Shown piece after piece: positions 1 through 64,000 of a stretch of 64,000 nucleotides of DNA. The stretch is taken from the NCBI RefSeq assembly GCF_023373525.1, contig NZ_CP097218.1, forward strand, positions 1,550,001 to 1,614,000, read 5' to 3'. This DNA comes from Brachybacterium kimchii. GTDB lineage: Bacteria > Actinomycetota > Actinomycetes > Actinomycetales > Dermabacteraceae. The number at the start of each line of letters is the position of its first letter. The stretch's first letter is position 1. A program made the translations under genes and the position numbers. The notes beneath the pieces were generated by a model. That model did no database searches. It was not told where the DNA came from and saw only the letters and a list, made by a program, of their open reading frames with translations.

Positions 1-153
1 CAGATGCGCGAAGGCTCCGACACGGGGGCCGACGGAGCGGGCCTGCGCGAGGACCCTCTCGGTGTGCTCGCGGACGTCGACCTCGCCGACGCGCAGCGCG
101 CGGGCGAGAGCGAGGGTGTCGAGGCGGAGGGGATCCGCCGCGGGCATCGTCAT
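1..153 (-). CDS. Amidase family protein, N-terminal fragment
   Basis: Only the first 51 codons are in the window; the rest lies to the left of base 1. The chain begins MTMPAADPLRLDTLALAR and continues with a helix of the type seen at the start of amidase-signature enzymes, ending near VGAFAHL. That family hydrolyses amide bonds with a Ser-Ser-Lys triad, which lies outside the window. The start at 153 is supported by AGGAGG at 161-166, seven bases upstream. A second in-frame ATG lies two codons in. Family assignment rests on this short N-terminal stretch only, so the substrate cannot be judged. Confidence 0.5.
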   Translation of the reverse strand, partial: MTMPAADPLRLDTLALARALRVGEVDVREHTERVLAQARSVGPRVGAFAHL

Positions 154-238
154 CGGAGATCCTCCTGCATCGCGGGATGCCAGGGTCTCACGCGGGCGCC
201 TCATCCGGTGCGCCCGATGTCCGGCGCGGGGAGGGCGC

Positions 239-727
239 TCAGCCGCGGGCGGGGAGGTGACCGCGCACGTGCTCGACGATGCCGCGGGAGGCGGCCTCGA
301 TCTTGCGGGCGGTGTCCTCGAAGTCGCTGCTGTCGCCGTACCAGGGGTCGCGGATGCCCAGGTCCTCCGGGGCCTCGGGATCGAACTCGCGCAGCATGCG
401 CAGGCGCTCGGAGACGCCGCGCCCGCCGATCCGCTCGAGCGGCCCGACGTGATCGTGGTCCAGGGCCAGCACCAGGTCGACCTCGCGCAGCTCCTCCGGC
501 GTGACCTGCCGCGCCCGGTGGCCGGAGGGGTCGAATCCGAGCTCGCGCAGCTTCGCCCCGGCCCGAGGATCGATGGGTTCGCCGGTCTCCCAGCTCGTGG
601 TGCCCGCGGAGGAGATCTCGACCTGGTCCGCCAGGCCCTCGTCCTCGAACGCGCCGCGGAGCATGTACTCCGCCATCGGCGAGCGGCAGATGTTGCCGGT
701 GCACACGGTGATGATCCTGAAGGTCAC
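239..727 (-). CDS. Low molecular weight protein-tyrosine phosphatase
   Basis: The 162-residue product has the family's typical length. The P-loop CTGNICRS sits at the N-terminus (nucleophile cysteine at about residue 9, arginine six residues on), and the general-acid loop appears as RDPWYG near residue 130. These cytosolic enzymes dephosphorylate phosphotyrosine; in actinobacteria they may act on capsule or glycan kinases or be secreted, and nothing here picks a substrate. The GTG start at 727 is chosen because an AGGAGG lies about seven bases upstream and because it overlaps the stop of the upstream acetyltransferase as GTGA, which suggests translational coupling. Arsenate reductases share the fold, but the sequence fits the phosphatase branch. 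Confidence 0.9.
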   Translation of the reverse strand: MTFRIITVCTGNICRSPMAEYMLRGAFEDEGLADQVEISSAGTTSWETGEPIDPRAGAKLRELGFDPSGHRARQVTPEELREVDLVLALDHDHVGPLERIGGRGVSERLRMLREFDPEAPEDLGIRDPWYGDSSDFEDTARKIEAASRGIVEHVRGHLPARG

Positions 728-1077
728 GCGTCGCCCTCCTGCGGCTCGGGGCCGACCTCGTCGGTGGGGCGCTGCGTCGAACGGGCCCCTGCGGGATGAC
801 GCTCGAGGTAGCCGCGGGCGAACCAGCAGGTCGCCTCGACGTCCAGGCCCTCCTCGGCGGTCTCGGCGAGGGCCTCCTGCACGAGCGCGGTGCCGATGCC
901 CTGGCCGCCGTGCTCCGGGGAGACGACGGTCGAGCGCAGATCCCGCACGCCCTCGGCGCTGCCCGGTCCGTACTGGAGGACGCCCACCAGACGGTCGTCC
1001 AGCAGCGCCTCGAATCTCTCCCGGTCCGCCGCGTGCGCGATGCGCAGTCCCTCGACGATCCGTCCCCGTGCTCCCAT
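724..1077 (-). CDS. GNAT family N-acetyltransferase
   Basis: A 117-residue single-domain GNAT protein. The acetyl-CoA binding motif A is seen as VVSPEHGGQGIGTALVQEAL at about residues 51-70, with the classic Q-G-x-G-T/S pyrophosphate loop. GNAT enzymes transfer acetyl from acetyl-CoA to an amine; the acceptor is unknown. The chain is short and close to the minimal fold, so the N-terminal strand may be reduced. It is the first gene of a two-gene unit with the phosphatase, with a four-base overlap. A divergent DUF952 gene starts 25 bases away, so promoters for both sides must lie within or beside that gap. Confidence 0.75.
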   Translation of the reverse strand: MGARGRIVEGLRIAHAADRERFEALLDDRLVGVLQYGPGSAEGVRDLRSTVVSPEHGGQGIGTALVQEALAETAEEGLDVEATCWFARGYLERHPAGARSTQRPTDEVGPEPQEGDA

Positions 1078-1102
1078 GGGGCATCACGGTACACTGCCGG
1101 TC

Positions 1103-1468
1103 ATGCCCGCGCCCCTGATCTGGCACATCACCGAACGCTCCTCCTGGGACGCGGCGGTGCCCACCGGGCGCTACACGTGCTCGACCCGCGGCCGCAGCCT
1201 CGCCGAGGTCGGCTTCATCCACGCCTCCTGGCCCGAGCAGATCTCGATGGTCGCCAAGCGCGTCTATCCGGATCGGCCGACGGACCTGGTGATCCTCGAG
1301 ATCGACGTGCAGCGCGTCGAGGCCGCGGGCATCGCCGTGGACGTGGAGGAGGACTCCCGCGGCACCGGCCGCTCGTATCCGCACATCCGCGGCCCCGTGC
1401 CGATCAGCGCCGTGGTCCGCCTGCGCCGCACCAAGTGGCTGGGCCGGGAGTTCGTGGTCGTCGCCTGA
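1103..1468 (+). CDS. DUF952 family protein
   Basis: The 121-residue product starts MPAPLIWHITERSSWDAA and matches my recollection of the DUF952 family: small cytosolic proteins with a conserved W/H-x-I start, a central GFIHAS motif (about residues 38-43) and a C-terminal YPHIRGPVP block. The fold is related to ADP-ribosyltransferase-like small domains, but no reaction is established that I know of. The start ATG follows a weak GCCGGTC leader. The next gene on the same strand begins 56 bases downstream and may be cotranscribed. Confidence 0.75.
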   Translation: MPAPLIWHITERSSWDAAVPTGRYTCSTRGRSLAEVGFIHASWPEQISMVAKRVYPDRPTDLVILEIDVQRVEAAGIAVDVEEDSRGTGRSYPHIRGPVPISAVVRLRRTKWLGREFVVVA

Positions 1469-1524
1469 GCGCGCCGCGCGAGGCGCCCCTCCCCCGTCGG
1501 CCCCCGCCGGACGTAGCATCGGGC

Positions 1525-2145
1525 ATGGCTCGATATCTGGACATCCATCCCGTGGACCCGCAGCCGCGCCTCATCGAGCAGACGGTGCGCGTGCTGCGCG
1601 ACGGCGGGCTGATCGCCTACCCCACCGACTCCTGCTACGCGCTGGGCTGCGCCCTCGAGGCGCACGAGGGGCTCGAGCGCATCCGCCGCATCCGGCAGGT
1701 CGGCTCCGACCACGACTTCACGCTCGTCTGCTCGGACTTCGCGCAGCTCTCGCAGTTCGTGCTCGTCTCCAACCCCACGTTCCGCCTGGTCAAGAACCTC
1801 ACGCCGGGGCCGTACACCTTCATCCTGCGGGCCACCAAGGAGGTGCCCCGCAGGATGGCCCACCCGAAGAAGAAGACCGTGGGAGTGCGCATCCCCGACA
1901 GCCGCGTGGACCGAGCGCTCGTGGAGGCCCTCGGCGAGCCGATCGTCTCCTCGACGCTGCTGCTGCCGGGCGAGGAGACCCCTCCCTCGCAGGGCTGGCA
2001 GGTCCAGCAGGCGCTGGACCCTCAGCTCGACGTGATCATCGACTCCGGGGACGTGGGCACGGAGCCCACGAGCGTCATCGACCTCACCGGGGACCTCGCC
2101 GAGATCCGTCGCGAAGGGGCGGGGGACCTCTCTCTCTTGCAGTGA
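1525..2145 (+). CDS. Sua5/YciO/YrdC-domain protein (YciO-like)
   Basis: A 206-residue protein made of one YrdC-like domain. The signature YPTDSCYALGC (about residues 33-43) and the KKKTVGVRIPDS block near residue 116 bind ATP and threonine-carbamate in the family. Sua5/TsaC enzymes make threonylcarbamoyl-AMP for the t6A base of tRNA. The long N-terminal stretch before IAYPTD and the absence of a C-terminal Sua5 domain fit the YciO subgroup better, whose exact role is less certain. Cytosolic. It converges on the MFS gene with only a 19-base gap, which holds a short GC-palindrome (2151-2164) that could act as a bidirectional terminator. Confidence 0.8.
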   Translation: MARYLDIHPVDPQPRLIEQTVRVLRDGGLIAYPTDSCYALGCALEAHEGLERIRRIRQVGSDHDFTLVCSDFAQLSQFVLVSNPTFRLVKNLTPGPYTFILRATKEVPRRMAHPKKKTVGVRIPDSRVDRALVEALGEPIVSSTLLLPGEETPPSQGWQVQQALDPQLDVIIDSGDVGTEPTSVIDLTGDLAEIRREGAGDLSLLQ

Positions 2146-2164
2146 ACCGCGCGCGCCGGCGCGC

Positions 2165-3571
2165 TCAGGCCCGGGCCCCGGCCTCCGTCGTCGACGCCGT
2201 GCGCGCGGAGAGCACTCCGGAGAACACGAGGATCCCGAGGGCGTAGAGCGGCACGAGCCACAGCGCGAAGCGCAGGGTGAGGGCGTCGGCGAGGGCGCCG
2301 ACGATCGGCGGCGTCACGAAGAAGCCGATGCGGGCGAACCAGCCGACCACGGTGATGCCGAGGCCGTGCGGGACGCCCTCCATCTCGTCGGCCGCTCGGA
2401 ACGCCGCGGGGAACAGGGTCGCGATCCCCCAGCCGGCGCACGCGAAGCCGATCAGCGCCGTCGCCGGGTGCGGGAAGATGAGCGCCATGGCCATGCCCGC
2501 GCCGCTGAGCAGCGCGCCGATCCGGGCCGTGAGACGGTCGCCGAGGCGGTCCACGACCCCGTCGCCGAGGAAGCGTCCGACGGTCTGCGCGCCCTGCAGG
2601 GCGACGAAGGCGAGGCCCGCGAGGAACGGCGTCGCCTCGAAGGTGTCGCGCATGAACAGGGCGCCCCAGGTGTTGCCGGCGTCCTCGGTCGCTCCCGCGA
2701 ACACGAGCACGAGCCCGAGCGCCGCGATCAGCAGCAGTCCGCGCAGGGTGCTCGCGCGCGTCACCCCGGTGCCCGTCGTCGCGCCGGTCCCGGTCGTCGC
2801 GTCGCTGCCCGTCGCAGAGTCCGCCCCGGCCGTCTCGCCCGCGCTCGCCGTCTCCCCGCCCAGCGCCTCCTCGGTCGCGGCCGCAGGGGCCGCGGCGGAG
2901 GCGGCGGACGGAGCGGCGAGTCCTGCCTCGAGGGCCGCGGGGCGACGTTCGGTGGAGTCGTGGCCGGTGAGGAGGAAGCGCCTGCTGCCCAGGGCGAGGG
3001 AGCCGAAGAGGACGAGGCCCACGAGGCCCTGGATCCACAGCGGCACCGCGAGCTGGGCGCAGACCGAACCGAGGATGCCGCCGGTGACGGCGCCGAGCGA
3101 CCACCAGCCGTGATAGCTGTTGAGGATCGAGCGCCGGTACCGGCGCTCGACGCGCATGCCGTGGGCGTTCATCGAGACGTCGGTGATCGAGTCGCTCGCG
3201 GCCGCGAGGAACAGCGCGGCGGCGAGCCACAGCCAGGTCGCCGAGGTGTAGACGAGCAGGTGGACGGTGCTCGCGACGACCTGGAAGGCGACGGCCACCC
3301 TCGCGGAGCCGAAGCGGGCCATGAGCGGGGCCGCCAGGAGGCCGGCGGCGAGCCCGCCGATCGGTCCCAGGCCCACGGCCAGGCCGAAGGACCCGTTGGA
3401 CAGGCCGATGGACTCCACGAGCTGCGGGTAGCGCGGGAGGATCGCGCAGAACGACGCCCCGTTGAGGAAGAAGATCAGCGAGACCGCCCAGCGCGCGCGG
3501 CGGGCGTCGGCGGCGACGGGGGCGCGCGAGGTGCGGTGCGGGTGCGAGGAGCGGGACGAGGTCACGGTCAC
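2165..3571 (-). CDS. MFS transporter with a long acidic/Thr-Gly insertion
   Basis: A 468-residue integral membrane protein with about twelve hydrophobic segments. The cytoplasmic-loop arginine motif between TM2 and TM3 is recognisable (PLMARFGSARVAV), as expected for the major facilitator superfamily. The chain begins with a polar tail of about 25 residues and a GTG start at 3571. The central loop between the two six-helix halves, residues about 203-273, is unusually long and composed almost only of Ala, Thr, Gly, Ser, Glu and Asp, with repeated TGTGATTGTG-like units. Family members resemble sugar or drug carriers of the FucP/YbjJ type, but the substrate cannot be read from sequence. It is transcribed alone; a strong hairpin lies upstream at 3609-3644. 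Confidence 0.8.
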   Translation of the reverse strand: MTVTSSRSSHPHRTSRAPVAADARRARWAVSLIFFLNGASFCAILPRYPQLVESIGLSNGSFGLAVGLGPIGGLAAGLLAAPLMARFGSARVAVAFQVVASTVHLLVYTSATWLWLAAALFLAAASDSITDVSMNAHGMRVERRYRRSILNSYHGWWSLGAVTGGILGSVCAQLAVPLWIQGLVGLVLFGSLALGSRRFLLTGHDSTERRPAALEAGLAAPSAASAAAPAAATEEALGGETASAGETAGADSATGSDATTGTGATTGTGVTRASTLRGLLLIAALGLVLVFAGATEDAGNTWGALFMRDTFEATPFLAGLAFVALQGAQTVGRFLGDGVVDRLGDRLTARIGALLSGAGMAMALIFPHPATALIGFACAGWGIATLFPAAFRAADEMEGVPHGLGITVVGWFARIGFFVTPPIVGALADALTLRFALWLVPLYALGILVFSGVLSARTASTTEAGARA

Positions 3572-3608
3572 CCAGGTTTCCGGATCGGTGCGGCGGTCGG
3601 AGCGAGAA

Positions 3609-3644
3609 CGGGCCCCGCTCTCCGGCGGCGGAGAGCGGGGCCCG
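3609..3644 (-). terminator. Perfect 15-bp hairpin, probable terminator
   Basis: Arms 3609-3623 and 3630-3644 are perfectly complementary around a six-base loop (GGCGGC). There is no run of T on either side, as is common in high-GC actinobacteria. It lies just past the end of the small membrane protein gene at 3725-3961 (minus strand) and before the start of the MFS gene, so it most likely ends transcription of the former. Confidence 0.65.
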
Positions 3645-3724
3645 TCGGCGCGGTGCGGAGCCCTGCGGCGGGCCGAGGCCCTGCGCGGGCGCCGCGCGCG
3701 TTCAGCGGTGGCGCGGCTGCGGAC

Positions 3725-3961
3725 TCAGCGCAGCAGCGCGGGTATCGCCTGGAAGGCGAGGAACAGGGAGAGGATGCACATCAGCAGCCCGATCACGAAG
3801 AGGAACCACGCGATCGTGTAGAGGCTCATGACCCACAGGCCGGCGATGAACAGGCCGAACACGACGATGAACAGCACCCAGGTCACCACGGGGTTGTGGG
3901 TGGAGGGGGTGCTGGCCTCCTCACGGGGCTGCTGCGTGTGCGGGTCGGTGGCGGAGCTCAT
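3725..3961 (-). CDS. Small membrane protein with two transmembrane helices
   Basis: A 78-residue protein: a polar N-terminus of about 26 residues (MSSATDPHTQQPREEASTPS) followed by two hydrophobic helices at roughly residues 27-47 and 51-74, ending AIPALLR. No enzyme motif is present and I do not recognise a characterised family; short two-helix proteins of this kind are common in actinobacteria. Two adjacent ATG codons exist (3964 and 3961). The second is chosen because GGAGG at 3966-3970 sits only one base before the first. It lies 32 bases downstream of the amidotransferase gene on the same strand and may be cotranscribed with it. Confidence 0.65.
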   Translation of the reverse strand: MSSATDPHTQQPREEASTPSTHNPVVTWVLFIVVFGLFIAGLWVMSLYTIAWFLFVIGLLMCILSLFLAFQAIPALLR

Positions 3962-3993
3962 CATTCCTCCAGGGGGTACGGCGGGGACGTCCC

Positions 3994-4740
3994 TCATCCT
4001 AGACCAGCACGGGCCCCGTCCGCGCATGAGGGCACGCTGCCGATCGCGGTGACGAGCGCCTCGAACAGCCCGTCGCCCTCGCGGTCGAGCTCGGGGTGCC
4101 ACTGGACGGCCAGGACCGGGGATCCGGCGGTCGCCTCGAGGGCGAGCGGGAGGCCGCTCGTGTGGTGGGCGACGGCGCGCAGGCCCTCGCCCACGGTGCG
4201 CACGCCCTGGTGGTGGAAGGCGGTGACCTCGGGACGGGTGCCCACGGCGAGCGCCGTGTCGCTCGCGGCATCCACCTCGACCTCGACGCGGGTGGGACGC
4301 TCCCCGGTCACGGGGTGCTGCGGCAGGTCCGCGGGGAGGTGCTGGTGCAGGTCGCCGCCCTCGGCGACGGTGATGATCTGCAGACCGCGGCAGATGCCCA
4401 GGACCGGCAGGCCCACGCGGCGAGCGGCCCGGTAGAGCGAGGACTCGAAGGCATCGCGCTCCGGGGCGGGAGTCATGTCGGTGTCACGGGCCTCGGCGCC
4501 GTACAGCGCGGGGTCGAGGTCGGCGCCGCCGCTGAGGACGATGCCGTCGAGCTCGGCGACCTCCTCGTCGGTCCACGCGTCCTGCGGGGCGAGGATCACG
4601 GGCCGCGCGCCGGCGCGGCGGATCGCCTCGACGTAATGCTCGGTGAGCACCACCGCCTCGTGGCCCTCCCAGGCGCCGGACATCAGGCGGGACGTCCCAG
4701 CGGTCACGCCGATGAGCGGGCGACGAGTGCGCTCGGCCAT
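3994..4740 (-). CDS. Class I glutamine amidotransferase-like hydrolase (PuuD type)
   Basis: The 248-residue product is a stand-alone class I glutamine amidotransferase domain. The start region RPLIGVTAGTSR, the SGGADLDPALYG block (about residues 74-85), the nucleophile elbow LGICRGLQ (Cys near 119) and the C-terminal VQWHPE with catalytic His and Glu match gamma-glutamyl-gamma-aminobutyrate hydrolases, which cleave gamma-glutamyl amides in putrescine breakdown. No other puu-like gene is nearby, so the exact substrate is open. A good GGAAGGA ribosome site precedes the ATG. It is divergent from a second glutamine amidotransferase gene 150 bases away. Confidence 0.8.
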   Translation of the reverse strand: MAERTRRPLIGVTAGTSRLMSGAWEGHEAVVLTEHYVEAIRRAGARPVILAPQDAWTDEEVAELDGIVLSGGADLDPALYGAEARDTDMTPAPERDAFESSLYRAARRVGLPVLGICRGLQIITVAEGGDLHQHLPADLPQHPVTGERPTRVEVEVDAASDTALAVGTRPEVTAFHHQGVRTVGEGLRAVAHHTSGLPLALEATAGSPVLAVQWHPELDREGDGLFEALVTAIGSVPSCADGARAGLG

Positions 4741-4890
4741 GAGAGGTCCTTCCTGTTCGATGCCGGTGTCCGGCGAGTGCGGTGCTGTGGGGCCGGTCCC
4801 GGTCGGGCCGACGGGGTCCATACCACTCCCCCGTGCGTCGCCCGGTCCACGTGTGTGGCCGAATGTGACGGGCTCTGGTAGGAATCCCCC

Positions 4891-5631
4891 ATGTCGCCCG
4901 AGAACCCGGATCCCTCCCCCGCCCTGGACCTGCCCGAGGTGCTCGTCATCGAGCACGAGACGGACTGCCCGCCCGCGGTGCTCGCCGAGGTGCTCGAGGC
5001 CGAGGGCGTGACCCTGCGTCTCGTACGCGCGCACCGCGGCGAGCAGGTGCCGGACGATCTGCGGGGCGTCGAGGGGCTCGTGGTGCTCGGCGGCGGCATG
5101 GACGCCGACGACGACTCCGGTCATCCCTGGTTCCCGGCGGTGCGGGCGCTCGTGCGCACCGCGCGCGATCGCCGCGTGCCCACCCTGGGCATCTGCCTGG
5201 GTGCTCAGCAGCTCGCCCTCGCCCTCGAGGGCGCCATGGGCCGCCGCGCGGTCGCGGAGGTCGGGATCCTGCCCGTCGTGCCGACCGCCGAGGGCAGGGA
5301 GGATCCGCTGATCGCCGCGCTCGGCGACGACCCGAGGGTGCTGCAGTGGCACCAGGATCAGATCACCTCGCTGCCGCCCGCCTCCCGGCTGCTCGCCTCC
5401 GGGACCGACGGCGCCGTGCAGGCCTTCGTCACCGAGGACCTCGCGTGGGGCGTGCAGTTCCACCCCGAGGTGACCCCGGAGGTCGTGGGCCGCTGGGCGG
5501 AGACGAGCGATCTTCTGCCCGAGGGCGTGACGCCCGCGCAGGCCGCAGCGGCCGTCGCGGAGGCCGAGGCCCCGCGCGAGAGCTGGCGGGCGCTGCTCGC
5601 GGCCTTCGCCCGCATCGTCCGCGGCGACTGA
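4891..5631 (+). CDS. Class I glutamine amidotransferase (GMP-synthase-like)
   Basis: A 246-residue cytosolic protein with the full triad of class I glutamine amidotransferases: GICLGAQQLA nucleophile elbow (Cys near residue 98) and GVQFHPE near residue 190. The early VLVIEHETDCPPAVLAEVL stretch is typical of the stand-alone GMP-synthase-like group (COG0518), whose members hydrolyse glutamine or related gamma-glutamyl compounds. There is no synthase domain in the chain and no partner next to it. Together with the divergent PuuD-like gene it forms a head-to-head pair of two different amidotransferases; the 150-base gap must carry both promoters. A 42-base gap separates its end from the convergent glycosyltransferase. 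Confidence 0.8.
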   Translation: MSPENPDPSPALDLPEVLVIEHETDCPPAVLAEVLEAEGVTLRLVRAHRGEQVPDDLRGVEGLVVLGGGMDADDDSGHPWFPAVRALVRTARDRRVPTLGICLGAQQLALALEGAMGRRAVAEVGILPVVPTAEGREDPLIAALGDDPRVLQWHQDQITSLPPASRLLASGTDGAVQAFVTEDLAWGVQFHPEVTPEVVGRWAETSDLLPEGVTPAQAAAAVAEAEAPRESWRALLAAFARIVRGD

Positions 5632-5673
5632 CGCCGCGCCGCCGCTGTCGCGTCCTCGTGCGGACGGGAGCGC

Positions 5674-6819
5674 TCAGCCCAGGGCGAGCACTCCGGCGTT
5701 GGCGAGGATCGCCTGCTCGTAGTGTCCGCGCAGCTGATCGGCGAGCGCGCTCCAGGAGCGCTCCCGCACGGAGTCGAGGGCGGCGCGGCCCATGGCCTCG
5801 CGCTTGGCGTCGTCGAACAGCAGGTCGGCGGTGCGGGCGCGCAGCTCGGCGAGATCGCCGGGCGCGTACAGCCAGCCGGTGCGGCTGGGGTCGATGAGGT
5901 CGATGGGGCCGCCGGCGCGAGGGGCGATCGCGGGCAGACCCGAGGCCATCGCCTCCTGGATGGTCTGGCAGAAGGTCTCGTGCTCGCCGGGGTGGATGAA
6001 CAGGTCGGCGCTCGCGAGATGGGCGGCCAGGTCGGCGCCGCGGCGGAATCCCACGAAGCGGGCGCGCGGCATGGACTGCTCGAGATCGGCGCGCTCCGGC
6101 CCGTCCCCCACGATCACCAGGCGCACTCCGGGCATGTCGTGGACCACACGCAGGTCGCGCACCTGCTTCTCGGGAGCCAGGCGCCCCACGTAGGCGACGA
6201 TCCGCTCCGAGGGGTCGGCGAGCTCGTCGCGGAGGGCGCGGGAGCGCGCCGTCGGACGGAACTGCTCGGTGTCCACGCCGCGGCCCCAGAGACGGATGCG
6301 CGGGATCTGGTGAGCGGCGAGCAGGTCGCGGGACGCGGTCGACGGGGCGAGGGTGAGGGTCGCGCGCTGGTGGAGGTCGCGCAGGATCTGCCAGCAGGCG
6401 TTCTCGAGGAAGGGCAGTCCGTAGGCGGCGGCGAAGCCGGGCACGTCGGTCTGGTAGACGGCGACCGCGGGCAGGTCGAGCTGGCGGGCGGCGATCACGG
6501 CGCGACCGCCGAGCACGATCGGCGAGGCGAGATGGACGACGTCGGGCGCGTGGGCGGCGATGGTGCGCCGCAGGGAGGTCGCGCTCACGGTCGCCACGCG
6601 GATCCCGGGGTAGCCCGGGAGCGGCAGGGACGGCACCTCGTGGATGGGCACCCGCGCACCGCAGGCGGTGGTCAGGGAATCCGGAGCGCCCGCGTGGTGG
6701 GGCGCGATCACGGAGACGTCGTCCCCGCGGGCGGTCAGCTGGTCGGCCATGTGCAGGACGGAGCCGGTCACGCCGCTCATGTGCGGCAGGAACGTCTCGG
6801 CGATGACGAGTATCCTCAC
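5674..6819 (-). CDS. GT4 glycosyltransferase, probable GDP-mannose-dependent alpha-mannosyltransferase
   Basis: A 381-residue GT-B enzyme. The N-terminus MRILVIAETFLPHMSGVTGS is the glycine-rich acceptor loop. The donor half carries VAYVGRLAPEKQV (about residue 208), VGDGPE, and the E-x7-E motif in HPGEHETFCQTIQEAMASG, where the first position is EHETF rather than SxxE. The pattern resembles the actinobacterial MgtA-type alpha-mannosyltransferases that elongate mannolipids at the inner face of the membrane. Donor and acceptor are inferred. The gene stands alone and its upstream region is crowded with inverted repeats. Confidence 0.75.
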   Translation of the reverse strand: MRILVIAETFLPHMSGVTGSVLHMADQLTARGDDVSVIAPHHAGAPDSLTTACGARVPIHEVPSLPLPGYPGIRVATVSATSLRRTIAAHAPDVVHLASPIVLGGRAVIAARQLDLPAVAVYQTDVPGFAAAYGLPFLENACWQILRDLHQRATLTLAPSTASRDLLAAHQIPRIRLWGRGVDTEQFRPTARSRALRDELADPSERIVAYVGRLAPEKQVRDLRVVHDMPGVRLVIVGDGPERADLEQSMPRARFVGFRRGADLAAHLASADLFIHPGEHETFCQTIQEAMASGLPAIAPRAGGPIDLIDPSRTGWLYAPGDLAELRARTADLLFDDAKREAMGRAALDSVRERSWSALADQLRGHYEQAILANAGVLALG

Positions 6820-7006
6820 GCGCTCAGCGTGTCCCGCAGTGGGATACCGCAGGACACGCCGGCGTGACGTGTCGGCGACGTTCTTGCGAACGTCGGCCGA
6901 GGATCGGACCGGTCCGGACCGGTACGGACAGCTCCGATCAGTCAGGAACCGGCCGGCCGGTCCGAGCCGGGTCGGGCCCGGTCGGGCGCACCGGGCCGAG
7001 CGGCTC
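6820..7006. repeat. Intergenic cluster of inverted repeats
   Basis: This 187-base gap between two minus-strand genes holds several dyads. An imperfect 13-base inverted repeat (6827-6839 with 6847-6859, 11 of 13 pairs) ends eight bases before the glycosyltransferase start. A perfect 8-base stem with a TTGC loop lies at 6876-6883/6888-6895. Further left-right symmetry built on GGACCGGTCC follows at about 6907-6923, then GGCCGGCCGG at about 6951-6960. Some of these may end the MetE-like transcript, others may be operators or leader hairpins. No gene is seen here. Confidence 0.5.
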
Positions 7007-8218
7007 TCAGAGCCTCGCGGAGGCGATCGCGGCGCCCTGCACGAGCGAGTCGAGCTTGGCCCAGGCGATGTCCGGGTGGATGCGCCCGCCGAGTCCGCAG
7101 TCGGTCGAGGCGATCACGCGCTCGGGACCGACGAGCTTCGCGAAGCGCTCGATGCGCTGGGCGACCAGTTCCGGGTGCTCGACCACGTTGGTGGAGTGGG
7201 AGACGATGCCGGGGACGATCACCTTGTCCTCGGGCAGCTCGAGGTCCTCCCACACAGTCCACTCGTGCTCGTGGCGCACGTTCGCGGCCTCGAAGCTGAA
7301 GTACTTGGCGTCGATCTCGAGCATCGTGGGCGCGAGGTGCGCGAACTCGAGGTCGGTGGTGTGCGGTCCGTGCCAGGAGCCCCAGCACAGGTGGAAGCGG
7401 ACCTGCTCGGCGGGGATGCCCTCGAGCGCGCGGTTGACCGCGTCGACGCGCTTGCGGGTGAAGGCGAGGTAGTCCTCGACGGTGGGCTCGGGGTTGATCT
7501 GGTCGAAGTTCTCGGCGATCGAGGGGTCGTCGATCTGCAGCAGCAGCCCGGCGTCGGCGATGGCGCGGTACTCGGGGCGCATGACCTCGACCCAGGCGTC
7601 GAGGAAGGCGTCGACGTCGCCGTAGTGGTCGTCCTGGATGCGGCTGCCCGATCCGGGCGAGAGGGTGTTGAGGAATCCCTGCTCGATGCCGTGCGCGCCG
7701 AGCGCCTCGCGCAGGTTCGCGGCATCCTGGGCGACCAGCTCGCGTCCGAGCTCGGTGAAGGCGACCTCTCCGGTCGCCGCGGGGAACACGTGCTGCTCGC
7801 CGAGCGAGATCCCGGAGGCCGGGTCGGCGTAGGCGTCGGCGAAGCGCACCCAGTCGCGGCGGTCCGCGAAGGAGGTCAGGCGCACGTCGCCGGGCGCGGA
7901 GCGCACGGGCTCCTGGCTGCGATGGTCCACGCCCGTGATCTGCAGTCCGCTCACGCGATCGAAGACGTAGCTCCACCAGGTGCCGTAGTTGTAGGCCGAT
8001 CCCATGGCGTGGCCGTACTCGCCGTCGTTGGGCACGGAGATGCCCACGCGCTGCTGGCGCGCGACGATGTCGTCGACCGCGGAGGCGAGGATCTGGCGGA
8101 ACTCGTCGGTGATGATCGGTGTGACGCCGTCATCGGCGACCTCGCGCCGCGCGTTCGCCTCGATGAGCTCGGGCGTGCGCGGGAGGGAGCCGGCGTGGGA
8201 GGTGAGGATCTCGGTCAT
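7007..8218 (-). CDS. MetE C-terminal-domain-like protein (cobalamin-independent methionine synthase family)
   Basis: A 403-residue TIM-barrel protein corresponding to the catalytic C-terminal half of MetE. It starts LTSHAGSLPRTPEL. Predicted zinc ligands are visible: H-x-C in FHLCWGSWHG (about residue 275) and the later Cys in ASTDCGLGGR near residue 380. MetE moves a methyl group from methyltetrahydropteroyl-glutamate to homocysteine. Full MetE is about 750 residues; this half-length type is widespread and may use a different methyl donor, such as methylcobalamin proteins or small thiols. It sits 80 bases downstream of nothing related: the gcvP 3' end lies upstream on the same strand. One-carbon metabolism is a loose common theme. 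Confidence 0.8.
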   Translation of the reverse strand: MTEILTSHAGSLPRTPELIEANARREVADDGVTPIITDEFRQILASAVDDIVARQQRVGISVPNDGEYGHAMGSAYNYGTWWSYVFDRVSGLQITGVDHRSQEPVRSAPGDVRLTSFADRRDWVRFADAYADPASGISLGEQHVFPAATGEVAFTELGRELVAQDAANLREALGAHGIEQGFLNTLSPGSGSRIQDDHYGDVDAFLDAWVEVMRPEYRAIADAGLLLQIDDPSIAENFDQINPEPTVEDYLAFTRKRVDAVNRALEGIPAEQVRFHLCWGSWHGPHTTDLEFAHLAPTMLEIDAKYFSFEAANVRHEHEWTVWEDLELPEDKVIVPGIVSHSTNVVEHPELVAQRIERFAKLVGPERVIASTDCGLGGRIHPDIAWAKLDSLVQGAAIASARL

Positions 8219-8298
8219 GACCGCAGGCTACGGGTGCCGACTCGCCCGGCCGAAACCGGATGACACGCGGGTTCATGCGGCCGCGGGACCGCGGCGCC

Positions 8299-11364
<3,066 letters not shown>

Positions 11365-11530
11365 CGACGTGTGTCGCCTCATCGGGTGTCGCGGATGGGA
11401 GGGGTGCTGCGGTGCGGCCGGGCCCTGCGCCGAGGGCCCCGGCCGGAGCGGCCGACGGGCGGACCGAGGGATCGGGCGGCCCGTGGCCAGGGGACGACGG
11501 GGCGGCGCGGACGCGGCCCCGTCCGCCCGG

Positions 11531-11902
11531 TCACTCGCCGACGGAGTCCTTGTACTCGGCCTCCTGCATGAGGTCCGGCGGCAGGGAGAGGAAGGAGGCC
11601 TTGACGAGCCATCCGTCCTCGAACGGGGAGGAGTTCACGAGCTCCGGCGAGTCGACGACGGCCTGGTTGACCTCGGTGACGGTGCCGTCGAGCGGGGCGA
11701 ACAGGTCGGAGACGGACTTCGTGGACTCGATCTCGCCCATCTCGGTGCCGGCGCTGATGCTCGCGCCGACCTCGGGCAGGTCCACGTAGACGACGTCGCC
11801 GAGCTGGCCGGCGGCGAAGTCGGTGACGCCGATGACGGCGATGCCGTCCTCGCCGACGCGGACCCATTCGTGGTCCTTGCTGTACAGGAGTTCGTTGCTC
11901 AT
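11531..11902 (-). CDS. gcvH: Glycine cleavage system H protein
   Basis: A 123-residue lipoyl carrier that shuttles the aminomethyl group among the P, T and L proteins. The lipoyl-accepting lysine is K62 in the family motif ESTKSVSDL, and the N-terminal YSKDHEWVR block is characteristic. Length is typical. It starts 52 bases after the gcvT stop, with GGAAGGACC upstream of ATG, and is followed by a 166-base spacer before gcvP. That spacer holds GC-rich dyads but no recognisable regulatory RNA. Lipoylation would need LipA/LipB/LplA from elsewhere in the genome. Confidence 0.95.
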
Positions 11903-11954
11903 GGTCGGTCCTTCCGGGACGGGGCGATGGTGGGGCTGGGAGCGGGAGCGGCGG

Positions 11955-13079
11955 TCAGGAGCGGCGGTAGAAGGGCAGGGCGGCGACGGTCGCGGGCAGG
12001 TCCTTGCCGCGCACGTCGATGACGACCTCCGTGCCCTCGGCCGAGGCCGAGCGGTCGAGGTAGGCCATGGCGATGGGGTGGCCGAGCGTCGGGGAGAGCA
12101 CGCCCGAGGTGATCTCGCCCAGGTCCTGGCCCTGTGCGTCGCGCACGCGGGCGCCCGCGCGCCCGGCCCGTCGGCCCTCGGCGACCAGGCCCACGAGCAC
12201 GGGCCTCCCGCTGGGGTCCGAGGCCTCGACGGCCGCGCGGCCCACGAAGTCGCCCTTCGAGGTGAGGGCGACGATCCGTCCCATGCCCGCCTGGGCGGGG
12301 AGGGTGTCGCGACCCAGCTCGTGGCCGTACAGCGGCATCCCGGCCTCCAGGCGCAGGGTGTCGCGACTGGCGAGGCCGCAGGGGGTGAGCTCGGCGCCGC
12401 CGGCGGCGACGACCGTGTCCCACAGGGCGCGCGCATGGGAGGAGGGGACGTAGAGCTCGAAGCCGTCCTCGCCGGTGTAGCCGGTGCGGGCGACCAGCAG
12501 CTCCTCGCCCTCGAAGGTCCCCGCGAGCACGCGGTAGTACTTGAGCTCGGCGATCTCCTGGACGCTGACGCCGGTGCGCGCCCCCACGAGGGCGCGGGTG
12601 ACGATGTCGGCGCTCGCAGGGCCCTGCACGGCGATGAGGGCGACGTCGGCGGAGCGGTCGTCGACCTCGACGTCGAGCCCCGCGCTGCGCTCGCGCAGCT
12701 GCTCGGCGACGACGTCGGCGTTGGAGGCGTTGGCGACCACCAGGAAGCGCTGCTCCCCCAGGCGGTAGACGATGAGGTCGTCGACGATCCCGCCGTCCTC
12801 GGTGAGCATCAGCGAGTACTTCGCGCGACCTTCCGAGATGCCGGACAGCTTGCCGGCCAGGGCCCGATCCAGGGCCTCTCCGGCGCCGGGGCCGACGAGC
12901 TCGATCTCCCCCATGTGGCTGAGGTCGAAGATGCCCGCGTGCTCGCGCACCGCCCTGTGCTCGGCGAGATCGGAGCTGTAGCGCACGGGCATCTGCCATC
13001 CCGCGAAGTCCGTGAACGTCGCGCCCAGCTCCTCGTGCACCGCGTGCAGCGGGGTGGTGCGCTCCATGGCCTCGGGCAT
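11955..13079 (-). CDS. gcvT: Aminomethyltransferase, glycine cleavage T protein
   Basis: The 374-residue product transfers the one-carbon unit from aminomethyl-lipoyl-GcvH to tetrahydrofolate, releasing ammonia. The start PLHAVHEELGATFTDFAGWQMPVRY, the SHMGEIE(L) motif near residue 55, and the GYTGEDGFELY block near residue 180 are standard for GcvT. AGGAGAG lies about seven bases before the ATG at 13079. A second in-frame ATG four codons later is less well placed. First gene of the operon. The 122-base gap to the divergent acetyltransferase must hold its promoter; I found no glycine riboswitch there. Confidence 0.95.
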   Translation of the reverse strand: MPEAMERTTPLHAVHEELGATFTDFAGWQMPVRYSSDLAEHRAVREHAGIFDLSHMGEIELVGPGAGEALDRALAGKLSGISEGRAKYSLMLTEDGGIVDDLIVYRLGEQRFLVVANASNADVVAEQLRERSAGLDVEVDDRSADVALIAVQGPASADIVTRALVGARTGVSVQEIAELKYYRVLAGTFEGEELLVARTGYTGEDGFELYVPSSHARALWDTVVAAGGAELTPCGLASRDTLRLEAGMPLYGHELGRDTLPAQAGMGRIVALTSKGDFVGRAAVEASDPSGRPVLVGLVAEGRRAGRAGARVRDAQGQDLGEITSGVLSPTLGHPIAMAYLDRSASAEGTEVVIDVRGKDLPATVAALPFYRRS

Positions 13080-13201
13080 CTGCTCTCCTGATTCGTGCGG
13101 GGCTCTCCCTCGCAGGTGGGAGGGGTGAGCCGGGAGATTCGCGGCCGCGTCCTCGCGGCGCGGATCTCACTGTACCGGGGCCGGGCGGGTAGGCTGGCAC
13201 G

Positions 13202-13777
13202 GTGACTCGGGAAGGTACGTGGGAATGGCCGATCACGATCCGCGGGCAGCGTGTCGTGATCCGCGCCCCGCACGACGGCGACCGCCCGGAGATGATCCGG
13301 CTGATGACCGACCCGATCACCCGCGAGTACCTCGGAGGGTCCGTCGACTACGCGTCCCGCCAGGCCCTCGAGCTGTCCCCGCTGGGGCTGAGCTGGGGGC
13401 ACTGGGTGATCGACCGTGCCGACGACGAGGACCGCATGATCGGGTCCATCACCCTGGACTACGACCGCGGTGAGCTCGAGCTCTCCTACGCCCTGCTGCC
13501 CGAGGCCACCGGCCAGGGCCTCGCGGCGGCCTCGTGCCGCCAGCTGCTGGCCTGGGCGCAGGAGAACCTCGAGGACGACCACGTCATCGCCGTCACGCAG
13601 ACCCGCAACAAGCGCAGCGTGGCCCTGCTGCAGCGCCTGGGCTTCACGGTGCGCCGCGGGCTCGAGGAGTTCGGCTCCCAGCAGCTGATGATGGAGCGCT
13701 CCCTGGAGACCGCCCTGCCCAGCGCCGAGGAGATCGCCGCCTTCGTCCCGCCCCACGCCCCCGCGTCCTGGCGCTGA
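13202..13777 (+). CDS. GNAT family N-acetyltransferase (RimJ/RimL-like)
   Basis: A 191-residue protein starting at GTG. The layout is RimJ/RimL-like: an N-terminal RVVIRAPHDGDRPEMIRLM strand-helix, the ELELSYALLPEATGQGLA motif A near residues 80-97, and a later NKRSVALLQRLGFT helix typical of this subgroup. It uses acetyl-CoA; targets in this subgroup range from ribosomal protein N-termini to antibiotics and small amines. It is divergent from gcvT and lies upstream of a short tandem repeat and the aldo/keto reductase gene. The final stretch after residue 165 is a Pro/Ala tail. Confidence 0.8.
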   Translation: MTREGTWEWPITIRGQRVVIRAPHDGDRPEMIRLMTDPITREYLGGSVDYASRQALELSPLGLSWGHWVIDRADDEDRMIGSITLDYDRGELELSYALLPEATGQGLAAASCRQLLAWAQENLEDDHVIAVTQTRNKRSVALLQRLGFTVRRGLEEFGSQQLMMERSLETALPSAEEIAAFVPPHAPASWR

Positions 13778-13809
13778 GCGCCGAGGCCCTCCCCGCCGTC
13801 CGTCGCCCG

Positions 13810-13855
13810 CCGCTCCGCACAGCACCCGCTCCGCACAGCACCCGCTCCACAGCAT
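13810..13855 (+). repeat. 16-bp tandem repeat, almost three copies
   Basis: Two identical units of 16 bases (13810-13825 and 13826-13841, CCGCTCCGCACAGCAC) are followed by a degraded third (13842-13855) that has lost two bases. It lies between the acetyltransferase and aldo/keto reductase genes. It looks like slippage in a non-coding spacer; there are too few copies and no spacers for a CRISPR array. Confidence 0.7.
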
Positions 13856-13898
13856 CCCAAGCACAGCACTGCACGACCCACCGACCCAGGAGGTCCCC

Positions 13899-14756
13899 AT
13901 GAGCACGTCGTCCGCAGCAGCCGCCCCGTCGGCCCCCACCCGCACCCTCGCCGACGGGACCGAGATCCCGCTCATCGGCTTCGGGACCTCCTCGACCAAG
14001 GGCGTCGAGGGCGCCGAGGCGATCGCCGCGGCCCTGCGCGGTGGCTACCGGCTCATCGACACCGCCGCCCAGTACGGCAACGAGGCGGCCATGGGCGAGG
14101 GCCTGCGCGCGAGCGGCCTCGATCCGGCCGACGTCTTCATCACCACGAAGGTCGCCGGCGGCGACCAGGGCCGCGAGGCCGCTCGCGGCGGGGTGCTCGA
14201 GTCCGTGCGCCGTCTGGGCCTGGACAGCGTCGACCTCGTCCTCATCCACTGGCCGAACCCCTCCCGCGGCCTGGCTCTGGACACCTGGCGCACCCTGCTG
14301 GACCTGCGCTCGGAGGGCCTGATCCGCCACGCGGGCGTCTCGAACTTCCGTCCCGATCAGCTGCAGGAGCTCTTCGACGCGACCGGCGAGTGGCCGGAGG
14401 TCAACCAGATCCAGCTCTCCCCCGCCCTCCAGCGCCACGACGCCGTCGCCTTCCACGACGAGCACGGCATCGTCACCGAGGCCTGGGGACCGCTCGGCGG
14501 CCGCGAGGGCCTCGGCGAGCAGTTCGCGATCCGGAAGGTGGCCGACAAGCACGGCGTCGCCGTCGCGCAGATCGCCCTGCGCTGGGCCGTCGACCAGGGC
14601 ATCGTCGTGATCCCGAAGTCCGCGAACCCCGAGCGCCAGCGTGCCAACCTCGACCTGGGCTCCGTGGCGCTGGACGACGAGGACCGCGCCCTGCTCGCCA
14701 CGCTGGACCTGGGCGAGGACGCCGCCTGGGACTCGAGGACCCACGAGGAGTGGTGA
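13899..14756 (+). CDS. Aldo/keto reductase (2,5-diketo-gluconate reductase type)
   Basis: A 285-residue (alpha/beta)8 NADPH-dependent reductase. The catalytic tetrad is visible: D and Y in IDTAAQYGNE (about residues 52-61), K in ITTKVAGG near residue 83, and H in LVLIHWP near residue 113. The PKSAN loop near residue 245 binds the NADPH phosphate. Such enzymes reduce aldehydes and ketones in the cytosol. A ribosome site (AGGAGG) precedes the ATG. Its stop overlaps the GTG start of the sirtuin gene as GTGA, so the two are probably translated together, although a functional link is not obvious. Confidence 0.9.
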   Translation: MSTSSAAAAPSAPTRTLADGTEIPLIGFGTSSTKGVEGAEAIAAALRGGYRLIDTAAQYGNEAAMGEGLRASGLDPADVFITTKVAGGDQGREAARGGVLESVRRLGLDSVDLVLIHWPNPSRGLALDTWRTLLDLRSEGLIRHAGVSNFRPDQLQELFDATGEWPEVNQIQLSPALQRHDAVAFHDEHGIVTEAWGPLGGREGLGEQFAIRKVADKHGVAVAQIALRWAVDQGIVVIPKSANPERQRANLDLGSVALDDEDRALLATLDLGEDAAWDSRTHEEW

Positions 14757-15523
14757 CCCCCCGGTTCCGTCCGGACCCCTCGCAGCGGCTCGTCGTCCTC
14801 ACGGGAGCGGGGCTCAGCGCGCGCACAGGGGTCGGCACCTTCCGCGGGCCCGACGGGCTTTGGGCGCTCTCGCCCGACCTCGAGAGCGCCATGCACGCCG
14901 ATGCCCTCCCCGGCTCCCTGCCAGCGCTGTGGCGCGTGTGGGGCGGGATGGCGAAGGTCGCGGCGGATCACGGTCCCACGCCCGGCCATTACGCGATCGC
15001 CCGCATGGGCGCGCCCGTGATCACCCAGAACGTGGACGGCCTGCACCAGGCGGCGGGGTCCCGCGACGTGAGCGAGCTGCACGGCCGCGCGTACACGGCG
15101 GTCTGCACCGACCCGGACTGCACGTGGGAGGCCCCGCTGACCCCGGGCGAGGGAGATCGCGCCGAGGACCACGGCACGCCGTCCGTCTGTCCCGTCTGCG
15201 GGAGCCCGACCCGGCCCGACGTCGTGCTGTTCGACGAGATGCTCCCCGAGGCCGCGCTCTCGCGCGCGCAGGCCCTCGCGATCTCGGCCGACGTGTTCGC
15301 GGTGGTCGGCACCAGCGGCACCGTGTTCCCAGCCGCGGCCCTGGCCCCGCTCGCGCGCGAGCACGGCGCGACCACGGTGCTCATCGACATCGATCCTCCG
15401 CGCGACCCGTTCGTGCGCGCCGCCTTCGATCATGTGATCGCCGAGGACGCCCACCAGGTGCTTCCCGACTGGGAGCGCCATCGCGACGGCGCGACGAACC
15501 CCTTCCTGGAGCCCTTCGGCTGA
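14753..15523 (+). CDS. Sir2-family NAD-dependent protein deacylase
   Basis: The 256-residue product is a class III deacylase. All core motifs are present: GAGLSARTG with TFRGPDGLW (residues 18-37) for NAD binding, QNVDGLH at 92-98, catalytic His110 in ELHG, and four zinc cysteines at 118, 123, 146 and 149. Sirtuins remove acetyl or longer acyl groups from lysines, consuming NAD and producing O-acyl-ADP-ribose. The class III marker tyrosine/arginine pair of desuccinylases is not evident where expected, so acyl preference is open. The GTG at 14753 is chosen because it overlaps the upstream stop by four bases and gives a normal N-terminus. Confidence 0.92.
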
Positions 15524-15594
15524 GTGCGGCCCCGCACCCGGCGACTGCGCGCGGAGACCGCGAGGCGCGGGGCGCCCGGGCACGCGGCCGCTGC

Positions 15595-16275
15595 TCAGAT
15601 CCAGATGGCGGGGTCGACGAGCTCCTCGGGATGGGCGCGCTCGCGGCGCACCCGCGCGGGGACCCCGACGGCGGTCGCATGCGCGGGCACGTCGGCGACG
15701 ACCACCGCGTTGGCGCCGACCTGCGCCTGATCGCCGATCGCGACCGGGCCGAGCACGCGTGCACCCGCCCCGATGACGACGCCGTCGCCCACGGTCGGGT
15801 GGCGCTTCGTGCGCTCCATGGACCGGCCGCCCAGGGTCGCGCCGTGGTAGAGCATCACGTCGTCGCCCACCTCGGCGGTCTCCCCGATGACCACGCCCAT
15901 GCCGTGGTCGATGAAGAAGCGCCGTCCGATGCGCGCGCCCGGATGGATCTCCACGCCCGTCACCGAGCGGGTGGCCTGGGCGAGCAGGAGCGCGGGCAGG
16001 CGCCCGCCGCGCCCCGCACCCCAGAGGCGGTGGGCGAGGCGGTGCGACCAGATCGCGTGCAGTCCCGGGGAGGTCAGCAGCACCTGCAGGTCGGAGGTCG
16101 ACGCAGGATCGCGGTGGCGCGCAGCGGTCACGTCGTCGTGGACGGCCGCGAGCGCGCCGCGAAGGTCCGCGGCACCGGATCGTCCGTCTACCGGCGCGGT
16201 CGACGCGGCCGACGCGGCGGACCCGCGCACGAGCCCGCCGCGTCGGCCGCCGCGGACGCGGGAGAGGAGGCCCAT
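15595..16275 (-). CDS. cysE: Serine O-acetyltransferase
   Basis: A 226-residue CysE: an N-terminal helical region followed by left-handed beta-helix hexapeptide repeats (GVEIHPGARIG, VVIGETAEVGDDVMLYHGATLGG). The active-site block FIDHGMGVVIGE near residues 120-131 contains the catalytic His. It acetylates serine with acetyl-CoA to feed CysK. The first 35 residues are a poorly conserved Gly/Arg/Ala stretch. It follows cysK by only seven bases on the same strand, so cysK-cysE is an operon. The C-terminus ending DPAIWI resembles the tail with terminal Ile that inserts into the CysK active site to form the cysteine synthase complex. Confidence 0.93.
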   Translation of the reverse strand: MGLLSRVRGGRRGGLVRGSAASAASTAPVDGRSGAADLRGALAAVHDDVTAARHRDPASTSDLQVLLTSPGLHAIWSHRLAHRLWGAGRGGRLPALLLAQATRSVTGVEIHPGARIGRRFFIDHGMGVVIGETAEVGDDVMLYHGATLGGRSMERTKRHPTVGDGVVIGAGARVLGPVAIGDQAQVGANAVVVADVPAHATAVGVPARVRRERAHPEELVDPAIWI

Positions 16276-16282
16276 GCGGACC

Positions 16283-17212
16283 TCAGTCCATGTACTCGGC
16301 GTACAGCGGGGTCGTGAGGTAGCGCTCGCCGAAGGAGGGCACGACCACGACGATCCGCTTGCCCGCGAACTCGGGGCGCGAGCCCACGCTCACGGCGGCC
16401 TCGATCGCGGCGCCCGAGGAGATGCCCACGAGCAGGCCCTCGGTGCGGGCGATCGAGCGGGCGCGCTCCATGGCGGTCTCCGCGTCGATGTCGATGACCT
16501 CGTCGTACACGTCGGTGTCCAGCAGCGCGGGCACGAAGTTCGCGCCGAGGCCCTGGATCTTGTGGGGGCCGGGCTGGCCGCCGTTGAGGATCGGGGACTC
16601 GGCGGGCTCGACGGCGACGATCCGCACGCCGGGCCTGCGCTCCTTGAGGACCTGGCCCACGCCCGTGATGGTGCCGCCGGTGCCGATGCCGGCGACGAGG
16701 ACGTCGATCTCGCCGTCGGTGTCCTCCCAGATCTCCTCGGCCGTGGTGCTGCGGTGGATCTCGGCGTTCGCCTGGTTCTCGAACTGCTTGACCTGGACGC
16801 CGCCGGTCTCCGCGGCGACCTCCTGGGCCTTCTCCACGGCGCCCTTCATGCCCTTGGAGGCCTCGGTGAGCACGAGCTCGGCCCCGAAGGCGCGCAGCAG
16901 GGCGCGCCGCTCCTTGGACATGGACTCGGGCATGGTCAGGACGACCCGGTACCCGCGCGAGGTGCCGATCATGGCCAGGGCGATGCCGGTGTTGCCACTG
17001 GTGGCCTCGACGATCGTGCCGCCCTCCTCGAGCTCGCCGGAGCGTTCGGCCGCGTCGATCATGGCCACGCCGATGCGGTCCTTGACCGAGGCCGCGGGGT
17101 TGTAGAACTCGAGCTTGGCGACGACGTCGGCGACGACCTCGTCGCCCAGGTGATTCAGGCGCACGAGCGGGGTGCGGCCGACGAGCTCGGAGACGTTCTC
17201 GAAGATGGGCAT
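16283..17212 (-). CDS. cysK: Cysteine synthase A (O-acetylserine sulfhydrylase)
   Basis: The 309-residue PLP enzyme makes cysteine from O-acetylserine and sulfide. The PLP lysine is K44 in [11 protein letters not shown]. The substrate loop [12 protein letters not shown] (about residues 69-80) and the phosphate loop [10 protein letters not shown] (about 175-184) are intact. Length is typical. The ATG at 17212 has GGAAGGGA upstream. The downstream neighbour is cysE, consistent with an operon supplying cysteine, which in this organism would also feed mycothiol. A TATACT -10-like box lies upstream at 17283-17288. Confidence 0.95.
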
Positions 17213-17282
17213 GCGTGTTCCCTTCCGTCCGAGGCGGCGGTCCCGGCACACCGGCCCGCCACCCAAAGGTCTGCTTTAGGCG

Positions 17283-17288
17283 AGTATA
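17283..17288 (-). promoter_or_regulatory. Possible -10 box for cysK
   Basis: TATACT read on the minus strand lies about 70 bases upstream of the cysK ATG, in a locally AT-richer patch. No clear -35 hexamer is seen at 17 bases. The same patch reads TATAAG on the plus strand and could serve the divergent DUF5129-like gene instead. Confidence 0.4.
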
Positions 17289-17365
17289 AGGGCGCTCCCT
17301 GCGCAGGTGCAGGGACCGACGATCGGCGGGTCCGCCGTGCGCTCGGCGCTCCGTAGCGTGGAGCC

Positions 17366-18976
<1,611 letters not shown>

Positions 18977-18998
18977 ACCGGGGCCGTCGGCCGACGGG

Positions 18999-20117
18999 TC
19001 AGTAGACCATCCCCATGACCTCGCGCACGTGGGCGAGCGTCTCGTCGGCGGCGGCGTTCGCGCGCTCGTTGCCCGCGCGCAGCACAGAGAAGAGGTAGCC
19101 GGGATCCTTCTCGAGCTCGGCGCGGCGCTCGCGCAGGGGCGCCAGGTGCTCATTGAGGACCTCGGCGGTCATCACCTTGAGGGTGCCCGCGCCCTTGTCG
19201 CCGATCTCGGCGGCGATCTCCTCGGGGCTGCGCCCCGTGGACAGCGAGGCGATGGTCAGCAGGTTCGCGACCTCGGGACGGTTCTCGGGATCGAAGGTGA
19301 TCTCGCGCTCGGAGTCGGTCTTGGCCTTCTTGATCTTCTTCGCGGTCTCCTCGGGGCTCATGCGCAGCATGACCGTGTTGCCCAGCGACTTGCTCATCTT
19401 GTGGCTGCCGTCGAGCCCCAGGATCGTGGGCGCCTCGGAGAGCAGCGCGTCGGGCTCGGGGAAGAACTGCTCCCCGCCCGCGTAGCGCTCGTTGAAGCGG
19501 CGGGCGACCACACGGGTCTGCTCGATGTGGGGCAGCTGGTCCTTGCCCACCGGCACCAGGTTCCCGTGGCAGAACAGGATGTCCGCCGCCTGGTGGACCG
19601 GGTAGGTGAGCATGAGCCCGCCCATCGCCGACTTGCCGGCGGCGGCGAGCTCGGCCTTCACGGTGGGGTTGCGCTCGAGCTCGGGCTGGGTGACGAGCGA
19701 GAGGAACGGCAGCATCAGCTGGTTCAGCGCGGGCACCGCGGAGTGCGTGAAGATCGTGGCCTGCTCCGGGTCGATGCCCGCGGCCAGGTAGTCGGTGATC
19801 AGCTCGCGCACCGAGCCCCGGATGTCGCCGAGCACCTCGCGGTCGGTGATGACCTGGTAGTCCGCGACGATCAGCCAGGTCTCCACGCCCGCCTGCTGCA
19901 GCCGCACCCGGTTGCGCAGGGAGCCGAAGTAGTGGCCGATGTGCAGCGCGCCGGTGGGGCGGTCCCCGGTGAGCATCCGCAGCCCGCTGGGGTTCGTGCG
20001 GATCTTCTCCCACAGCGCGTCGCTGCGGGTCTGCGCGCGGCGGTAGCTGGCATCGCTGATGCCGGCGGCGTCGGGGTTCTCGGGGGTCTGGGCCGTCTCG
20101 GTGGTCTCGGTGGTCAC
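18999..20117 (-). CDS. trpS: Tryptophanyl-tRNA synthetase
   Basis: A 372-residue class I aminoacyl-tRNA synthetase that charges tRNA-Trp. The HIGH signature appears as ALHIGHYFGS (H59-H62) and the KMSKS loop as GSHKMSKSLGN near residue 233. The chain has an extra polar N-terminal stretch of about 30 residues compared with the 330-residue norm; MTTETTETAQTPENPDAAG looks disordered. Internal starts exist, but the region up to ALWEKIRTNPSGLRMLTGDRPTG is conserved in actinobacteria. Transcribed alone; it converges on the DUF5129-like gene with a 22-base gap. Confidence 0.95.
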   Translation of the reverse strand: MTTETTETAQTPENPDAAGISDASYRRAQTRSDALWEKIRTNPSGLRMLTGDRPTGALHIGHYFGSLRNRVRLQQAGVETWLIVADYQVITDREVLGDIRGSVRELITDYLAAGIDPEQATIFTHSAVPALNQLMLPFLSLVTQPELERNPTVKAELAAAGKSAMGGLMLTYPVHQAADILFCHGNLVPVGKDQLPHIEQTRVVARRFNERYAGGEQFFPEPDALLSEAPTILGLDGSHKMSKSLGNTVMLRMSPEETAKKIKKAKTDSEREITFDPENRPEVANLLTIASLSTGRSPEEIAAEIGDKGAGTLKVMTAEVLNEHLAPLRERRAELEKDPGYLFSVLRAGNERANAAADETLAHVREVMGMVY

Positions 20118-20123
20118 CGATCC

Positions 20124-20276
20124 ATGCTATCGGCCCGGGGCGCCGGTCCCGACGCCCCTCCCAGGTGCTTCGCCGGGGCCCGCGTCCTCATCGCCTCCCA
20201 CGAGGACGACGTGACCGGCCTGCGAGCGCTGCCCGCGGACACGCCCCTGTGGCTGCGCACCACCGGCGCACGCTGA
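20124..20276 (+). CDS. Possible small ORF or gene remnant
   Basis: A 50-codon frame ends in a protein-like stretch (ARVLIASHEDDVTGLRALP then TPLWLRTTGAR) that looks coding by composition. It begins with an ATG just upstream of the divergent trpS start and has no visible ribosome site. It could be the last piece of a decayed gene or chance. I do not recognise a family. Confidence 0.25.
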   Translation: MLSARGAGPDAPPRCFAGARVLIASHEDDVTGLRALPADTPLWLRTTGAR

Positions 20277-20329
20277 GATCCGTGTCCCACCTGGGAGAGA
20301 ACGCGTGAACGCCCGGTAGGATCCCACGC

Positions 20330-21589
20330 ATGCCTTCGTCCCCCCCGACGGCCGATCCGGGCTTCGACGTCGTCGTGCTCGGAGCGGGTCTGAACACACT
20401 GAACCTCACGATCGCGTTCCATCAGGAGTACGGGATCGTGTCCACACTCGTGTGCCGCGTGCCCGTGGCGATGAACGAGCGCACCGTGACCGCGCGCAGC
20501 ATCGTGCTGGGCGCGGACGCGAGCGACGAGGAGATGCGCGACGTGCTCGTCGAGCTCGCGCAGCAGCGTCCCGCGGGCCGCCCCGCGCTGCTGCTGTGCA
20601 ACGCCGACTCGCTGGTCGCCTTCATCGACGCCCACCGGGCCGATCTCGAGGAGCACTACCTGCTCTCCCAGGTCGACGCCGCCCAGCTCGAGCGCCTCGC
20701 CGACAAGGCCGAGTTCCAGGAGATCTGCGCTGGCCTGGGCATCGCGACCCCGCCCACGAAGGTCGTGGACTTCGCGCGTGCCCGTGACGCGGACTGGGAC
20801 GGGGAGGATCCGCTGCCCTGGGCCTACCCCTGCGTGGGCAAGGCCGCGAACACCGCCGAGTACGGCCGGGTGTCCTTCCCCGGCAAGCGCAAGGTGTTCT
20901 TCCTCGAGAGCGAGGAGCAGCGTCTGCGTCTGGTGCGCAGCCTGCGCGACGCGGGCTTCACGGGCCGCTTCCTGTTCCAGGACCTGGTCCCGGGGGACGA
21001 CACCGCGCAGCGCTCGATCACCGCCTACCGCTCGAGCCGCGGACGCGTCACCCTGCTGTGCGCCGCACAGGTGCTGCTGGGCGAGCACACCCCGGAGGCC
21101 CTGGGCCGCCCGGCCGCGATGATCACGGGCGCCCACCCGCAGCTCGTCGAGGCCGCCTCGCGCTTCCTGGACGCGGTCGACTACGTGGGGTTCGCGAACT
21201 TCGACGTGAAGGTCGACCCGCGCACCGGCGAGCAGTGCTTCTTCGAGATCAACCCGCGGATCGGGCGCAACAACTACTACGTGACCGCCGCCGGCGAGTC
21301 CGTCGCCCGGCACATCGTCGAGGACCTCGTGCACGGTGAGGACATCGACCAGGTCGTGGTGACCCGCCCGGTGCTCTACACGATCCTGCCGGTGCGGCTC
21401 GTGCTGCGCTACGTCCGCGATGCGCACCTGCGGGCGCGCGTGAAGGACGTCGCCCGCACCGCGCTGGCGAATCCGTTCCTGTACCGTCCGGAAGGGGCCT
21501 GGATGAGGGCGTACGCCCGCACCTCGGGTCTCAACTTCGTGCGCAAGTACCTGCGCGTGTACCCGCGCCCGACCGACACCGGGTTCTGA
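20330..21589 (+). CDS. ATP-grasp carboxylate-amine ligase, D-aspartate ligase-like (copy 1)
   Basis: A 419-residue ATP-grasp protein (COG3919-like). Visible blocks: a Rossmann-like start VVVLGAGLNTLNLTIAFHQEYG, a GKAA-type nucleotide loop near residue 168, QDLVPGDDTAQRSITAY near residue 220, and the metal-binding core NFDVKVDPRTG then FFEINPRIGRNNYYVTAAG near residues 286-315. These blocks match, from memory, the enterococcal D-aspartate ligase that adds a D-amino acid to the peptidoglycan stem. The reaction would join a carboxylate to an amine using ATP on a cytosolic precursor. It lies 122 bases before a paralogue of the same length and layout. Substrate is inference. Confidence 0.75.
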   Translation: MPSSPPTADPGFDVVVLGAGLNTLNLTIAFHQEYGIVSTLVCRVPVAMNERTVTARSIVLGADASDEEMRDVLVELAQQRPAGRPALLLCNADSLVAFIDAHRADLEEHYLLSQVDAAQLERLADKAEFQEICAGLGIATPPTKVVDFARARDADWDGEDPLPWAYPCVGKAANTAEYGRVSFPGKRKVFFLESEEQRLRLVRSLRDAGFTGRFLFQDLVPGDDTAQRSITAYRSSRGRVTLLCAAQVLLGEHTPEALGRPAAMITGAHPQLVEAASRFLDAVDYVGFANFDVKVDPRTGEQCFFEINPRIGRNNYYVTAAGESVARHIVEDLVHGEDIDQVVVTRPVLYTILPVRLVLRYVRDAHLRARVKDVARTALANPFLYRPEGAWMRAYARTSGLNFVRKYLRVYPRPTDTGF

Positions 21590-21711
21590 CGGGACAGGTC
21601 CCGTCCGACCCCTCGGTCACCCGCCCGTCGGCCGCCCAGCCCATCGGCCGCCCATCCCGTCGGCCCGCCATCCCGTCGGCCGCCCCACCGCCCGTCCGAA
21701 GGAGATCATCC

Positions 21712-22989
21712 ATGGCTCCCGCCTCCTCGCGCTCCCGCGGCCCCGTCGAGCCTCGCGACGACTTCGACCTGGTGATGCTGGGCGGTGACATCGGGGTGTA
21801 CGCCCTGGCCCGCGCCTTCCACGAGCAGTACGGGACGATCTCGCACGTCATCACCCGCAGCGTCTCGGGGCCGATCGCTGACTCGCGGATCCTGGTGGCC
21901 GAGGAGCTCGGCGCGAGCGCCACCGAGGACGACCTCGCCGCCGCCCTGCTGCGCCACGGCCGGGAGCGCGCCGCGCGGCGCCCGGGCGTCCCTGCGATCG
22001 TGCTCGCGAACGCCGACTGGCTGATCGCACTGCTCAGCGCACACCGCGAGGAGCTCGAGGAGTTCTTCGTGCTGCCGGTGCTGGACGAGAAGACCCTCCG
22101 CGACGTCTCCGACAAGGCGACCTTCTCCGAGATCTGCACGACGCTCGGCGTGAGCACGCCGGAGACCGTGGTCGTCGACTTCACCGGCGAGGGGCCGACG
22201 GAGATCCCGGAGCTCCCGTTCGCCTTCCCCGTCGTCGCCAAGCCAGCCCGCTCCTCCGCCTACACGCACGTGGAGTTCGCGGGGAAGAAGAAGGTCTACC
22301 ACCTCACGGAGCCCGCCGAGCTCACGGACCTCGTGCACCGACTCGACGCGGCGGGCTTCGCCGACCGCTTCGTGGTCCAGGAGATGGTGCCGGGCGATGA
22401 CACCGCCATGCGCTCGATCACCGCCTACGTCGACCAGGCGGGCCGGGTGACGCTGCTCGGCGGCGCGCACGTGCTGCTCGAGGAGCACACCCCCGGCGCC
22501 CTCGGGAACCCGGCCGCGATGTTCACGGCCGACCCGGGCGAGATCGCCGTGCAGGCCGTGGCGTTCCTCGAGCTCACCGGCTACCGCGGCTACGCGAACT
22601 TCGATGTGAAGGTCGACCCGCGCACGGGTGTCGCGAAGTTCTTCGAGGTCAACCCGCGCATCGGGCGGAACAACTACTACATGACCGCGGCCGGGGCGAA
22701 CGTGGCGCGCGCGGTCGTCCGCGACGTCGTCGACCACGAGCAGATCGAGCGGATCGTCCCGGACGACGAGATCCTCTACTCGATCGTCCCCCGCCCCCTG
22801 CTCATGCGCTACGTGACCGAGCCCGGGCTGCGGGCCCGCGTGCGCCGCATCGCCCGCCACCGCACGGTGCACCCGCTGGCCTACGCCACCGAGGGCACGC
22901 GCCGTCGCGCCTACATCGCCGTCGCGATGGCCAACCAGGTCAAGAAGTTCCTCACGCACTACCCGCGCCCGTCCTCCAGCGGATTCTGA
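21712..22989 (+). CDS. ATP-grasp carboxylate-amine ligase, D-aspartate ligase-like (copy 2)
   Basis: A 425-residue paralogue of the preceding gene. The same blocks occur in the same order: LVMLGGDIGVYALARAFHEQ, FPVVAKPARSSAY, QEMVPGDDTAMRSITAYV, NFDVKVDPRTG and FFEVNPRIGRNNYYMTAAG. The N-terminal GGDIGVYALAR block is closer to enterococcal D-aspartate ligase than copy 1. Both end in a basic helix followed by YPRP and a short tail ending GF. AAGGAGATC precedes the ATG. Two such ligases in series could add two acidic D-residues to make a dipeptide cross-bridge, or one may have another acceptor. No racemase or Mur ligase is adjacent. Confidence 0.78.
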   Translation: MAPASSRSRGPVEPRDDFDLVMLGGDIGVYALARAFHEQYGTISHVITRSVSGPIADSRILVAEELGASATEDDLAAALLRHGRERAARRPGVPAIVLANADWLIALLSAHREELEEFFVLPVLDEKTLRDVSDKATFSEICTTLGVSTPETVVVDFTGEGPTEIPELPFAFPVVAKPARSSAYTHVEFAGKKKVYHLTEPAELTDLVHRLDAAGFADRFVVQEMVPGDDTAMRSITAYVDQAGRVTLLGGAHVLLEEHTPGALGNPAAMFTADPGEIAVQAVAFLELTGYRGYANFDVKVDPRTGVAKFFEVNPRIGRNNYYMTAAGANVARAVVRDVVDHEQIERIVPDDEILYSIVPRPLLMRYVTEPGLRARVRRIARHRTVHPLAYATEGTRRRAYIAVAMANQVKKFLTHYPRPSSSGF

Positions 22990-23107
22990 GCCGGGACCGA
23001 CGAGCCCCGGGGTCAGCGCAGGAGGGACGCGCCGACGAGCGCAGGTCGAGCACTGCGACCGCCGGGGATCCTGTCGTCACCGGGCGAGCGTCCCGTAGCC
23101 TGGGCGC

Positions 23108-23590
23108 ATGACCGACACCACGTTCTCCGTCACCTCGCAGGCCACTCCCGACGACTCCGTGGTCGCCGCCGCGCAGCTCGCGCCCGAGCTCGGCGGCACC
23201 TCGACCTCCCCGGACCTCACCTGGACCGGCGCGCCCGAGGGGACCCGGAGCTTCGCCGTCACCTGCTACGACCCCGATGCGCCGACGGGCTCGGGATTCT
23301 GGCACTGGGTCGCCTGGGACATCCCGGCCTCGACCACCTCGCTGGACCTCGGCGTGCCGCGCGAGAGCACCGATCTGAAGCAGGCGGCCAACGACTTCGG
23401 GCGCGTCGGCTACGACGGCCCCAACCCGCCCGCCGGCCCGCCGCACCGCTACGTCTTCTCGGTGCACGCGCTGCCCGTGGAGACACTGGGCGCCGACCCG
23501 TCGGACCCCCACGTGGGCGCGCGCTTCGCGATCTTCACCCAGCAGCTCGCGAGCGCCGACCTCACCGCCACCTACCAGGTCAGCGAGTGA
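23108..23590 (+). CDS. YbhB/YbcL family (PEBP-like) protein
   Basis: A 160-residue single-domain phosphatidylethanolamine-binding-like protein. The family blocks are visible: SPDLTWTGAPEGTRSFAVTCYDPDAP near residues 34-59, FWHWVAWDIPA near 64-74, and PPAGPPHRYVFSVHAL near 110-126, which form the anion-binding pocket. No signal peptide is seen, so it is probably cytosolic. Bacterial members are of uncertain function; some inhibit kinases or proteases in other domains of life. It follows the ATP-grasp pair by 118 bases. A GC palindrome downstream may end its transcript. Confidence 0.85.
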   Translation: MTDTTFSVTSQATPDDSVVAAAQLAPELGGTSTSPDLTWTGAPEGTRSFAVTCYDPDAPTGSGFWHWVAWDIPASTTSLDLGVPRESTDLKQAANDFGRVGYDGPNPPAGPPHRYVFSVHALPVETLGADPSDPHVGARFAIFTQQLASADLTATYQVSE

Positions 23591-23607
23591 TCACCGCCTG
23601 AGCCGCT

Positions 23608-23625
23608 CCCCGGCGCGCGCCGGGG
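23608..23625 (+). terminator. GC palindrome downstream of the PEBP gene
   Basis: An 18-base perfect palindrome, CCCCGGCGCGCGCCGGGG, starts 18 bases after the PEBP stop. It can fold into a strong stem and has no T-run. A factor-assisted or GC-stem terminator is the simplest reading. Confidence 0.5.
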
Positions 23626-23966
23626 CGGACACCGGAGGTGGGGAAAGCCCGACATGGGCCCCACCAGGTGGCGGGATGGGAAGGGGCGCCGCGGGTGCGC
23701 AGACTCGGAGCATGACTCCTCGACACCCCGCCACCGCCCCGACCCGCTCCCCGTCATCAGGCCTTCCCCGGCGTGTCCCCCGCCGCACCCTCGACTCGCG
23801 GCTCCGGGACGCTATGGTCGGGACCATGCAGCGCTCACGTTCGTGCGAAGGGGGAGGCCAGGGCCGAGTGCCCGGGTCCGCCTCCGTCGCAGGATCATCC
23901 CTGGGGTGGACGCAGAGTGGACCTCCGACTGATGGGTCGGCCCCGGCTCCGGCGGAGGATGGCACC
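23626..23966. other. Intergenic leader upstream of the GT4/VTT/GT4 cluster
   Basis: No convincing gene is present, although the downstream frame stays open through much of it. A small dyad, ATGGTC-GG-GACCAT, spans 23814-23827 and overlaps TATGGT, a possible -10 element. The ribosome site GGAGG for the next gene lies at about 23954-23958. Confidence 0.4.
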
Positions 23967-25358
23967 ATGACACTGCTCGAGAGGTCCTCGTCCGCGCGGC
24001 ACGTCGCGCGATCCGAGCGTCCGCTGAAGGTGCTCCTGACCACCGACTGGTGGGAACCCGCGGTCAACGGGGTCGTCGCCTCGGTGACCACGCTGCGTCG
24101 GCAGCTCGAAGCCCTGGGCTGCGACGTCCGCGTGCTGACCCTCGCACCCGGCCTGCGCTCCTCGTGCGAGGGCAAGGTCTACCGGCTCGGCTCGGTCTCG
24201 GCCTCGCTGTTCTACGCGAGCGCTCGCATCGGCACCATCCACCAGCGGCGCATCCTCGGGGCGATCAAGCGCTGGCACCCGGACGCGGTCCACTCGAACT
24301 GCGAGTTCACCACCCACGTGTGGGCCCGCCGCATCGCCCGCGATCTCGACGTGCCACTCGTGCACACGTACCACACGATCTACGAGGACTACACGCACTA
24401 CTACTCCCCCAGCCGCACCATGGGCCGCAAGGCCGTCGCGGAGTTCTCCCGCCGACTGCTGGAGCGCACGGACGCGGTCATCGCGCCCACCGAGAAGGTC
24501 GCACACCTGCTCGAGGGCTACCGGGTGAGCCGCCCCGTGCACGTGATCCCGACGGGCCTGGACCTGGGGCGCTTCCGCCCCGCGCAGTCCTCCGCCGAGG
24601 CGGCCGACTCCGCCGCCCTGCGCGCCTCCCTGGGGATCGGCGCGCGCCAGAAGGTGCTGCTGAGCGTCTCCCGCCTGGCCAAGGAGAAGAACCTCGACCA
24701 GGTCATCCGCGACGTGGCCGCCGCCGAGCGCGAGGATGCCGTCCTCGTGCTCGTGGGCGACGGCCCCTACCGCGAGCACCTCGAGCACCTGGTCGCCGAC
24801 CTCGGCATGGAGAAGCGCGTGCGCTTCGCCGGCGCGATCGACCCGCACGAGGTCCCGCGCTGGTACCGGATGGCCGACCTGTTCGTCTCCGCGTCCCGCT
24901 CGGAGACGCAGGGCCTCACGTACATCGAGGCCCTCGCCTGCGGGCTCCCGCTGCTGTGCCGCCGCGACGACTCCGTCGCCGGAGTGCTCGTGGACGGCGA
25001 GACCGGCTACGCCGTGGAGGACTCCGCCGAGTTCGGCGCCCGCCTCACCTCGCTGCTGGACGACGAGATCGGCATCGAGAGGATGTCGCACCGCGCCCTC
25101 CAGCACGCGCGCCGCACCTGCGGCGCCGAGGCCTTCGGCGCTCGGGTCCTCGAGGTCTACCGCACGATGCACCTCGAGCGCAGCCGGGCAGCGGCCCCGT
25201 CGACCGCGTCCACCGCGTCGTCATCGGCTCGCGGCCTCGCGCCCGCTCTCGGAGCGCACCTCGCCGACTCCTCGGCGGGAGCCCCGGGCGTCGAGGTCCC
25301 GGCACCGGCCGCTGAGAGCGGTCCGCACGGCGCCGCGTCGCACCTCCTGAACGCCTGA
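23967..25358 (+). CDS. GT4 glycosyltransferase, diacylglycerol glucosyltransferase-like
   Basis: A 463-residue GT-B enzyme. The acceptor half has LLTTDWWEPAVNGVVASVTT (about residues 22-41) and the distinctive HTYHTIYEDYTHYYSP stretch near residue 135, which is typical of enzymes that glycosylate diacylglycerol. The donor half has SVSRLAKEKNLDQVI, VGDGPYREHL and the E-x7-E motif in SRSETQGLTYIEALACG. It probably adds a sugar from UDP- or GDP-sugar to a membrane lipid at the cytosolic face. The last 60 residues are a low-complexity Ala/Ser/Pro tail. ATG at 23967 is preferred over upstream in-frame starts because GGAGG lies eight bases before it. First gene of a three-gene unit. Confidence 0.82.
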   Translation: MTLLERSSSARHVARSERPLKVLLTTDWWEPAVNGVVASVTTLRRQLEALGCDVRVLTLAPGLRSSCEGKVYRLGSVSASLFYASARIGTIHQRRILGAIKRWHPDAVHSNCEFTTHVWARRIARDLDVPLVHTYHTIYEDYTHYYSPSRTMGRKAVAEFSRRLLERTDAVIAPTEKVAHLLEGYRVSRPVHVIPTGLDLGRFRPAQSSAEAADSAALRASLGIGARQKVLLSVSRLAKEKNLDQVIRDVAAAEREDAVLVLVGDGPYREHLEHLVADLGMEKRVRFAGAIDPHEVPRWYRMADLFVSASRSETQGLTYIEALACGLPLLCRRDDSVAGVLVDGETGYAVEDSAEFGARLTSLLDDEIGIERMSHRALQHARRTCGAEAFGARVLEVYRTMHLERSRAAAPSTASTASSSARGLAPALGAHLADSSAGAPGVEVPAPAAESGPHGAASHLLNA

Positions 25359-25365
25359 GGCGACC

Positions 25366-26112
25366 ATGAGCACCACGATCCCGGGGCGCACCACGCGCCC
25401 CGCCCGTCCTGCGCGCCCTGCTGTCCTCGAGCGTCCTGCGACCGGCCCGTCCGTCAGCTCGTCAGCCGTATCGCCGGCTCCGACAGACGCGGCTGCCGCT
25501 GTCACCGGTGACACGTCCGCCGCTCCCCGTCGCGATCCGCTGCGGGTGGCGGTGCGCCTCGCGCCCCTGCTGGGCCTGCTCGCCTGCGCGGGCGCCGTCA
25601 TCTGGGGCCTGCGCGCCGGCGTCCTGGACTCCCAGGAGCACCTGCAGTCCTTCATCGACTCGCTGGGGGCCTTCGGACCCGTGGTCCTGGTGCTGCTGAG
25701 CGGGGCGAGCGTCGTCTTCCCGATCATCCCCGGCGGGATCCTCGTGCTCGCGGCGCCCGTGCTGTTCGGCCCGGTCGAGGGCACGCTGCTGAGCTACCTC
25801 GCGGTGTGCGCGGGCTCCTTCGCGAACTTCGCGATCGCCCGCCACATGGGGCTCGGGCTCATCGAGCGCGCGTTCAGCGAGAGCACGGTCGAGAAGTACC
25901 TGGGGTGGACCCGCAGGCCCCGCTTCACGACCCTGTTCGCGACCGCGATCGCCCTGCCCGTCGCGCCGGACGACCTGCTGTGCTACCTCGCGGGCACGAC
26001 CCGCATGCGCTGGCGCACGTTCGCGCTGATCATCCTCGCGTGCAAGCCCTGGGCTCTGCTCGCGTACGGACTGGGCGTGAGCGCCCTGCTGATGAAGGTG
26101 GTGCCCTGGTGA
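25366..26112 (+). CDS. TVP38/TMEM64 (VTT-domain) family membrane protein
   Basis: A 248-residue membrane protein. After a 55-residue polar, Ala/Pro/Thr-rich N-terminus there are about five hydrophobic segments. The VTT signature is present as VVFPIIPGGILVLAAPVLFGP (split here by reading, about residues 121-141) and LPVAPDDLLCYLAGTTRM near residue 202. Relatives are thought to move or scramble lipids, or to aid membrane assembly. It lies seven bases after one GT4 gene and overlaps the next by four bases, which supports a joint role in glycolipid synthesis and placement. Confidence 0.8.
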   Translation: MSTTIPGRTTRPARPARPAVLERPATGPSVSSSAVSPAPTDAAAAVTGDTSAAPRRDPLRVAVRLAPLLGLLACAGAVIWGLRAGVLDSQEHLQSFIDSLGAFGPVVLVLLSGASVVFPIIPGGILVLAAPVLFGPVEGTLLSYLAVCAGSFANFAIARHMGLGLIERAFSESTVEKYLGWTRRPRFTTLFATAIALPVAPDDLLCYLAGTTRMRWRTFALIILACKPWALLAYGLGVSALLMKVVPW

Positions 26113-27221
26113 GCGGCGACGACACGACTCCTGCGCGTCTGCGCGTGCTGATCCCCAAGGGCCTGGCGGCCCTCGCCGGTCAGTCCGGGATCGGCGAGGC
26201 CATCCGTCATCAGCGCCGTGCGGTCGAGGCCCTGGGGCACGAGGTCGTCACCTCGCCCTTCGCGGACTACGACGTCGCGCACCTGAACACCCCCTTCCCG
26301 GACACCCCGCTGCTCGCGGCGCTCTCGCACCTGCGCGGGCGCCCGGTGATGATGTGGGCGCACTCGACCGAGGAGGACTTCCGGGACTCGTTCACGGGAG
26401 CGAACCGGATCGCTCCCTGGTTCCGGCGCTGGATCGCGTGGATATACCGCCGCGGGGACGCGGTCGTCACGCCCACGCAGTACGCGCGCACGCTGATCTC
26501 CCGGCCCCGCTACAAGATCTCCCGGCGCATCCACGTGCTCTCGAACGGGGTCGACACCGGCTTCTTCGCGCGCCGCGACGGGGACCGCGCTGCACTGCGC
26601 GATCGTCTGGGACTGGCGCCCGAGGCACCGGTGGTGATGAGTGTGGGCATCCAGATGGTCCGCAAGGGGATCCTCGAATGGGTGGAGCTCGCCCGAGCGA
26701 TGCCCGAGGTCACCTTCGTCTGGTACGGCCGCACCGACCCGCGTCTGATCACGAAGGACGTCGCCGCCGCGGTCGCCTCCGCGCCGTCCAACGCCCGCTT
26801 CCCGGGGTACGTCACCCCGGACGTGCTGCGCGAGGCCTACGCCGGGTGCGACGCCTTCTGCTTCCTCACCAAGGAGGAGACCGAGGGGATCGTGCTGCTG
26901 GAGGCCCTTGCCTGCCGCGCCCCCGTGCTGCTCTCGGACATCCCGATCTACGAGGAATGGCTGCCGGACGGCGAGGTCGTCCACAAGGTGCCCGTGCCCG
27001 CCTCGAGCGCCGTGAACGGCGGCTCGGACCAGGCGCTGCGCGCCCGGCGCAGCGCAGCGCAGAAGATCGCCGAGCGCCTGCGGCGGCTCCTCGACGGGGA
27101 TCTCGCCGACCTCTCCGCGGCGGGCCGCGCCGCCGCCGAGGCGGTGGACATGCAGGAGGTCGCCGCGCAGCTGCAGCGCATCTACGACCAGGAGGGCGTC
27201 ACCCCGCGTCGTCCTCGCTGA
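26109..27221 (+). CDS. GT4 glycosyltransferase, second of the cluster
   Basis: A 370-residue GT-B enzyme starting at GTG within a GTGA overlap with the VTT gene. The N-terminal LIPKGLAALAGQSGIGEAIRH loop, the nucleotide-binding SVGIQMVRKGILEW stretch near residue 180 and the E-x7-E motif in TKEETEGIVLLEALAC near residue 258 are visible. It lacks the HTYHT motif of its neighbour and so likely adds a different sugar or acts second. A plausible pathway is mono- then di-glycosylated diacylglycerol, as used to anchor lipoteichoic or lipoglycan polymers. Acceptor identity is inference. Confidence 0.8.
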   Translation: MSGDDTTPARLRVLIPKGLAALAGQSGIGEAIRHQRRAVEALGHEVVTSPFADYDVAHLNTPFPDTPLLAALSHLRGRPVMMWAHSTEEDFRDSFTGANRIAPWFRRWIAWIYRRGDAVVTPTQYARTLISRPRYKISRRIHVLSNGVDTGFFARRDGDRAALRDRLGLAPEAPVVMSVGIQMVRKGILEWVELARAMPEVTFVWYGRTDPRLITKDVAAAVASAPSNARFPGYVTPDVLREAYAGCDAFCFLTKEETEGIVLLEALACRAPVLLSDIPIYEEWLPDGEVVHKVPVPASSAVNGGSDQALRARRSAAQKIAERLRRLLDGDLADLSAAGRAAAEAVDMQEVAAQLQRIYDQEGVTPRRPR

Positions 27222-27281
27222 GGGCGGGCGACGGGCCGAGCACTCGAAGGTTCGAGCGCCCGTCGGACCCGTGCGCACGGC

Positions 27282-27752
27282 TCAGCGTCCCCCGCCCGGC
27301 CTCCAGAGCACGACGGCCCCGTTATCGGGGCGGGCGGGGCGCTGGCCGCGGCGCAGGGTGCTCACGCGCCCCGCGCTGTCGGCCGCGAAGACACGACCGG
27401 AGCCCTCGCCCCCGCCACTGCGGGAGCCCGAGGTGCGGCCGCCCATCGCGGCGATCGCCTCTCGCACGGAACCGAGCTGGGACTGCAGCTGCGTCACCTC
27501 GTCCTGCAGCTCGAGGATCCGCTTGATCCCCGCGAGATTGATGCCCTCCTCCTGGGAGAGGCGCTGGACCTCGCGGAGCTGCGCGACGTCGCGCGCGCTG
27601 TAACGGCGACCGCGGCCGGACGTGCGCTGCGGTGAGACCAGGCCGAGCCTGTCGTACTGGCGCAGGGTCTGCGGGTGCATGCCCGCGAGCTCGGCCGCGA
27701 CGGAGATGACGAACACGGGCGCCCGCTCGTCGAACTGCTGGAACGGGGGCAT
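27282..27752 (-). CDS. hspR: MerR-family heat shock repressor HspR
   Basis: A 156-residue repressor. The MerR-type winged helix starts at PVFVISVAAELAGMHPQTLRQYDRLGLVSPQRT (read in parts, residues about 12-44), including the HPQTLRQYDRLGL recognition helix characteristic of HspR. A coiled-coil dimerisation helix follows (GIKRILELQDEVTQLQSQL). HspR binds HAIR operators with DnaK as co-repressor. The tail after residue 105 is Gly/Arg-rich. ATG at 27752 is chosen because AGGAGG lies nine bases upstream and the N-terminus then matches the family. It is the last gene of dnaK-grpE-dnaJ-hspR, so it represses its own operon. Confidence 0.92.
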   Translation of the reverse strand: MPPFQQFDERAPVFVISVAAELAGMHPQTLRQYDRLGLVSPQRTSGRGRRYSARDVAQLREVQRLSQEEGINLAGIKRILELQDEVTQLQSQLGSVREAIAAMGGRTSGSRSGGGEGSGRVFAADSAGRVSTLRRGQRPARPDNGAVVLWRPGGGR

Positions 27753-27854
27753 CGCCCTCGCCTCCTCTCGTACTGCGGTCGAGCTCTGGTCGTGCACCGC
27801 GCCGCGCGACCGGCCTGGGCGCAGTCAGCGTCCGGGCCGGATCGCCCGCGGCCG

Positions 27855-28874
27855 TCAGCGGCGGGCAGCCTCGGCGAGGCCGGCGCGCGGGTCCTCGTCG
27901 CCGAGCGCGTCGCGCAGGGCCTCGACGGCCTCGCGCGCCGAGTCGTCGAGGTGCTCGGGGACGGCCACCTCGATCTTCACACGCAGGTCCCCCGTCCGCT
28001 TGGACGTCTTCAGCCCCTTGCCCTTGGCGCGCAGCGTGCGGCCCGACGGCGTGCCCGCGGGGACCTTCATCCGCACGTGGCCGCCGTCGAACAGGGGGAC
28101 CTCGATCGTGGTGCCGAGCGCCGCCTCGTCGAAGCGGACGGGCACGGTGATGTGCAGGTCCGCGCCGTCGGCGGACCACACGGGGTCGGAGCCGACGTCG
28201 AGGGTGAGGATCAGGTCGCCGGCGGGGCCGCCGTTCTGACCGGGCTGTCCCTTGCCGCGCAGACGGATCTTCTGTCCGTCGTGCACGCCGGCGGGGATCC
28301 GGGTGGTGACGCTGCGCCCGCCGACGTCGAGCTTCGCCTCGGTGCCCAGCGCCGCGTCGCGGAAGCTGAGCGTGAGGTGGGCGCGCAGGTCCTCGCCCTT
28401 CGTCTGCGTGGCGTAGCCGCCGCGGCCGAATCCCGCGCCGCCGCCGGGCGCACCGCCGAAGCTCGCGCCGCCCCCGCCGCCGCCGAACATGCGCAGCAGG
28501 TCGTCCATGTCGATGTTCTGACCGCCCGAGCTGTAGGCGGTGCGGCCTCCTCCGCCGCCTCCGAACATCGAGCCGAACATGTCCTCGAATCCGCCGCCGC
28601 CTCCGCCGCCGGATCCGGGGGCGAAGCGCGCGCCGCCCGCGCCCATGGCGCGGATCGCATCGTACTGCTCGCGCTGCTCGTCGTCGCTGAGGACGGAGTA
28701 GGCCTCGCCGACCTCCTTGAAGCGGTCCTCGGCGGTGGGGTCGTCGGCGTGGCGGTCGGGATGGAGGTCCCGTGCCTTCTTGCGGTATGCCTTCTTGATC
28801 TCCTGCGCGCTCGCGTCCTTCGAGACGCCGAGGACCGCGTAGAAGTCCTTCTCGAGCCAGTCCTGCTGGGACAT
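27855..28874 (-). CDS. dnaJ: DnaJ-family co-chaperone lacking the zinc-finger domain
   Basis: A 339-residue J-protein. The J domain is at residues 9-72 with HPD at 38-40. A long Gly/Phe-rich region follows (about 78-155) with repeated GGGGGG and MFG blocks. The two substrate-binding beta domains complete the chain. There are no CxxCxGxG repeats, so this is the class B (CbpA-like) layout, although it occupies the position of DnaJ in the dnaK operon. It stimulates DnaK ATP hydrolysis and delivers substrate. AAAGGAGG before the ATG is a strong ribosome site. A 253-base gap with a stable hairpin separates it from grpE. Confidence 0.92.
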   Translation of the reverse strand: MSQQDWLEKDFYAVLGVSKDASAQEIKKAYRKKARDLHPDRHADDPTAEDRFKEVGEAYSVLSDDEQREQYDAIRAMGAGGARFAPGSGGGGGGGFEDMFGSMFGGGGGGRTAYSSGGQNIDMDDLLRMFGGGGGGASFGGAPGGGAGFGRGGYATQTKGEDLRAHLTLSFRDAALGTEAKLDVGGRSVTTRIPAGVHDGQKIRLRGKGQPGQNGGPAGDLILTLDVGSDPVWSADGADLHITVPVRFDEAALGTTIEVPLFDGGHVRMKVPAGTPSGRTLRAKGKGLKTSKRTGDLRVKIEVAVPEHLDDSAREAVEALRDALGDEDPRAGLAEAARR

Positions 28875-29015
28875 TCGTGCGCCTCCTTTCGGGGAGCGTC
28901 GGTCTGCTGTGGATCTGTGGTGGTCCCGGTGCGGCGAGGGGTGCCGCTGAGTCCATGGTGCACGGCCCGGCTGCGGGCCGCGGAAGTCTGTGGTGCCGAT
29001 GTTCCCTCATGGCAG

Positions 29016-29050
29016 GCGGGCCGGTGCGGAACTGATCCGCACCGGCCCGC
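29016..29050 (-). terminator. 15-bp perfect hairpin between grpE and dnaJ
   Basis: Arms 29016-29030 and 29036-29050 pair perfectly around ACTGA. No T-run follows. It lies about 80 bases after the grpE stop and 140 bases before the dnaJ start, inside the putative operon. It could be a partial terminator or an RNA-stabilising stem that sets the dnaK-grpE to dnaJ ratio, or it could mean that dnaJ-hspR has its own promoter. Confidence 0.6.
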
Positions 29051-29127
29051 CGCGCCGACGGGGTCGGCGTGCGATCGGGGCGGCTCCCGCCGAAGCGACG
29101 GGAGCGCCTCCGATCATCCCGTGGGAA

Positions 29128-29805
29128 TCACTGCGGGCCCACGGTGCCCACGCGGGCGGGCCGCAGCACGCGGTCGCCCGCCCGGTACCCGGGCTGCATG
29201 ACGAGCTTGATCCGGGTGGTGTCCGCCTCCGCGGACTCCTCGTGCATGAGGGCCTCGTGAAGGCTCGGATCGAACTCGTCGCCCGCCTCGCCGTACCGCT
29301 CGAGGCCCTGCGAGCGCAGAGTGTCCTCGAGCTTCGCGGCGATCGAGTGGAACGGGGTGCCCTCGGCGATGTCACCGTGCTGGCGACCCAGCTCGATGTC
29401 GTCCAGGACGCTGATCAGGCTGGTCAGGACGCGGGCGGAAGCGGCCTGCTTGTCGGCCGCCGCCGTCGCCTCGATCCGACGCCGGGAGTTGACGTACTCG
29501 GCCTGGGAGCGCTTGAGCTCCTCGGACAGGTCCGCCACCTGCGACTCGAGCTCCGCGATCCGGGCGCTCTCGCCGGAGGCCTCCCCCGCGGGGCCGCCCT
29601 CCTGCTGCGCCTGCTCGTAGAGCGCCGCCGCCTCGGCGTCCAGGGGGTCGCCCCCCTGGTCGTCGGCCGTCGGGCCCGACGGCCGGACGCTGCCGTCCGC
29701 CGGATCCACCCTGCGCTTGTCGGTGAAGGAGAACCCCGCCTCGGCCGCGTCACCCTCGGGACCCTGCGGGTCCTGGGGATCGGGCGTCTGCTGGTTCTCG
29801 GTCAT
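29128..29805 (-). CDS. grpE: Nucleotide exchange factor GrpE
   Basis: A 225-residue protein that releases ADP from DnaK. After an acidic disordered N-terminus of about 80 residues comes the long dimerisation coiled coil (IAELESQVADLSEELKRSQAE) and then the DnaK-contacting beta domain with ERYGEAGDEFDPSLHEALMH near residues 172-191. ATG at 29805 overlaps the dnaK stop by one base; a GTG one codon upstream would overlap by four. Either implies translational coupling. Second gene of the operon. Confidence 0.93.
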   Translation of the reverse strand: MTENQQTPDPQDPQGPEGDAAEAGFSFTDKRRVDPADGSVRPSGPTADDQGGDPLDAEAAALYEQAQQEGGPAGEASGESARIAELESQVADLSEELKRSQAEYVNSRRRIEATAAADKQAASARVLTSLISVLDDIELGRQHGDIAEGTPFHSIAAKLEDTLRSQGLERYGEAGDEFDPSLHEALMHEESAEADTTRIKLVMQPGYRAGDRVLRPARVGTVGPQ

Positions 29806-31676
29806 CACTTCTTCTCCTCGTCCTCGTCGTCCACGATCTCTGCGTCGACCACGTCGTCGTCATCCGACGACGCACCGGCGTCCGCGTTCGGAGCGCCCTC
29901 GGTGCCCTCGGCGCCGTCCTCGCCCTGCTGCGAGTAGATCGCGGTGCCGACGGCCTGGAGCGCCTCGTTGAGGGCGTCCCGCTTGGCCTCGAGGTCGCTC
30001 GTGGAGGCGTCCTCGTTCGCGAGCAGGTCCTTGCCCTCCTTGATGGCGTCCTCGGCCTTGGTGCGGTCGGACTCGGAGATCTTGTCCTCGTTGTCCTTCA
30101 GCAGCTTCTCGCCCTGGTAGACGAGCTGCTCGAGGGTGTTGCGGGCGTCGGAGTTCTTCCGGCGCTCCTCGTCCTCGGCGGCGTGGGCCTCGGCGTCCTT
30201 GACCATGCGGTCGATGTCGTCCTCGGAGAGGGCGGACCCGCCGGTGATCTGGATGGACTGCTCGTTGCCGGTGCCGCGGTCCTTGGCGCTGACGTGCACG
30301 ATGCCGTTGGAGTCGATGTCGAAGGTGACCTCGATCTGCGGGATGCCGCGCGGGGCCGGCGCGATGCCGGTCAGCTCGAAGGTGCCCAGGAGCTTGTTGT
30401 CCCGGGTGAACTGGCGCTCGCCCTGGAAGACCTGGATGGCGACCGACGGCTGGTTGTCCTCGGCGGTGGAGAAGATCTCCGAGGCCTTGGTCGGGATGGC
30501 CGCGTTGCGCTCGATGAGCTTGGTCATCCGCCCGCCCTTGGTCTCGATGCCGAGGCTCAGCGGGGTCACGTCCATGAGCAGGACGTCCTTGCGGTCGCCG
30601 GTGAGGACGGCGGCCTGCAGGGCGGCGCCCACGGCGACGACCTCATCGGGGTTCACGCCCTTGTTCGGCTCCTTGCCGGTCAGGGACTTCACGAGCTCCG
30701 AGACGGCCGGCATACGGGTCGAGCCGCCGACGAGGACCACGTGGTCGATGTCGGAGACGGAGATCCCGGCGTCCTTGATGACCTGGTGGAAGGGGGCCTT
30801 CGTACGCTCGAGGAGGTCCTGCGTCATCTCCTCGAAGTGCGAGCGGGTCAGTTTCTCGTCCAGGTGCAGCGGGCCGTTCTCGGTCATCGAGAGGTACTGC
30901 AGCGAGATGTTCGTCGACGTCGAGGAGGAGAGCTCCTTCTTCGCCTGCTCCGCGGCCTCCTTGAGGCGCTGCAGGGCGATGCGGTCCTTGCCCAGGTCCA
31001 CGCCGTCCTTGGACTTCACCTGCTGGATCAGCCAGTCGACGATCTTCTGGTCCCAGTCGTCGCCGCCCAGGCGGTTGTCGCCCGCGGTGGCCTCGACCTG
31101 GATGGCCGAGCCGTCCTCGTCCTTGCTCACCTGGAGCAGGGAGACGTCGAAGGTGCCGCCGCCGAGGTCGAAGACGAGGATCTCCTCGTCGTCCTTGCCC
31201 TTCTCCAGCCCGTAGGCGAGAGCGGCCGCGGTGGGCTCGTTGATGATGCGCAGGACGTTCAGTCCCGCGATCTGGCCGGCGTCCTTGGTCGCCTGGCGCT
31301 CGGAGTCGTTGAAGTACGCGGGGACGGTGACGACGGCGTCCGTGACGGGCTCGCCGAGGTATGCCTCCGCATCGCGCTTGAGCTTGCCCAGGATGCGGGC
31401 CGAGATCTCCTGCGCGGTGTACTTCTTGTCATCGATGTCCGTGCTCCAGTCGGTGCCCATGTGGCGCTTGACCGAAGAGATGGTGCGGTCCACGTTGGTG
31501 ACCGCCTGGCGCTTGGCGACCTCGCCCACGAGGACCTCTCCCTGCTTGGAGAAGGCCACGACGGACGGGGTGGTGCGCATTCCCTCCGCGTTCGCGATCA
31601 CGGTGGGCTGGCCGCCCTCGATGATCGCGACGCAGGAGTTGGTGGTTCCGAGGTCGATTCCGACGACACGGGACAT
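29805..31676 (-). CDS. dnaK: Molecular chaperone DnaK (Hsp70)
   Basis: The 623-residue Hsp70 starts [18 protein letters not shown]. The ATPase signatures are intact: the phosphate-1 loop GIDLGTTNS at residues 6-14, [14 protein letters not shown] near 170, and [12 protein letters not shown] near 310. The substrate domain and helical lid follow, with an acidic tail ending DDEDEEKK in place of the canonical EEVD-like ends. The start ATG at 31676 is fixed by the family N-terminus; longer in-frame openings upstream run through the promoter and operators. First gene of dnaK-grpE-dnaJ-hspR. Confidence 0.97.
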
Positions 31677-31745
31677 GGGGGCCTGCCTTTCTGCGACGCA
31701 CGGTCGCAACGGGTTCGTGCACCGCCGGCGATGCCGCCGGGAAGC

Positions 31746-31766
31746 GCTGAGTCGTACGCACTCAAG
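31746..31766 (-). promoter_or_regulatory. HAIR operator 1 (HspR-binding inverted repeat)
   Basis: Plus-strand reading is GCTGAGT, seven bases, then ACTCAAG. The right arm matches the HAIR consensus CTTGAGT-N7-ACTCAAG fully, the left arm at five of seven positions. It overlaps the -10 element of the dnaK promoter, where a bound repressor would block polymerase. Confidence 0.85.
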
Positions 31767-31793
31767 TAGAGATCCGCCGCGCAGGGCTGTCAA
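31765..31793 (-). promoter_or_regulatory. dnaK operon promoter
   Basis: On the minus strand a perfect TTGACA (-35) at 31793-31788 is followed, 17 bases later, by TCTACT (-10) at 31770-31765. This puts the transcription start about 80-85 bases upstream of the dnaK ATG. One HAIR operator overlaps the -10; the other lies 16 bases upstream of the -35. The layout is a sigma-70-type promoter under repression, with no sign of a SigH-type element. Confidence 0.8.
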
Positions 31794-31809
31794 ACCCCGC
31801 CTCACCAAA

Positions 31810-31830
31810 CTTGAGTACACATGACTCAAC
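31810..31830 (-). promoter_or_regulatory. HAIR operator 2 (HspR-binding inverted repeat)
   Basis: CTTGAGT, seven bases, ACTCAAC. The left arm is a perfect match to the consensus and the right arm matches at six of seven. It lies just upstream of the -35 hexamer. The two HAIR centres are 64 bases apart, about six helical turns, so repressors on both could sit on one face of the DNA. Confidence 0.88.
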
Positions 31831-32022
31831 TACGGGAGCCTGCCGTTCATTCCCCTGTTGGCGAGAAGTGGTCCAGTTCACAGATGGGCGATCTTCGCAA
31901 GTTGGCAGCAATCTCATCGATCGGTCAGTGGCGTGCCAGTGGTCTCACCCATATGTCAGTACGCGACGGAGCACGCTGACTCGAGCACCGGCGAAGGCCT
32001 CAGCCAACGGACGGACGACCAC
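31831..32022. other. Non-coding stretch between HAIR 2 and a decayed gene
   Basis: No convincing gene, RNA or repeat is visible in these 192 bases. Base composition is visibly less GC-rich than the flanking dnaK operon and stays so to about 37.5 kb. Confidence 0.4.
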
Positions 32023-32570
32023 CTACTGACCGACAGGGTTTCTCGATCCCCGGAGACACTCCGCTCGTGAGGTGCGTCCGTACGGCACCAGGGAGGTCAC
32101 CAATCGATCTCGGGGGCACGCGGATGCTTCCTTGTTGAGCATCCGGGCGACAGGGCAGCTGTAGCAGGTCCCCGTGTTCAGATCTTCGATCTCGGTGATG
32201 ACGCTTCGTGCCCCCTTGAACTCTCGGCGTAGCGCGGCGATCAGCTGACGGCCCGCCGCGGGGTGGAGGCAGGAGCACTTCACTCCTGGGTGGAACATCG
32301 GCGAGGTCAAGAACGACGTGCCCTTCACCGAACTCGGCAGAGAGCTTCGAACGTGCCACGTCAGAAACTTCCTTGGCTGTAGCAATGACAGCGGCCCTGG
32401 GGCGGTACCGCACGTTTCGGTTCGACTTCGTCGTGCGTCGGCAAGACCGGGCCATCGCGCAGCGATGATCGAAACTCCAGCTCGCCGACCACCTTTCCGT
32501 ACCGAGCGACCGTGATGTTGTGCCCGTGGATCGCTGCTACAACGGCGGAGACGATGTCAGGAGGCAACAT
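32023..32570 (-). pseudogene. Probable frameshifted hypothetical gene
   Basis: Three overlapping minus-strand frames each look coding over a different part. From 32570 the first reads MLPPDIVSAVVAAIHGHNI then VARYGKVVGELEFRSS; a second, from about 32420, reads RAAVIATAKEVSDVARSKL and EGHVVLDLADVP; the third, from about 32310 down to the stop at 32023, reads GRQLIAALRREFKG and NTGTCYSCPVARMLNK. Joined in order they would give one protein of roughly 180 residues with a cysteine-rich C-terminal half. Two frameshifts would be needed, so either the gene is dead or the sequence has two indel errors. I do not recognise the family. A GAGG lies before the first ATG. Confidence 0.45.
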
Positions 32571-32603
32571 GCTCAGGTCGGGCTGCGGGGTCGTCCTGCG
32601 GGA

Positions 32604-33596
32604 TCAATCCCTCCAGGCCGACGAACACAGCTCTGCTAAGGCTGCGCGTGACCAGCTTGACGACTCTTCGCTCTTGGGAATCATCGCGACCGAGTACCAG
32701 AGCACCAGGACCGGCCACCATCGCACCTCAGCCTGGGTGAGTGCACTCACGGACGCATATCCGTCGAGGAAGGTCGAACGAACCTCGGCGGACACCGGGT
32801 TCCAGTCTCGGTACTCGGTTCCCAAGAGCACCGCGGAGCGAGCGAGCTCGTCGATCCTGGGCCCGACCCTTGCCTCGTCGAAGTCGAGCACGCCACTGAC
32901 TCCATTTTCGGACCACAGGATGTTGGTGCTTCGGAAATCGCCGTGGAGCATTTGTGTGGGTAGCGCATCGTCCAGCCCGCTCTCGATCGCTTTTTCCAGT
33001 GCCTGCCGTGCCGCGGTTGGGACATGAGAGCGGTCACCATCGAGCCATCCGCGGACCATTGAGGTGAGTGTTCTCCGGGGTGGGTGCAGAGTGGGCAACT
33101 GGAGACTTTCTGGGTACGCCGCGAGCGCCTCGTGCACGTGGGCGAGCGTCGCCCCTGCAGCGCGGACTTGGCTCGGCGCGCCGACGTCCAGAATCGTCCC
33201 GTCGATCTTCCTTTGCAGAGCGAGCGACACGTTGTCGACTTCGAGCTGCACCTGCCCGTTGCTCGCAGGGATCGGCGCAGAGATCGGAACCCCTTCCTTC
33301 CCCAGCCAGGCAACCACTCGGGCAAGGGCGTTGAGGTGCGCGAACCTGTCACTGGCGATCGACCATTTGGCCACAAACGCTTCAGTAGGAGAATTCAACC
33401 AGCCCAGCGCATTGCGGTCGCTGATCGCGATCCGATTGCAGGAACGTATATCCAGCTCCCACTGCTTCCGCACTGTCTCCTTGATCCAACGGCCGGCCTG
33501 TTCAACACTCTTGAATCCAAAGCGTGAATCGATGACCGACCGTGGATCCTCGTCTTCCCAGAGCATGTCCACTAGGGACGTCGTCGTCTCCTCCAC
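32604..33596 (-). CDS. APH-family phosphotransferase (aminoglycoside/macrolide kinase-like)
   Basis: A 330-residue protein kinase-like small-molecule kinase. The catalytic loop HGDFRSTN (HGD at 218-220, N225) and the metal-binding DFD at 238-240 are intact. The N-lobe is divergent, with KWSIASDRFAHLNALARVVAWL resembling the nucleotide lysine and helix C. Substrates in this family include aminoglycosides, macrolides, homoserine, choline and others, so a resistance role is only possible. The start is uncertain: GTG at 33596 is the furthest in-frame choice, but its ribosome site is weak and an internal ATG lies ten codons in. Codon use appears less GC-biased than the flanking core genes. Confidence 0.75.
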   Translation of the reverse strand: MEETTTSLVDMLWEDEDPRSVIDSRFGFKSVEQAGRWIKETVRKQWELDIRSCNRIAISDRNALGWLNSPTEAFVAKWSIASDRFAHLNALARVVAWLGKEGVPISAPIPASNGQVQLEVDNVSLALQRKIDGTILDVGAPSQVRAAGATLAHVHEALAAYPESLQLPTLHPPRRTLTSMVRGWLDGDRSHVPTAARQALEKAIESGLDDALPTQMLHGDFRSTNILWSENGVSGVLDFDEARVGPRIDELARSAVLLGTEYRDWNPVSAEVRSTFLDGYASVSALTQAEVRWWPVLVLWYSVAMIPKSEESSSWSRAALAELCSSAWRD

Positions 33597-34067
33597 GCAT
33601 CAAGAACACCACAGAACTGACTCCCCCATGAGGTCCTCCGTGACATCAGGGTCGAGGAGGCCGGCGGAAGGTCCACGCCTTCGAGCCAGAGCTAGCCGTA
33701 CTCCCGCACCCGACCGAGCTCTTTGCGGCCTGTGCTGCCGATGACCGTCATGCGTCGGAACCTGGGTCGGGGCCGATGCGGTCGCCCCGGTGAGCGGCTC
33801 ACGCAAGGTAGAAGCGAGCCGAGGAATCGGACGCCTCGGGGAGAAACTGGGCCTGCGTCTCGGTCGTCACGCCGCAGGGCACAGCGCCGCCTGTCAGACA
33901 GATGGTGCTAGAACCTACAACGGGCTCGGTCCCTCAGCCCCGGGCTCGGAAGGCTGGTCCACCCTCGGCGACTTCGCCAAGGCCCGGCCTCACCGACCCC
34001 AGATCAGAGCTCCCGCCACCCCCAACAACTCACTGTGATCAAACGGTCCCGCGCGTAGCGTGATGCC
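33597..34067. other. Long gap without a convincing gene
   Basis: About 470 bases with no frame I can support on either strand. A short minus-strand stretch at about 33600-33665 reads AGLLDPDVTEDLMGESVLWCS before a stop and could be the end of a decayed gene. No repeat, tRNA or terminator stands out. Confidence 0.35.
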
Positions 34068-34685
34068 ATGACGACGCTGTGGTCGAACCCTGCACAACTC
34101 CACGTGTACGACCACTCATGGCCGCACCGCGCCGAACGGGCACTCGATGAACTTCGCGATCGATTGTCGGGGCTTCCGGGGGCTGCTGTCGCCAGCTACG
34201 AGCACATTGGATCCACGGCCGTGCCCGGGCTGTCCGCGAAGCCGAACCTCGATCTCCAGATCCGGATCCTCCCGCTGCCCACTGACTCCACGTTGTGCGG
34301 ACAGCTCGAAGACCTCGGCTACGAGCGAGCTCGAGGGGCGAGACCAGACTCCCCTGGCGTCTACCGCGACATCCCACGCGGCTCAGAACTCGTCGATGAC
34401 GCCGTCTGGGAGAAGTCGGTCTTCGTGCACCGGCCCAACCGCATCATCCTGCACGTGCGCCGTGCGGATTCACCCTGGGGTCGTTACACGGTCTGGTTCC
34501 GAGACTGGCTGCGAGCACATCCTGACCAGCGCATCCGATACGAGTCGATGAAGAGGCGGCTGAGCGACGAGAACGCGGGCAAGACCGACTACGACGACTA
34601 CACCAGAGCGAAGACTGCATTCTTCGACGAGGTCCAAGCCGACTTCGAGCGATGGGCACACCAGACACGCACCTCTGAGCAGTAA
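34068..34685 (+). CDS. GrpB/UPF0157 family protein
   Basis: A 205-residue protein with the family's nucleotidyltransferase-like core: EHIGSTAVPGLSAKPNLDLQI (near residues 45-65, read in two parts) contains the GSTAVPGL and the two-aspartate-like metal site positions. The C-terminal YTVWFRDWLRAHPDQRIRYE block is also typical. Members occur alone or fused to CoaE; the reaction is not established. No relation to GrpE. No strong ribosome site precedes the ATG. It is 83 bases upstream of a P-loop protein gene on the same strand. Confidence 0.85.
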   Translation: MTTLWSNPAQLHVYDHSWPHRAERALDELRDRLSGLPGAAVASYEHIGSTAVPGLSAKPNLDLQIRILPLPTDSTLCGQLEDLGYERARGARPDSPGVYRDIPRGSELVDDAVWEKSVFVHRPNRIILHVRRADSPWGRYTVWFRDWLRAHPDQRIRYESMKRRLSDENAGKTDYDDYTRAKTAFFDEVQADFERWAHQTRTSEQ

Positions 34686-34768
34686 GCGCGTTGCTGCCCA
34701 ACTTCCTGCAAGCCGCGTCATCTTTCAGGACGCGCCCCGGCCCCAGAGGCCCGGATAGGCTCCCAGTC

Positions 34769-35308
34769 ATGACGCTTCGTGAGTTCGGGATCTTCCTCAA
34801 CGGTTCGTACGGGGTGGGCAAATCCTCGACGCTCGAGCACCTCGCGGACCTCTTCGCCGAAGCCGAGCTCCCGTTCAGCCTCTTCGATGTGGACTGGTTC
34901 CATCGCTCATGGCCGACGGCTACCACGGATCCTGAAAACGTCCTGACGGAGGCCGACAACATTCGTGCGGTGTGGAGGAACTACCGTCAGACTGGCCCAC
35001 GGACACCCCTCATCGCGGGAGTGATCACAAAAGCCAAGGACCTGGAGCGTTATAAGCAGTGCTTCGAGCTCCCGCTCCGGGTTGTGCACCTCACCGCGTC
35101 CTCGGACGTGGCAGAACTTCGACTCCGTGGCCGATACACCTCAAGCCAGCACCGCGCACTGACGTGGCACCTCGGTGACCATGAGCGACTTGCACGAGAG
35201 CTGCATCAGCTCCCGTCACACGACCTCGTCGTCGACACAGACCACAGGTCATCGGCAGAGGTTGCCGCAGTCGTCTTCGACGAGTTCGCGCCGTGCTTGC
35301 ACAGCTAG
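34769..35308 (+). CDS. P-loop NTPase, small kinase-like
   Basis: A 179-residue protein with a Walker A motif NGSYGVGKSS at residues 11-20 close to the N-terminus, a DVDWFH stretch at about 43-48 that may be the acidic substrate site, and an LRLRGRYTSS arginine-rich lid near residue 122. The architecture resembles gluconate, shikimate or adenylylsulfate-type kinases, but I cannot name a substrate. The ATG is preceded by no clear ribosome site, so leaderless translation or a coupled start is possible. It lies in the less GC-rich region and may be horizontally acquired. Confidence 0.65.
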   Translation: MTLREFGIFLNGSYGVGKSSTLEHLADLFAEAELPFSLFDVDWFHRSWPTATTDPENVLTEADNIRAVWRNYRQTGPRTPLIAGVITKAKDLERYKQCFELPLRVVHLTASSDVAELRLRGRYTSSQHRALTWHLGDHERLARELHQLPSHDLVVDTDHRSSAEVAAVVFDEFAPCLHS

Positions 35309-35757
35309 GCCCCAGTCCAATCTAGCTAGCCGAAGCTTCACGCCGACAGTCACGCTATGGCGGTTCTCCCGACGTCACCCAAAAGGAATGTGATGACTTG
35401 GCGAGAATCTGGGCAGCTTTCCCCGTGCCGCACCACAGGACAAAGGACTGTGCCCGTGACACATCGGACGGGAACCTACCCGTGCAGAGGGCGACGCACG
35501 GGATGGTCGGCTCCCGACAGCCGGGTCAGCACGCATGAGCTCCCGACGCATTCATCGGACAGGTTCATCGGGAAGGCTCGACCCCGCCGGGGACCATCGC
35601 GAGATGCCCGTCCCCCGTTGCACGGCAGCACAGAGGCGCACCGACCGCACGCAAGAGGTTGTCGGCGCCGTGCACGACATTCCGCCCCTCCGATCGGGCG
35701 CAACACAGTGCGCTGGCGTCCGAGCGGCAGGGCCACGCCCGCCGCCCGGACGGGTCA
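35309..35757. other. Long gap without a convincing gene
   Basis: About 450 bases with no supported gene. Short open frames on both strands have arginine- and proline-rich shadow composition. No terminator, repeat or RNA gene is evident. It separates the P-loop gene from the convergent nitroreductase. Confidence 0.35.
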
Positions 35758-36612
35758 TCACTGGAGAGCGAATCCCCGGGAGGTGACCGTGCGACGGAGG
35801 TGTTCGCGGCCATCCATGTAGTCGGGGCTGGCCGCGAAGACGGTCGCTTCCACCCAGGTCTTGTCGCGCAGGCCGGCGTCGGTGCGGAACTCCTGGAAGG
35901 CGTCCTCGTAGTCGTCGATCCACCCTGTGCCCTGATCATTGTCATAGGCCTCGCGGTGGAGCACGACGGACTGAGGGGGTCGAGGGCGCATCGAGCTTGC
36001 ATGCTCCGGGTCGGGGCGGCCGATCGCCATGCCGAAGGCGACGTATGCATAGTCGGGCAGGCCGATCAGGTCGGCCAGAGCCTGGGACTGGTTCCGCATC
36101 GATCCGAGGTACACGCCGCCCAGCCCGATCGACTCGGCTGCGACGAGCCCGTTCTGAGCCGCCAGAGCCGTGTCGATCGTCGCCATGGTGAACGCGTCCA
36201 GGAAGTCGATGGCGTGATGGTCCGCGCCTTCACGCTCGACGATCGCCTGGTTGCGGGACATGTCCGCCACCCACAGCAGGACCATCGGTGCCGCGGCCAC
36301 GAAGTCGTAGCCCTTCCCCTTCATCGACGGCCCCCTCGTGTAGGCGGCGAGCTGCTCGAGCGTGTCCCGGTCCGAGATCGCGACGACACTCCACAGATGC
36401 TGGTTGGAGGATGTCGAGGCCGACTGCGCACCAGCCACGATGGTCGCCAGCTCCTGCTCGGTGACGGGATCGGGCAGGAACGCACGCTGCGAGCGGTGTG
36501 CGAGGAGATCTTCGATCTGCCGGTTCCACAGGATCGCCGGTTGATGGTCACGGCCGTAGCGCTGACGGAGGAGGTCGGCGCGTTCGGGGGTGAGGTCGGA
36601 GGTGTAGGTCAT
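35758..36612 (-). CDS. Nitroreductase-family NAD(P)H-dependent oxidoreductase
   Basis: A 284-residue flavoprotein of the NfsA/FRP group. The FMN site begins with HRSQRAFLPDPVTEQEL (the S-x-R-x-F motif near residue 40), followed by AGAQSASTSSNQHLWSVVAISD. A central AAQNGLVAAESIGLGGVYLGS block near residues 151-171 and a C-terminal arm complete the fold. Such enzymes reduce quinones, nitroaromatics or flavins with NAD(P)H. It lies downstream of a TetR regulator gene on the same strand; a 6-base inverted repeat just before its start may be the regulator's site. Confidence 0.87.
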   Translation of the reverse strand: MTYTSDLTPERADLLRQRYGRDHQPAILWNRQIEDLLAHRSQRAFLPDPVTEQELATIVAGAQSASTSSNQHLWSVVAISDRDTLEQLAAYTRGPSMKGKGYDFVAAAPMVLLWVADMSRNQAIVEREGADHHAIDFLDAFTMATIDTALAAQNGLVAAESIGLGGVYLGSMRNQSQALADLIGLPDYAYVAFGMAIGRPDPEHASSMRPRPPQSVVLHREAYDNDQGTGWIDDYEDAFQEFRTDAGLRDKTWVEATVFAASPDYMDGREHLRRTVTSRGFALQ

Positions 36613-36622
36613 GATCGCCTTT

Positions 36623-36637
36623 CCGAATTGGATTCGG
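36623..36637 (-). promoter_or_regulatory. Candidate operator upstream of the nitroreductase
   Basis: A perfect dyad CCGAAT-TGG-ATTCGG begins 11 bases upstream of the nitroreductase ATG. It lies between the tetR stop and the nitroreductase start, a likely place for TetR-family repression. Binding is not proven. Confidence 0.55.
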
Positions 36638-36718
36638 TTAGATCAACACCTGCTCCCCCTGCTTCATTCCTGCTGGGCGCGGCTGTGGTCGAACACACTC
36701 CGCTGCGGTCGTTCGCCG

Positions 36719-37321
36719 CTACTCCCCCGACCTCGGGAGCATGCGGGCAAGACCTCCCAGGATGACCGTGACAGCGAAATCAGTGGCAGCCTCCTTGTCA
36801 TAGCGGGAGTGGTCGATGGAGGCGGTGTACGCCGGAAGGGCGGCCCGGATGCGCTCGGAGATGACGGGCTCCGGGAGGCCTTGTGCGAGCCCAAGGGCCT
36901 GCGACTCGATGAGACCGATGATCAGGCGGAGCTGATCAGGGCGGAACCCTCCGTCGAGGAGTGCGGCGAACACGGGCTCGTAGATCGCGATCGTCCGCTC
37001 GCGGGAGATGGACGTGGAGAAGATCAGGGGCAGCAGCTTCACGTGGCGCGAATAGTGGTCCGCGAGCTGCCGCATCAAACCCTCGACAGCGGCCTCCCAC
37101 CCCAGGCCGTCGGGCAGGGGTGCGATGCGCTCCAGCATCCGGAGACGAGCGAGGTCGATCACCTCCTCTCGCCCCTGGACATGGCTGTAGAGGGATGAGG
37201 GAGCCACTCCCAAGAACTTCGCCAGAGACGTCATCTGCACGTCCCCCGATCTCTCGACGAGCTCCAGTGCCGCATCGGCGATCTTGCTGGGCGAGAGAAT
37301 CGGAACCACAGGGCGGGCCAT
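36719..37321 (-). CDS. TetR-family transcriptional regulator
   Basis: A 200-residue regulator. The helix-turn-helix is at residues about 12-58, seen as IADAALELVERSGDVQMTSLAKFLGVAPSSLYSHVQGREEVIDL (read in parts). The C-terminal ligand domain contains LMRQLADHYSRHVKLLPLIF and resembles the TetR_C type that senses small hydrophobic compounds. It is followed by the nitroreductase 106 bases downstream on the same strand. The pair probably forms a self-contained response to a quinone or nitroaromatic inducer. Confidence 0.85.
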   Translation of the reverse strand: MARPVVPILSPSKIADAALELVERSGDVQMTSLAKFLGVAPSSLYSHVQGREEVIDLARLRMLERIAPLPDGLGWEAAVEGLMRQLADHYSRHVKLLPLIFSTSISRERTIAIYEPVFAALLDGGFRPDQLRLIIGLIESQALGLAQGLPEPVISERIRAALPAYTASIDHSRYDKEAATDFAVTVILGGLARMLPRSGE

Positions 37322-37349
37322 CGGACTCCTCTATCGGCAGGTTTCTCGA

Positions 37350-37491
37350 GCGGAGGAGCACACGCTACAACGACCGGCTCCCGGACACCCGGCCGCGCCG
37401 CGCGGTCACGACGGAGCTCGAGCACTACGGCGGGCCCGCCCTGCTCGTCACTCATCGGCTCACAGCAGCGCCGGTGCATCGCCTCCACTGA
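37350..37491 (+). pseudogene. Possible 3' remnant of a gene
   Basis: The plus-strand frame reads RRSTRYNDRLPDTRPRRAV then TTELEHYGGPALLVTHRLTA before a stop. It looks protein-like but has no start or ribosome site and sits between tetR and the next gene. It may be the tail of a truncated gene. I do not recognise it. Confidence 0.25.
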
Positions 37492-37547
37492 AGACCTGCA
37501 GCGCGGCGTCGACGGGGTACCCCTCCCACGTGCCATACCCTCGCGGG

Positions 37548-38312
37548 ATGCCCCGGCTCCCCACTCCGATCCCGCGCCCCGACGACCACACCGACGCGCC
37601 GCCCGACTCCAGCCGCTTCCAGCGCCTGGACGGTGCCGCGGTGCGGCGCTCGGCGCAGTCGCTGCAGCAGCGCATCAGCTCCCGGTTCCCCGATCGCACG
37701 CTCTGGGAGGTGTGCGGCGAGGTGGTGGGGATCGTGGACGAGATCAACGCGGGATCCGGGATCAGCAGACGCCGCGTGCGCGCGGCTCGCGTGCTCTCGC
37801 GCCTGGTCATGCTGCTGATCGCGATCTTCCTGGGCGGCGCGGTGGCGCTGGCGGCAGTCCAGGTCGCCACCTCTCCCGGCGCCGTCGGGCCGCTCGACCT
37901 GCTTCCCCTCATCGAGACGATCATCAACGACCTGGTGTTCGGCGGCATCGCCGTGTTCTTCCTCTTCTCGCTGCCCGAGCGCATGGAGCGGGCGCGCGTG
38001 CTGAGGATTCTGCACCGCCTGCGCTCGCTCGCGCACGTGATCGACATGCACCAGCTCACCAAGGTCCCCGAGCGCCTCGAACGCGCCACCCGAGAGGAGG
38101 GCGGCATGGATCTGGACCGCGCGGACCTCACCCGGTACCTCGACTTCTCCACGGAGATGCTGTCGCTGGTGGGCAAGAGCGCCGCGCTGTTCGCCGAGGA
38201 CACGACCGACGGCGACGTGCTGGACGCGGTCCAGGGCATCGAGACCCTCACCTCGGACATGGCCCGGAAGGTCTGGCAGAAGATCGGGATCATCCAGCAG
38301 CAGGGAGCGTGA
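37548..38312 (+). CDS. Hypothetical membrane protein with two transmembrane helices
   Basis: A 254-residue protein. Residues 1-80 are polar and basic. Hydrophobic segments lie at about 84-106 and 124-142, followed by a charged helical C-terminal domain with amphipathic heptads (RARVLRILHRLRSLAHVIDM, ERLERATREEGG). No enzyme motif is evident and I cannot name a family. The layout suggests an inner-membrane protein with cytosolic ends, perhaps a scaffold. The ATG at 37548 follows CGCGGG; earlier in-frame openings run through non-coding sequence. Its stop overlaps a possible GTG start of the YjbR-like gene. Confidence 0.6.
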   Translation: MPRLPTPIPRPDDHTDAPPDSSRFQRLDGAAVRRSAQSLQQRISSRFPDRTLWEVCGEVVGIVDEINAGSGISRRRVRAARVLSRLVMLLIAIFLGGAVALAAVQVATSPGAVGPLDLLPLIETIINDLVFGGIAVFFLFSLPERMERARVLRILHRLRSLAHVIDMHQLTKVPERLERATREEGGMDLDRADLTRYLDFSTEMLSLVGKSAALFAEDTTDGDVLDAVQGIETLTSDMARKVWQKIGIIQQQGA

Positions 38313-38350
38313 CGCGGCCAGCTCGGCGGGCCGCCGTGGACAATGGCGTG

Positions 38351-38743
38351 ATGGACGGGGAAACCCTGCAGGACGTAGCGCGGGCGCGCGCCCTCGAGCT
38401 GCCGGCCGCGCACGTCACGCAGCCCTTCGGACCCGAGGCGGACGTCGCGAAGGTGCTCGGGAAGATGTTCGCGCTCCTGGCCGGGGTGCGAGGGACGCCC
38501 GCCGTCGTGCTGAAGGCCGACCCCCGCGACTCCGAGGCGCTTCGCTCGATGCACGAGGACATCACGCCCGGCTACCACATGAACAAGCAGCACTGGATCA
38601 CCCTGTGGCCTGGCGGGAGCCTGGACGCCGCCTTCGTGCGCGAGCTCGTGACCGACTCCTACCTGCTGGTCGTCGAGACCCTGCCTCGCGCGCAGCGCCC
38701 GGTGGACCCGAGCACGTTCCTCGTCGGCGAGCGCGAGGACTGA
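38351..38743 (+). CDS. MmcQ/YjbR family protein
   Basis: A 130-residue protein. The pattern LELPAAHVTQPFGPEADVAKVLGKMFALL, read in parts at residues 13-41, and the later ITPGYHMNKQHWITLWPG (near 73-90) are typical of the MmcQ/YjbR group, small proteins with a CyaY-like or double-wing fold. DNA binding is annotated for some, but the cellular role is unclear. ATG at 38351 gives the family's normal start. A GTG at 38309 overlapping the upstream stop as GTGA would add 14 residues (VTRPARRAAVDNGV) and is an alternative. Confidence 0.8.
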   Translation: MDGETLQDVARARALELPAAHVTQPFGPEADVAKVLGKMFALLAGVRGTPAVVLKADPRDSEALRSMHEDITPGYHMNKQHWITLWPGGSLDAAFVRELVTDSYLLVVETLPRAQRPVDPSTFLVGERED

Positions 38744-38792
38744 GCGCGGGTCGTCGCCCCTTCCCCGCGCATCCGGATCAGCCACGGGGTGA

Positions 38793-38821
38793 CTGACGCG
38801 GCCCGACGACGTCCGCGTCAG
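38793..38821. terminator. Hairpin between convergent genes
   Basis: Arms 38793-38801 (CTGACGCGG) and 38813-38821 pair perfectly around an 11-base loop. It lies between the YjbR-like gene (plus) and the formamidase gene (minus) and overlaps the formamidase stop codon. A bidirectional terminator is likely. Confidence 0.55.
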
Positions 38822-40074
38822 CCGACGCTTGCGCGAGGCGCTCCGATCCCCGGATCGATCTGCGGCACATCCCCGGCTCCGGGGCGGATGTCGATGTCGA
38901 AGATGTCCAGCGGCAGGTAGACGGTCGCGCACGCGTTGGGGATGTCCACGACACCGGAGAACCTTCCCTCGACCGGCGCGGCGCCGAGCAGCAGATACGC
39001 CTGCTCCTTCGACCAGCCGAAGGTCGAGAGGTAGTCGATCGCGTGCAGGCAGGCCCGCTGGTAGGCGAGGTGCGAGTCGAGGTAGCGCTGCTCGCCGTCC
39101 AGGGTCACGGAGGTGCCCGAGAACGACAGCCACCTGCTGTGCTGCGGCGGGGTGTCGCCCGGCATGAAGATCGCGTTCTCCGCGACGCCGTACTTTTCCA
39201 TGCCCCCGGGGATCACGTCCACGTGCAGGTCCAGGAAGCCGCCCATCTCGATGCCGCCGCAGAAGGTGATCTCTCCGTCGCCCTGGCTGAAGTGCAGATC
39301 GCCGACCGAGAAGTTCGCCCCGTCCACGAACACCGGGTAGAAGATCCGGGTGCCCTTGGTGAGGTTCTTGATGTCCTGGTTGCCGCCGTTCTCGCGCGGT
39401 GGGGCGGTGCGCGCGCCCTCCCCCGCGACCCTCTCGCGGTCCCCGTCGGGCACCCCGCCCAGGATTGCCCCGTCGGGCTCGGGCGGGAGCGCGAGCGCCG
39501 GGACGCGCTGCGGGTCGGTCGCGATCAGCGCCGCCTCGCGCGTGTTCCATCGGCCCAGCAGCTCGGCCGACGGCGCGGTCCCCATGAGCCCGGGATGGAT
39601 CATGCCCGTGAACTCGACCCCGGGGACATGGCGGGAGGTCGCGCGGTCGCCGCGGAAGTCCCAGACGGCCTTGTAGGCGTCGGGGAACTCATCGGTGAGG
39701 AAGCTGCCTCCGTTGCGCTTGGCGAAGATTCCCGTGTACCCCCAGCCCTGGCCGGCGAGGGGTCCTTCGTCCTCCTGCGGGATGGGGCCGACGTCGACGA
39801 TGTCGACGATCAGCAGGTCCCCGGGCTTCGCCCCCTCGATGCGGAAGGGCCCGGAGAGCGCGTGGACGGTGTTCAGCGGCGCGCTCGCGATGTCCTCGGC
39901 GGAGTCGTCGTTGCGGATGTACCCGTCGAACCATTCGCGGCAGTCGACGCGGAAGGTGTCGCCGGGGCGCACGCTCGCGGCGGGAGGGATGTCCGGGTGC
40001 CAGCGGTTGTGGCCGAGGACCTTCTGATCGGTGAAGGGCTTGGTGGAATCCAACGGGAAGACGTTCGTGGGCAT
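38818..40074 (-). CDS. fmdA: Formamidase / acetamidase (FmdA family)
   Basis: A 418-residue enzyme of the acetamidase/formamidase family that hydrolyses formamide or short aliphatic amides to ammonia and the acid. Recognisable blocks are FTDQKVLGHNRWHPDIPPA at the N-terminus, GDLLIVDIVDVGPIP near residue 85, PGLMGTAPS near 155, and GDLHFSQGDGEI near 255. Length agrees with the roughly 410-residue family. A GGAAGGAGAGGCC ribosome site precedes ATG. It lies 59 bases downstream of a small FmdB-like gene, the usual pairing of a formamidase with its putative regulator. It could provide nitrogen from amides. Confidence 0.92.
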   Translation of the reverse strand: MPTNVFPLDSTKPFTDQKVLGHNRWHPDIPPAASVRPGDTFRVDCREWFDGYIRNDDSAEDIASAPLNTVHALSGPFRIEGAKPGDLLIVDIVDVGPIPQEDEGPLAGQGWGYTGIFAKRNGGSFLTDEFPDAYKAVWDFRGDRATSRHVPGVEFTGMIHPGLMGTAPSAELLGRWNTREAALIATDPQRVPALALPPEPDGAILGGVPDGDRERVAGEGARTAPPRENGGNQDIKNLTKGTRIFYPVFVDGANFSVGDLHFSQGDGEITFCGGIEMGGFLDLHVDVIPGGMEKYGVAENAIFMPGDTPPQHSRWLSFSGTSVTLDGEQRYLDSHLAYQRACLHAIDYLSTFGWSKEQAYLLLGAAPVEGRFSGVVDIPNACATVYLPLDIFDIDIRPGAGDVPQIDPGIGAPRASVG

Positions 40075-40133
40075 GGCCTCTCCTTCCACAGGGACGGGGT
40101 CGCCTCTCGGCCCCGTCGCGAACAGGGCCGGCC

Positions 40134-40427
40134 TCAGGGACGCGGCAGGCGGGCGTGGCGCGGGTCCCGGGTGACGGGCGTCCCCCGCCGTGGGGCGGCG
40201 CCTCCGCCGGGAACGGCATCCACCACGCCCGGGCTGTGCGCACTGGCCTGCGTGCTGTCGAGCAGCCGAGCGGTAAGCGAGCCGAGACGCCCCAGCGCCG
40301 GCGCGGCGATCAGCCGCCCGGCGGAGGCGCCGCAGTCGGGGCAGTCCTGCGCCCCATCGCGCATGCTCATCGGCACGGAGACCTCGAAGCGGTGAGCGCC
40401 CGTGCAGCGGAACTCGTAGATCGGCAT
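40134..40427 (-). CDS. fmdB: FmdB-family zinc-ribbon protein, atypical
   Basis: A 97-residue protein starting MPIYEFRC, the family signature. The usual zinc ribbon has two CxxC pairs. The second pair is present (CPDCG near residue 30), but the first reads CTGAH, keeping one cysteine and offering a histidine four residues on. Metal binding may therefore be C3H or lost. After residue 45 the chain is a low-complexity Ala/Gly/Arg/Pro tail. FmdB proteins are linked to regulation of amidase genes, and this one lies directly upstream of fmdA in the same direction. Confidence 0.8.
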   Translation of the reverse strand: MPIYEFRCTGAHRFEVSVPMSMRDGAQDCPDCGASAGRLIAAPALGRLGSLTARLLDSTQASAHSPGVVDAVPGGGAAPRRGTPVTRDPRHARLPRP

Positions 40428-40543
40428 CCGGGCTCCTTGTCGCGTACGTCACAGGTCCCCCAGCATAGGCCGGACGCCGCGACGCAGGGGCATGTTCGCG
40501 GGTCCGCATCGGCAGGGCGACCGGCGGCTTCCGGGGCGCCTTC

Positions 40544-40574
40544 CGGATTCCACGGCTCCCGTCGGATTCCACGG
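40544..40574. repeat. 12-bp direct repeat in the fmdB-prpD divergent promoter
   Basis: CGGATTCCACGG occurs at 40544-40555 and again at 40563-40574, a period of 19 bases (nearly two helical turns). The second copy lies in an imperfect dyad (CGGCTCCC...GGGGAGCCG). This spacing suits a dimeric regulator binding the 224-base region between fmdB and prpD. A TATACA element at 40610-40615, about 37 bases before the prpD ATG, could be the -10 of the prp operon. Confidence 0.5.
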
Positions 40575-40651
40575 GGAGCCGCGGCCATCCGCCGGACGCC
40601 ACCATGCGGTATACACGGTGGGAGCACGGTCAACGCCCCAGAGAGGACCCC

Positions 40652-42169
40652 ATGCACGACATCGATGTCCGCGTCCACCGCTCCGAGGAGAACCTGCCGC
40701 GGGAGGAGCAGCTGGCCTGGCAGATGGCGCAGGTCGCCGTCGACCCCGTGGCCGTCGGCCCGGAGGTCTCGGAGATGATCATCAACCGGATCATCGACAA
40801 CGCCGCGGTCGCCCTCGCCTCGCTGCGCCGCTCCCCCGTGGTCTCGGCCCGTGCGCAGGCCCTCAGCCACCCGGTCTCCCACGGAGGCTCGGGCGCCGGC
40901 GTGTTCGGCACCGACGAGCGCACCTCCCCGGAGTGGGCGGCCTGGGCCAACGGCGTCGCCGTGCGCGAGCTCGATTTCCACGACACCTTCCTGGCCGCCG
41001 AGTACTCCCATCCCGGTGACAACATCCCGCCGATCCTCGCGGTTGCCGAGCACACGGGCGCCACGGGGGCGGACCTGATCCGCGGCATCGCCACCGGCTA
41101 CGAGCTGCAGGTCGATCTCGCGCGGACGATCAGCCTGCACGCCCACAAGATCGACCACGTGGCGCACCTGGGGCCGTCGGCCGCGGCCGGGATCGGCACG
41201 CTGCTCGGCCTCGACGCGGAGACGATCTTCCAGGCCATCGGCCAGGCCCTGCACACCACCACGGCCACGCGACAGTCCCGCAAGGGTGAGATCTCGACGT
41301 GGAAGGCGCACGCCCCCGCCTTCGCCGGGAAGATGGCGGTCGAGGCGGCGGATCGCGCCATGCGCGGCCAGACCTCCCCCGTCCCGATCTACGAGGGCGA
41401 GGACGGCGTGATCGCCTGGCTGCTGGACGGCCCCGACGCCCGCTACACCGTCTCCCTGCCCGATCCGGGCGAGCCCAAGCGGGCGATCCTCGACACCTTC
41501 ACCAAGGAGCACTCGGCCGAGTACCAGGCGCAGGCCTGGATCGATCTGGCGCGCCGCCTGCACGAGACGCACCCGGAGGCCACGGACCCGGAGCAGGTCG
41601 ACTCGGTCCTCCTCCGCACGTCCCACCACACGCACTTCGTGATCGGCTCGGGAGCGAACGACCCGCAGAAGTACGACCCGCGCGCCTCTCGCGAGACCCT
41701 CGACCACTCGATCCCGTTCATCTTCGCCGTGGCCCTGCAGGACGGCGCCTGGCACCACGTCGACTCCTACGCGCCCGACCGCGCCGCCCGGCCCGACACC
41801 GTCGCCCTGTGGCACAAGGTCACCACGACCGAGGACCCCGAATGGACCCGCCGCTACCACTCCCTGGATCTCACCGAGAAGGCCTTCGGCGGCGCCGTCG
41901 AGATCACCCTGCGCGACGGCACCGTGATCCGGGACGAGATCGCCGTGGCCGACGCGCACCCGCAGGGCGCCCGTCCCTTCGCGCGCGAGCAGTACGTCCA
42001 GAAGTTCCGCTCGCTCGCCGAGGGCGTCGTCGAGGACGCCGAGGCCGACCGCTTCCTGCAGGCCGTCGAGGGCCTCCCCGACCTCCCGGCGGGACAGCTG
42101 CACCGTCTCTCCCTGCGGGCGGCCGACGGCGTCATCGACCCAGCGGCCGCCCCCGCGGGACTGTTCTGA
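40652..42169 (+). CDS. prpD: 2-methylcitrate dehydratase PrpD
   Basis: The 505-residue MmgE/PrpD-family enzyme dehydrates 2-methylcitrate in propionate breakdown. Typical blocks are [25 protein letters not shown] (read in parts, near residues 108-132), [21 protein letters not shown] and [21 protein letters not shown]. Length matches the family. The first of three tightly spaced prp genes. The start at 40652 follows AGAGGACCCC; an upstream ATG in the same frame has no ribosome site and lies at the promoter. Confidence 0.95.
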
Positions 42170-42196
42170 CCCCGGATCCTGGAAGGACGAGCTTCG

Positions 42197-43222
42197 ATGC
42201 TGAACTCCACGACCACCCCGTCGGCCAAGCGCCGCGCCCTGCGCGAGCTGCTGCACCCGGGCGCCGCCGCCCCGTTCCCCGGCGCCTTCACGCCCCTGTC
42301 CACCCGCCTCATCGAGGAGCAGGGCTTCCCCGGGGTGTACATCTCCGGCGCGGTGCTCGCCGATGAGCTGGGGCTGCCGGACATCGGCCTGACCACTCTC
42401 ACCGAGGTCGCCGCCCGCGGCGCCCAGATCGCCCGCACCACCGACCTGCCCTGCCTCATCGACGCCGACACCGGCTTCGGCGAGCCCATGAACGTGGCCC
42501 GCACGATCCAGGAGCTCGAGGACGCGGGCCTGGCCGGCTGCCACATCGAGGACCAGGTCAACCCCAAGCGCTGCGGCCACCTCGACGGCAAGGCCACCGT
42601 GGACACGGCGACCGCCGTGCAGCGGATCCGCGCCGCGGTCGACGCCCGACGCGATCCGGACTTCCTGGTGATGGCCCGCACCGACCTGCGCGCCGGCGCC
42701 GGGCTCGACGCCGCGATCGAGCGCATGCGCGCCCTCGTGGACGCGGGGGCCGACGCGATCTTCCCCGAGGCGATGGCCGACCTCTCCGAGTTCGAGGCCG
42801 TGTGCCGGGCGGTCGACGTGCCCGTGCTCGCCAACATGACGGAGTTCGGGAAGTCCCCGCTGTACTCCAGGGAGCAGCTCGCGCAGACCGGCGTCGCGCT
42901 GGTCATCTACCCGGTGACGCTGCTGCGCACCGCGATGGGCGCGATCGAACGGGTGCTGCAGTCCATCCGCGTCGAGGGGTCCCAGGCATCCCGCGTGGAC
43001 GAGATGCTCACCCGCGCACGCCTCTACGACCTCGTGGACTACGAGTCCTTCAGCAGCTTCGACGCCGGCGTCTTCGACTTCGAGGTCCCGGGCCGGGCCG
43101 GGACGGGCAGCGCAGGCGCCGCAGGCAGCGGCGATGGAAGCGGCAACAGCAGCAGCACCGACAGCAACAGCAGAAGCACCAGCGGAACCACGAGCACGGA
43201 CGAGCAGAGGAGCGAGTCATGA
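42197..43222 (+). CDS. prpB: 2-methylisocitrate lyase PrpB with a Ser/Gly-rich tail
   Basis: The 341-residue enzyme splits 2-methylisocitrate to succinate and pyruvate. Family motifs are clear: DADTGFGEPMNVART near residue 90, and the catalytic KRCGH near residue 129. The enzyme proper ends near residue 297. The remaining 42 or so residues are almost only Gly, Ser, Thr, Asn and Asp (GSGDGSGNSSSTDSNSRSTS), absent from usual PrpB. The tail is encoded by an AGC/ACC-rich repetitive stretch at about 43110-43200. The stop overlaps the prpC ATG as ATGA. Confidence 0.95.
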   Translation: MLNSTTTPSAKRRALRELLHPGAAAPFPGAFTPLSTRLIEEQGFPGVYISGAVLADELGLPDIGLTTLTEVAARGAQIARTTDLPCLIDADTGFGEPMNVARTIQELEDAGLAGCHIEDQVNPKRCGHLDGKATVDTATAVQRIRAAVDARRDPDFLVMARTDLRAGAGLDAAIERMRALVDAGADAIFPEAMADLSEFEAVCRAVDVPVLANMTEFGKSPLYSREQLAQTGVALVIYPVTLLRTAMGAIERVLQSIRVEGSQASRVDEMLTRARLYDLVDYESFSSFDAGVFDFEVPGRAGTGSAGAAGSGDGSGNSSSTDSNSRSTSGTTSTDEQRSES

Positions 43223-44412
43223 GCCCGAGCAGCCAGAGCGACCCCGCGAAGAACCCGTCGACCGGCCCCGAGATCCACCGCGGGCTCGCGGGCGTCGTCA
43301 CCGACGTCACGGCGATCTCGAAGGTCAACCCCGAGACCAACTCCCTGCTCTACCGCGGCTATCCGGTGCCCCAGCTCGCCGCGACCCAGCCCTTCGAGGC
43401 CGTCGCCCATCTGCTGTGGACCGGCGAGCTGCCCACGGACGCGGAGATCGAGGAGGACCGCGCCCACGAGCGCGCCCACCGCGCGCTCGCGCCCGAGGTG
43501 AAGGCGGCCCTGGACTCCCTGCCCGCCACCTGCCACCCGATGGATTCCGTGCGCACCGCCGTCTCGGTCCTGGGTGGTCTGGATCCCGCCGCGCAGGACG
43601 ACTCGCCCGCCGCGGAGCTCGAGAAGGCCCGGAGGCTGCTCGCACAGCTTCCCGCCGTCATCGCCTACGAGCAGCGGCGGCGCCGCGCCGGAGGGCCCAC
43701 CGAGCCGATCGCCCCGCGCGAGGACCTCGACTACTCCCAGAACTTCCTGTGGATGACCTTCGGGGAGGAGGCGGCGCCCGAGGTCGTCGATGCCTTCCGC
43801 GTCTCGATGGTGCTCTACGCCGAGCACTCCTTCAACGCCTCCACCTTCACCGCGCGCGTCATCACCTCGACGCTCTCCGATCTGCACTCGGCGGTCGTGG
43901 GCGCGATCGGCGCCCTCAAGGGCCCCCTGCACGGCGGCGCCAACGAGGCCGTCATGCACACCTTCGAGGAGATCGGGATCCGCCCCGAGGAGTCCGAGTC
44001 CGCGGCGAAGGACCGCGCGAAGGCCTGGATGGACGACGCCCTCGCGCAGAAGAAGAAGGTCATGGGCTTCGGGCACCGCGTCTACAAGAACGGCGACTCG
44101 CGCGTGCCCACCATGAAGCAGGCGCTCGACGCGATGATCGACCACGTGGGCCGCCCGGAGATCCTGGGTCTCTACAACGGGCTCGAGCAGTCGATGGACG
44201 AGGCGAAGTCCATCAAACCCAACCTCGACTACCCCGCAGGCCCGACCTACCACCTGATGGGCTTCGACACCGAGATGTTCACACCGCTGTTCATCGCCTC
44301 GCGGATCACCGGATGGACCGCGCACATCATGGAGCAGCGGGCCGCGAACGCCCTGATCCGCCCGCTCTCGGAGTACGTCGGCCCCGAGGAGAGGCCGGTC
44401 CCGGGTGCGTGA
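43219..44412 (+). CDS. prpC: 2-methylcitrate synthase PrpC
   Basis: A 397-residue citrate-synthase-family enzyme that condenses propionyl-CoA with oxaloacetate. Active-site histidines are in AEHSFNASTF (about residue 216) and GFGHRVYKNGDSR (about 285), and the catalytic Asp in LMGFDTEMFTPLF near 352. The short gap and ATGA overlap with prpB show an operon. Citrate synthase II is an alternative label, but the prpD-prpB context settles the role. No prpR-like regulator is adjacent. Confidence 0.94.
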   Translation: MSPSSQSDPAKNPSTGPEIHRGLAGVVTDVTAISKVNPETNSLLYRGYPVPQLAATQPFEAVAHLLWTGELPTDAEIEEDRAHERAHRALAPEVKAALDSLPATCHPMDSVRTAVSVLGGLDPAAQDDSPAAELEKARRLLAQLPAVIAYEQRRRRAGGPTEPIAPREDLDYSQNFLWMTFGEEAAPEVVDAFRVSMVLYAEHSFNASTFTARVITSTLSDLHSAVVGAIGALKGPLHGGANEAVMHTFEEIGIRPEESESAAKDRAKAWMDDALAQKKKVMGFGHRVYKNGDSRVPTMKQALDAMIDHVGRPEILGLYNGLEQSMDEAKSIKPNLDYPAGPTYHLMGFDTEMFTPLFIASRITGWTAHIMEQRAANALIRPLSEYVGPEERPVPGA

Positions 44413-45514
44413 TGCCCGCCGCGGGCCCTCGTCCACGGGACCCGGGCGGTTCCGGCGGGTGCTGCGCGTCCGGATCCTCGGTGCGGGCGTCGCCGGGACC
44501 GCCGCGGCGGCCCTGATCGCCGCTGCCGGGCACGAGGTCGAGCTGATCGACGAGGACTTCGCGCAGCCGGCGCTGGGCACCTCGCTCGCCCTGTTCCCGC
44601 CGGCCCAGCGGGTGCTCGCGCGGATCGGAGTGCTCGATGCCGTGACGGCAGGGGCGACGGCCCCGCGCGAGGGACGCCTCGTGGGGCGCGGAGGCCGAGT
44701 GCTCGCGACCCTGCCCTCGGGCGAGGCGCTGCTGGTGCCGCGCCCGCACCTGCTCGCGTGCCTGCGCAGGGCGCTTCCGAGCGAGGTCCGACGGCGACGG
44801 ATGCGCGTCCAGGACGTGCGTCCGCTGCGGCGCGGCGCCGACGTGCTCGTGGGCGCCGACGGACTGCACTCGCTGATCCGGCTCTCCGGCTGGGGCGAGG
44901 GCGCCCGGGCCCGCGGGCACGGAATGACGATCCTGCGCGGCATCACCCCGCAGGCGCCGCCGGAGATCTCGGAGACCTGGGGCGGCGGGTGGCTGTTCGG
45001 CATCACGCCGCTCACTGGGGGCGGCACCAACTGGTTCGCGTCCGTGCCCGAGCACCGTGCACCCGATCGCGAGGGCGACCTCGCGCACCTCCGGGAGGTC
45101 GTGGGCGGCGCACGGGCGGCGATCGACGCCGTCCTCGAGGCGTCGGCGCCCGCGCGCACGACGGTGCACGGCCTGTTCACCGTCTCGCCGGTGCGGCCCG
45201 TGCGCGAGGACGTGGTGCTGATCGGCGACGCCGCGCACGCGATGGCGCCGAACCTGGGACATGGGGCGAACACCGCACTCTCGGACGCGGCGGCCCTCGC
45301 CACGGCGCTCGACGGCGCGCAGCGGATCCGCCCGGCGCTGGCCCGCTACGCCGCGCGGCGGCACCTCGTCGACCAGGGCTGGAGGCTCGGCTCGGAGGTC
45401 ATGCTGCGCGCCGGGATGGCCGACGGGCTCGCGGGAGGGCGGGACGCAGCGCTCGGCGGAGTCGGCCGCGCCCTCGCCCGCCGCTCCCGCGGGGACCAGG
45501 AGCCCGCGCGCTGA
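44405..45514 (+). CDS. FAD-dependent monooxygenase-like protein
   Basis: A 369-residue class A flavoprotein. The N-terminal dinucleotide fold VRILGAGVAGTAAAALIAAAGHEV (read in two parts) begins near residue 22, the DG-type motif appears as VLVGADGLHSLIR near residue 148, and the second FAD motif is VVLIGDAAHAMAPNLGHGANTAL near residues 272-294. It resembles salicylate hydroxylase-like enzymes but is shortened by about 30 residues between DG and GD motifs. The GTG at 44405 overlaps prpC by eight bases and has GAGGAGAGG ten bases upstream; a second GTG at 44459 gives a more usual N-terminus. Its link to propionate metabolism is unknown. Confidence 0.75.
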   Translation: MRDARRGPSSTGPGRFRRVLRVRILGAGVAGTAAAALIAAAGHEVELIDEDFAQPALGTSLALFPPAQRVLARIGVLDAVTAGATAPREGRLVGRGGRVLATLPSGEALLVPRPHLLACLRRALPSEVRRRRMRVQDVRPLRRGADVLVGADGLHSLIRLSGWGEGARARGHGMTILRGITPQAPPEISETWGGGWLFGITPLTGGGTNWFASVPEHRAPDREGDLAHLREVVGGARAAIDAVLEASAPARTTVHGLFTVSPVRPVREDVVLIGDAAHAMAPNLGHGANTALSDAAALATALDGAQRIRPALARYAARRHLVDQGWRLGSEVMLRAGMADGLAGGRDAALGGVGRALARRSRGDQEPAR

Positions 45515-45659
45515 ATCCCGTCGGCGCGCCGCGTCCGCGCCGAGTCCCGCCGGCGCGTCGTGTCGTCCCGTGAACACCCCTCGGACGCATGTCAGGTCAT
45601 CGTCCTATCGTCGGCGGTGACGCATCAGCACTCACCTCTCGACATCGCAGGAGATGCAC

Positions 45660-46595
45660 ATGACCCACGATCTCATCGGCGACCTGCCCCTCGTCCTCGG
45701 CGGCAACACCTTCGGCTGGACCAGCGACGAGGACGAGTCCTTCGCCGTGCTCGACGCCTTCCTCGCCGCCGGGGGCCGCCAGATCGACACGGCCGACGTC
45801 TACTCCGCGTGGGCACCGGGCAACGACGGCGGCGTCTCCGAGGCCGTGATCGGCCGCTGGCTCGCCGCGCGCGGCACCCGGGACCAGGTCGTGCTCGCCA
45901 CGAAGGTCGGCTCGCTCGCCTCCCGCAAGGGTCTCGCACGGGAGAACGTCGAGGCCGCCCTCGAGGACTCCCTCGCCCGCCTGGGCACCGACCGTGTGGA
46001 CCTCTACTACGCCCACTTCGACGACGAGACGCAGTCCCCCGCCGAGCTCGCCCGCACCTTCGACTCCCTGGTGCGCGCCGGGAAGGTGGGCGCCATCGGC
46101 ATCTCGAACCTGTCCCCCGAGCGCCAGCGCGCCTGGATCGAGGCGGCCCGCGCCGAGGATCTGACCGTACCCGTGGCCATCCAGGTGCAGTACTCCCTCG
46201 CCCATCGCGCGGACGTCGAGAACGGCTACGGGCAGGTCGTCGACGAGAACGACCTCGCCCTGTTCAGCTACTTCTCCCTCGCCGCCGGCCTGCTCACGGG
46301 CAAGTACCGCTCGGCGGCCGACCTCGAGGGGGTCGCCCGCGGCGCCCAGCTCACCGACTACGGCACGCCCGAGGGCTTCGCCCTCGTAGACGTCCTCGTC
46401 GACGTCGCCGAGCGCCACGACGCGGAGCCGACGGCCGTGGCCCTCGCCTGGCTGCGCGCGAAGGGCGTGACCGCTCCGGTCGCCTCCGCCCGCACCACCG
46501 CTCAGCTCCCGGCGCTGGTCGCCGGGGCCACGCTCGAGCTCGCGGCCGAGGACGTCGCAGCCCTGGACGAGGCCTCCGCGCCGTTCACGCGCTGA
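45660..46595 (+). CDS. Aldo/keto reductase
   Basis: A 311-residue (alpha/beta)8 reductase of the YajO/Tas-like group. Tetrad residues are seen in QIDTADVYSAW (D, Y near residue 45), VLATKVGS (K near 80), and LYYAHFDD (H near 118). The C-terminal APVASARTTAQL loop binds NADPH. Starts at ATG 45660 because AGGAG lies nine bases upstream; ATG at 45654 is too close to it. The last 11 bases overlap the end of the convergent DUF2087 gene. Confidence 0.88.
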   Translation: MTHDLIGDLPLVLGGNTFGWTSDEDESFAVLDAFLAAGGRQIDTADVYSAWAPGNDGGVSEAVIGRWLAARGTRDQVVLATKVGSLASRKGLARENVEAALEDSLARLGTDRVDLYYAHFDDETQSPAELARTFDSLVRAGKVGAIGISNLSPERQRAWIEAARAEDLTVPVAIQVQYSLAHRADVENGYGQVVDENDLALFSYFSLAAGLLTGKYRSAADLEGVARGAQLTDYGTPEGFALVDVLVDVAERHDAEPTAVALAWLRAKGVTAPVASARTTAQLPALVAGATLELAAEDVAALDEASAPFTR

Positions 46596-47157
46596 TCGTG
46601 GGGTCCGCGGAGCCTGCGGGCTCAGCCGGTCGCGCGGGCTCGGCGGACGACTCCGCCTCGTCCTCGAGCGTCCCGGCGAGGAAGCGCGGCAGCCAGACGG
46701 CCTCCCAGTCGCTGACCTCCTGGGCCATGTTGCCCACACGGGCCGGCGGCGCGGCCGGCAGCCAGTAGGCGCCCACGCCGTCGCGCTCGAGGTACCCGTA
46801 GTCGACGAGTTCACGGCGCAGGTAGGCGACGTCCTCGTGGACGGGCCGCAGGATGTCGCCCACCTCGGCCTCGGTGTAGACCTCCCCGGGGGCGAAGCGC
46901 GCGAGCAGCTCGAGCAGCACTGAGAGGCGCGTCTTGCGCTTGGCGGGGATGCGCTCGAGCACGCCGCCGATGAGGAACGGGCGGATGAGCTTCTCGTGGT
47001 GCGCGCGCGCCGCCGCGGGATCGGGCGTCGGGGCGGCGATGCGCTCGGGCCGGGTCGCGGCCTGCGCGAGCAGCGCGGCGCGGGCCGCCGTGAAGTTCTC
47101 GCCGGTGCGCCCCATGCGGGCGCGCACGAGCTTCTTGAAGTCGGAGGAGCGGGTCAT
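46585..47157 (-). CDS. DUF2087-domain protein
   Basis: A 190-residue protein. The N-terminal FKKLVRARMGRTGENFTAAR helix pair resembles a short motif shared with DUF4287-like proteins. The DUF2087 block is at about residues 55-135 (IRPFLIGGVLERIPAKRKTR, EVYTEAEVGDILRPVHEDVA, LRRELVDYGYLERD), which looks like a winged helix. Such proteins are thought to be transcription regulators. The acidic tail after residue 165 is low complexity. It is translated across the stop of the convergent aldo/keto reductase gene by 11 bases. Confidence 0.8.
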   Translation of the reverse strand: MTRSSDFKKLVRARMGRTGENFTAARAALLAQAATRPERIAAPTPDPAAARAHHEKLIRPFLIGGVLERIPAKRKTRLSVLLELLARFAPGEVYTEAEVGDILRPVHEDVAYLRRELVDYGYLERDGVGAYWLPAAPPARVGNMAQEVSDWEAVWLPRFLAGTLEDEAESSAEPARPAEPAGSADPTISA

Positions 47158-47488
47158 CGGATCACCTCTGCCGCCATGGCATCCCCAGCCTGCGTCGGCG
47201 GCGCGATGCCTCGACGATGATCGGTCCGGATCCGAGGATCTGCTCCCCTTCGCCCCGAGGGCGCGGGCTGGGGCCGACGCCGGGCTGGGCGGTGGATCGC
47301 CGCCGGGAACACCCTAGCGGATCGCGTCGATCCCAGGACGCCCGCACCGTGCGGACGGGGTGACGGCTGCGGCGGCGATATCGAGGTGATCGAGGGCGCG
47401 GGACGGTCGAACGCTCGTTCGTCCCACCCCTCTCCTAGTCTCCGAGGACCGTTGCCGCCGGCGCCGCCGGAGGCGGGAAGGAGCAGTC
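47158..47488. other. Divergent intergenic region
   Basis: About 330 bases between the DUF2087 gene and a small hypothetical gene. It holds a dyad CGAACG-CT-CGTTCG at 47408-47421 nested in GGAC...GTCC, about 70 bases before the next start; this may be an operator. A TAGTCT element follows at about 47436. No gene or RNA is evident. Confidence 0.45.
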
Positions 47489-47845
47489 ATGGACACCGTC
47501 GGTCATCCTGGATCCCGGGTGCGCACCGTCCATCCCGAGCGGACCGCGCGCCGCGAGCGCGACCGCATCCGCGCGGGGCTCCTGCTGAGGGCGCCCGGGC
47601 TCGAGCGACGCATCGTGGAGACCTCGAGCGGATCGCTGCTGGTGCGGCTCCCGGCCCCGCCGACCGCCGCGGGAGGCGCCGGCAGCGTCGACGGGATCGA
47701 GATCGGGAGGCTCCCCGACCGGGGACGCGCCTCGTGGGTCGTGGTGGTGCGTCGCCAGGATCGCGCGAGCGTGCGGCGCTGCGCGACCGTGGAGCAGGTG
47801 GTGCGCTCGGCGCTGATCGGACTGCGGTCGGCTCGCGCCGCGTGA
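47489..47845 (+). CDS. Small hypothetical protein
   Basis: A 118-residue basic protein (MDTVGHPGSRVRTVHPERTA...). It has a good ribosome site (AAGGAG, six bases before ATG). No motif, signal peptide or membrane helix is evident. The centre (SGSLLVRLPAPPTAAGGAGS) is low complexity, and the C-terminal half (SWVVVVRRQDRASVRRCATV) may be a small beta-alpha fold. I do not recognise it. It could still be a spurious frame, since the other strand is also open here. Confidence 0.5.
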   Translation: MDTVGHPGSRVRTVHPERTARRERDRIRAGLLLRAPGLERRIVETSSGSLLVRLPAPPTAAGGAGSVDGIEIGRLPDRGRASWVVVVRRQDRASVRRCATVEQVVRSALIGLRSARAA

Positions 47846-47892
47846 GTCCTCCCCGAGGGGACACGACCCCGCACGGGCCTCGGCCCCATGCC

Positions 47893-48519
47893 TCAGCTCA
47901 GGCGGCGGGCCAGCGTCGAGATGACGTGCCAGTGCTTCTTCGCGGAGCTGTAGGAGCGGCCGTCCTCGTTGCGGACCTCGCGGTCCAGCACGCGGAAGCC
48001 GCGGAACATGTCGCCGATCTCCTGGGCGCTCAGGGTCGCGATGTCCTCGCGCTCTGCCCAGCTGTCCGACTCGCCGAACAGGTCCACGGCGATGACGCCG
48101 CCGATCTTCAGGGCTCCGGTGAGCTTCGGCCAGATCTCGCGCAGACCGTCCGGGCCCAGCATCGGCAGGGCGTAGGCGGAGTAGACGACGTCGGCCGCGG
48201 GGAACTGCTCGACGTCCCGCGCATCCATGTGATGGAAGTTGATGCGACCGGTCATGCGCTCGTTCTCGACGAGGCGCTGCGTGAGCGTGTCATCGGTGTC
48301 GTAGGCGTGGACGGTCAATCCGCGGCGCGCGAACTCGAGCGCGTCGGCGCCACCACCGGCGCCGATGTCGATCGCGACCTTCCCGGGCCCATCTCCGCCC
48401 GCGGCGTGCACAGCTTGCGTCACGACCCGCCGGGCGGGACGCGCCGCAGCACTGGCGTTGTATGCGTGCCAGTCGATCGTGGGGGCGGTGTCCATGCAGT
48501 TCAGGGTATCGACCTTCAT
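47893..48519 (-). CDS. Class I SAM-dependent methyltransferase
   Basis: A 208-residue Rossmann methyltransferase. Motif I is KVAIDIGAGGGADALEFARRG at about residues 47-67 (read in two parts), motif II is LTVHAYDTDD, and motif IV has AADVVYSAYALPML. It resembles TehB-like and related small-molecule methyltransferases, but the substrate cannot be named. Two possible starts exist (48519 and 48495); neither has a clear ribosome site. The gene is divergent from the MshA-MshB fusion gene with a 153-base shared upstream region. Confidence 0.8.
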   Translation of the reverse strand: MKVDTLNCMDTAPTIDWHAYNASAAARPARRVVTQAVHAAGGDGPGKVAIDIGAGGGADALEFARRGLTVHAYDTDDTLTQRLVENERMTGRINFHHMDARDVEQFPAADVVYSAYALPMLGPDGLREIWPKLTGALKIGGVIAVDLFGESDSWAEREDIATLSAQEIGDMFRGFRVLDREVRNEDGRSYSSAKKHWHVISTLARRLS

Positions 48520-48672
48520 CCAACATTCAATATGACAGAGGCCTGGCGCACACCGGTTTCGTCACCAGCGAACACCAGGGGGCCGCTGCGCCGGTTCCCA
48601 GGGGCAGATGCGGCGTGCGCCCTGCGCGGTCGCGCACTCCGCGGGAGCCCATCCACTCCTAGGATGATGTAC

Positions 48673-50703
48673 ATGTCAACCACGCCGCTGCGCCTGCTGC
48701 TCGTCTCGCTGCACACCTCCCCGCTCGCAGTGCCCGGCAGCGCCGATGCCGGCGGCATGAACGTGGTGGTCCTCGAGCAGGCGCGCGCCCTCGCCGCGGC
48801 CGGCCACCAGGTCGACATCGTCACCCGCCGCAGCGATCCCGACGCGCCCGCGATCAGCTCGGTCACCCCGCGCCTGCGTCAGGTCCTGCTGCACGGCGGC
48901 CCCGCGACGCCGCTCGCCAAGAGCGCCATGGAGCAGGCCATCGAGCCGTTCTCCGCGGACCTCGAGCGCCTCGTGTCCGACGCCGAGCAGGCCGGGGAGC
49001 CGTACTCCCTGATCCACTCGCACCATTGGTTCAGCGGCGTGGCCGCGCTCCCCGTCGCCCATCGTCATCAGCTGCCCCACCTGCAGTCCTTCCACTCCGT
49101 CGCGGCCCCGGAGGGCTCGACCACGCTGGGCGCCGGAGAACCCGCCGAGTCCGCGGGCCGCATCCCCGGCGAGCGCCGCACGGCGAGGGAGTCCCAGCTG
49201 GTCATCGCCGTCTCCCAGGCCGAGGCCCGCACGGTCCGCGAGCGCTACGGGGTCCCCTCGGACCGCGTGCTCGTGGTCCCGCCCGGCGTGGACACCGCGC
49301 GCTTCCATCCCTCGCCCCTGAGCGCCCGCGAGCGTCTGGAGGAGCCCACGATGCTGTTCGCCGCGCGGCTGCAGCCCCTCAAGGCGCCGGACCTCGCCCT
49401 CGACGTGCTCGCCCGGCTCGACGCGTCCTTCGCCGCCCGCCTGGTGCTCGTGGGCGCCGCCTCGGAGGACTTCGCGGCCTATCGCGCGGAGCTCGAGGAG
49501 TCCGCCCGCTCGCTCGGCCTCGCCGACCGCGTCTCGTTCGCCGGCTCCATGGACCAGGACGAGCTCGCCGCCCGCATGCGCGAGGCCGCCGTCCTCCTGC
49601 TGCCCAGCTGGTCGGAGACGTTCGGGCTCGTCGCCCTCGAAGCGCAGTCCAGCGGCACCCCGGTGGTCGCCTGGGACCGCGCGGGCGGCGTGCAGGAGGC
49701 CGTGGGCCCCGGCAGCCGGCTGATCGCCGGTCGCGACCCCGACGTCTGGGCCGAGGCCGTCGAGTCCCTCATCGGCGAGGAGGCCGCTTTCCAGGAGGCC
49801 TCGCGCGCCGTGCGCGCCTTCGCCGAGACCCGCACCTGGCAGGCCTGCGCCCATCACCTCGAGCGGATCTACCGGGCCGTCGTCCACGGCGGCGCCGCCC
49901 ACGGCCCGTCGGACCCCTGGCACCTGGTGCGCACGGCCGGCACCGTGCTGGCCGTGCACGCCCATCCCGACGACGAATCGCTCGCCACCGGTGCGCTGCT
50001 GGCCGACCTCTCCTCGCGCGGCACCCGCGTCGTGGTCGTCACGGCGACCCGTGGTGAGGAGGGAGAGGTCGTCCCCGGGGCGATCGCCGAGGACGACGAG
50101 CGCCCGCTCGAGGAGGTCCGCGCCCAGGAGGTGCGCCGCGCCCTCGGGGCGCTGGGCGTCGATGAGCACCACATGCTCGGCGAGGCCCCGGCCCTGGCCG
50201 AGGGCGCCGCACCCCGGAGCTACCGCGACTCGGGCATGCGCTGGGTGCGCGACGGCGTCGCCGGTCCGTCGGAGAGCGCGGGGCCGACGAGCTTCACCCA
50301 TCAGGATCTCGACCAGGAGATCGCGGACCTCTCCGCGCTCATCGCGCACGTGCGTCCCGACGTGGTCCTCGGCTACGACGACCAGGGCACCTACGGGCAC
50401 CCCGACCATCTGCGCGCGCACGAGGCGACGGCCGGGGCGGCGCGCGCGCAGGGCGTGCCGTTCGTCGAGGTCGCGAGCGAGCCCGACCCCGAGGCCCTGG
50501 CCGGCGGAGAGCCCTTCGCCTTCCGCGACCAGCCGGGCTCGGCGTCCGCCCTCGGCGCCGCGCTGCGCGCCTATCGCACGCAGCTCACGGTGGTCGGCGA
50601 GCTCGAGGGCGTGCCGGGAGGTGTGCGCGTGCGACACGTCGGGGGTCAGATCCAGGACGTGCCGCTGCGCACCGGTCTGCGGATCCCGGCCGAGAGCGAG
50701 TGA
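48673..50703 (+). CDS. Predicted bifunctional MshA-MshB fusion: glycosyltransferase plus GlcNAc-inositol deacetylase
   Basis: A 676-residue protein joining two mycothiol steps. Residues 1 to about 415 are a GT4 enzyme with the MshA-type GGMNVVVLEQARALAAAGH loop, PPGVDTARFHP, and the E-x7-E motif (E315/E323 in SETFGLVALEAQSSGTPVV). From about residue 420 is a PIG-L-family zinc hydrolase with HAHPDDES at 429-436 and TYGHPDH with H576, plus TRGEEGEVVPG and YRDSGM, which match MshB. MshA makes GlcNAc-inositol-phosphate, and MshB deacetylates the dephosphorylated product. The reading frame is continuous with no stop between domains. ATG at 48673 is favoured over two ATGs just upstream because AGGA lies before it. 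MshC and MshD are not in the window. Confidence 0.82.
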   Translation: MSTTPLRLLLVSLHTSPLAVPGSADAGGMNVVVLEQARALAAAGHQVDIVTRRSDPDAPAISSVTPRLRQVLLHGGPATPLAKSAMEQAIEPFSADLERLVSDAEQAGEPYSLIHSHHWFSGVAALPVAHRHQLPHLQSFHSVAAPEGSTTLGAGEPAESAGRIPGERRTARESQLVIAVSQAEARTVRERYGVPSDRVLVVPPGVDTARFHPSPLSARERLEEPTMLFAARLQPLKAPDLALDVLARLDASFAARLVLVGAASEDFAAYRAELEESARSLGLADRVSFAGSMDQDELAARMREAAVLLLPSWSETFGLVALEAQSSGTPVVAWDRAGGVQEAVGPGSRLIAGRDPDVWAEAVESLIGEEAAFQEASRAVRAFAETRTWQACAHHLERIYRAVVHGGAAHGPSDPWHLVRTAGTVLAVHAHPDDESLATGALLADLSSRGTRVVVVTATRGEEGEVVPGAIAEDDERPLEEVRAQEVRRALGALGVDEHHMLGEAPALAEGAAPRSYRDSGMRWVRDGVAGPSESAGPTSFTHQDLDQEIADLSALIAHVRPDVVLGYDDQGTYGHPDHLRAHEATAGAARAQGVPFVEVASEPDPEALAGGEPFAFRDQPGSASALGAALRAYRTQLTVVGELEGVPGGVRVRHVGGQIQDVPLRTGLRIPAESE

Positions 50704-50707
50704 CCTC

Positions 50708-51799
50708 TCAGCCGGCGGCGTCGGACGGGCAGCGACGCTGCTCGGCCGGGGCGACCACGCGCTCGACGAGGCTCTCGAGCTCGGCGACCTCGTAGCCGGG
50801 CCAGCCGAACATCTCGCGCCGCCACTCCGGCGGCACGGCCTTGGGGCCGAGCGCGGCGCCCGCCAGCGCCCCGGTGATGCACGCGACGGTGTCGGTGTCG
50901 TAGCCCGCGCGGACCGCCGAGGTGAGCGCGTCCACGAGGGCAGCACGGCGGGCGAAGCGGTCCTCCGGAAGAGGCAGCACGCTGTGCACCGCCGACCATG
51001 CGGCCTGGAAGGCGGCCACCACCCAGCCGTTGCGCGGGAAGTCGACGGGGCGCGCCGACTCGGCCTCCTCGATGCGCTCCCGCCAGAGATCGCGGCGGTC
51101 CTCCGGGAGGCGGTCGAGGGCCACGCGCACGTCGATCTCGCCGCTCAGGATCGCGTGACGCACCGCGAAACCCCACAGCACGCAGGCCTCGACCGCGTCG
51201 GGGTGGACGTGGGTGAGGCGGCAGATCGTGCGGATCGCGTCCTCGGTGTCCTCGTCGGAGGAGAAGAGATAGGGCAGCACGCTCGCATGGGAGCGCATGA
51301 GCGCGGCGTTGCCCGCGACCCGCGGGAGGTCGCGGTGGGCGTCCTCCGCGGCCTGCTGGAGATCGCTCGCATGGGGCATGGAGTGCCCGGCGCTGCGGGC
51401 CACGTCGGCCGCGCGGCGCATGACGGTCGAGGTCAGGGCGCCGATGTCGGGGGTGCCCATCGACCACGCGTACCACTCCCGCGCGATCTGATCGAGGGCG
51501 GACGCCGTGCGCAGGTCATGGGTGCCGGGCGTCGCGGCCGCCGCCTCGAGCACGACGATCGCCATCGAGGTGTCGTCGGTCCACTCCGCCTCGCCCCATT
51601 CCAGGACGCCGCCGCCGATCATGCCGACGTCCTCGCTCGGGGCGATGGGGCCCTGGAACTCGTACGGTGCGCCCAGGGCATCGCCCGCGGCCGCCGCGAC
51701 CACCGCGCCGATGGCGCGCTCGAGGACGTCGCCGTCCGAGGTCCGGGCGTCGTCGCAGGGCTGGTCGCGGGTCACGGGGACATGTTTCCACACGACCAT
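50708..51799 (-). CDS. ADP-ribosylglycohydrolase family protein
   Basis: A 363-residue all-helical hydrolase. The two metal-binding motifs are intact: EWTDDTSMAIVV (about residues 73-84) and GYDTDTVACITGALAGAALG (about 305-324). An N-terminal GAVVAAAAGDALGAPYEFQGP block is also typical. The family removes ADP-ribose from arginine or other residues, or acts on small ADP-ribosylated molecules. The start is uncertain (ATG 51799 or GTG 51775, the latter giving VTRDQ). It converges on the fusion gene with a four-base gap, and its promoter lies in a 210-base region shared with a divergent membrane protein gene. Confidence 0.85.
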   Translation of the reverse strand: MVVWKHVPVTRDQPCDDARTSDGDVLERAIGAVVAAAAGDALGAPYEFQGPIAPSEDVGMIGGGVLEWGEAEWTDDTSMAIVVLEAAAATPGTHDLRTASALDQIAREWYAWSMGTPDIGALTSTVMRRAADVARSAGHSMPHASDLQQAAEDAHRDLPRVAGNAALMRSHASVLPYLFSSDEDTEDAIRTICRLTHVHPDAVEACVLWGFAVRHAILSGEIDVRVALDRLPEDRRDLWRERIEEAESARPVDFPRNGWVVAAFQAAWSAVHSVLPLPEDRFARRAALVDALTSAVRAGYDTDTVACITGALAGAALGPKAVPPEWRREMFGWPGYEVAELESLVERVVAPAEQRRCPSDAAG

Positions 51800-52009
51800 G
51801 GGCCATGTCCGGGAGAATGTCCGGTCCCCGGACGCCCATGGCCCCTGGTGGGGAGAACCTCACACGGACATGACGAACGTCGGCCCCGGGACGTCGCGCA
51901 CCAGCGCATCCGCACCGACGCCCTGTGTTCCGCCCACCTCCTCGAGCGGCCTGCCACCAGCGGAGCACCAGGCACGGCCGATACAGTGGAGCGACTTCGA
52001 AGGAGCCCC

Positions 52010-52852
52010 ATGACCACCTCGTCCTCCCCGTCCTCCGCCGCGGATCCCGAGGCCCCCGCCGAGGCCGCCTCCTGCAGCAGCGACCCGCACGGCTCGGACC
52101 CCCACGACCACACCGGGCACGACCATCCGCCCACCGGCGCGGAGATCGTCAGCGCGCTCGTGCGCGGACTGTCGATCGTCTCGCTCGTGATCCCCGCGGT
52201 CGCCGTCGCCCTCGTGCTCGTCTGCCTGCCCGCGACGCCCTCGACGCCCCTGCCTCTCGTGCTCGGCATCGCCCTCGGCGCCCTCCAGCTCATGGGCGTC
52301 GTGGTCACCAGCATGTTCGTCTCGAAGGTGCAGAGGCGCCTCGCGGTCAACCCCGGACCGATGGCGGTGCGCTCGACCGTCGAGGAGGTGCTGCGTCTGG
52401 CCGCGGTGCTCTTCGCGGGCCTGCTGTGGCCCTCGGAGGCCGTCGGCCCCATGGGCATCTGGCTCGGGCTCGGCGCGGCGCTGGTCTGGATCGTCCTGGC
52501 CACCGCGCAGACGGTGAGCGCACGGCGCCGGATCGCCGCGCCCTCCGCGTGGGCGACCGAGGCCGTCGGCACCTTCCTCACCGAGAAGGTGAGCGTGCCC
52601 CGCTCGATGGTGCTGCGCGTCCTGGACGTCGTGGGCACCGCGCTCTTCCAGATCGGCGCGACCGTGCTGATCGTGCTCTCCCCCGTGCTCACGATCGGCA
52701 CCATCGTGCTGTCCATCGCGACGGGCCTGTCCACCCTGATCCTGCAGCGCCGCAGCCCGGGCGAGCGCACGCACACCCTGTGGGCGTACGCGCCCTTCGG
52801 GATCGGCGTGCTCACCGCCGCGCTCGCGCTGCTGGGACTGTCCACCCTCTGA
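52010..52852 (+). CDS. Hypothetical multi-pass membrane protein with a His/Asp-rich N-terminus
   Basis: A 280-residue protein. Residues about 19-45 are polar with repeated His and Asp (SDPHGSDPHDHTGHDHPP) that could bind metal. At least six hydrophobic segments follow, from about residue 50 (IVSALVRGLSIVSLVIPAVA) to the end (GIGVLTAALALLGLSTL). No transporter signature is recognised, and I cannot assign a family. AAGGAG eight bases upstream supports the ATG. A possible -10 (ATACAGT) lies about 30 bases before it. A strong hairpin ends the gene. Confidence 0.65.
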   Translation: MTTSSSPSSAADPEAPAEAASCSSDPHGSDPHDHTGHDHPPTGAEIVSALVRGLSIVSLVIPAVAVALVLVCLPATPSTPLPLVLGIALGALQLMGVVVTSMFVSKVQRRLAVNPGPMAVRSTVEEVLRLAAVLFAGLLWPSEAVGPMGIWLGLGAALVWIVLATAQTVSARRRIAAPSAWATEAVGTFLTEKVSVPRSMVLRVLDVVGTALFQIGATVLIVLSPVLTIGTIVLSIATGLSTLILQRRSPGERTHTLWAYAPFGIGVLTAALALLGLSTL

Positions 52853-52909
52853 TCCACGAGACCGGGTCGGCCCAGGGCGCGCGGAGCGCGTCCTCCGTCG
52901 GCCCGGCCG

Positions 52910-52939
52910 GCGGGAGCGGCGTCGCGCCGCCGCTCCCGC
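52910..52939 (+). terminator. 12-bp perfect hairpin
   Basis: Arms 52910-52921 and 52928-52939 pair perfectly around TCGCGC. It lies 58 bases after the membrane protein stop and upstream of the M13 peptidase gene. No T-run is present. A terminator is the most likely role. Confidence 0.6.
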
Positions 52940-52990
52940 GCCCATCCCACCGCCCGGCCCGACGCCGACCTCCCCGACGAAGGAGTCACC

Positions 52991-55147
52991 ATGACCGATG
53001 CCGTCCCCTCCGACAGCGCCACGACCGCAGCACCGACCGGCTCCGAGGTCCGCTCGGGCCTGGACCGCAGCGGCGTCTCGGACTCGATCCGCGTGCAGGA
53101 CGATCTCTTCGGGCACGTCAACGGCGCCTGGCTCGCGGAGCACGAGATCCCCGCCGATCGTGCGTCCGACGGCGAGTTCCGACGCCTGCGGGACCTCGCG
53201 GAGGAGCGCGTGCGCGCCATCGTCGAGGAGGCCGCCGAGGACCCCGAGCTCGCTGACCTGCTCGCGGCGGGCGATGCTCCGGAGACGGATCGCGGACGCG
53301 TGGGCCTGCTCTACCGGCTGTTCATGGACGAGGACGCGGTCGAGGCCGCCGGCGCCGCACCGCTCGCACCGATGCTCGAGGAGGTCGCGTCCACGACCTC
53401 GCTCGCGGACCTGGTGCGCCTGCTCGCCTCCCCCGTGGCCGGCACCAGCGCCCTGCACACCTACGTGTGGACGGATGACGACGACTCTTCCCGCTACCAG
53501 GTGAAGCTGCACCAGGGCGGGCTGGGCCTGCCCGACGAGTCCTACTACCGCGAGGACTCCTACGCACCGATCCGCGAGGCGTACGTCGGCCACCTCGCAC
53601 GTCTCGCCGATCTCGCCTCCCTGCCCGGCCGCGAGGGGCTCGTCGCCGGGGACTCGAGCGACCTGGCCCGCGCGGTCATGGACTTCGAGACGCGGCTCGC
53701 GGCGTGCCATGTGGACCGGGTGCGCCTGCGCGACAGCGAGAAGTCGAACAACCCGATGGACGCCACGCAGCGGGAGGCCCTCGCCCCCGCGTTCCCCTGG
53801 GACGCGTACGTCGAGGGCACGGGCGCGCCGGCGGGCGCCTTCGACGTGGTCTGCGTGAGCCAGCCCGAGTTCGTCGAGGCCGTCGCCCCGCTGCTCGCGG
53901 CCGAGGACCTCGCCGTGCTGCGCACCTGGGCCGCCCTGCACACCGTCGGCGCCTTCGCCCCGTACCTCTCCTCGGCCTTCGTCGAGGAGGACTTCGACTT
54001 CTCCGGTCGCACCCTCTCCGGCGCCGAGCAGCTGCGCGAGCGCTGGAAGCGCGGCATCTCGCTGGTCGAGGGGGCCGTGGGCTTCGCGATCGGCCAGGAC
54101 TACGTGGCCCGGCACTTCCCGCCGCACCACAAGGCGCGCATGCAGGAGCTCGTCGGCGCGCTGCTGGACGCCTATCGGGAGTCGATCTCGACGCTCGAGT
54201 GGATGACGCCGGGCACCCGCGAGAAGGCCCTCGCCAAGCTCGAGCTGTTCACCCCGAAGATCGCCTACCCCGACGTGTGGCGGACCTACGAGGGCCTCGT
54301 GCTCGACCCCCACGACCTCGTCGCCTCGGTCCGCGCCGCCCGCGCGCACGACGCCGCCCACGACTTCGCGAAGCTCGCCGGGCCCGTCGACCGCGACGAG
54401 TGGCACATGACCCCGCAGACGGTCAACGCCTACTACAACCCGGGCGCGAACGAGATCGTCTTCCCCGCCGCGATCCTCGAGCCGCCGTTCTTCGATGCCG
54501 AGGCCGAGGACGCCGTGAACTTCGGCGGCATCGGCGCCGTGATCGGCCACGAGATCGGGCACGGCTTCGACGACCAGGGCTCGAAGTACGACGGCGAGGG
54601 CAACCTGCGCTCGTGGTGGACCGACGAGGACCGCGAGGCCTTCGAGCAGCGCACCCGCGCGCTCATCGACCAGTTCGACGCCCTCACCCCGCGCGTGCTG
54701 CGCGAGCAGGCGGAGGCGACGGCGACTGACGCGGCCGATGGGGGCGACGCGGTCGGCGCGGTCGGCGCAGACGGTGGGGATGGCGCGGTCATCGGCGGCG
54801 ACGAGCTGCCCCATGTCAACGGAAGCCTCACGATCGGCGAGAACATCGGCGACCTGGGCGGCCTCACCATCGCGATCAAGGCCTACCTCGCGCGCTCCGG
54901 CGGGAACCCGCCGCGACTGGACGACCTGAGCGGCCTGCAGCGCGTGTTCTGGTCCTGGGCCACGGTGTGGCGCGCGAAGTCCCGCGCGCAGGACGCGGCG
55001 CGCATGCTGGCGATCGACCCGCACTCCCCCGCCGAGTTCCGCTGCAACGCGATCGCGAGCAACCTCGACGCCTTCCACGCGGCCTTCGACGTGCGCGAGG
55101 ACGACGCGATGTACCGCGCGCCCGAAGACCGCGTGAGCATCTGGTGA
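52991..55147 (+). CDS. pepO: M13-family zinc metallopeptidase (neprilysin/PepO type)
   Basis: The 718-residue product has the family's full length. Zinc motif HEIGH is at 520-524 in VIGHEIGHGFDDQGSKYDG. The third ligand glutamate lies in ENIGDLGG near residue 616, and the substrate-binding NAYYNPGANEIVFPAAI block near 477-493 is intact. No signal peptide is seen, as in many bacterial PepO proteins that act in the cytosol on oligopeptides. A short Gly/Ala/Asp-rich insert (about residues 577-598, ATDAADGGDAVGAVGADGGD) interrupts the region before the third ligand and looks like an added loop. AAGGAGTCACC precedes ATG. Confidence 0.95.
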   Translation: MTDAVPSDSATTAAPTGSEVRSGLDRSGVSDSIRVQDDLFGHVNGAWLAEHEIPADRASDGEFRRLRDLAEERVRAIVEEAAEDPELADLLAAGDAPETDRGRVGLLYRLFMDEDAVEAAGAAPLAPMLEEVASTTSLADLVRLLASPVAGTSALHTYVWTDDDDSSRYQVKLHQGGLGLPDESYYREDSYAPIREAYVGHLARLADLASLPGREGLVAGDSSDLARAVMDFETRLAACHVDRVRLRDSEKSNNPMDATQREALAPAFPWDAYVEGTGAPAGAFDVVCVSQPEFVEAVAPLLAAEDLAVLRTWAALHTVGAFAPYLSSAFVEEDFDFSGRTLSGAEQLRERWKRGISLVEGAVGFAIGQDYVARHFPPHHKARMQELVGALLDAYRESISTLEWMTPGTREKALAKLELFTPKIAYPDVWRTYEGLVLDPHDLVASVRAARAHDAAHDFAKLAGPVDRDEWHMTPQTVNAYYNPGANEIVFPAAILEPPFFDAEAEDAVNFGGIGAVIGHEIGHGFDDQGSKYDGEGNLRSWWTDEDREAFEQRTRALIDQFDALTPRVLREQAEATATDAADGGDAVGAVGADGGDGAVIGGDELPHVNGSLTIGENIGDLGGLTIAIKAYLARSGGNPPRLDDLSGLQRVFWSWATVWRAKSRAQDAARMLAIDPHSPAEFRCNAIASNLDAFHAAFDVREDDAMYRAPEDRVSIW

Positions 55148-55154
55148 GGACACC

Positions 55155-55733
55155 GTGAGCAGGCCGGAGGCGCCCTTCCACGTGGGGCGGACGACTCCCG
55201 GCGCGGTGGGCTGGACCCGCATCGGCATGAGCGCTGTGATCGGCGTCGGCATCGCCGGGTACGCGATCGCCTGGGCGCGCGGCGAGACGGTCGTGCTGGG
55301 CCTGGTGCTCGCCCTGGCCGTGCTCGTGTACGCCTTCTGGTCGTGGATGCGGCTGGCCACCCGGTTCGTGGTCGACGTCGACGGGGTGACCGTGAGCCTC
55401 GGCGGGTTCCTGCCGCGCCCCGCCTGGCCCGTCGCCGACTTCCGCACCGTGCAGCTGCGCCGCATCCCGGGCGAATCGCTCGGCGTGACGGTGGGCGGGC
55501 TCGGCTGGCGCCGCGGCCGCGTGATCGCGCCCGAGAGCGGGAGCATCGAGGCGCTGCCCGGCCGCAAGGTCTTCACCACCGGCGAGCAGCGGTCCTCGTA
55601 CCGCCTGATGGTCTCGCGTCCCGGGACGCTCGTGGAGATCATCGGTCGCGAGGGCACCCACTTCCTGCTCTCCCCCGACGATCCCCGCGCCGCCGCCGAG
55701 GCGATCGACCAGGCCATCCGCGCCCGCCGCTGA
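55155..55733 (+). CDS. Hypothetical protein with a two-helix membrane segment, PH-domain-like
   Basis: A 192-residue protein starting at GTG seven bases after the pepO stop, with GAGGA upstream. Residues about 24-60 form two hydrophobic helices (IGMSAVIGVGIAGYAIAW and VLGLVLALAVLVYAFWSWM). The rest is predicted beta-rich (FVVDVDGVTVSLGGF, LIEIIGREGTHFLL-like ending), in the manner of bacterial PH-like domains after a short membrane hairpin. Function is unknown. It is probably cotranscribed with pepO. Confidence 0.6.
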   Translation: MSRPEAPFHVGRTTPGAVGWTRIGMSAVIGVGIAGYAIAWARGETVVLGLVLALAVLVYAFWSWMRLATRFVVDVDGVTVSLGGFLPRPAWPVADFRTVQLRRIPGESLGVTVGGLGWRRGRVIAPESGSIEALPGRKVFTTGEQRSSYRLMVSRPGTLVEIIGREGTHFLLSPDDPRAAAEAIDQAIRARR

Positions 55734-55791
55734 TCCGCGCGCGCTGAAGCCCCGCCGACCGCTCGTCGGCCCATCCGCGCCCCGTCTGCGT

Positions 55792-55851
55792 CGCGAGAAG
55801 TACGAAACGGTTGCCAAGAGCGCTCTTGGCAACCGTTTCGTACTTCTCGCG
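55792..55851. repeat. 60-bp perfect palindrome with no loop
   Basis: Bases 55792-55821 are the exact reverse complement of 55822-55851, a perfect 30-base arm pair with the centre at GAGC|GCTC. The sequence is less GC-rich than its surroundings and includes AAACGGTTGCCAAGAG. It lies between the end of a plus-strand gene (55733) and the TPP riboswitch, so the transcript end could form a very stable stem. It also resembles a repetitive extragenic palindrome or a site for a dimeric recombinase. No second copy occurs in the window. Confidence 0.95.
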
Positions 55852-55981
55852 CCCGTTCGCCCGTTCGGGAGCCGGTCGGGACGGGACCGTCCGATCCCGT
55901 CGCCTCGCACGAGCCGTCGGGCATCGGCCGACCCGGGCGATCTGGCGCACATCCCGAGGGCGCACCGACCGCCCTGCGCGA

Positions 55982-55987
55982 TATCAT
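55982..55987 (+). promoter_or_regulatory. Possible -10 box for the TPP riboswitch transcript
   Basis: TATCAT (five of six matches to TATAAT) lies about 20 bases before the riboswitch aptamer. No good -35 hexamer is evident in the GC-rich sequence upstream. Confidence 0.5.
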
Positions 55988-56003
55988 CGACGCTGACATC
56001 CAC

Positions 56004-56094
56004 AGACAGGGGAGCACCGCAGAGGTGCTGAGAGTGCGCACAGAGCGCAGACCCTCGAACCTGATCCGGTTCAGACCGGCGTAGGGAGTCGGGA
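56004..56094 (+). ncRNA. TPP riboswitch (THI element)
   Basis: The 5' leader carries the conserved thi-box segments: GGGGAGC near 56009, GCTGAGAGTGCGCAC at 56028-56042, GAACCTGATCCGGTTCAGACC near 56057-56076 (read in two parts), and GCGTAGGGAGTCGGG at 56080-56094. These form the pyrimidine- and pyrophosphate-sensing arms around the P1 stem. Thiamine pyrophosphate binding would reduce expression of the downstream ECF transporter. The aptamer ends about 85 bases before the ykoE start, and the intervening sequence could hide the ribosome site. Confidence 0.95.
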
Positions 56095-56179
56095 TTCTTC
56101 TGCGATGTCCGCCGCGCCGGATGACTGCATCCGGGGCCGACGGGCCTCGCGGCCCCTTCCGCATCGGAAGGAGAACCAG

Positions 56180-56890
56180 ATGTCGACCAGCTCCACCCCC
56201 GCCGCCCCCTCCGCGCGCGCCGAGAAGACCGCGGCGACCGGCGCGTCCCCGGCACCAGCACCGGCACCAGCACCAGCACCGGCGAGCGACGCCCTCGCAC
56301 GTCGGCCGCTGCCGGCCTACCGCACCGTGGACCTCGTGCTGACGGTCGCGATCGGCGTCGTCTTCGCCTTCGTGTTCCTCGCCTGGGGCCAGGTGTACAC
56401 CCTGTTCACCCCGCTGCAGGCCGTCCTGCCCCCGTCGGTGGGGCTGCTCGCGGGCGTGTGGTTCCTGCCCGCGCTGGTGGCGATGCTCATCGTGCGCCGT
56501 CCCGGCGCCGCCGTGCTGGCGGAGGTCATCGCCGCCGTCCTCGAGATGGTCCTCGGCGGGCAGTGGGGCATCGGCACTGTGGTCAGCGGCCTGCTGCAGG
56601 GCGGAGGCGTCGAGATCGCGTTCCTCGTCACCGCCTACCGCCGCTTCACCCTGCCCGTGGCGATCGCCGGCGGCGCGCTCTCGGGGATCCTCGAATGGGT
56701 CTACGAGCGCTTCTCCTACTACCCCGAGTGGTCCTGGGCCTCGGCCTGGGCGCTGCTGGGCTTCTTCATCGTCTCCGGTGCGCTGCTGTGCGGGGTGCTG
56801 GGGTGGCTGATCGTGCGCGCCCTCGGCGCGACCGGCGCCCTGAGCGCCTTCCCGGCAGGGCGCCAGTGGGGACGGCGGTCGCGCGCATGA
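56180..56890 (+). CDS. ykoE: ECF transporter substrate-binding subunit YkoE
   Basis: A 236-residue S-component of the energy-coupling-factor family, thought to bind hydroxymethylpyrimidine or thiamine. After an N-terminal low-complexity stretch (repeated PAPAPAP) there are about six transmembrane segments from residue 50, including TVDLVLTVAIGVVFAFVFLAWGQVYT-type helix 1 (read in parts) and the EWVYERFSYYPEWSWASAWAL block. GGAAGGAGAACC supports ATG at 56180. Its stop overlaps the start of the ATPase gene as ATGA. The TPP riboswitch upstream fixes the vitamin B1 context. Confidence 0.9.
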   Translation: MSTSSTPAAPSARAEKTAATGASPAPAPAPAPAPASDALARRPLPAYRTVDLVLTVAIGVVFAFVFLAWGQVYTLFTPLQAVLPPSVGLLAGVWFLPALVAMLIVRRPGAAVLAEVIAAVLEMVLGGQWGIGTVVSGLLQGGGVEIAFLVTAYRRFTLPVAIAGGALSGILEWVYERFSYYPEWSWASAWALLGFFIVSGALLCGVLGWLIVRALGATGALSAFPAGRQWGRRSRA

Positions 56891-59271
56891 GCGCGGGGCC
56901 GACGGTGCTCGGGGCGACCTCTGGGACCGACGGGACGACCGCTGGGGCCGACGGGACGCTCGGCGACGCGGCTCCCGACGGAACGGGCCCCGCCTCCCAC
57001 GCCGCCGTGCCGCTCGCTCTCGACGCCGTCACCTGGACGCCGTCGACCCGCTCCCGCCCGACGATCGACGACCTCACCCTGCACATCCCGGCCGGCCAGC
57101 GCGTGCTGCTCACGGGGCCCAGCGGCGGCGGCAAGTCGACGGTGCTCCGGGCCCTCACGGGCCTGCTCGACACCAGCACGGGCGACCTCGCGGGTGATGC
57201 CACCGGCCCCACCCGGCCGGGCGAGCGCGGACTGCTCCTGCAGCAGCCGCTGCACGCCCTGATCGGCGGGAGCGTCGGCCGGGACGCGGCCTTCGGGCCC
57301 GAGAACGCGGCGTTGGACCGCGAGGAGATCCAGCGCCGCGTGACCTCCGCCCTGCACGCGGCGCGCGTCGGGCTGGACGCCGCGACCTCGCCGTGGGATC
57401 TCAGCGGCGGGCAGCAGCAGAGGCTCGCCCTCGCCGGCTCCCTGGCGCTGGATCCCGGTGCGCTGCTGCTGGACGAGCCGCTGAGCATGCTCGATCGGCC
57501 GACGGCCTGCGCGGTCCGCGCCGCGATCCTGGATGCGGTCGGCGATCGCACCCTGGTGGTCGCCGACCACGACGCCGAGGGCTGGGCCCCGCACGTGGAC
57601 CGCGTGATCGTGCTCGGAGCGCAGGCGCACGTGCTCGCGGACGGCGCTCCCGACGACGTCCTCGAGCAGCCCGATCCGGCCACCATGCCCGATCCGGCCG
57701 CCGCTCCCGACCCGGCCGCCATGCCGGCCCCTGCGCGCGCATCCGGCACGTGCGGCCCGCCGGTGCTGTCGCTCTCGAGAGTCTCGATCACGCGACGGCG
57801 ACGACGGGACGAGGTCCGGGGGAAGCGGGCCGTCGCCTCGCCCCTCCTCGACGGCATCGACCTGGCCGTTCCCACAGGATGTGTCGCGGTCCTCACCGGG
57901 CCGAGCGGCAGCGGCAAGACCACGCTCCTGCGCACGATCCTGGGCCTCGCCGATCCGGCCGGAGGACACCTCGAACGTCCCGAGCCCACCAAGATCGCCT
58001 TCGTCCCTCAGGAGCCCGAGCACTCCTTCGTCGCCCGCACCGTGCGCGCTGAGGTCACCGCCTCGCCCTGGGCGCACGACCCCGAACTCGCCGAGAGCCT
58101 GCTGCGGCGCGCCGACCTCGCGCACCTCTCGGACGCTCAGCCCTTCGAGCTCTCCGGGGGCGAGCAACGACGCCTCGCGATCATCGCCGCCCTCGCCCAG
58201 GAACCCGCCCTCCTCGTGCTGGACGAGCCCACCGTGGGACTCGACCAGGAGCGTCGCACCCAGCTGTTCGCCCTGCTCGAGGAGGCGTCCGCGCGCGGCT
58301 GCGCAGTGCTGGCCGCGACGCACGACCCCGATCTCATCACGCGCGCGCACGTGCGCATGGACCTCGCGGAGCACGTGAGCACGGGCGACGACGCGCAGTC
58401 CGCCTCCCCGGAGCCGGCCGCGACCGACACCGCGCTGGCACCGGCACTGGCGCCGGCAACCGCACCCGCATCCGCATCCGCAACCGCAACCGCAACCGAT
58501 ACGACCCTCCGCTCGCCCCGCCGTGCCCGTCCTGCCCCCGCCGACACGCTCAACCCGCTGACCACCATCGCGATCGCCGTGGCAGCGGCCGTCGGCTCCT
58601 TCGCGATCGACCGCTGGCAGCTCGGTCTCCTCTCGTGCGTGCTCGTCGCGGTCCTCGCCCCGCTCGCCGTGCGCGGGGTGCGCAGCACGGCGCTGCGTCT
58701 GATCCCGATCGAGCTCGCGGCGGTCGGCCTCTGCTGGTCCACGGTGCTCGCCTCTCCCCTGCCCGTGTTCTCCGGGACCACGTGGCTGCTGGGTCTCAAG
58801 GAGGCCCTGCGGATCGGATACTTCGTGGCTCCCGGCGTGCTGATCTTCGCCTCCCTCGACCCGACGCGGCTCGGAGACGCCCTCGGCGGGAGGCTGCGTC
58901 TGCCCGGCCGGCCGGTCGCGGCGAGCGTCGCGGGACTCGTACGGGCAGGGCTCACGGCCGACGTCTGGGAGCGGATCATGACCAGTCGCCGCCTGCGCGG
59001 CCTCGGGGCGCGGCGCGACCTGCGCCACCCGCTCCGCTCGGGCGCGGCGCTCGTGCGGCTGCTGGCCTCGTGCACCCTCGCCCTCCTGGTCGACGCGGTG
59101 CGGGGCACCGAGCAGCAGGCGCTCGCGATGGATGCCCGCGGCTTCGCGACCGCGCAGCACCGCACCTGGGCGCTGCCCAGCCCGTTCACGAGGGGCGACC
59201 TCGTGGGGCTCGCCGCCGCCGCACTCCTGCTCGCGGCGCCCTGGGTGCTGCGGACGGTGCTGGGCGGCTGA
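56887..59271 (+). CDS. Fused ECF energizing module: two ABC ATPases plus T component (YkoD-YkoC type)
   Basis: A 794-residue chain with three parts. ATPase 1: Walker A GPSGGGKST at 77-85, signature LSGGQQQR near 172, LLLDEP near 197. ATPase 2: Walker A GPSGSGKTT at 338-346, signature LSGGEQRR near 422, LVLDEPTVGLD near 445. After an Ala/Thr/Pro linker (about 500-550, with tandem repeats) comes the membrane T component with about five helices and the coupling motif ...MTSRRLRGLGARRD near residue 698 and AMDARGFATAQHR near 742. ATP use in both ATPases drives import by YkoE. Usual operons split this into separate ykoD and ykoC. No internal stop or start with a clear ribosome site was seen at the linker. 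Confidence 0.92.
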   Translation: MSAGPTVLGATSGTDGTTAGADGTLGDAAPDGTGPASHAAVPLALDAVTWTPSTRSRPTIDDLTLHIPAGQRVLLTGPSGGGKSTVLRALTGLLDTSTGDLAGDATGPTRPGERGLLLQQPLHALIGGSVGRDAAFGPENAALDREEIQRRVTSALHAARVGLDAATSPWDLSGGQQQRLALAGSLALDPGALLLDEPLSMLDRPTACAVRAAILDAVGDRTLVVADHDAEGWAPHVDRVIVLGAQAHVLADGAPDDVLEQPDPATMPDPAAAPDPAAMPAPARASGTCGPPVLSLSRVSITRRRRRDEVRGKRAVASPLLDGIDLAVPTGCVAVLTGPSGSGKTTLLRTILGLADPAGGHLERPEPTKIAFVPQEPEHSFVARTVRAEVTASPWAHDPELAESLLRRADLAHLSDAQPFELSGGEQRRLAIIAALAQEPALLVLDEPTVGLDQERRTQLFALLEEASARGCAVLAATHDPDLITRAHVRMDLAEHVSTGDDAQSASPEPAATDTALAPALAPATAPASASATATATDTTLRSPRRARPAPADTLNPLTTIAIAVAAAVGSFAIDRWQLGLLSCVLVAVLAPLAVRGVRSTALRLIPIELAAVGLCWSTVLASPLPVFSGTTWLLGLKEALRIGYFVAPGVLIFASLDPTRLGDALGGRLRLPGRPVAASVAGLVRAGLTADVWERIMTSRRLRGLGARRDLRHPLRSGAALVRLLASCTLALLVDAVRGTEQQALAMDARGFATAQHRTWALPSPFTRGDLVGLAAAALLLAAPWVLRTVLGG

Positions 59272-59403
59272 CGAGCCGACCCCGTCGACGCGGGCCGGAG
59301 CCGGCGATCCTTCCTCCCGCCTCGCCCGCCGCTCGCAGTGCAGTCGACGACGGATGACGTTCCGTGTGGTCGCCGCGTCGTGCGGGCCTTTACCCTGGTG
59401 CGC

Positions 59404-59889
59404 ATGACTTCCGACGCCGCGCAGCCCGAGCCCCCGCAGCCCGACACCTCACAGCCTGCCTCCGCGCAGCCTGCATCGCCGCTGACCACCGAGGAGCAGG
59501 ACGAGCAGGTGCTCGCCCTGGCCCGGAGGATGCTCGACGATGCCCGTGAGGGCCGGGGCGACGCCCTGCTGCCGCTGCTGGATCAGGGGGCGCCGGTCGC
59601 CATGCGGGACTCGCGGGGGAACTCGCTGCTCATGCTCGCCGCCTACCACGGGCACGCGGACCTGGTGCGTGAGCTCGCCGCCCGCGGTGCGGACGTCGAT
59701 CAGCTCAACGACCGCCAGCAGTCGCCGCTCGCGGGCGCCGTGTTCAAGGGGTACGACGACGTGGTGTCCGCGCTCCTGGATGCCGGGGCGGATCCCGATG
59801 CGGGCACCCCGAGCGGCCGTGACTCGGTCGCCTTCTTCGGTCGGGAGGAGATGGGCCGGCTCATCGAGGAGAAGGCGCCGCGCGGCTGA
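59404..59889 (+). CDS. Ankyrin-repeat protein
   Basis: A 161-residue protein. The first 35 residues are Pro/Gln/Ala-rich. Two to three ankyrin repeats follow, best seen in RDSRGNSLLMLAAYHGHADLVRELAARGADVDQLND (read in parts, near residues 85-120) and in SPLAGAVFKGYDDVVSALLDAGADPDAG. It is probably a protein-binding adaptor; no catalytic domain is attached and no partner is evident. The ATG at 59404 is preferred because the upstream in-frame ATG lacks a ribosome site. Confidence 0.88.
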   Translation: MTSDAAQPEPPQPDTSQPASAQPASPLTTEEQDEQVLALARRMLDDAREGRGDALLPLLDQGAPVAMRDSRGNSLLMLAAYHGHADLVRELAARGADVDQLNDRQQSPLAGAVFKGYDDVVSALLDAGADPDAGTPSGRDSVAFFGREEMGRLIEEKAPRG

Positions 59890-59952
59890 GCGCAGGCCCT
59901 GACCCGCGCACGTCGGTCAGGCCCGACGGCCCGCTCTCCCACTGCGCGCGGA

Positions 59953-60462
59953 TCAGTCCCGCGGGTGCACGTAGCGCATCGGCACGTGCTCGATGCCGGC
60001 CTCGAGGAACAGTGGGCCGGTGGTCTCGAAGCCCATGCTCGCGTACCAGCGCTCGAGGTACGCCTGGGCGCCGATCTCGACGACCGCCTCCGGTGCGATC
60101 TCGCGGGCCACGTCGAGGGCCGCACGCACGAGTCGTCGGCCGAATCCGTCGCGCCGACGATCCGCGCGCACCACCACGCGACCGATGTGCACGGTGCCGT
60201 CGGGGTCGCGCAGGATGCGCAGCTGGGCGACCGGCTGGCGCTCGAGGCCGCCCGTGACCGGCTCCGCGTCCGGTGCCTCGATCCACAGCAGCACCGTGGA
60301 GGGCTCGAGCTCGCGGCCGTCGAGGTCGGCGTCGTCGGCGTGCTGCTCGAGGGTGAAGACGTCCTGGCGGAGCTTCGCGAGCAGATAGACGGTGCGCGGA
60401 TCGATCTCCTGCAGGTGGGCGCGGCGCAGCACGCCGCCCGTCTCGGGGTCAGGCATGCCCAT
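59953..60462 (-). CDS. ElaA-family GNAT acetyltransferase
   Basis: A 169-residue GNAT. The ElaA layout is visible: LAKLRQDVFTLEQHADDADLDGRE near residue 30, then VHIGRVVVRADRRRDGFGRRLVRAAL carrying motif A (R-x-x-G-x-G) near residues 95-117, and a C-terminal FLEAGIEHVPMRY. It uses acetyl-CoA; the substrate is not known. ATG at 60462 overlaps the upstream glycosylase stop by one base; a second ATG at 60456 is possible. Last of the rpiB-nei2-acetyltransferase unit. Confidence 0.88.
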   Translation of the reverse strand: MGMPDPETGGVLRRAHLQEIDPRTVYLLAKLRQDVFTLEQHADDADLDGRELEPSTVLLWIEAPDAEPVTGGLERQPVAQLRILRDPDGTVHIGRVVVRADRRRDGFGRRLVRAALDVAREIAPEAVVEIGAQAYLERWYASMGFETTGPLFLEAGIEHVPMRYVHPRD

Positions 60463-61541
60463 CACCGTAGCTGCCCGTCCTGCGGATCCGCCCAGGCGGC
60501 GACGGGGTGCTCCGTGGTCCAGCTCGCGCGGCGCGAGCGCCGGGTCTGGCAGCGCGGGCACCAGAAGACCGTGCGTCCGGCGAGGTCCGTCGACCGGATC
60601 GCGGTCCCGCACAGACGGCACGGCAGCGTCTGCCGGTGGTACGTGTAGAACGACTGCTCGCGGGGCACGACGCTCGGGTCGTCGTCCCCGTTCTGCCGCG
60701 TCGCGCGGGTGCGCTCCTGGATGACCGCCTCGATCTCGCGGTGCTCGGGCTCGGTGGTGACGATGCGGCCGGTCCGCGCGCCGTACCGCATGAGGGGCAC
60801 CAGGTCGCCCCAGATCCCGCGCACCATCCCCGCGGTGAGGTCCTTGCCGGGCACGAAGGGGTCCAGGCGGGCGCGGAACAGCGCCTCCGCCCGGTAGATG
60901 TTGCCGACCCCGGCGATGACCTCCTGGTTCATCAGCAGCACGCCGATCGACGTGCGGGAGCGCCGCACCCTCTCGACGAAGCGCTCGGGGTCCGCGTCCT
61001 CGCGCAGCGGGTCCGGTCCCAGCCGCTCCAGCACGGCGGCGCGGCCGTCGGCGTCGAGGATCTCGCAGGCGGTCGGCCCGGTGAGATCGGCGAGCCCGTG
61101 GGGGCCGGCGATGCGCAGGCGCGTGGTGGGGCGCGGGACCAGGCGGCGCCAGTCCTCCGTCGCGGCGTCGTGCAGGTCGTATCCGTCGGCCGCTCCCGAG
61201 CCGCCGCCCTGCCGGGTCTCCCGCTCGCCGATCCGCACCCGGGGCGCGCCGATCGCGTGGGCGAGCGCGAAGCCCTCCTCGCCCGCGAAGGTCCACGAGC
61301 CGTACAGGCCCAGGTGCACGCGCACCCAGCGGGTCACCGGGTCGGAGACGTCGACGGACTCCTCCGGGGTGAAGGCGATGAGCAGCTGCTTCCCGGCGGC
61401 CTCGGCCCCGGCCAGCACCCAGCCGTCGATGCTCGCGGCCTCGAGGAAACGCCCCTGCGGGCTCGAGGTGCGCACGCGGCGTCCGCCGAAGCCCGCCGTG
61501 AGCGCGGAGGCGAGCCGGTGGACCGTGTGGCCCTCGGGCAT
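60462..61541 (-). CDS. Fpg/Nei-family DNA glycosylase, Nei2-like
   Basis: A 359-residue bifunctional DNA glycosylase/AP-lyase. The catalytic N-terminus MPEGHTVHRLA exposes Pro2 and Glu3. The helix-two-turn-helix appears in NQEVIAGVGNIYRAEALF near residue 205, and the C-terminal zinc finger has CRLCG and CPRCQ near residues 308-331. PEGHTVHR and a long middle region fit actinobacterial Nei2, which removes oxidised pyrimidines. Its ATG overlaps the rpiB stop by one base and its own stop overlaps the acetyltransferase ATG in the same way. Confidence 0.92.
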   Translation of the reverse strand: MPEGHTVHRLASALTAGFGGRRVRTSSPQGRFLEAASIDGWVLAGAEAAGKQLLIAFTPEESVDVSDPVTRWVRVHLGLYGSWTFAGEEGFALAHAIGAPRVRIGERETRQGGGSGAADGYDLHDAATEDWRRLVPRPTTRLRIAGPHGLADLTGPTACEILDADGRAAVLERLGPDPLREDADPERFVERVRRSRTSIGVLLMNQEVIAGVGNIYRAEALFRARLDPFVPGKDLTAGMVRGIWGDLVPLMRYGARTGRIVTTEPEHREIEAVIQERTRATRQNGDDDPSVVPREQSFYTYHRQTLPCRLCGTAIRSTDLAGRTVFWCPRCQTRRSRRASWTTEHPVAAWADPQDGQLR

Positions 61542-62047
61542 CAGGCGCCGGCGGAGCCGGAACCGGCCGCGGAGTCCCCGTCGGCCGACGAGTCGTACCC
61601 GCCCGTGCGCTCGTAGAGGCCCACCAGGTCGATGCGCCGCTGGTGGCGCTCGTCGCCGCTGAAGGGCTCGGCGAGGAACAGGTCGATGAGGTGCTCGAGC
61701 TCCTCCTCGGTGTGCTGGCGCGCCCCCACGGAGATCACGTTGGCGTCGTTGTGCTCACGGGCGAGCTTCGCCGTGTCCTCGTTCCACACCAGGGCGGCGC
61801 GCACGCCGGGCACCTTGTTCGCGGCGATCTGCTCACCGTTGCCGGAGCCGCCGATGACGACGCCCAGGCTGCCGGGCTCGGCGACGACGGCCTCACCGAC
61901 GGCGGTGCAGAACGGCGGGTAGTCGTCGAGCTTCTCGAAGGTGTGGGCGCCGTGGTCGGTGACCTCGTGGCCCTTCGCGGTGAGGGAGTCCACGAGCCGG
62001 TTCTTCAGCTCGAAGCCGGCGTGGTCTGTGCCGATGTGCACGTGCAT
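61541..62047 (-). CDS. rpiB: Ribose-5-phosphate isomerase B
   Basis: A 168-residue RpiB that interconverts ribose 5-phosphate and ribulose 5-phosphate. The N-terminus HIGTDHAGFELK, the GGSGNGEQIAANK loop with the likely catalytic E72, and the HNDANVISVGAR block are intact. The catalytic cysteine of enterobacterial RpiB is absent, as in mycobacteria, where a glutamate is used. The chain ends with a short Ala/Ser/Gly tail. First gene of a three-gene unit with one-base overlaps. Confidence 0.95.
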   Translation of the reverse strand: MHVHIGTDHAGFELKNRLVDSLTAKGHEVTDHGAHTFEKLDDYPPFCTAVGEAVVAEPGSLGVVIGGSGNGEQIAANKVPGVRAALVWNEDTAKLAREHNDANVISVGARQHTEEELEHLIDLFLAEPFSGDERHQRRIDLVGLYERTGGYDSSADGDSAAGSGSAGA

Positions 62048-62129
62048 GGAGGGAGAGCCTTTCAGGGGGTCGGTCGGAGCCGGGGACGGGCGGGCAGGGG
62101 CGCTCGGCCCCTGCCCGCCCGGTCCCGGA

Positions 62130-62738
62130 TCAGTCGAAGATGGGGCCGACGGTGCGGCTGCGCTTGAGCTCGAAGAAGCCGTCGACGCGGCTCATCGCCT
62201 CGAGGCCGTCGAACAGGGTGCCGGCCTCCTCGCCCTTGGGGGCCGGGGAGATCACGGGGCCGAAGTAGGCGCGTCCGTCGCCGAAGGAGATCACCGGGGT
62301 GCCGACCTCGTCGCCGACGAGCTCCACCACGGCCTTCTGCTTCGTGCGCAGGGTGTCGTCCAGGGAGGAGTCCTGGTAGGACTCGAGCAGCGACGGGTCC
62401 AGACCCGCCTGCTCGAGGGCGGTCTTCGCGGCGTCGCGGCGATCCTGCAGGCCGCCCACGTGGTACGCCTGGCCGAAGGCGGTGTAGAAGTCGGCGAGGT
62501 CCTGGTTGCCGCCGGCGTTCTCGACGGCGAGCGCCACACGGGCCGGGCCCCAGGCGTCGTCCATGCTGCGGCGGTAGCCGGCATCGAGGTCGCGGCCCTC
62601 GTTGAGCGCGGCGAGGGACATGAGCGAGAACGTGATCTCCACGTCGCGGACCTGCGAGGCGTTCAGCAGCCAGCGGCTGGTCATCCACGCCCACGGGCAG
62701 ATCGGATCGAAGAACAGTTCGACATGCGGTGCGGTCAC
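62130..62738 (-). CDS. DsbA-like protein of the Rv2466c (mycothiol-dependent) family
   Basis: A 202-residue thioredoxin-fold protein with a helical insertion. The active-site region reads FFDPICPWAWMTSRWLL at about residues 9-25, matching Rv2466c-like proteins, which use mycothiol to reduce nitro compounds or disulfides. Here the motif is CPWA, so the second cysteine of a CxxC site is absent and a monothiol, mycothiol-linked mechanism is likely. A cis-Pro-containing GTPVISFGDGRAYFGPVIS block near residue 150 is also seen. It lies next to the rpiB gene on the same strand but 82 bases upstream. The predicted MshA-MshB enzyme elsewhere in the window would supply its thiol. Confidence 0.85.
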   Translation of the reverse strand: MTAPHVELFFDPICPWAWMTSRWLLNASQVRDVEITFSLMSLAALNEGRDLDAGYRRSMDDAWGPARVALAVENAGGNQDLADFYTAFGQAYHVGGLQDRRDAAKTALEQAGLDPSLLESYQDSSLDDTLRTKQKAVVELVGDEVGTPVISFGDGRAYFGPVISPAPKGEEAGTLFDGLEAMSRVDGFFELKRSRTVGPIFD

Positions 62739-63001
62739 GGAGTCTTCCTCTCGCGTCGGGGATCGGCCGGGCCCGAGCGGGCGTCGGCCTCCCCCATTCT
62801 GTCACCAGACCGTGCGCCGCGGCTGTCACGGGGCCGGGCGCTGCGGCCGTCACGGGACCGGCCGCCCGGGCGGATCGATGAACCCGGGGGAACCGGGCGT
62901 CGGCCCCGCTGATCCGGAGGGCGGGACGAGGGTGCGCGCAGGGCCTCGATGGGGCACGAAAAGACATTGCCACGGGCGCGGGGATGGGATGGGATTCACG
63001 A

Positions 63002-64000
63002 GTGCACGATTCCCCCTCCCCCTCCTCCGGCCAGCAGGCCGTCCCGGCCGCCGCGGACCCCGCCGCGACGGCGGTCCCGCGTGTCTCCGTCATGCGGTCG
63101 ATCGTGCGCAACCACCGCCGCTCGATCCCCTGGATCATGGCGACCTCCGCGTTCGTGGAGGCCGTCGACATGCTGGTGCCGATCCTCGTGGGCATCATCA
63201 TCGACGTGGGCATCGTCCGCGGCAGCCTCGCGATCACCCTGCTGGGCGCCGCGGGCATCTTCGTGATGCGCCTGATCAGCACGTGGGTGTGGACGCTCAT
63301 GTTCACCGCCTCGCAGCGGGCGCGCCTGTTCGAGCGCCATCGACTGCGGGTCGCGGTCACCGGAGCCGTGCTCGACCCGCGCTCGCGGCCGATCGAGCGC
63401 CCCGCCGGCGAGGTGCTCTCGATCGCGACCTCGGACGCCGACAAGGCGTCCGACATCATGGACATGCTGCCCTGGGCCTTCCCCGCCTCCGCGGTCGTGG
63501 TGGGCAGCGGCGTCTGGCTCGCGGTGCTCGACCCCTGGCTGGGCGTGGCGACCCTCGTCGGCATCGCGGTCATGGTGCTCGTGATCCGCGTGATCAGCCC
63601 CGTGCTCTCGGCCCGCTACGACGCCCAGCAGTCCCGTGCGGCCGACGCCGCCGCGACCGCGACCGACCTCGTCCACGGCCTGCGCGTGCTGCAGGGCTTG
63701 GGCGTGCAGTCCCGCGCCCGCACCCAGTACCGCCGGCGCTCCCGGATCGCCCTGGACGCGGCGCTCGTGAACGCCCGCTACTCGGGCGTCTCGAGCGGCC
63801 TGACCACCCTCGTGACCGCGGCGATGATGGCGGCCGTCGTGATCATCGCCGCCCAGCGCACCGTCGCCGGGGACATGACCATCGGCACCCTGATCGCCGT
63901 CGTGGGCGTGGCGCGCTCGAACATGGGCATGCTGCAGGGCCTCTCGGGGATCCCGATCTGGTGGGCCAGCATGTCGACCTCCGCCGACCGCGTGCGCCGT
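63002..64000 (+). CDS. ABC transporter transmembrane-domain protein, 5' part
   Basis: The first 333 codons of an open frame that runs past base 64000. After a polar N-terminus rich in Ser/Pro/Ala there is an ABC type I exporter membrane domain with six predicted helices (SIPWIMATSAFVEAVDMLVP, LLGAAGIFVMRLISTWVW, AGEVLSIATSDADKASD, AVVVGSGVWLAVLDPWLG). The GEVLSIATSDADK stretch is the usual coupling-helix segment. The ATPase domain lies beyond the window. The start is uncertain: GTG 63002 or an in-frame ATG at 62984, neither with a strong ribosome site. Half-transporters of this type usually work with a second half encoded next. Confidence 0.85.
   Translation, partial: MHDSPSPSSGQQAVPAAADPAATAVPRVSVMRSIVRNHRRSIPWIMATSAFVEAVDMLVPILVGIIIDVGIVRGSLAITLLGAAGIFVMRLISTWVWTLMFTASQRARLFERHRLRVAVTGAVLDPRSRPIERPAGEVLSIATSDADKASDIMDMLPWAFPASAVVVGSGVWLAVLDPWLGVATLVGIAVMVLVIRVISPVLSARYDAQQSRAADAAATATDLVHGLRVLQGLGVQSRARTQYRRRSRIALDAALVNARYSGVSSGLTTLVTAAMMAAVVIIAAQRTVAGDMTIGTLIAVVGVARSNMGMLQGLSGIPIWWASMSTSADRVRR

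Follow-up and report, generated by a model that had tools for sequence, protein, structure and literature searches.

Tandem ATP-grasp ligases of Brachybacterium kimchii as candidate D-glutamate ligases of the peptidoglycan bridge

The ligase pair and its locus

The analysed DNA, a window of 64,000 nucleotides from Brachybacterium kimchii (contig NZ_CP097218.1), contained two ATP-grasp ligase genes in tandem on the forward strand. Copy 1 (positions 20330 to 21589) encoded 419 aa and copy 2 (21712 to 22989) encoded 425 aa. Both open reading frames started with ATG and were intact, and the products shared 47% identity over their whole length (E 1e-116), which confirmed the homologous tandem of the original prediction. 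The equal length stated there was not found, the proteins being 6 residues apart. The spacer of 122 bases (21590 to 21711, forward strand) held the ribosome-binding sequence AAGGAG at 21699 to 21704, 7 bases 5' of the copy 2 ATG, an arrangement consistent with a single transcription unit. A GC-rich unit of 16 bases, CCCGTCGGCCGCCCAx, was also repeated there approximately four times, between 21608 and 21690. The gene trpS was located upstream on the opposite strand, and genes for a PEBP-like protein, a glycosyltransferase and a VTT-domain protein were located downstream. Two adjoining open reading frames were present at 15887 to 18976, one (489 aa) without a family match and the other affiliated with DUF5129/TPM.

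Four motifs had been put forward as shared with D-aspartate ligase. All were present in copy 2, which showed a canonical family sequence. Copy 1 held VPGDDTAQRS, NFDVKVDPRTG and GRNNYY and lacked the first block, showing GAGLNTLNLT where copy 2 has GDIGVYALAR. The GRNNYY motif was located on the forward strand at 21263 to 21280 in copy 1 (residues 312-317) and at 22663 to 22680 in copy 2 (residues 318-323). It contains one member of the Glu-associated residue set described below, N314 in copy 1 and N320 in copy 2, and this position is S320 in racemase-linked and lactobacillus ligases. The deviation noted for copy 1 in its first block was real and was shared by its close orthologues, in which G28, Y30 and R34 (copy 2 numbering, as for all family positions below) were replaced by N, L and I, respectively, at positions 94-99% conserved elsewhere in the family. 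The ATP-grasp catalytic residues were retained, with K135, K177, E312, N314 and R316 of copy 2 and the matching residues of copy 1 invariant in 40 sequences. As copy 1 kept all invariant family columns despite its N-terminal losses, it is expected to be active, with an altered acceptor site. Values of dN/dS were 0.03-0.13 for copy 1 and 0.11-0.22 for copy 2, indicating purifying selection on both and stronger selection on copy 1.

AlphaFold models of the pair were confident, with mean pLDDT values of 92 and 94, and both had the ATP-grasp fold. The best match in a structure search was 2pn1, a carbamoyl-phosphate-synthase-like protein, with a Z score of 26-27, and PylC was among the next with a Z score of about 24. 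No family naming either protein was found in Pfam or NCBIfam, where both gave weak ATP-grasp matches only. The match to PRK12767 (carbamoyl-phosphate synthase-like) reached 39.6 bits, below the NCBIfam cut-off of 316. A search of the PDB by sequence with copy 2 gave no match, and neither protein matched the FemAB domain (PF02388).

Relatives with links to peptidoglycan synthesis

Both proteins were homologous over their whole length to ligases of lactobacilli, including L. curvatus, with 25-31% identity and E values of 1e-44 to 1e-54. The Latilactobacillus relative was located in an operon of aspS, racemase and ligase, and the Lactobacillus crispatus relative came straight after asnB. In lactic acid bacteria the aslA operon includes a racemase, and the bridge is amidated by an asparagine synthase (PMC4155827). 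An asparagine synthase gene was also found immediately upstream of the copy 1-type ligase in Dermabacter, Devriesea and one more Dermabacteraceae strain. In the B. kimchii genome, asnB was rejected as a general partner; the Asn_synthase match there was partial and unlinked. Several conserved clusters of open reading frames were likewise rejected as operon partners and had no wall role (DUF3000, exonuclease, thiolase, amylase). In Devriesea agamarum (L078, 3591-5099), the copy 1-type ligase showed an apparent insertion of about 60 residues near residue 81.

FemAB proteins add L-residues or glycine from tRNA. Their genes adjoined the single ligase gene in Knoellia aerolata and Paeniglutamicibacter antarcticus and lay within 4-8 kb of a ligase gene in Promicromonospora, Oerskovia, Cellulosimicrobium, Antribacter and Sanguibacter keddieii. 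Sanguibacter, with one FemAB and one ligase, has a Lys-Ser-D-Glu bridge (PMC3035225). No FemAB was found in the B. kimchii genome, in any Dermabacteraceae tested or in the Cellulomonas and Isoptericola genomes tested. The FemAB-ligase gene pairs of Knoellia aerolata (L172, 3825-7278) and of a genome with another family label (G302; L064, 4023-6582) were very similar, each with a racemase nearby, which suggests horizontal transfer or misplacement. In several families, the opposite strand encoded, at a distance of 0.3-1.2 kb from the ligase, a penicillin-binding protein (transglycosylase, transpeptidase and PASTA domains) or one of its relatives (L059, 6264-8876; L087, L130, L131 and L070).

The assignment to the D-aspartate-ligase-like ATP-grasp group, made from the sequence in the original prediction, was borne out by the fold and by the homology to racemase-linked lactobacillus ligases. 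A role in the peptidoglycan bridge was supported by the FemAB, Asp/Glu racemase and asparagine synthase genes adjoining relatives and by the lactobacillus operon. It is well supported that the two proteins are a pair of peptidoglycan bridge ligases.

Copy number and distribution

At least two ligase copies were present in all 36 Brachybacterium genomes, including that of B. kimchii; three genomes with additional entries were fragmented, contaminated or frameshifted assemblies. Two copies are a fixed trait of the genus. By strand and identity, about 22 genomes carried a tandem like that of the window and 14 a convergent pair. Copy 1 formed one clade with the first copy of the convergent species and was the constant member, its orthologue occurring in both arrangements. 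The second member was copy 2 in the tandem genomes; in other Brachybacterium its place was taken by a racemase-linked ligase that belongs to a distant branch. In the 14 convergent genomes, the racemase gene occupied the gap between the two ligases.

The other Dermabacteraceae sampled held two copies in nearly all cases and one copy in one case. Nearly every one of the 81 Cellulomonas genomes searched had a single copy. In the phylum-wide sample, full-length relatives came from the order of Brachybacterium and from families that lie outside its class; the matches listed for the remaining orders within the class were weak and partial, with none full-length among them. The best 80 relatives from the contig search were nearly all actinobacterial. 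Oceanobacillus chungangensis (L137) and Bacillus timonensis (L161) each had a single Asp-like ligase close to the actinobacterial ones and without a linked racemase, possibly acquired by transfer.

Racemase linkage and residue sets

An Asp/Glu racemase gene was located directly downstream of the ligase on the same strand, at a distance of 2-230 bp, in 39 of 118 tree entries. The clade holding copies 1 and 2 comprised 66 entries and none was racemase-linked. On the tree, the racemase label required 6 changes compared with 32.8 in shuffles, and a mixture-model tree of 78 entries agreed (4 changes versus 19.5). In Cellulomonas, all 15 copies in one branch were accompanied by the racemase, compared with none of the 17 copies in the other. 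No racemase gene, the linkage expected of a D-aspartate ligase, was found beside either B. kimchii copy. It was present beside the replacing second copy of the convergent Brachybacterium, and the B. kimchii genome encodes an Asp/Glu racemase elsewhere.

Seven columns split the branches. The racemase branch has S/C100, I235, R247, W291, L317, S320 and E338, and the other branch has N, S, T, Y, I, N and D. Copies 1 and 2 and the ligases of Sanguibacter and Kytococcus sedentarius showed N-S-T-Y-I-N-D at all seven columns. Racemase-branch residues occupied six or seven columns in C. flavigena, C. bogoriensis and A. fermentans, and the C. flavigena ligase fell in the racemase branch. The Lactobacillus enzymes had C100, K247 and S320. 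Where lactobacillus and racemase-linked ligases share S/C100, K/R247 and S320, both B. kimchii proteins have N, T and N. Neither residue set was found in Beutenbergia and Paeniglutamicibacter. Kytococcus joined the Dermabacteraceae clade of copies 1 and 2 with a support of 97/95. By tree position, residue set and the absence of a linked racemase, copies 1 and 2 belong to the Glu-associated branch as defined here. The features tested place the pair outside the D-aspartate ligases, which it probably resembles in its mode of action.

A few Cellulomonas (L235 in G713, L236 in G650 and L256 in G692) held a third, distant ligase type with about 35% identity to copy 2 and a FemAB gene about 1.5 kb downstream. 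Its residues at the seven columns were N-V-R-Y-Q-T-D in G713, from which the two-branch rule does not predict a substrate.

Wall composition of documented species

The A4-gamma wall type, given in the original prediction, is stated for the Dermabacteraceae, with meso-diaminopimelate (PMC6090031), and for B. faecium, with mDAP, Ala and Glu in the wall (PMC3035206). The number of A4-gamma bridge residues was not found in the accessible literature. Of 12 documented species, nine agreed with a rule that assigns Asp to the racemase branch and Glu to the other (one-sided Fisher about 0.12, calculated by hand on related, non-independent species). With this value and the kinship of the species, the rule rests mainly on racemase linkage and residue pattern.

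Asp was reported and an Asp-type ligase present in C. flavigena (Orn-D-Asp; PMC3035266), A. fermentans (Orn-D-Ser-L-Asp; PMC8878594) and, from published reports, C. bogoriensis (Orn-D-Asp) and B. avium, which has Asp in the wall and an Asp-type second ligase with racemase. No Asp was reported and the Asp-type ligase was absent in Kytococcus sedentarius (Lys-Glu2; PMC3035214), S. keddieii, Beutenbergia (Lys-L-Glu; PMC3035217), B. faecium and B. vulturis (no Asp in the wall; PMC6090031). The latter two carry the tandem pair. Three species disagreed. Cellulomonas carbonis is reported with Orn-D-Glu (PMC8878594), yet its ligase is Asp-type and racemase-linked. B. equifaecis has a wall reported without Asp, yet carries an Asp-type copy, and B. 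nesterenkovii is reported with Asp in the wall (PMC10581053), yet the genome presumed to be B. nesterenkovii holds two Glu-type copies. The last two species also conflict with the simpler rule that a convergent arrangement means Asp in the wall, which holds in part. Part of the wall data was obtained by thin-layer chromatography, with preparations in which glycine was seen as well, so that impurity is possible; this was not used to dismiss the conflicts.

Several further species were left out of the 12-species count. The walls of C. fimi, C. uda, C. cellasea and C. chitinilytica contain D-Glu, those of Oerskovia and Cellulosimicrobium contain D-Asp, and Isoptericola has Lys-D-Asp. The genome paper of C. 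fimi does not give the wall type. For the 14 convergent Brachybacterium genomes, the gene content predicts Asp plus Glu in the wall.

Proposed bridge synthesis and alternatives

Copies 1 and 2 are proposed to be cytoplasmic ligases building the interpeptide bridge of A4-gamma peptidoglycan. Each would use ATP to turn the side-chain carboxylate of a D-amino acid into an acyl phosphate. One ligase would couple the D-amino acid to meso-diaminopimelate at its free amino group, with the UDP-MurNAc-peptide or a lipid precursor as carrier, and the other would extend the bridge by attaching a second residue to the amino group of this D-amino acid. Without an adjacent racemase and with the residue set of the Glu branch, both are most likely users of D-glutamate, which MurI would supply, so that the bridge of this strain would be meso-DAP - D-Glu - D-Glu. 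D-glutamate is a likely substrate of both enzymes, judged from the sequences. We infer the reaction, the D-Glu specificity and the action in series, and consider two bridge ligases in series, most likely both using D-Glu, the moderately probable arrangement. The two D-aspartate ligases of the original prediction are unlikely, as both copies have Glu-associated residues and neither adjoins a racemase gene; D-Glu is the better guess.

A bridge of meso-DAP - D-Asp - D-Glu or D-Asp2, made in series by two D-Asp ligases or by one for each amino acid, is an improbable alternative. It would agree with the homology to AslA-type ligases and with Asp in some Brachybacterium walls, including that of B. 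nesterenkovii with its two Glu-type copies, and the racemase encoded elsewhere in the genome means that D-Asp may be available. The missing racemase beside both genes, the Glu-type residues at 7/7 positions in each protein and the same tandem in B. faecium and B. vulturis, reported without Asp, stand against it. Slightly less probable again is that one enzyme, probably copy 2, adds one or both bridge residues alone, as the Kytococcus enzyme may, with copy 1 serving another amino group, another precursor or as a partner subunit. Kytococcus sedentarius has one ligase copy and no FemAB despite Lys-Glu2, so that a bridge of two residues does not necessarily require two ligases. The general rule that the number of copies equals the number of acidic residues was rejected on this case, which also weakens the counting argument of the original prediction, two ligases for two residues. 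The loss of several near-invariant N-terminal residues, with which copy 1 could have another substrate, also suits a single bridge enzyme. It is copy 1, however, and not copy 2, that is kept in every Brachybacterium arrangement, with all invariant family columns intact and under the stronger purifying selection. That the pair makes a different amino-acid conjugate, such as a small dipeptide, a cofactor tail or a secondary metabolite, is very unlikely. ATP-grasp ligases with this fold form a variety of amide bonds, the nearest structures are the carbamoyl-phosphate-synthase-like protein and PylC, and the immediate neighbours trpS, PEBP-like gene and glycosyltransferase gene are not bridge genes; against this stand the links of relatives to FemAB, racemase and asnB, the copy numbers of one in nearly all Cellulomonas genomes and two in Brachybacterium, and the lack of full-length relatives in other orders of the class among the matches listed.

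Two D-Glu ligases in series, the preferred reading, would extend to a wider and more tentative proposal, to which we give slightly less than even weight. Here, the pair would represent an uncharacterised class of D-glutamate bridge ligases marked by seven residues, with meso-DAP as the acceptor of one enzyme and the first D-Glu as that of the other, and Brachybacterium would switch between Glu-Glu and Asp plus Glu through a swap of the second ligase along with its racemase.

Relation to known systems

Acidic A4-type bridges have been a classification character of actinobacteria for half a century. To our knowledge, the characterised enzymes for such bridges are limited to D-Asp ligases from lactic acid bacteria and enterococci. 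Copies 1 and 2 have the ATP-grasp group in common with Aslfm of Enterococcus faecium and AslA of Lactococcus and lactobacilli, as measured by homology to the lactobacillus relatives. They differ in lacking a linked racemase, in their Glu-associated residues, in the tandem of two enzymes and in the presumed acceptor, meso-DAP instead of Lys. The chemistry of AslA has been reviewed (PMC4155827). The racemase-linked ligases of Cellulomonas flavigena, Isoptericola, Oerskovia and the second copy of other Brachybacterium share family, fold and size with the pair and are sister copies within the genus, but differ in the racemase 2-230 bp downstream and mostly in S/C100, I235, R247, W291 and S320 in place of N, S, T, Y and N. 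PylC acts in the pyrrolysine pathway, where it links D-ornithine to L-lysine at the side-chain amine. It is similar in fold and, by analogy, in placing a D-amino acid on a side-chain amine, but shares only 12-15% identity and serves another pathway with other substrates. FemABX enzymes form bridges on the same kind of precursor but belong to an unrelated family that uses aminoacyl-tRNA.

If the two-branch rule holds, Asp or Glu in the bridge becomes predictable from the genome in many genera and the enzymes of D-Glu bridges become assayable. C. flavigena and C. fimi, as well as B. avium and B. vulturis, are natural contrast pairs. Demequina (L130 and L131) and Isoptericola (L096 and L098) held a Glu-type and an Asp-like ligase in tandem without FemAB, which predicts two non-tRNA residues in their bridges.

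Follow-up and report, generated by a model that had tools for sequence, protein, structure and literature searches.

A fused MshA–MshB protein of Brachybacterium and its probable role in mycothiol synthesis

The fused gene and its domains

The window analysed here, a 64,000-nucleotide stretch of the Brachybacterium kimchii genome, contains an open reading frame (48673..50703, + strand) for an MshA–MshB-type protein of 676 amino acids, assigned from domain models and from orthologous frames in relatives. The translation of 48691–50703 is free of stops, and with the ATG at 48673 as start the whole protein lies in a single frame. The direct neighbours, a methyltransferase and an ADP-ribosylglycohydrolase gene, are both on the opposite strand, so that the fused gene is probably transcribed alone; no Rfam matches were found near it. 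Seven nucleotides before the ATG lies a −10-like hexamer, TAGGAT (48660..48665, +), and TANNNT is present 6–7 nt 5′ of the start in nearly all mshA or fusion genes of the Dermabacteraceae, fused or split. Across these genes the hexamer is a probable promoter of a leaderless mRNA, and its conserved spacing supports the ATG at 48673 as the start codon.

The original prediction of an uninterrupted frame joining an MshA-like GT4 glycosyltransferase to an MshB-like deacetylase is borne out by Pfam and NCBIfam as well as by the orthologues. Pfam places Glyco_transf_4 and Glycos_transf_1 at residues 21–364 and PIG-L at 420–583, while the top NCBIfam model is TIGR03449 (MshA, 2.5e-82), followed by TIGR03445 (MshB, 3.3e-38) and, more weakly, Mca. 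The MshA-type domain spans about residues 1–405 (48673..49887, +) and covers positions 1–404 of the 406 in TIGR03449, its 276.9 bits being under the equivalog cut-off of 462.5. The MshB-type PIG-L zinc deacetylase domain, about residues 418–676 (49924..50700, +), aligns to just the first 157 of 284 positions of TIGR03445 and scores 132.2 bits, under the equivalog cut-off of 224.35, against 91.3 bits with the Mca model. The BshA and BshB models score far lower on the fused protein (73.9 and 38.9 bits). Its closest solved sequences are Corynebacterium glutamicum MshA (3c4q) for residues 1–399 and Mycobacterium tuberculosis MshB (1q74/4ewl) for residues 419–591, and a Foldseek search with the model of the fused protein found both MshA and MshB structures. 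Between the domains lies a linker of about residues 406–417 (49888..49923, +), at the site of the ATGA stop/start overlap in relatives. In the AlphaFold model (mean pLDDT 88, pTM 0.62) the two domains are confident and their mutual arrangement is not; the linker, with pLDDT below 50 at residues 407–412, is predicted to be flexible.

Judged by alignment, the catalytic residues of both domains are intact. Equivalents of C. glutamicum MshA D20, GGMN, K78, R154, R231, K236, E316 and E324 are retained, the last two being the donor/catalytic glutamates E315 and E323 (49615..49641, +); we take the donor and catalytic roles of the MshA residues to be those assigned from structure work on 3c4q. The inositol-phosphate site of MshA presumably consists of K78, Y110, T134 and R154. 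The K78 and R154 equivalents are invariant in the MshA alignment, whereas Y110 is replaced by H and T134 by S, both of which read as conservative changes. The MshA-type proteins of the Dermabacteraceae and of the families f13 and f19 form a coherent subfamily with this H/S pair. Its member in the window falls below the TIGR03449 cut-off, and automatic annotation may miss such proteins.

In the deacetylase domain, alignment to M. tuberculosis MshB H13, D15 and D16 assigns the zinc ligands H431 and D434 and the general base D433 to the motif HAHPDDE (residues 429–435; 49957..49977, +), and the motif YGHPDH (50392..50409, +) supplies Y574, H576 and the zinc ligand H579, matching Y142, H144 and H147. 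Equivalents of E47, R68, D95 and M98, which we take to be substrate residues, are likewise all present, and this set of zinc and substrate residues is also kept in the fused relatives and in nearly all split ones. The motifs originally read from the sequence (E315, E323, GGMNVVVLEQ, and HAHPDDES at 429–436) are in place as described. H576, named alongside them, is the H144 equivalent; the alignment gives the zinc ligands as H431, D434 and H579.

Distribution and origin of the fusion

The fusion occurs in 9 of 47 Dermabacteraceae genomes, seven of Brachybacterium and two of genus g27; in most of the others mshA and mshB are separate and adjacent. The 31 split pairs that were inspected comprise 29 of Dermabacteraceae and one each of Propionicicella and f19; all except those of G040 and G062 show a 4-nt overlap (ATGA or GTGA) with mshB in the −1 frame. 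The search for single GT4–PIG-L proteins that the original prediction called for thus succeeded within the Dermabacteraceae, and beyond the family it returned none from samples of 396 genomes of the order and 396 of the phylum. Viral contigs and phage and plasmid collections held no fused relative. Three apparently full-length fused matches (L061, L062 and L064) were rejected as split overlapping genes. The last of these is from Propionicicella superfundia (Propionibacteriaceae), which is therefore not a case of fusion; its locus (L064 5001–7030) carries a Dermabacteraceae-type mshA–mshB pair with the same 4-nt overlap and 57% and 50% identity, possibly acquired by horizontal transfer.

Other arrangements were also seen. 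The deacetylase gene precedes the glycosyltransferase gene in G065 (L117 3001–4997), while in G062 (L115 4192–4207) both genes are in the same frame with TAA between them, possibly a broken fusion. Two near-complete Brachybacterium genomes, G048 (L171 6089–7560) and G008 (L170 5058–6325), are devoid of both genes. The genes on either side of the site in G048 lie near each other, as a clean deletion would leave them; G008 retains mshC over the cut-off, and both genomes carry genes for a mycothione-reductase-like (Mtr-like) protein.

The same fused frame is found in B. subflavum and B. halotolerans (97% identity each), in B. endophyticum (80%), in G045 (64%) and in the one-contig genome G004 (62%), so that the stop or frameshift at the junction that might have undone the original prediction does not occur. 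Nei–Gojobori dN/dS within the B. kimchii clade is about 0.08–0.22 for the glycosyltransferase part and 0.16–0.24 for the deacetylase part, with lower values in g27. Both domains are under purifying selection.

On a maximum-likelihood tree built from the two domains without the linker, the fused and split states require four changes. A single clade of all fused rows is rejected (p-AU 1.9e-67), also when G004 is removed (p-AU 0.004). G004 is surrounded by split species at a distance of about 0.1 changes per column, and a deletion of tens of bases at its junction has taken out the overlap. There appear to have been at least three independent fusions: in the clade of B. kimchii, in G004, and in g27 and/or G005, the latter a fragmented draft. 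Repeated reversal to the exact ATGA overlap is implausible.

The remaining mycothiol pathway

Mycothiol is the protective thiol of actinobacteria. A family-by-family search of the 4.35 Mb Brachybacterium genome located mshC (513.6 bits) and mshD elsewhere, both over their cut-offs, as the original prediction had proposed to look for. Further, the genome encodes a true Mca (397.6 bits) and an Mtr-like protein, whose 588.6 bits fall short of the 635.65 required by the cut-off. Profile searches detected neither a second MshA, the next-best match after the fusion reaching 142 bits, nor a second MshB; the sole other MshB-like match, L017 (201 bits), was discarded in that role because it is the Mca. 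Separate mshA and mshB genes, which would have spoken against the fusion, are therefore absent from this genome. With mshC, mshD and Mca present, no protein other than the fusion is a candidate for either of the two steps. The literature yielded no record of mycothiol for Brachybacterium.

Function and reasons for fusion

A single-chain MshA–MshB protein is well supported at the level of sequence: both domains are present with their full sets of catalytic residues, the genome lacks separate copies, and mshC, mshD and Mca lie elsewhere in it. For its substrates, activity and benefit we infer the following. The N-terminal domain would catalyse step 1 of mycothiol synthesis, the transfer of GlcNAc from UDP-GlcNAc to inositol phosphate, and the C-terminal domain step 3, the conversion of GlcNAc-inositol to GlcN-inositol. 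Dephosphorylation by a separate phosphatase probably intervenes, so that no direct hand-over of product would be expected, although local concentrations may rise. The ancestor was presumably a 4-nt overlapping, probably translationally coupled mshA–mshB pair. Termination–reinitiation at the overlap would already couple the synthesis of both proteins in most relatives, and small frame-restoring changes may have removed the stop/start overlap to give the fusion. This would make the pre-existing coupling absolute, a fixed 1:1 output being most likely its main effect.

The original prediction had left a choice between channelling of the intermediate and a fixed ratio of the two activities. Channelling finds no support in the linker, which is predicted to be flexible, or in the acceptor-phosphate residues, which are largely kept, whereas a fixed ratio fits better with an ancestral arrangement that was overlapping and probably coupled. 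Subunits of heteromeric complexes are over-represented among genes with short overlaps (PMC10666635). Collectively, we hold with good confidence that the gene encodes a single-chain enzyme for steps 1 and 3 of mycothiol synthesis, derived from an overlapping pair and providing fixed output rather than channelling.

Alternatively, the fusion could be a neutral by-product. A single small deletion is enough to fuse overlapping genes, so that fused proteins would arise often and could persist without benefit while their domains work as before. Most relatives have the overlap, the several origins left different linkers, the linker is flexible and the genes have stayed unfused in most species, all of which agree with such a history. 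However, fusions have persisted through deep divergence in the B. kimchii clade (64–97%) and in g27 with linker and domains intact. We place this explanation a little short of an even chance. It is compatible with the biochemistry of the fixed-output enzyme and differs on why the fusion exists; the present data agree both with neutrality and with a mild benefit.

The acceptor and the phosphatase step

Inositol-phosphate synthase (Ino1), probed with PF01658, was absent from the genome of B. kimchii and from 17 other Dermabacteraceae genomes and present in one, G066. It was detected in no tested member of the family with this gene type, nor in the f19 genomes with a related MshA, despite the mycothiol genes that these genomes carry, whereas the C. 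glutamicum control and families with canonical MshA gave matches; PF07994 had been discarded as a probe since this control gave none. The f13 genomes possess the H/S form of MshA together with Ino1. Without Ino1, these bacteria must scavenge inositol, produce it by some unrecognised route or do without it, and the absence of the enzyme makes mycothiol production by the strain a real question.

These observations raise the possibility that the acceptor is different or unphosphorylated, for example imported myo-inositol. Transfer and deacetylation would then be consecutive, no phosphatase would be needed and the fusion would make direct chemical sense, by analogy with BshA and BshB of bacillithiol synthesis. 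Besides the missing Ino1, the altered Y110 and T134 positions point this way, as does the fact that the phosphatase acting between MshA and MshB has never been identified (PMC7278568; PMC2834668); further, two Brachybacterium species have been reported to lack genes for making phosphatidylinositol (PMC6090031). However, the invariant K78 and R154 equivalents argue against this reading, and imported inositol could be phosphorylated. Moreover, the H/S form also occurs in the Ino1-bearing f13 genomes, so that these conservative changes are not tied to the loss of Ino1. A different or unphosphorylated acceptor is unlikely. Improbable, too, is a broader proposal for the Dermabacteraceae: mycothiol, or a close analogue of it, would be built on scavenged inositol that carries no phosphate and is accepted by the divergent MshA domain, the phosphatase would have dropped out, and the repeated fusions would join truly consecutive steps. 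Given that the residues of the phosphate site are either retained or replaced conservatively and that the H/S form coexists with Ino1 in f13, inositol phosphate is moderately favoured as the acceptor. The same residues make it probable that a phosphatase still has to act, and they lend no support to direct channelling.

In many split Brachybacterium a convergent gene of the endonuclease/exonuclease/phosphatase family lies between mshAB and the ADP-ribosylglycohydrolase gene (e.g., L088 5428–5760). It was rejected as a candidate for the missing phosphatase, since two species without mshA and mshB retain it and it was not found beside the fusion in B. kimchii or B. endophyticum.

The absence of Ino1 could also mean that the protein serves another glycoconjugate pathway, such as that of a cell-surface sugar. 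GT4 and PIG-L domains are versatile, and both scores are under the equivalog cut-offs. Nonetheless, the models and solved structures that fit the two domains best are those of MshA and MshB, the MshB substrate residues are kept, and no other candidates exist for the two steps in a genome with mshC, mshD and Mca; a role outside mycothiol synthesis is thus quite improbable. Finally, a sequencing or assembly error, which a single indel could produce given that the relatives' genes lie in different frames, is refuted by the same continuous frame in five independent genomes of 97, 97, 80, 64 and 62% identity, by the deletion of tens of bases at the G004 junction and by in-frame substitutions under purifying selection.

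Comparison with known systems

The MshA–MshB protein is a real, recurrent and functionally coherent fusion within the known mycothiol pathway, one of the major thiol pathways of bacteria. It appears to be undescribed so far: no description turned up in open-access full text, in line with the original prediction, which knew of no example. A single family offers a natural series from overlapping to fused genes with several independent origins, and hence a test case for physical cooperation between MshA and MshB. Together with the absence of Ino1, the fusion opens the long-missing phosphatase step to a direct test.

With the separate MshA (TIGR03449; 3c4q) and MshB (TIGR03445; 1q74/4ewl) the fusion has in common the domain folds, the catalytic and metal residues and the remaining pathway genes; it differs in being one chain, in its H/S-type acceptor site and sub-cut-off scores, and in a shorter C-terminal part of the deacetylase. 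A further counterpart is the split mshA–mshB pair of most Brachybacterium, which has the same locus, domains of about 60% identity, a DPWxLL-like segment ahead of the deacetylase and the TAGGAT start region, but encodes two proteins, with mshB in the −1 frame behind an ATGA or GTGA overlap. The bacillithiol enzymes BshA and BshB follow a homologous GT4 and PIG-L logic, GlcNAc transfer and then deacetylation, yet they use malate as acceptor, need no phosphatase step and are separate proteins. Similarly, the bifunctional glutathione synthetase GshF (PMC7278568) unites two enzymes that make a low-molecular-weight thiol, although the enzymes and the thiol are unrelated, and the steps joined in GshF are consecutive whereas those of MshA and MshB are probably separated by a phosphatase step.
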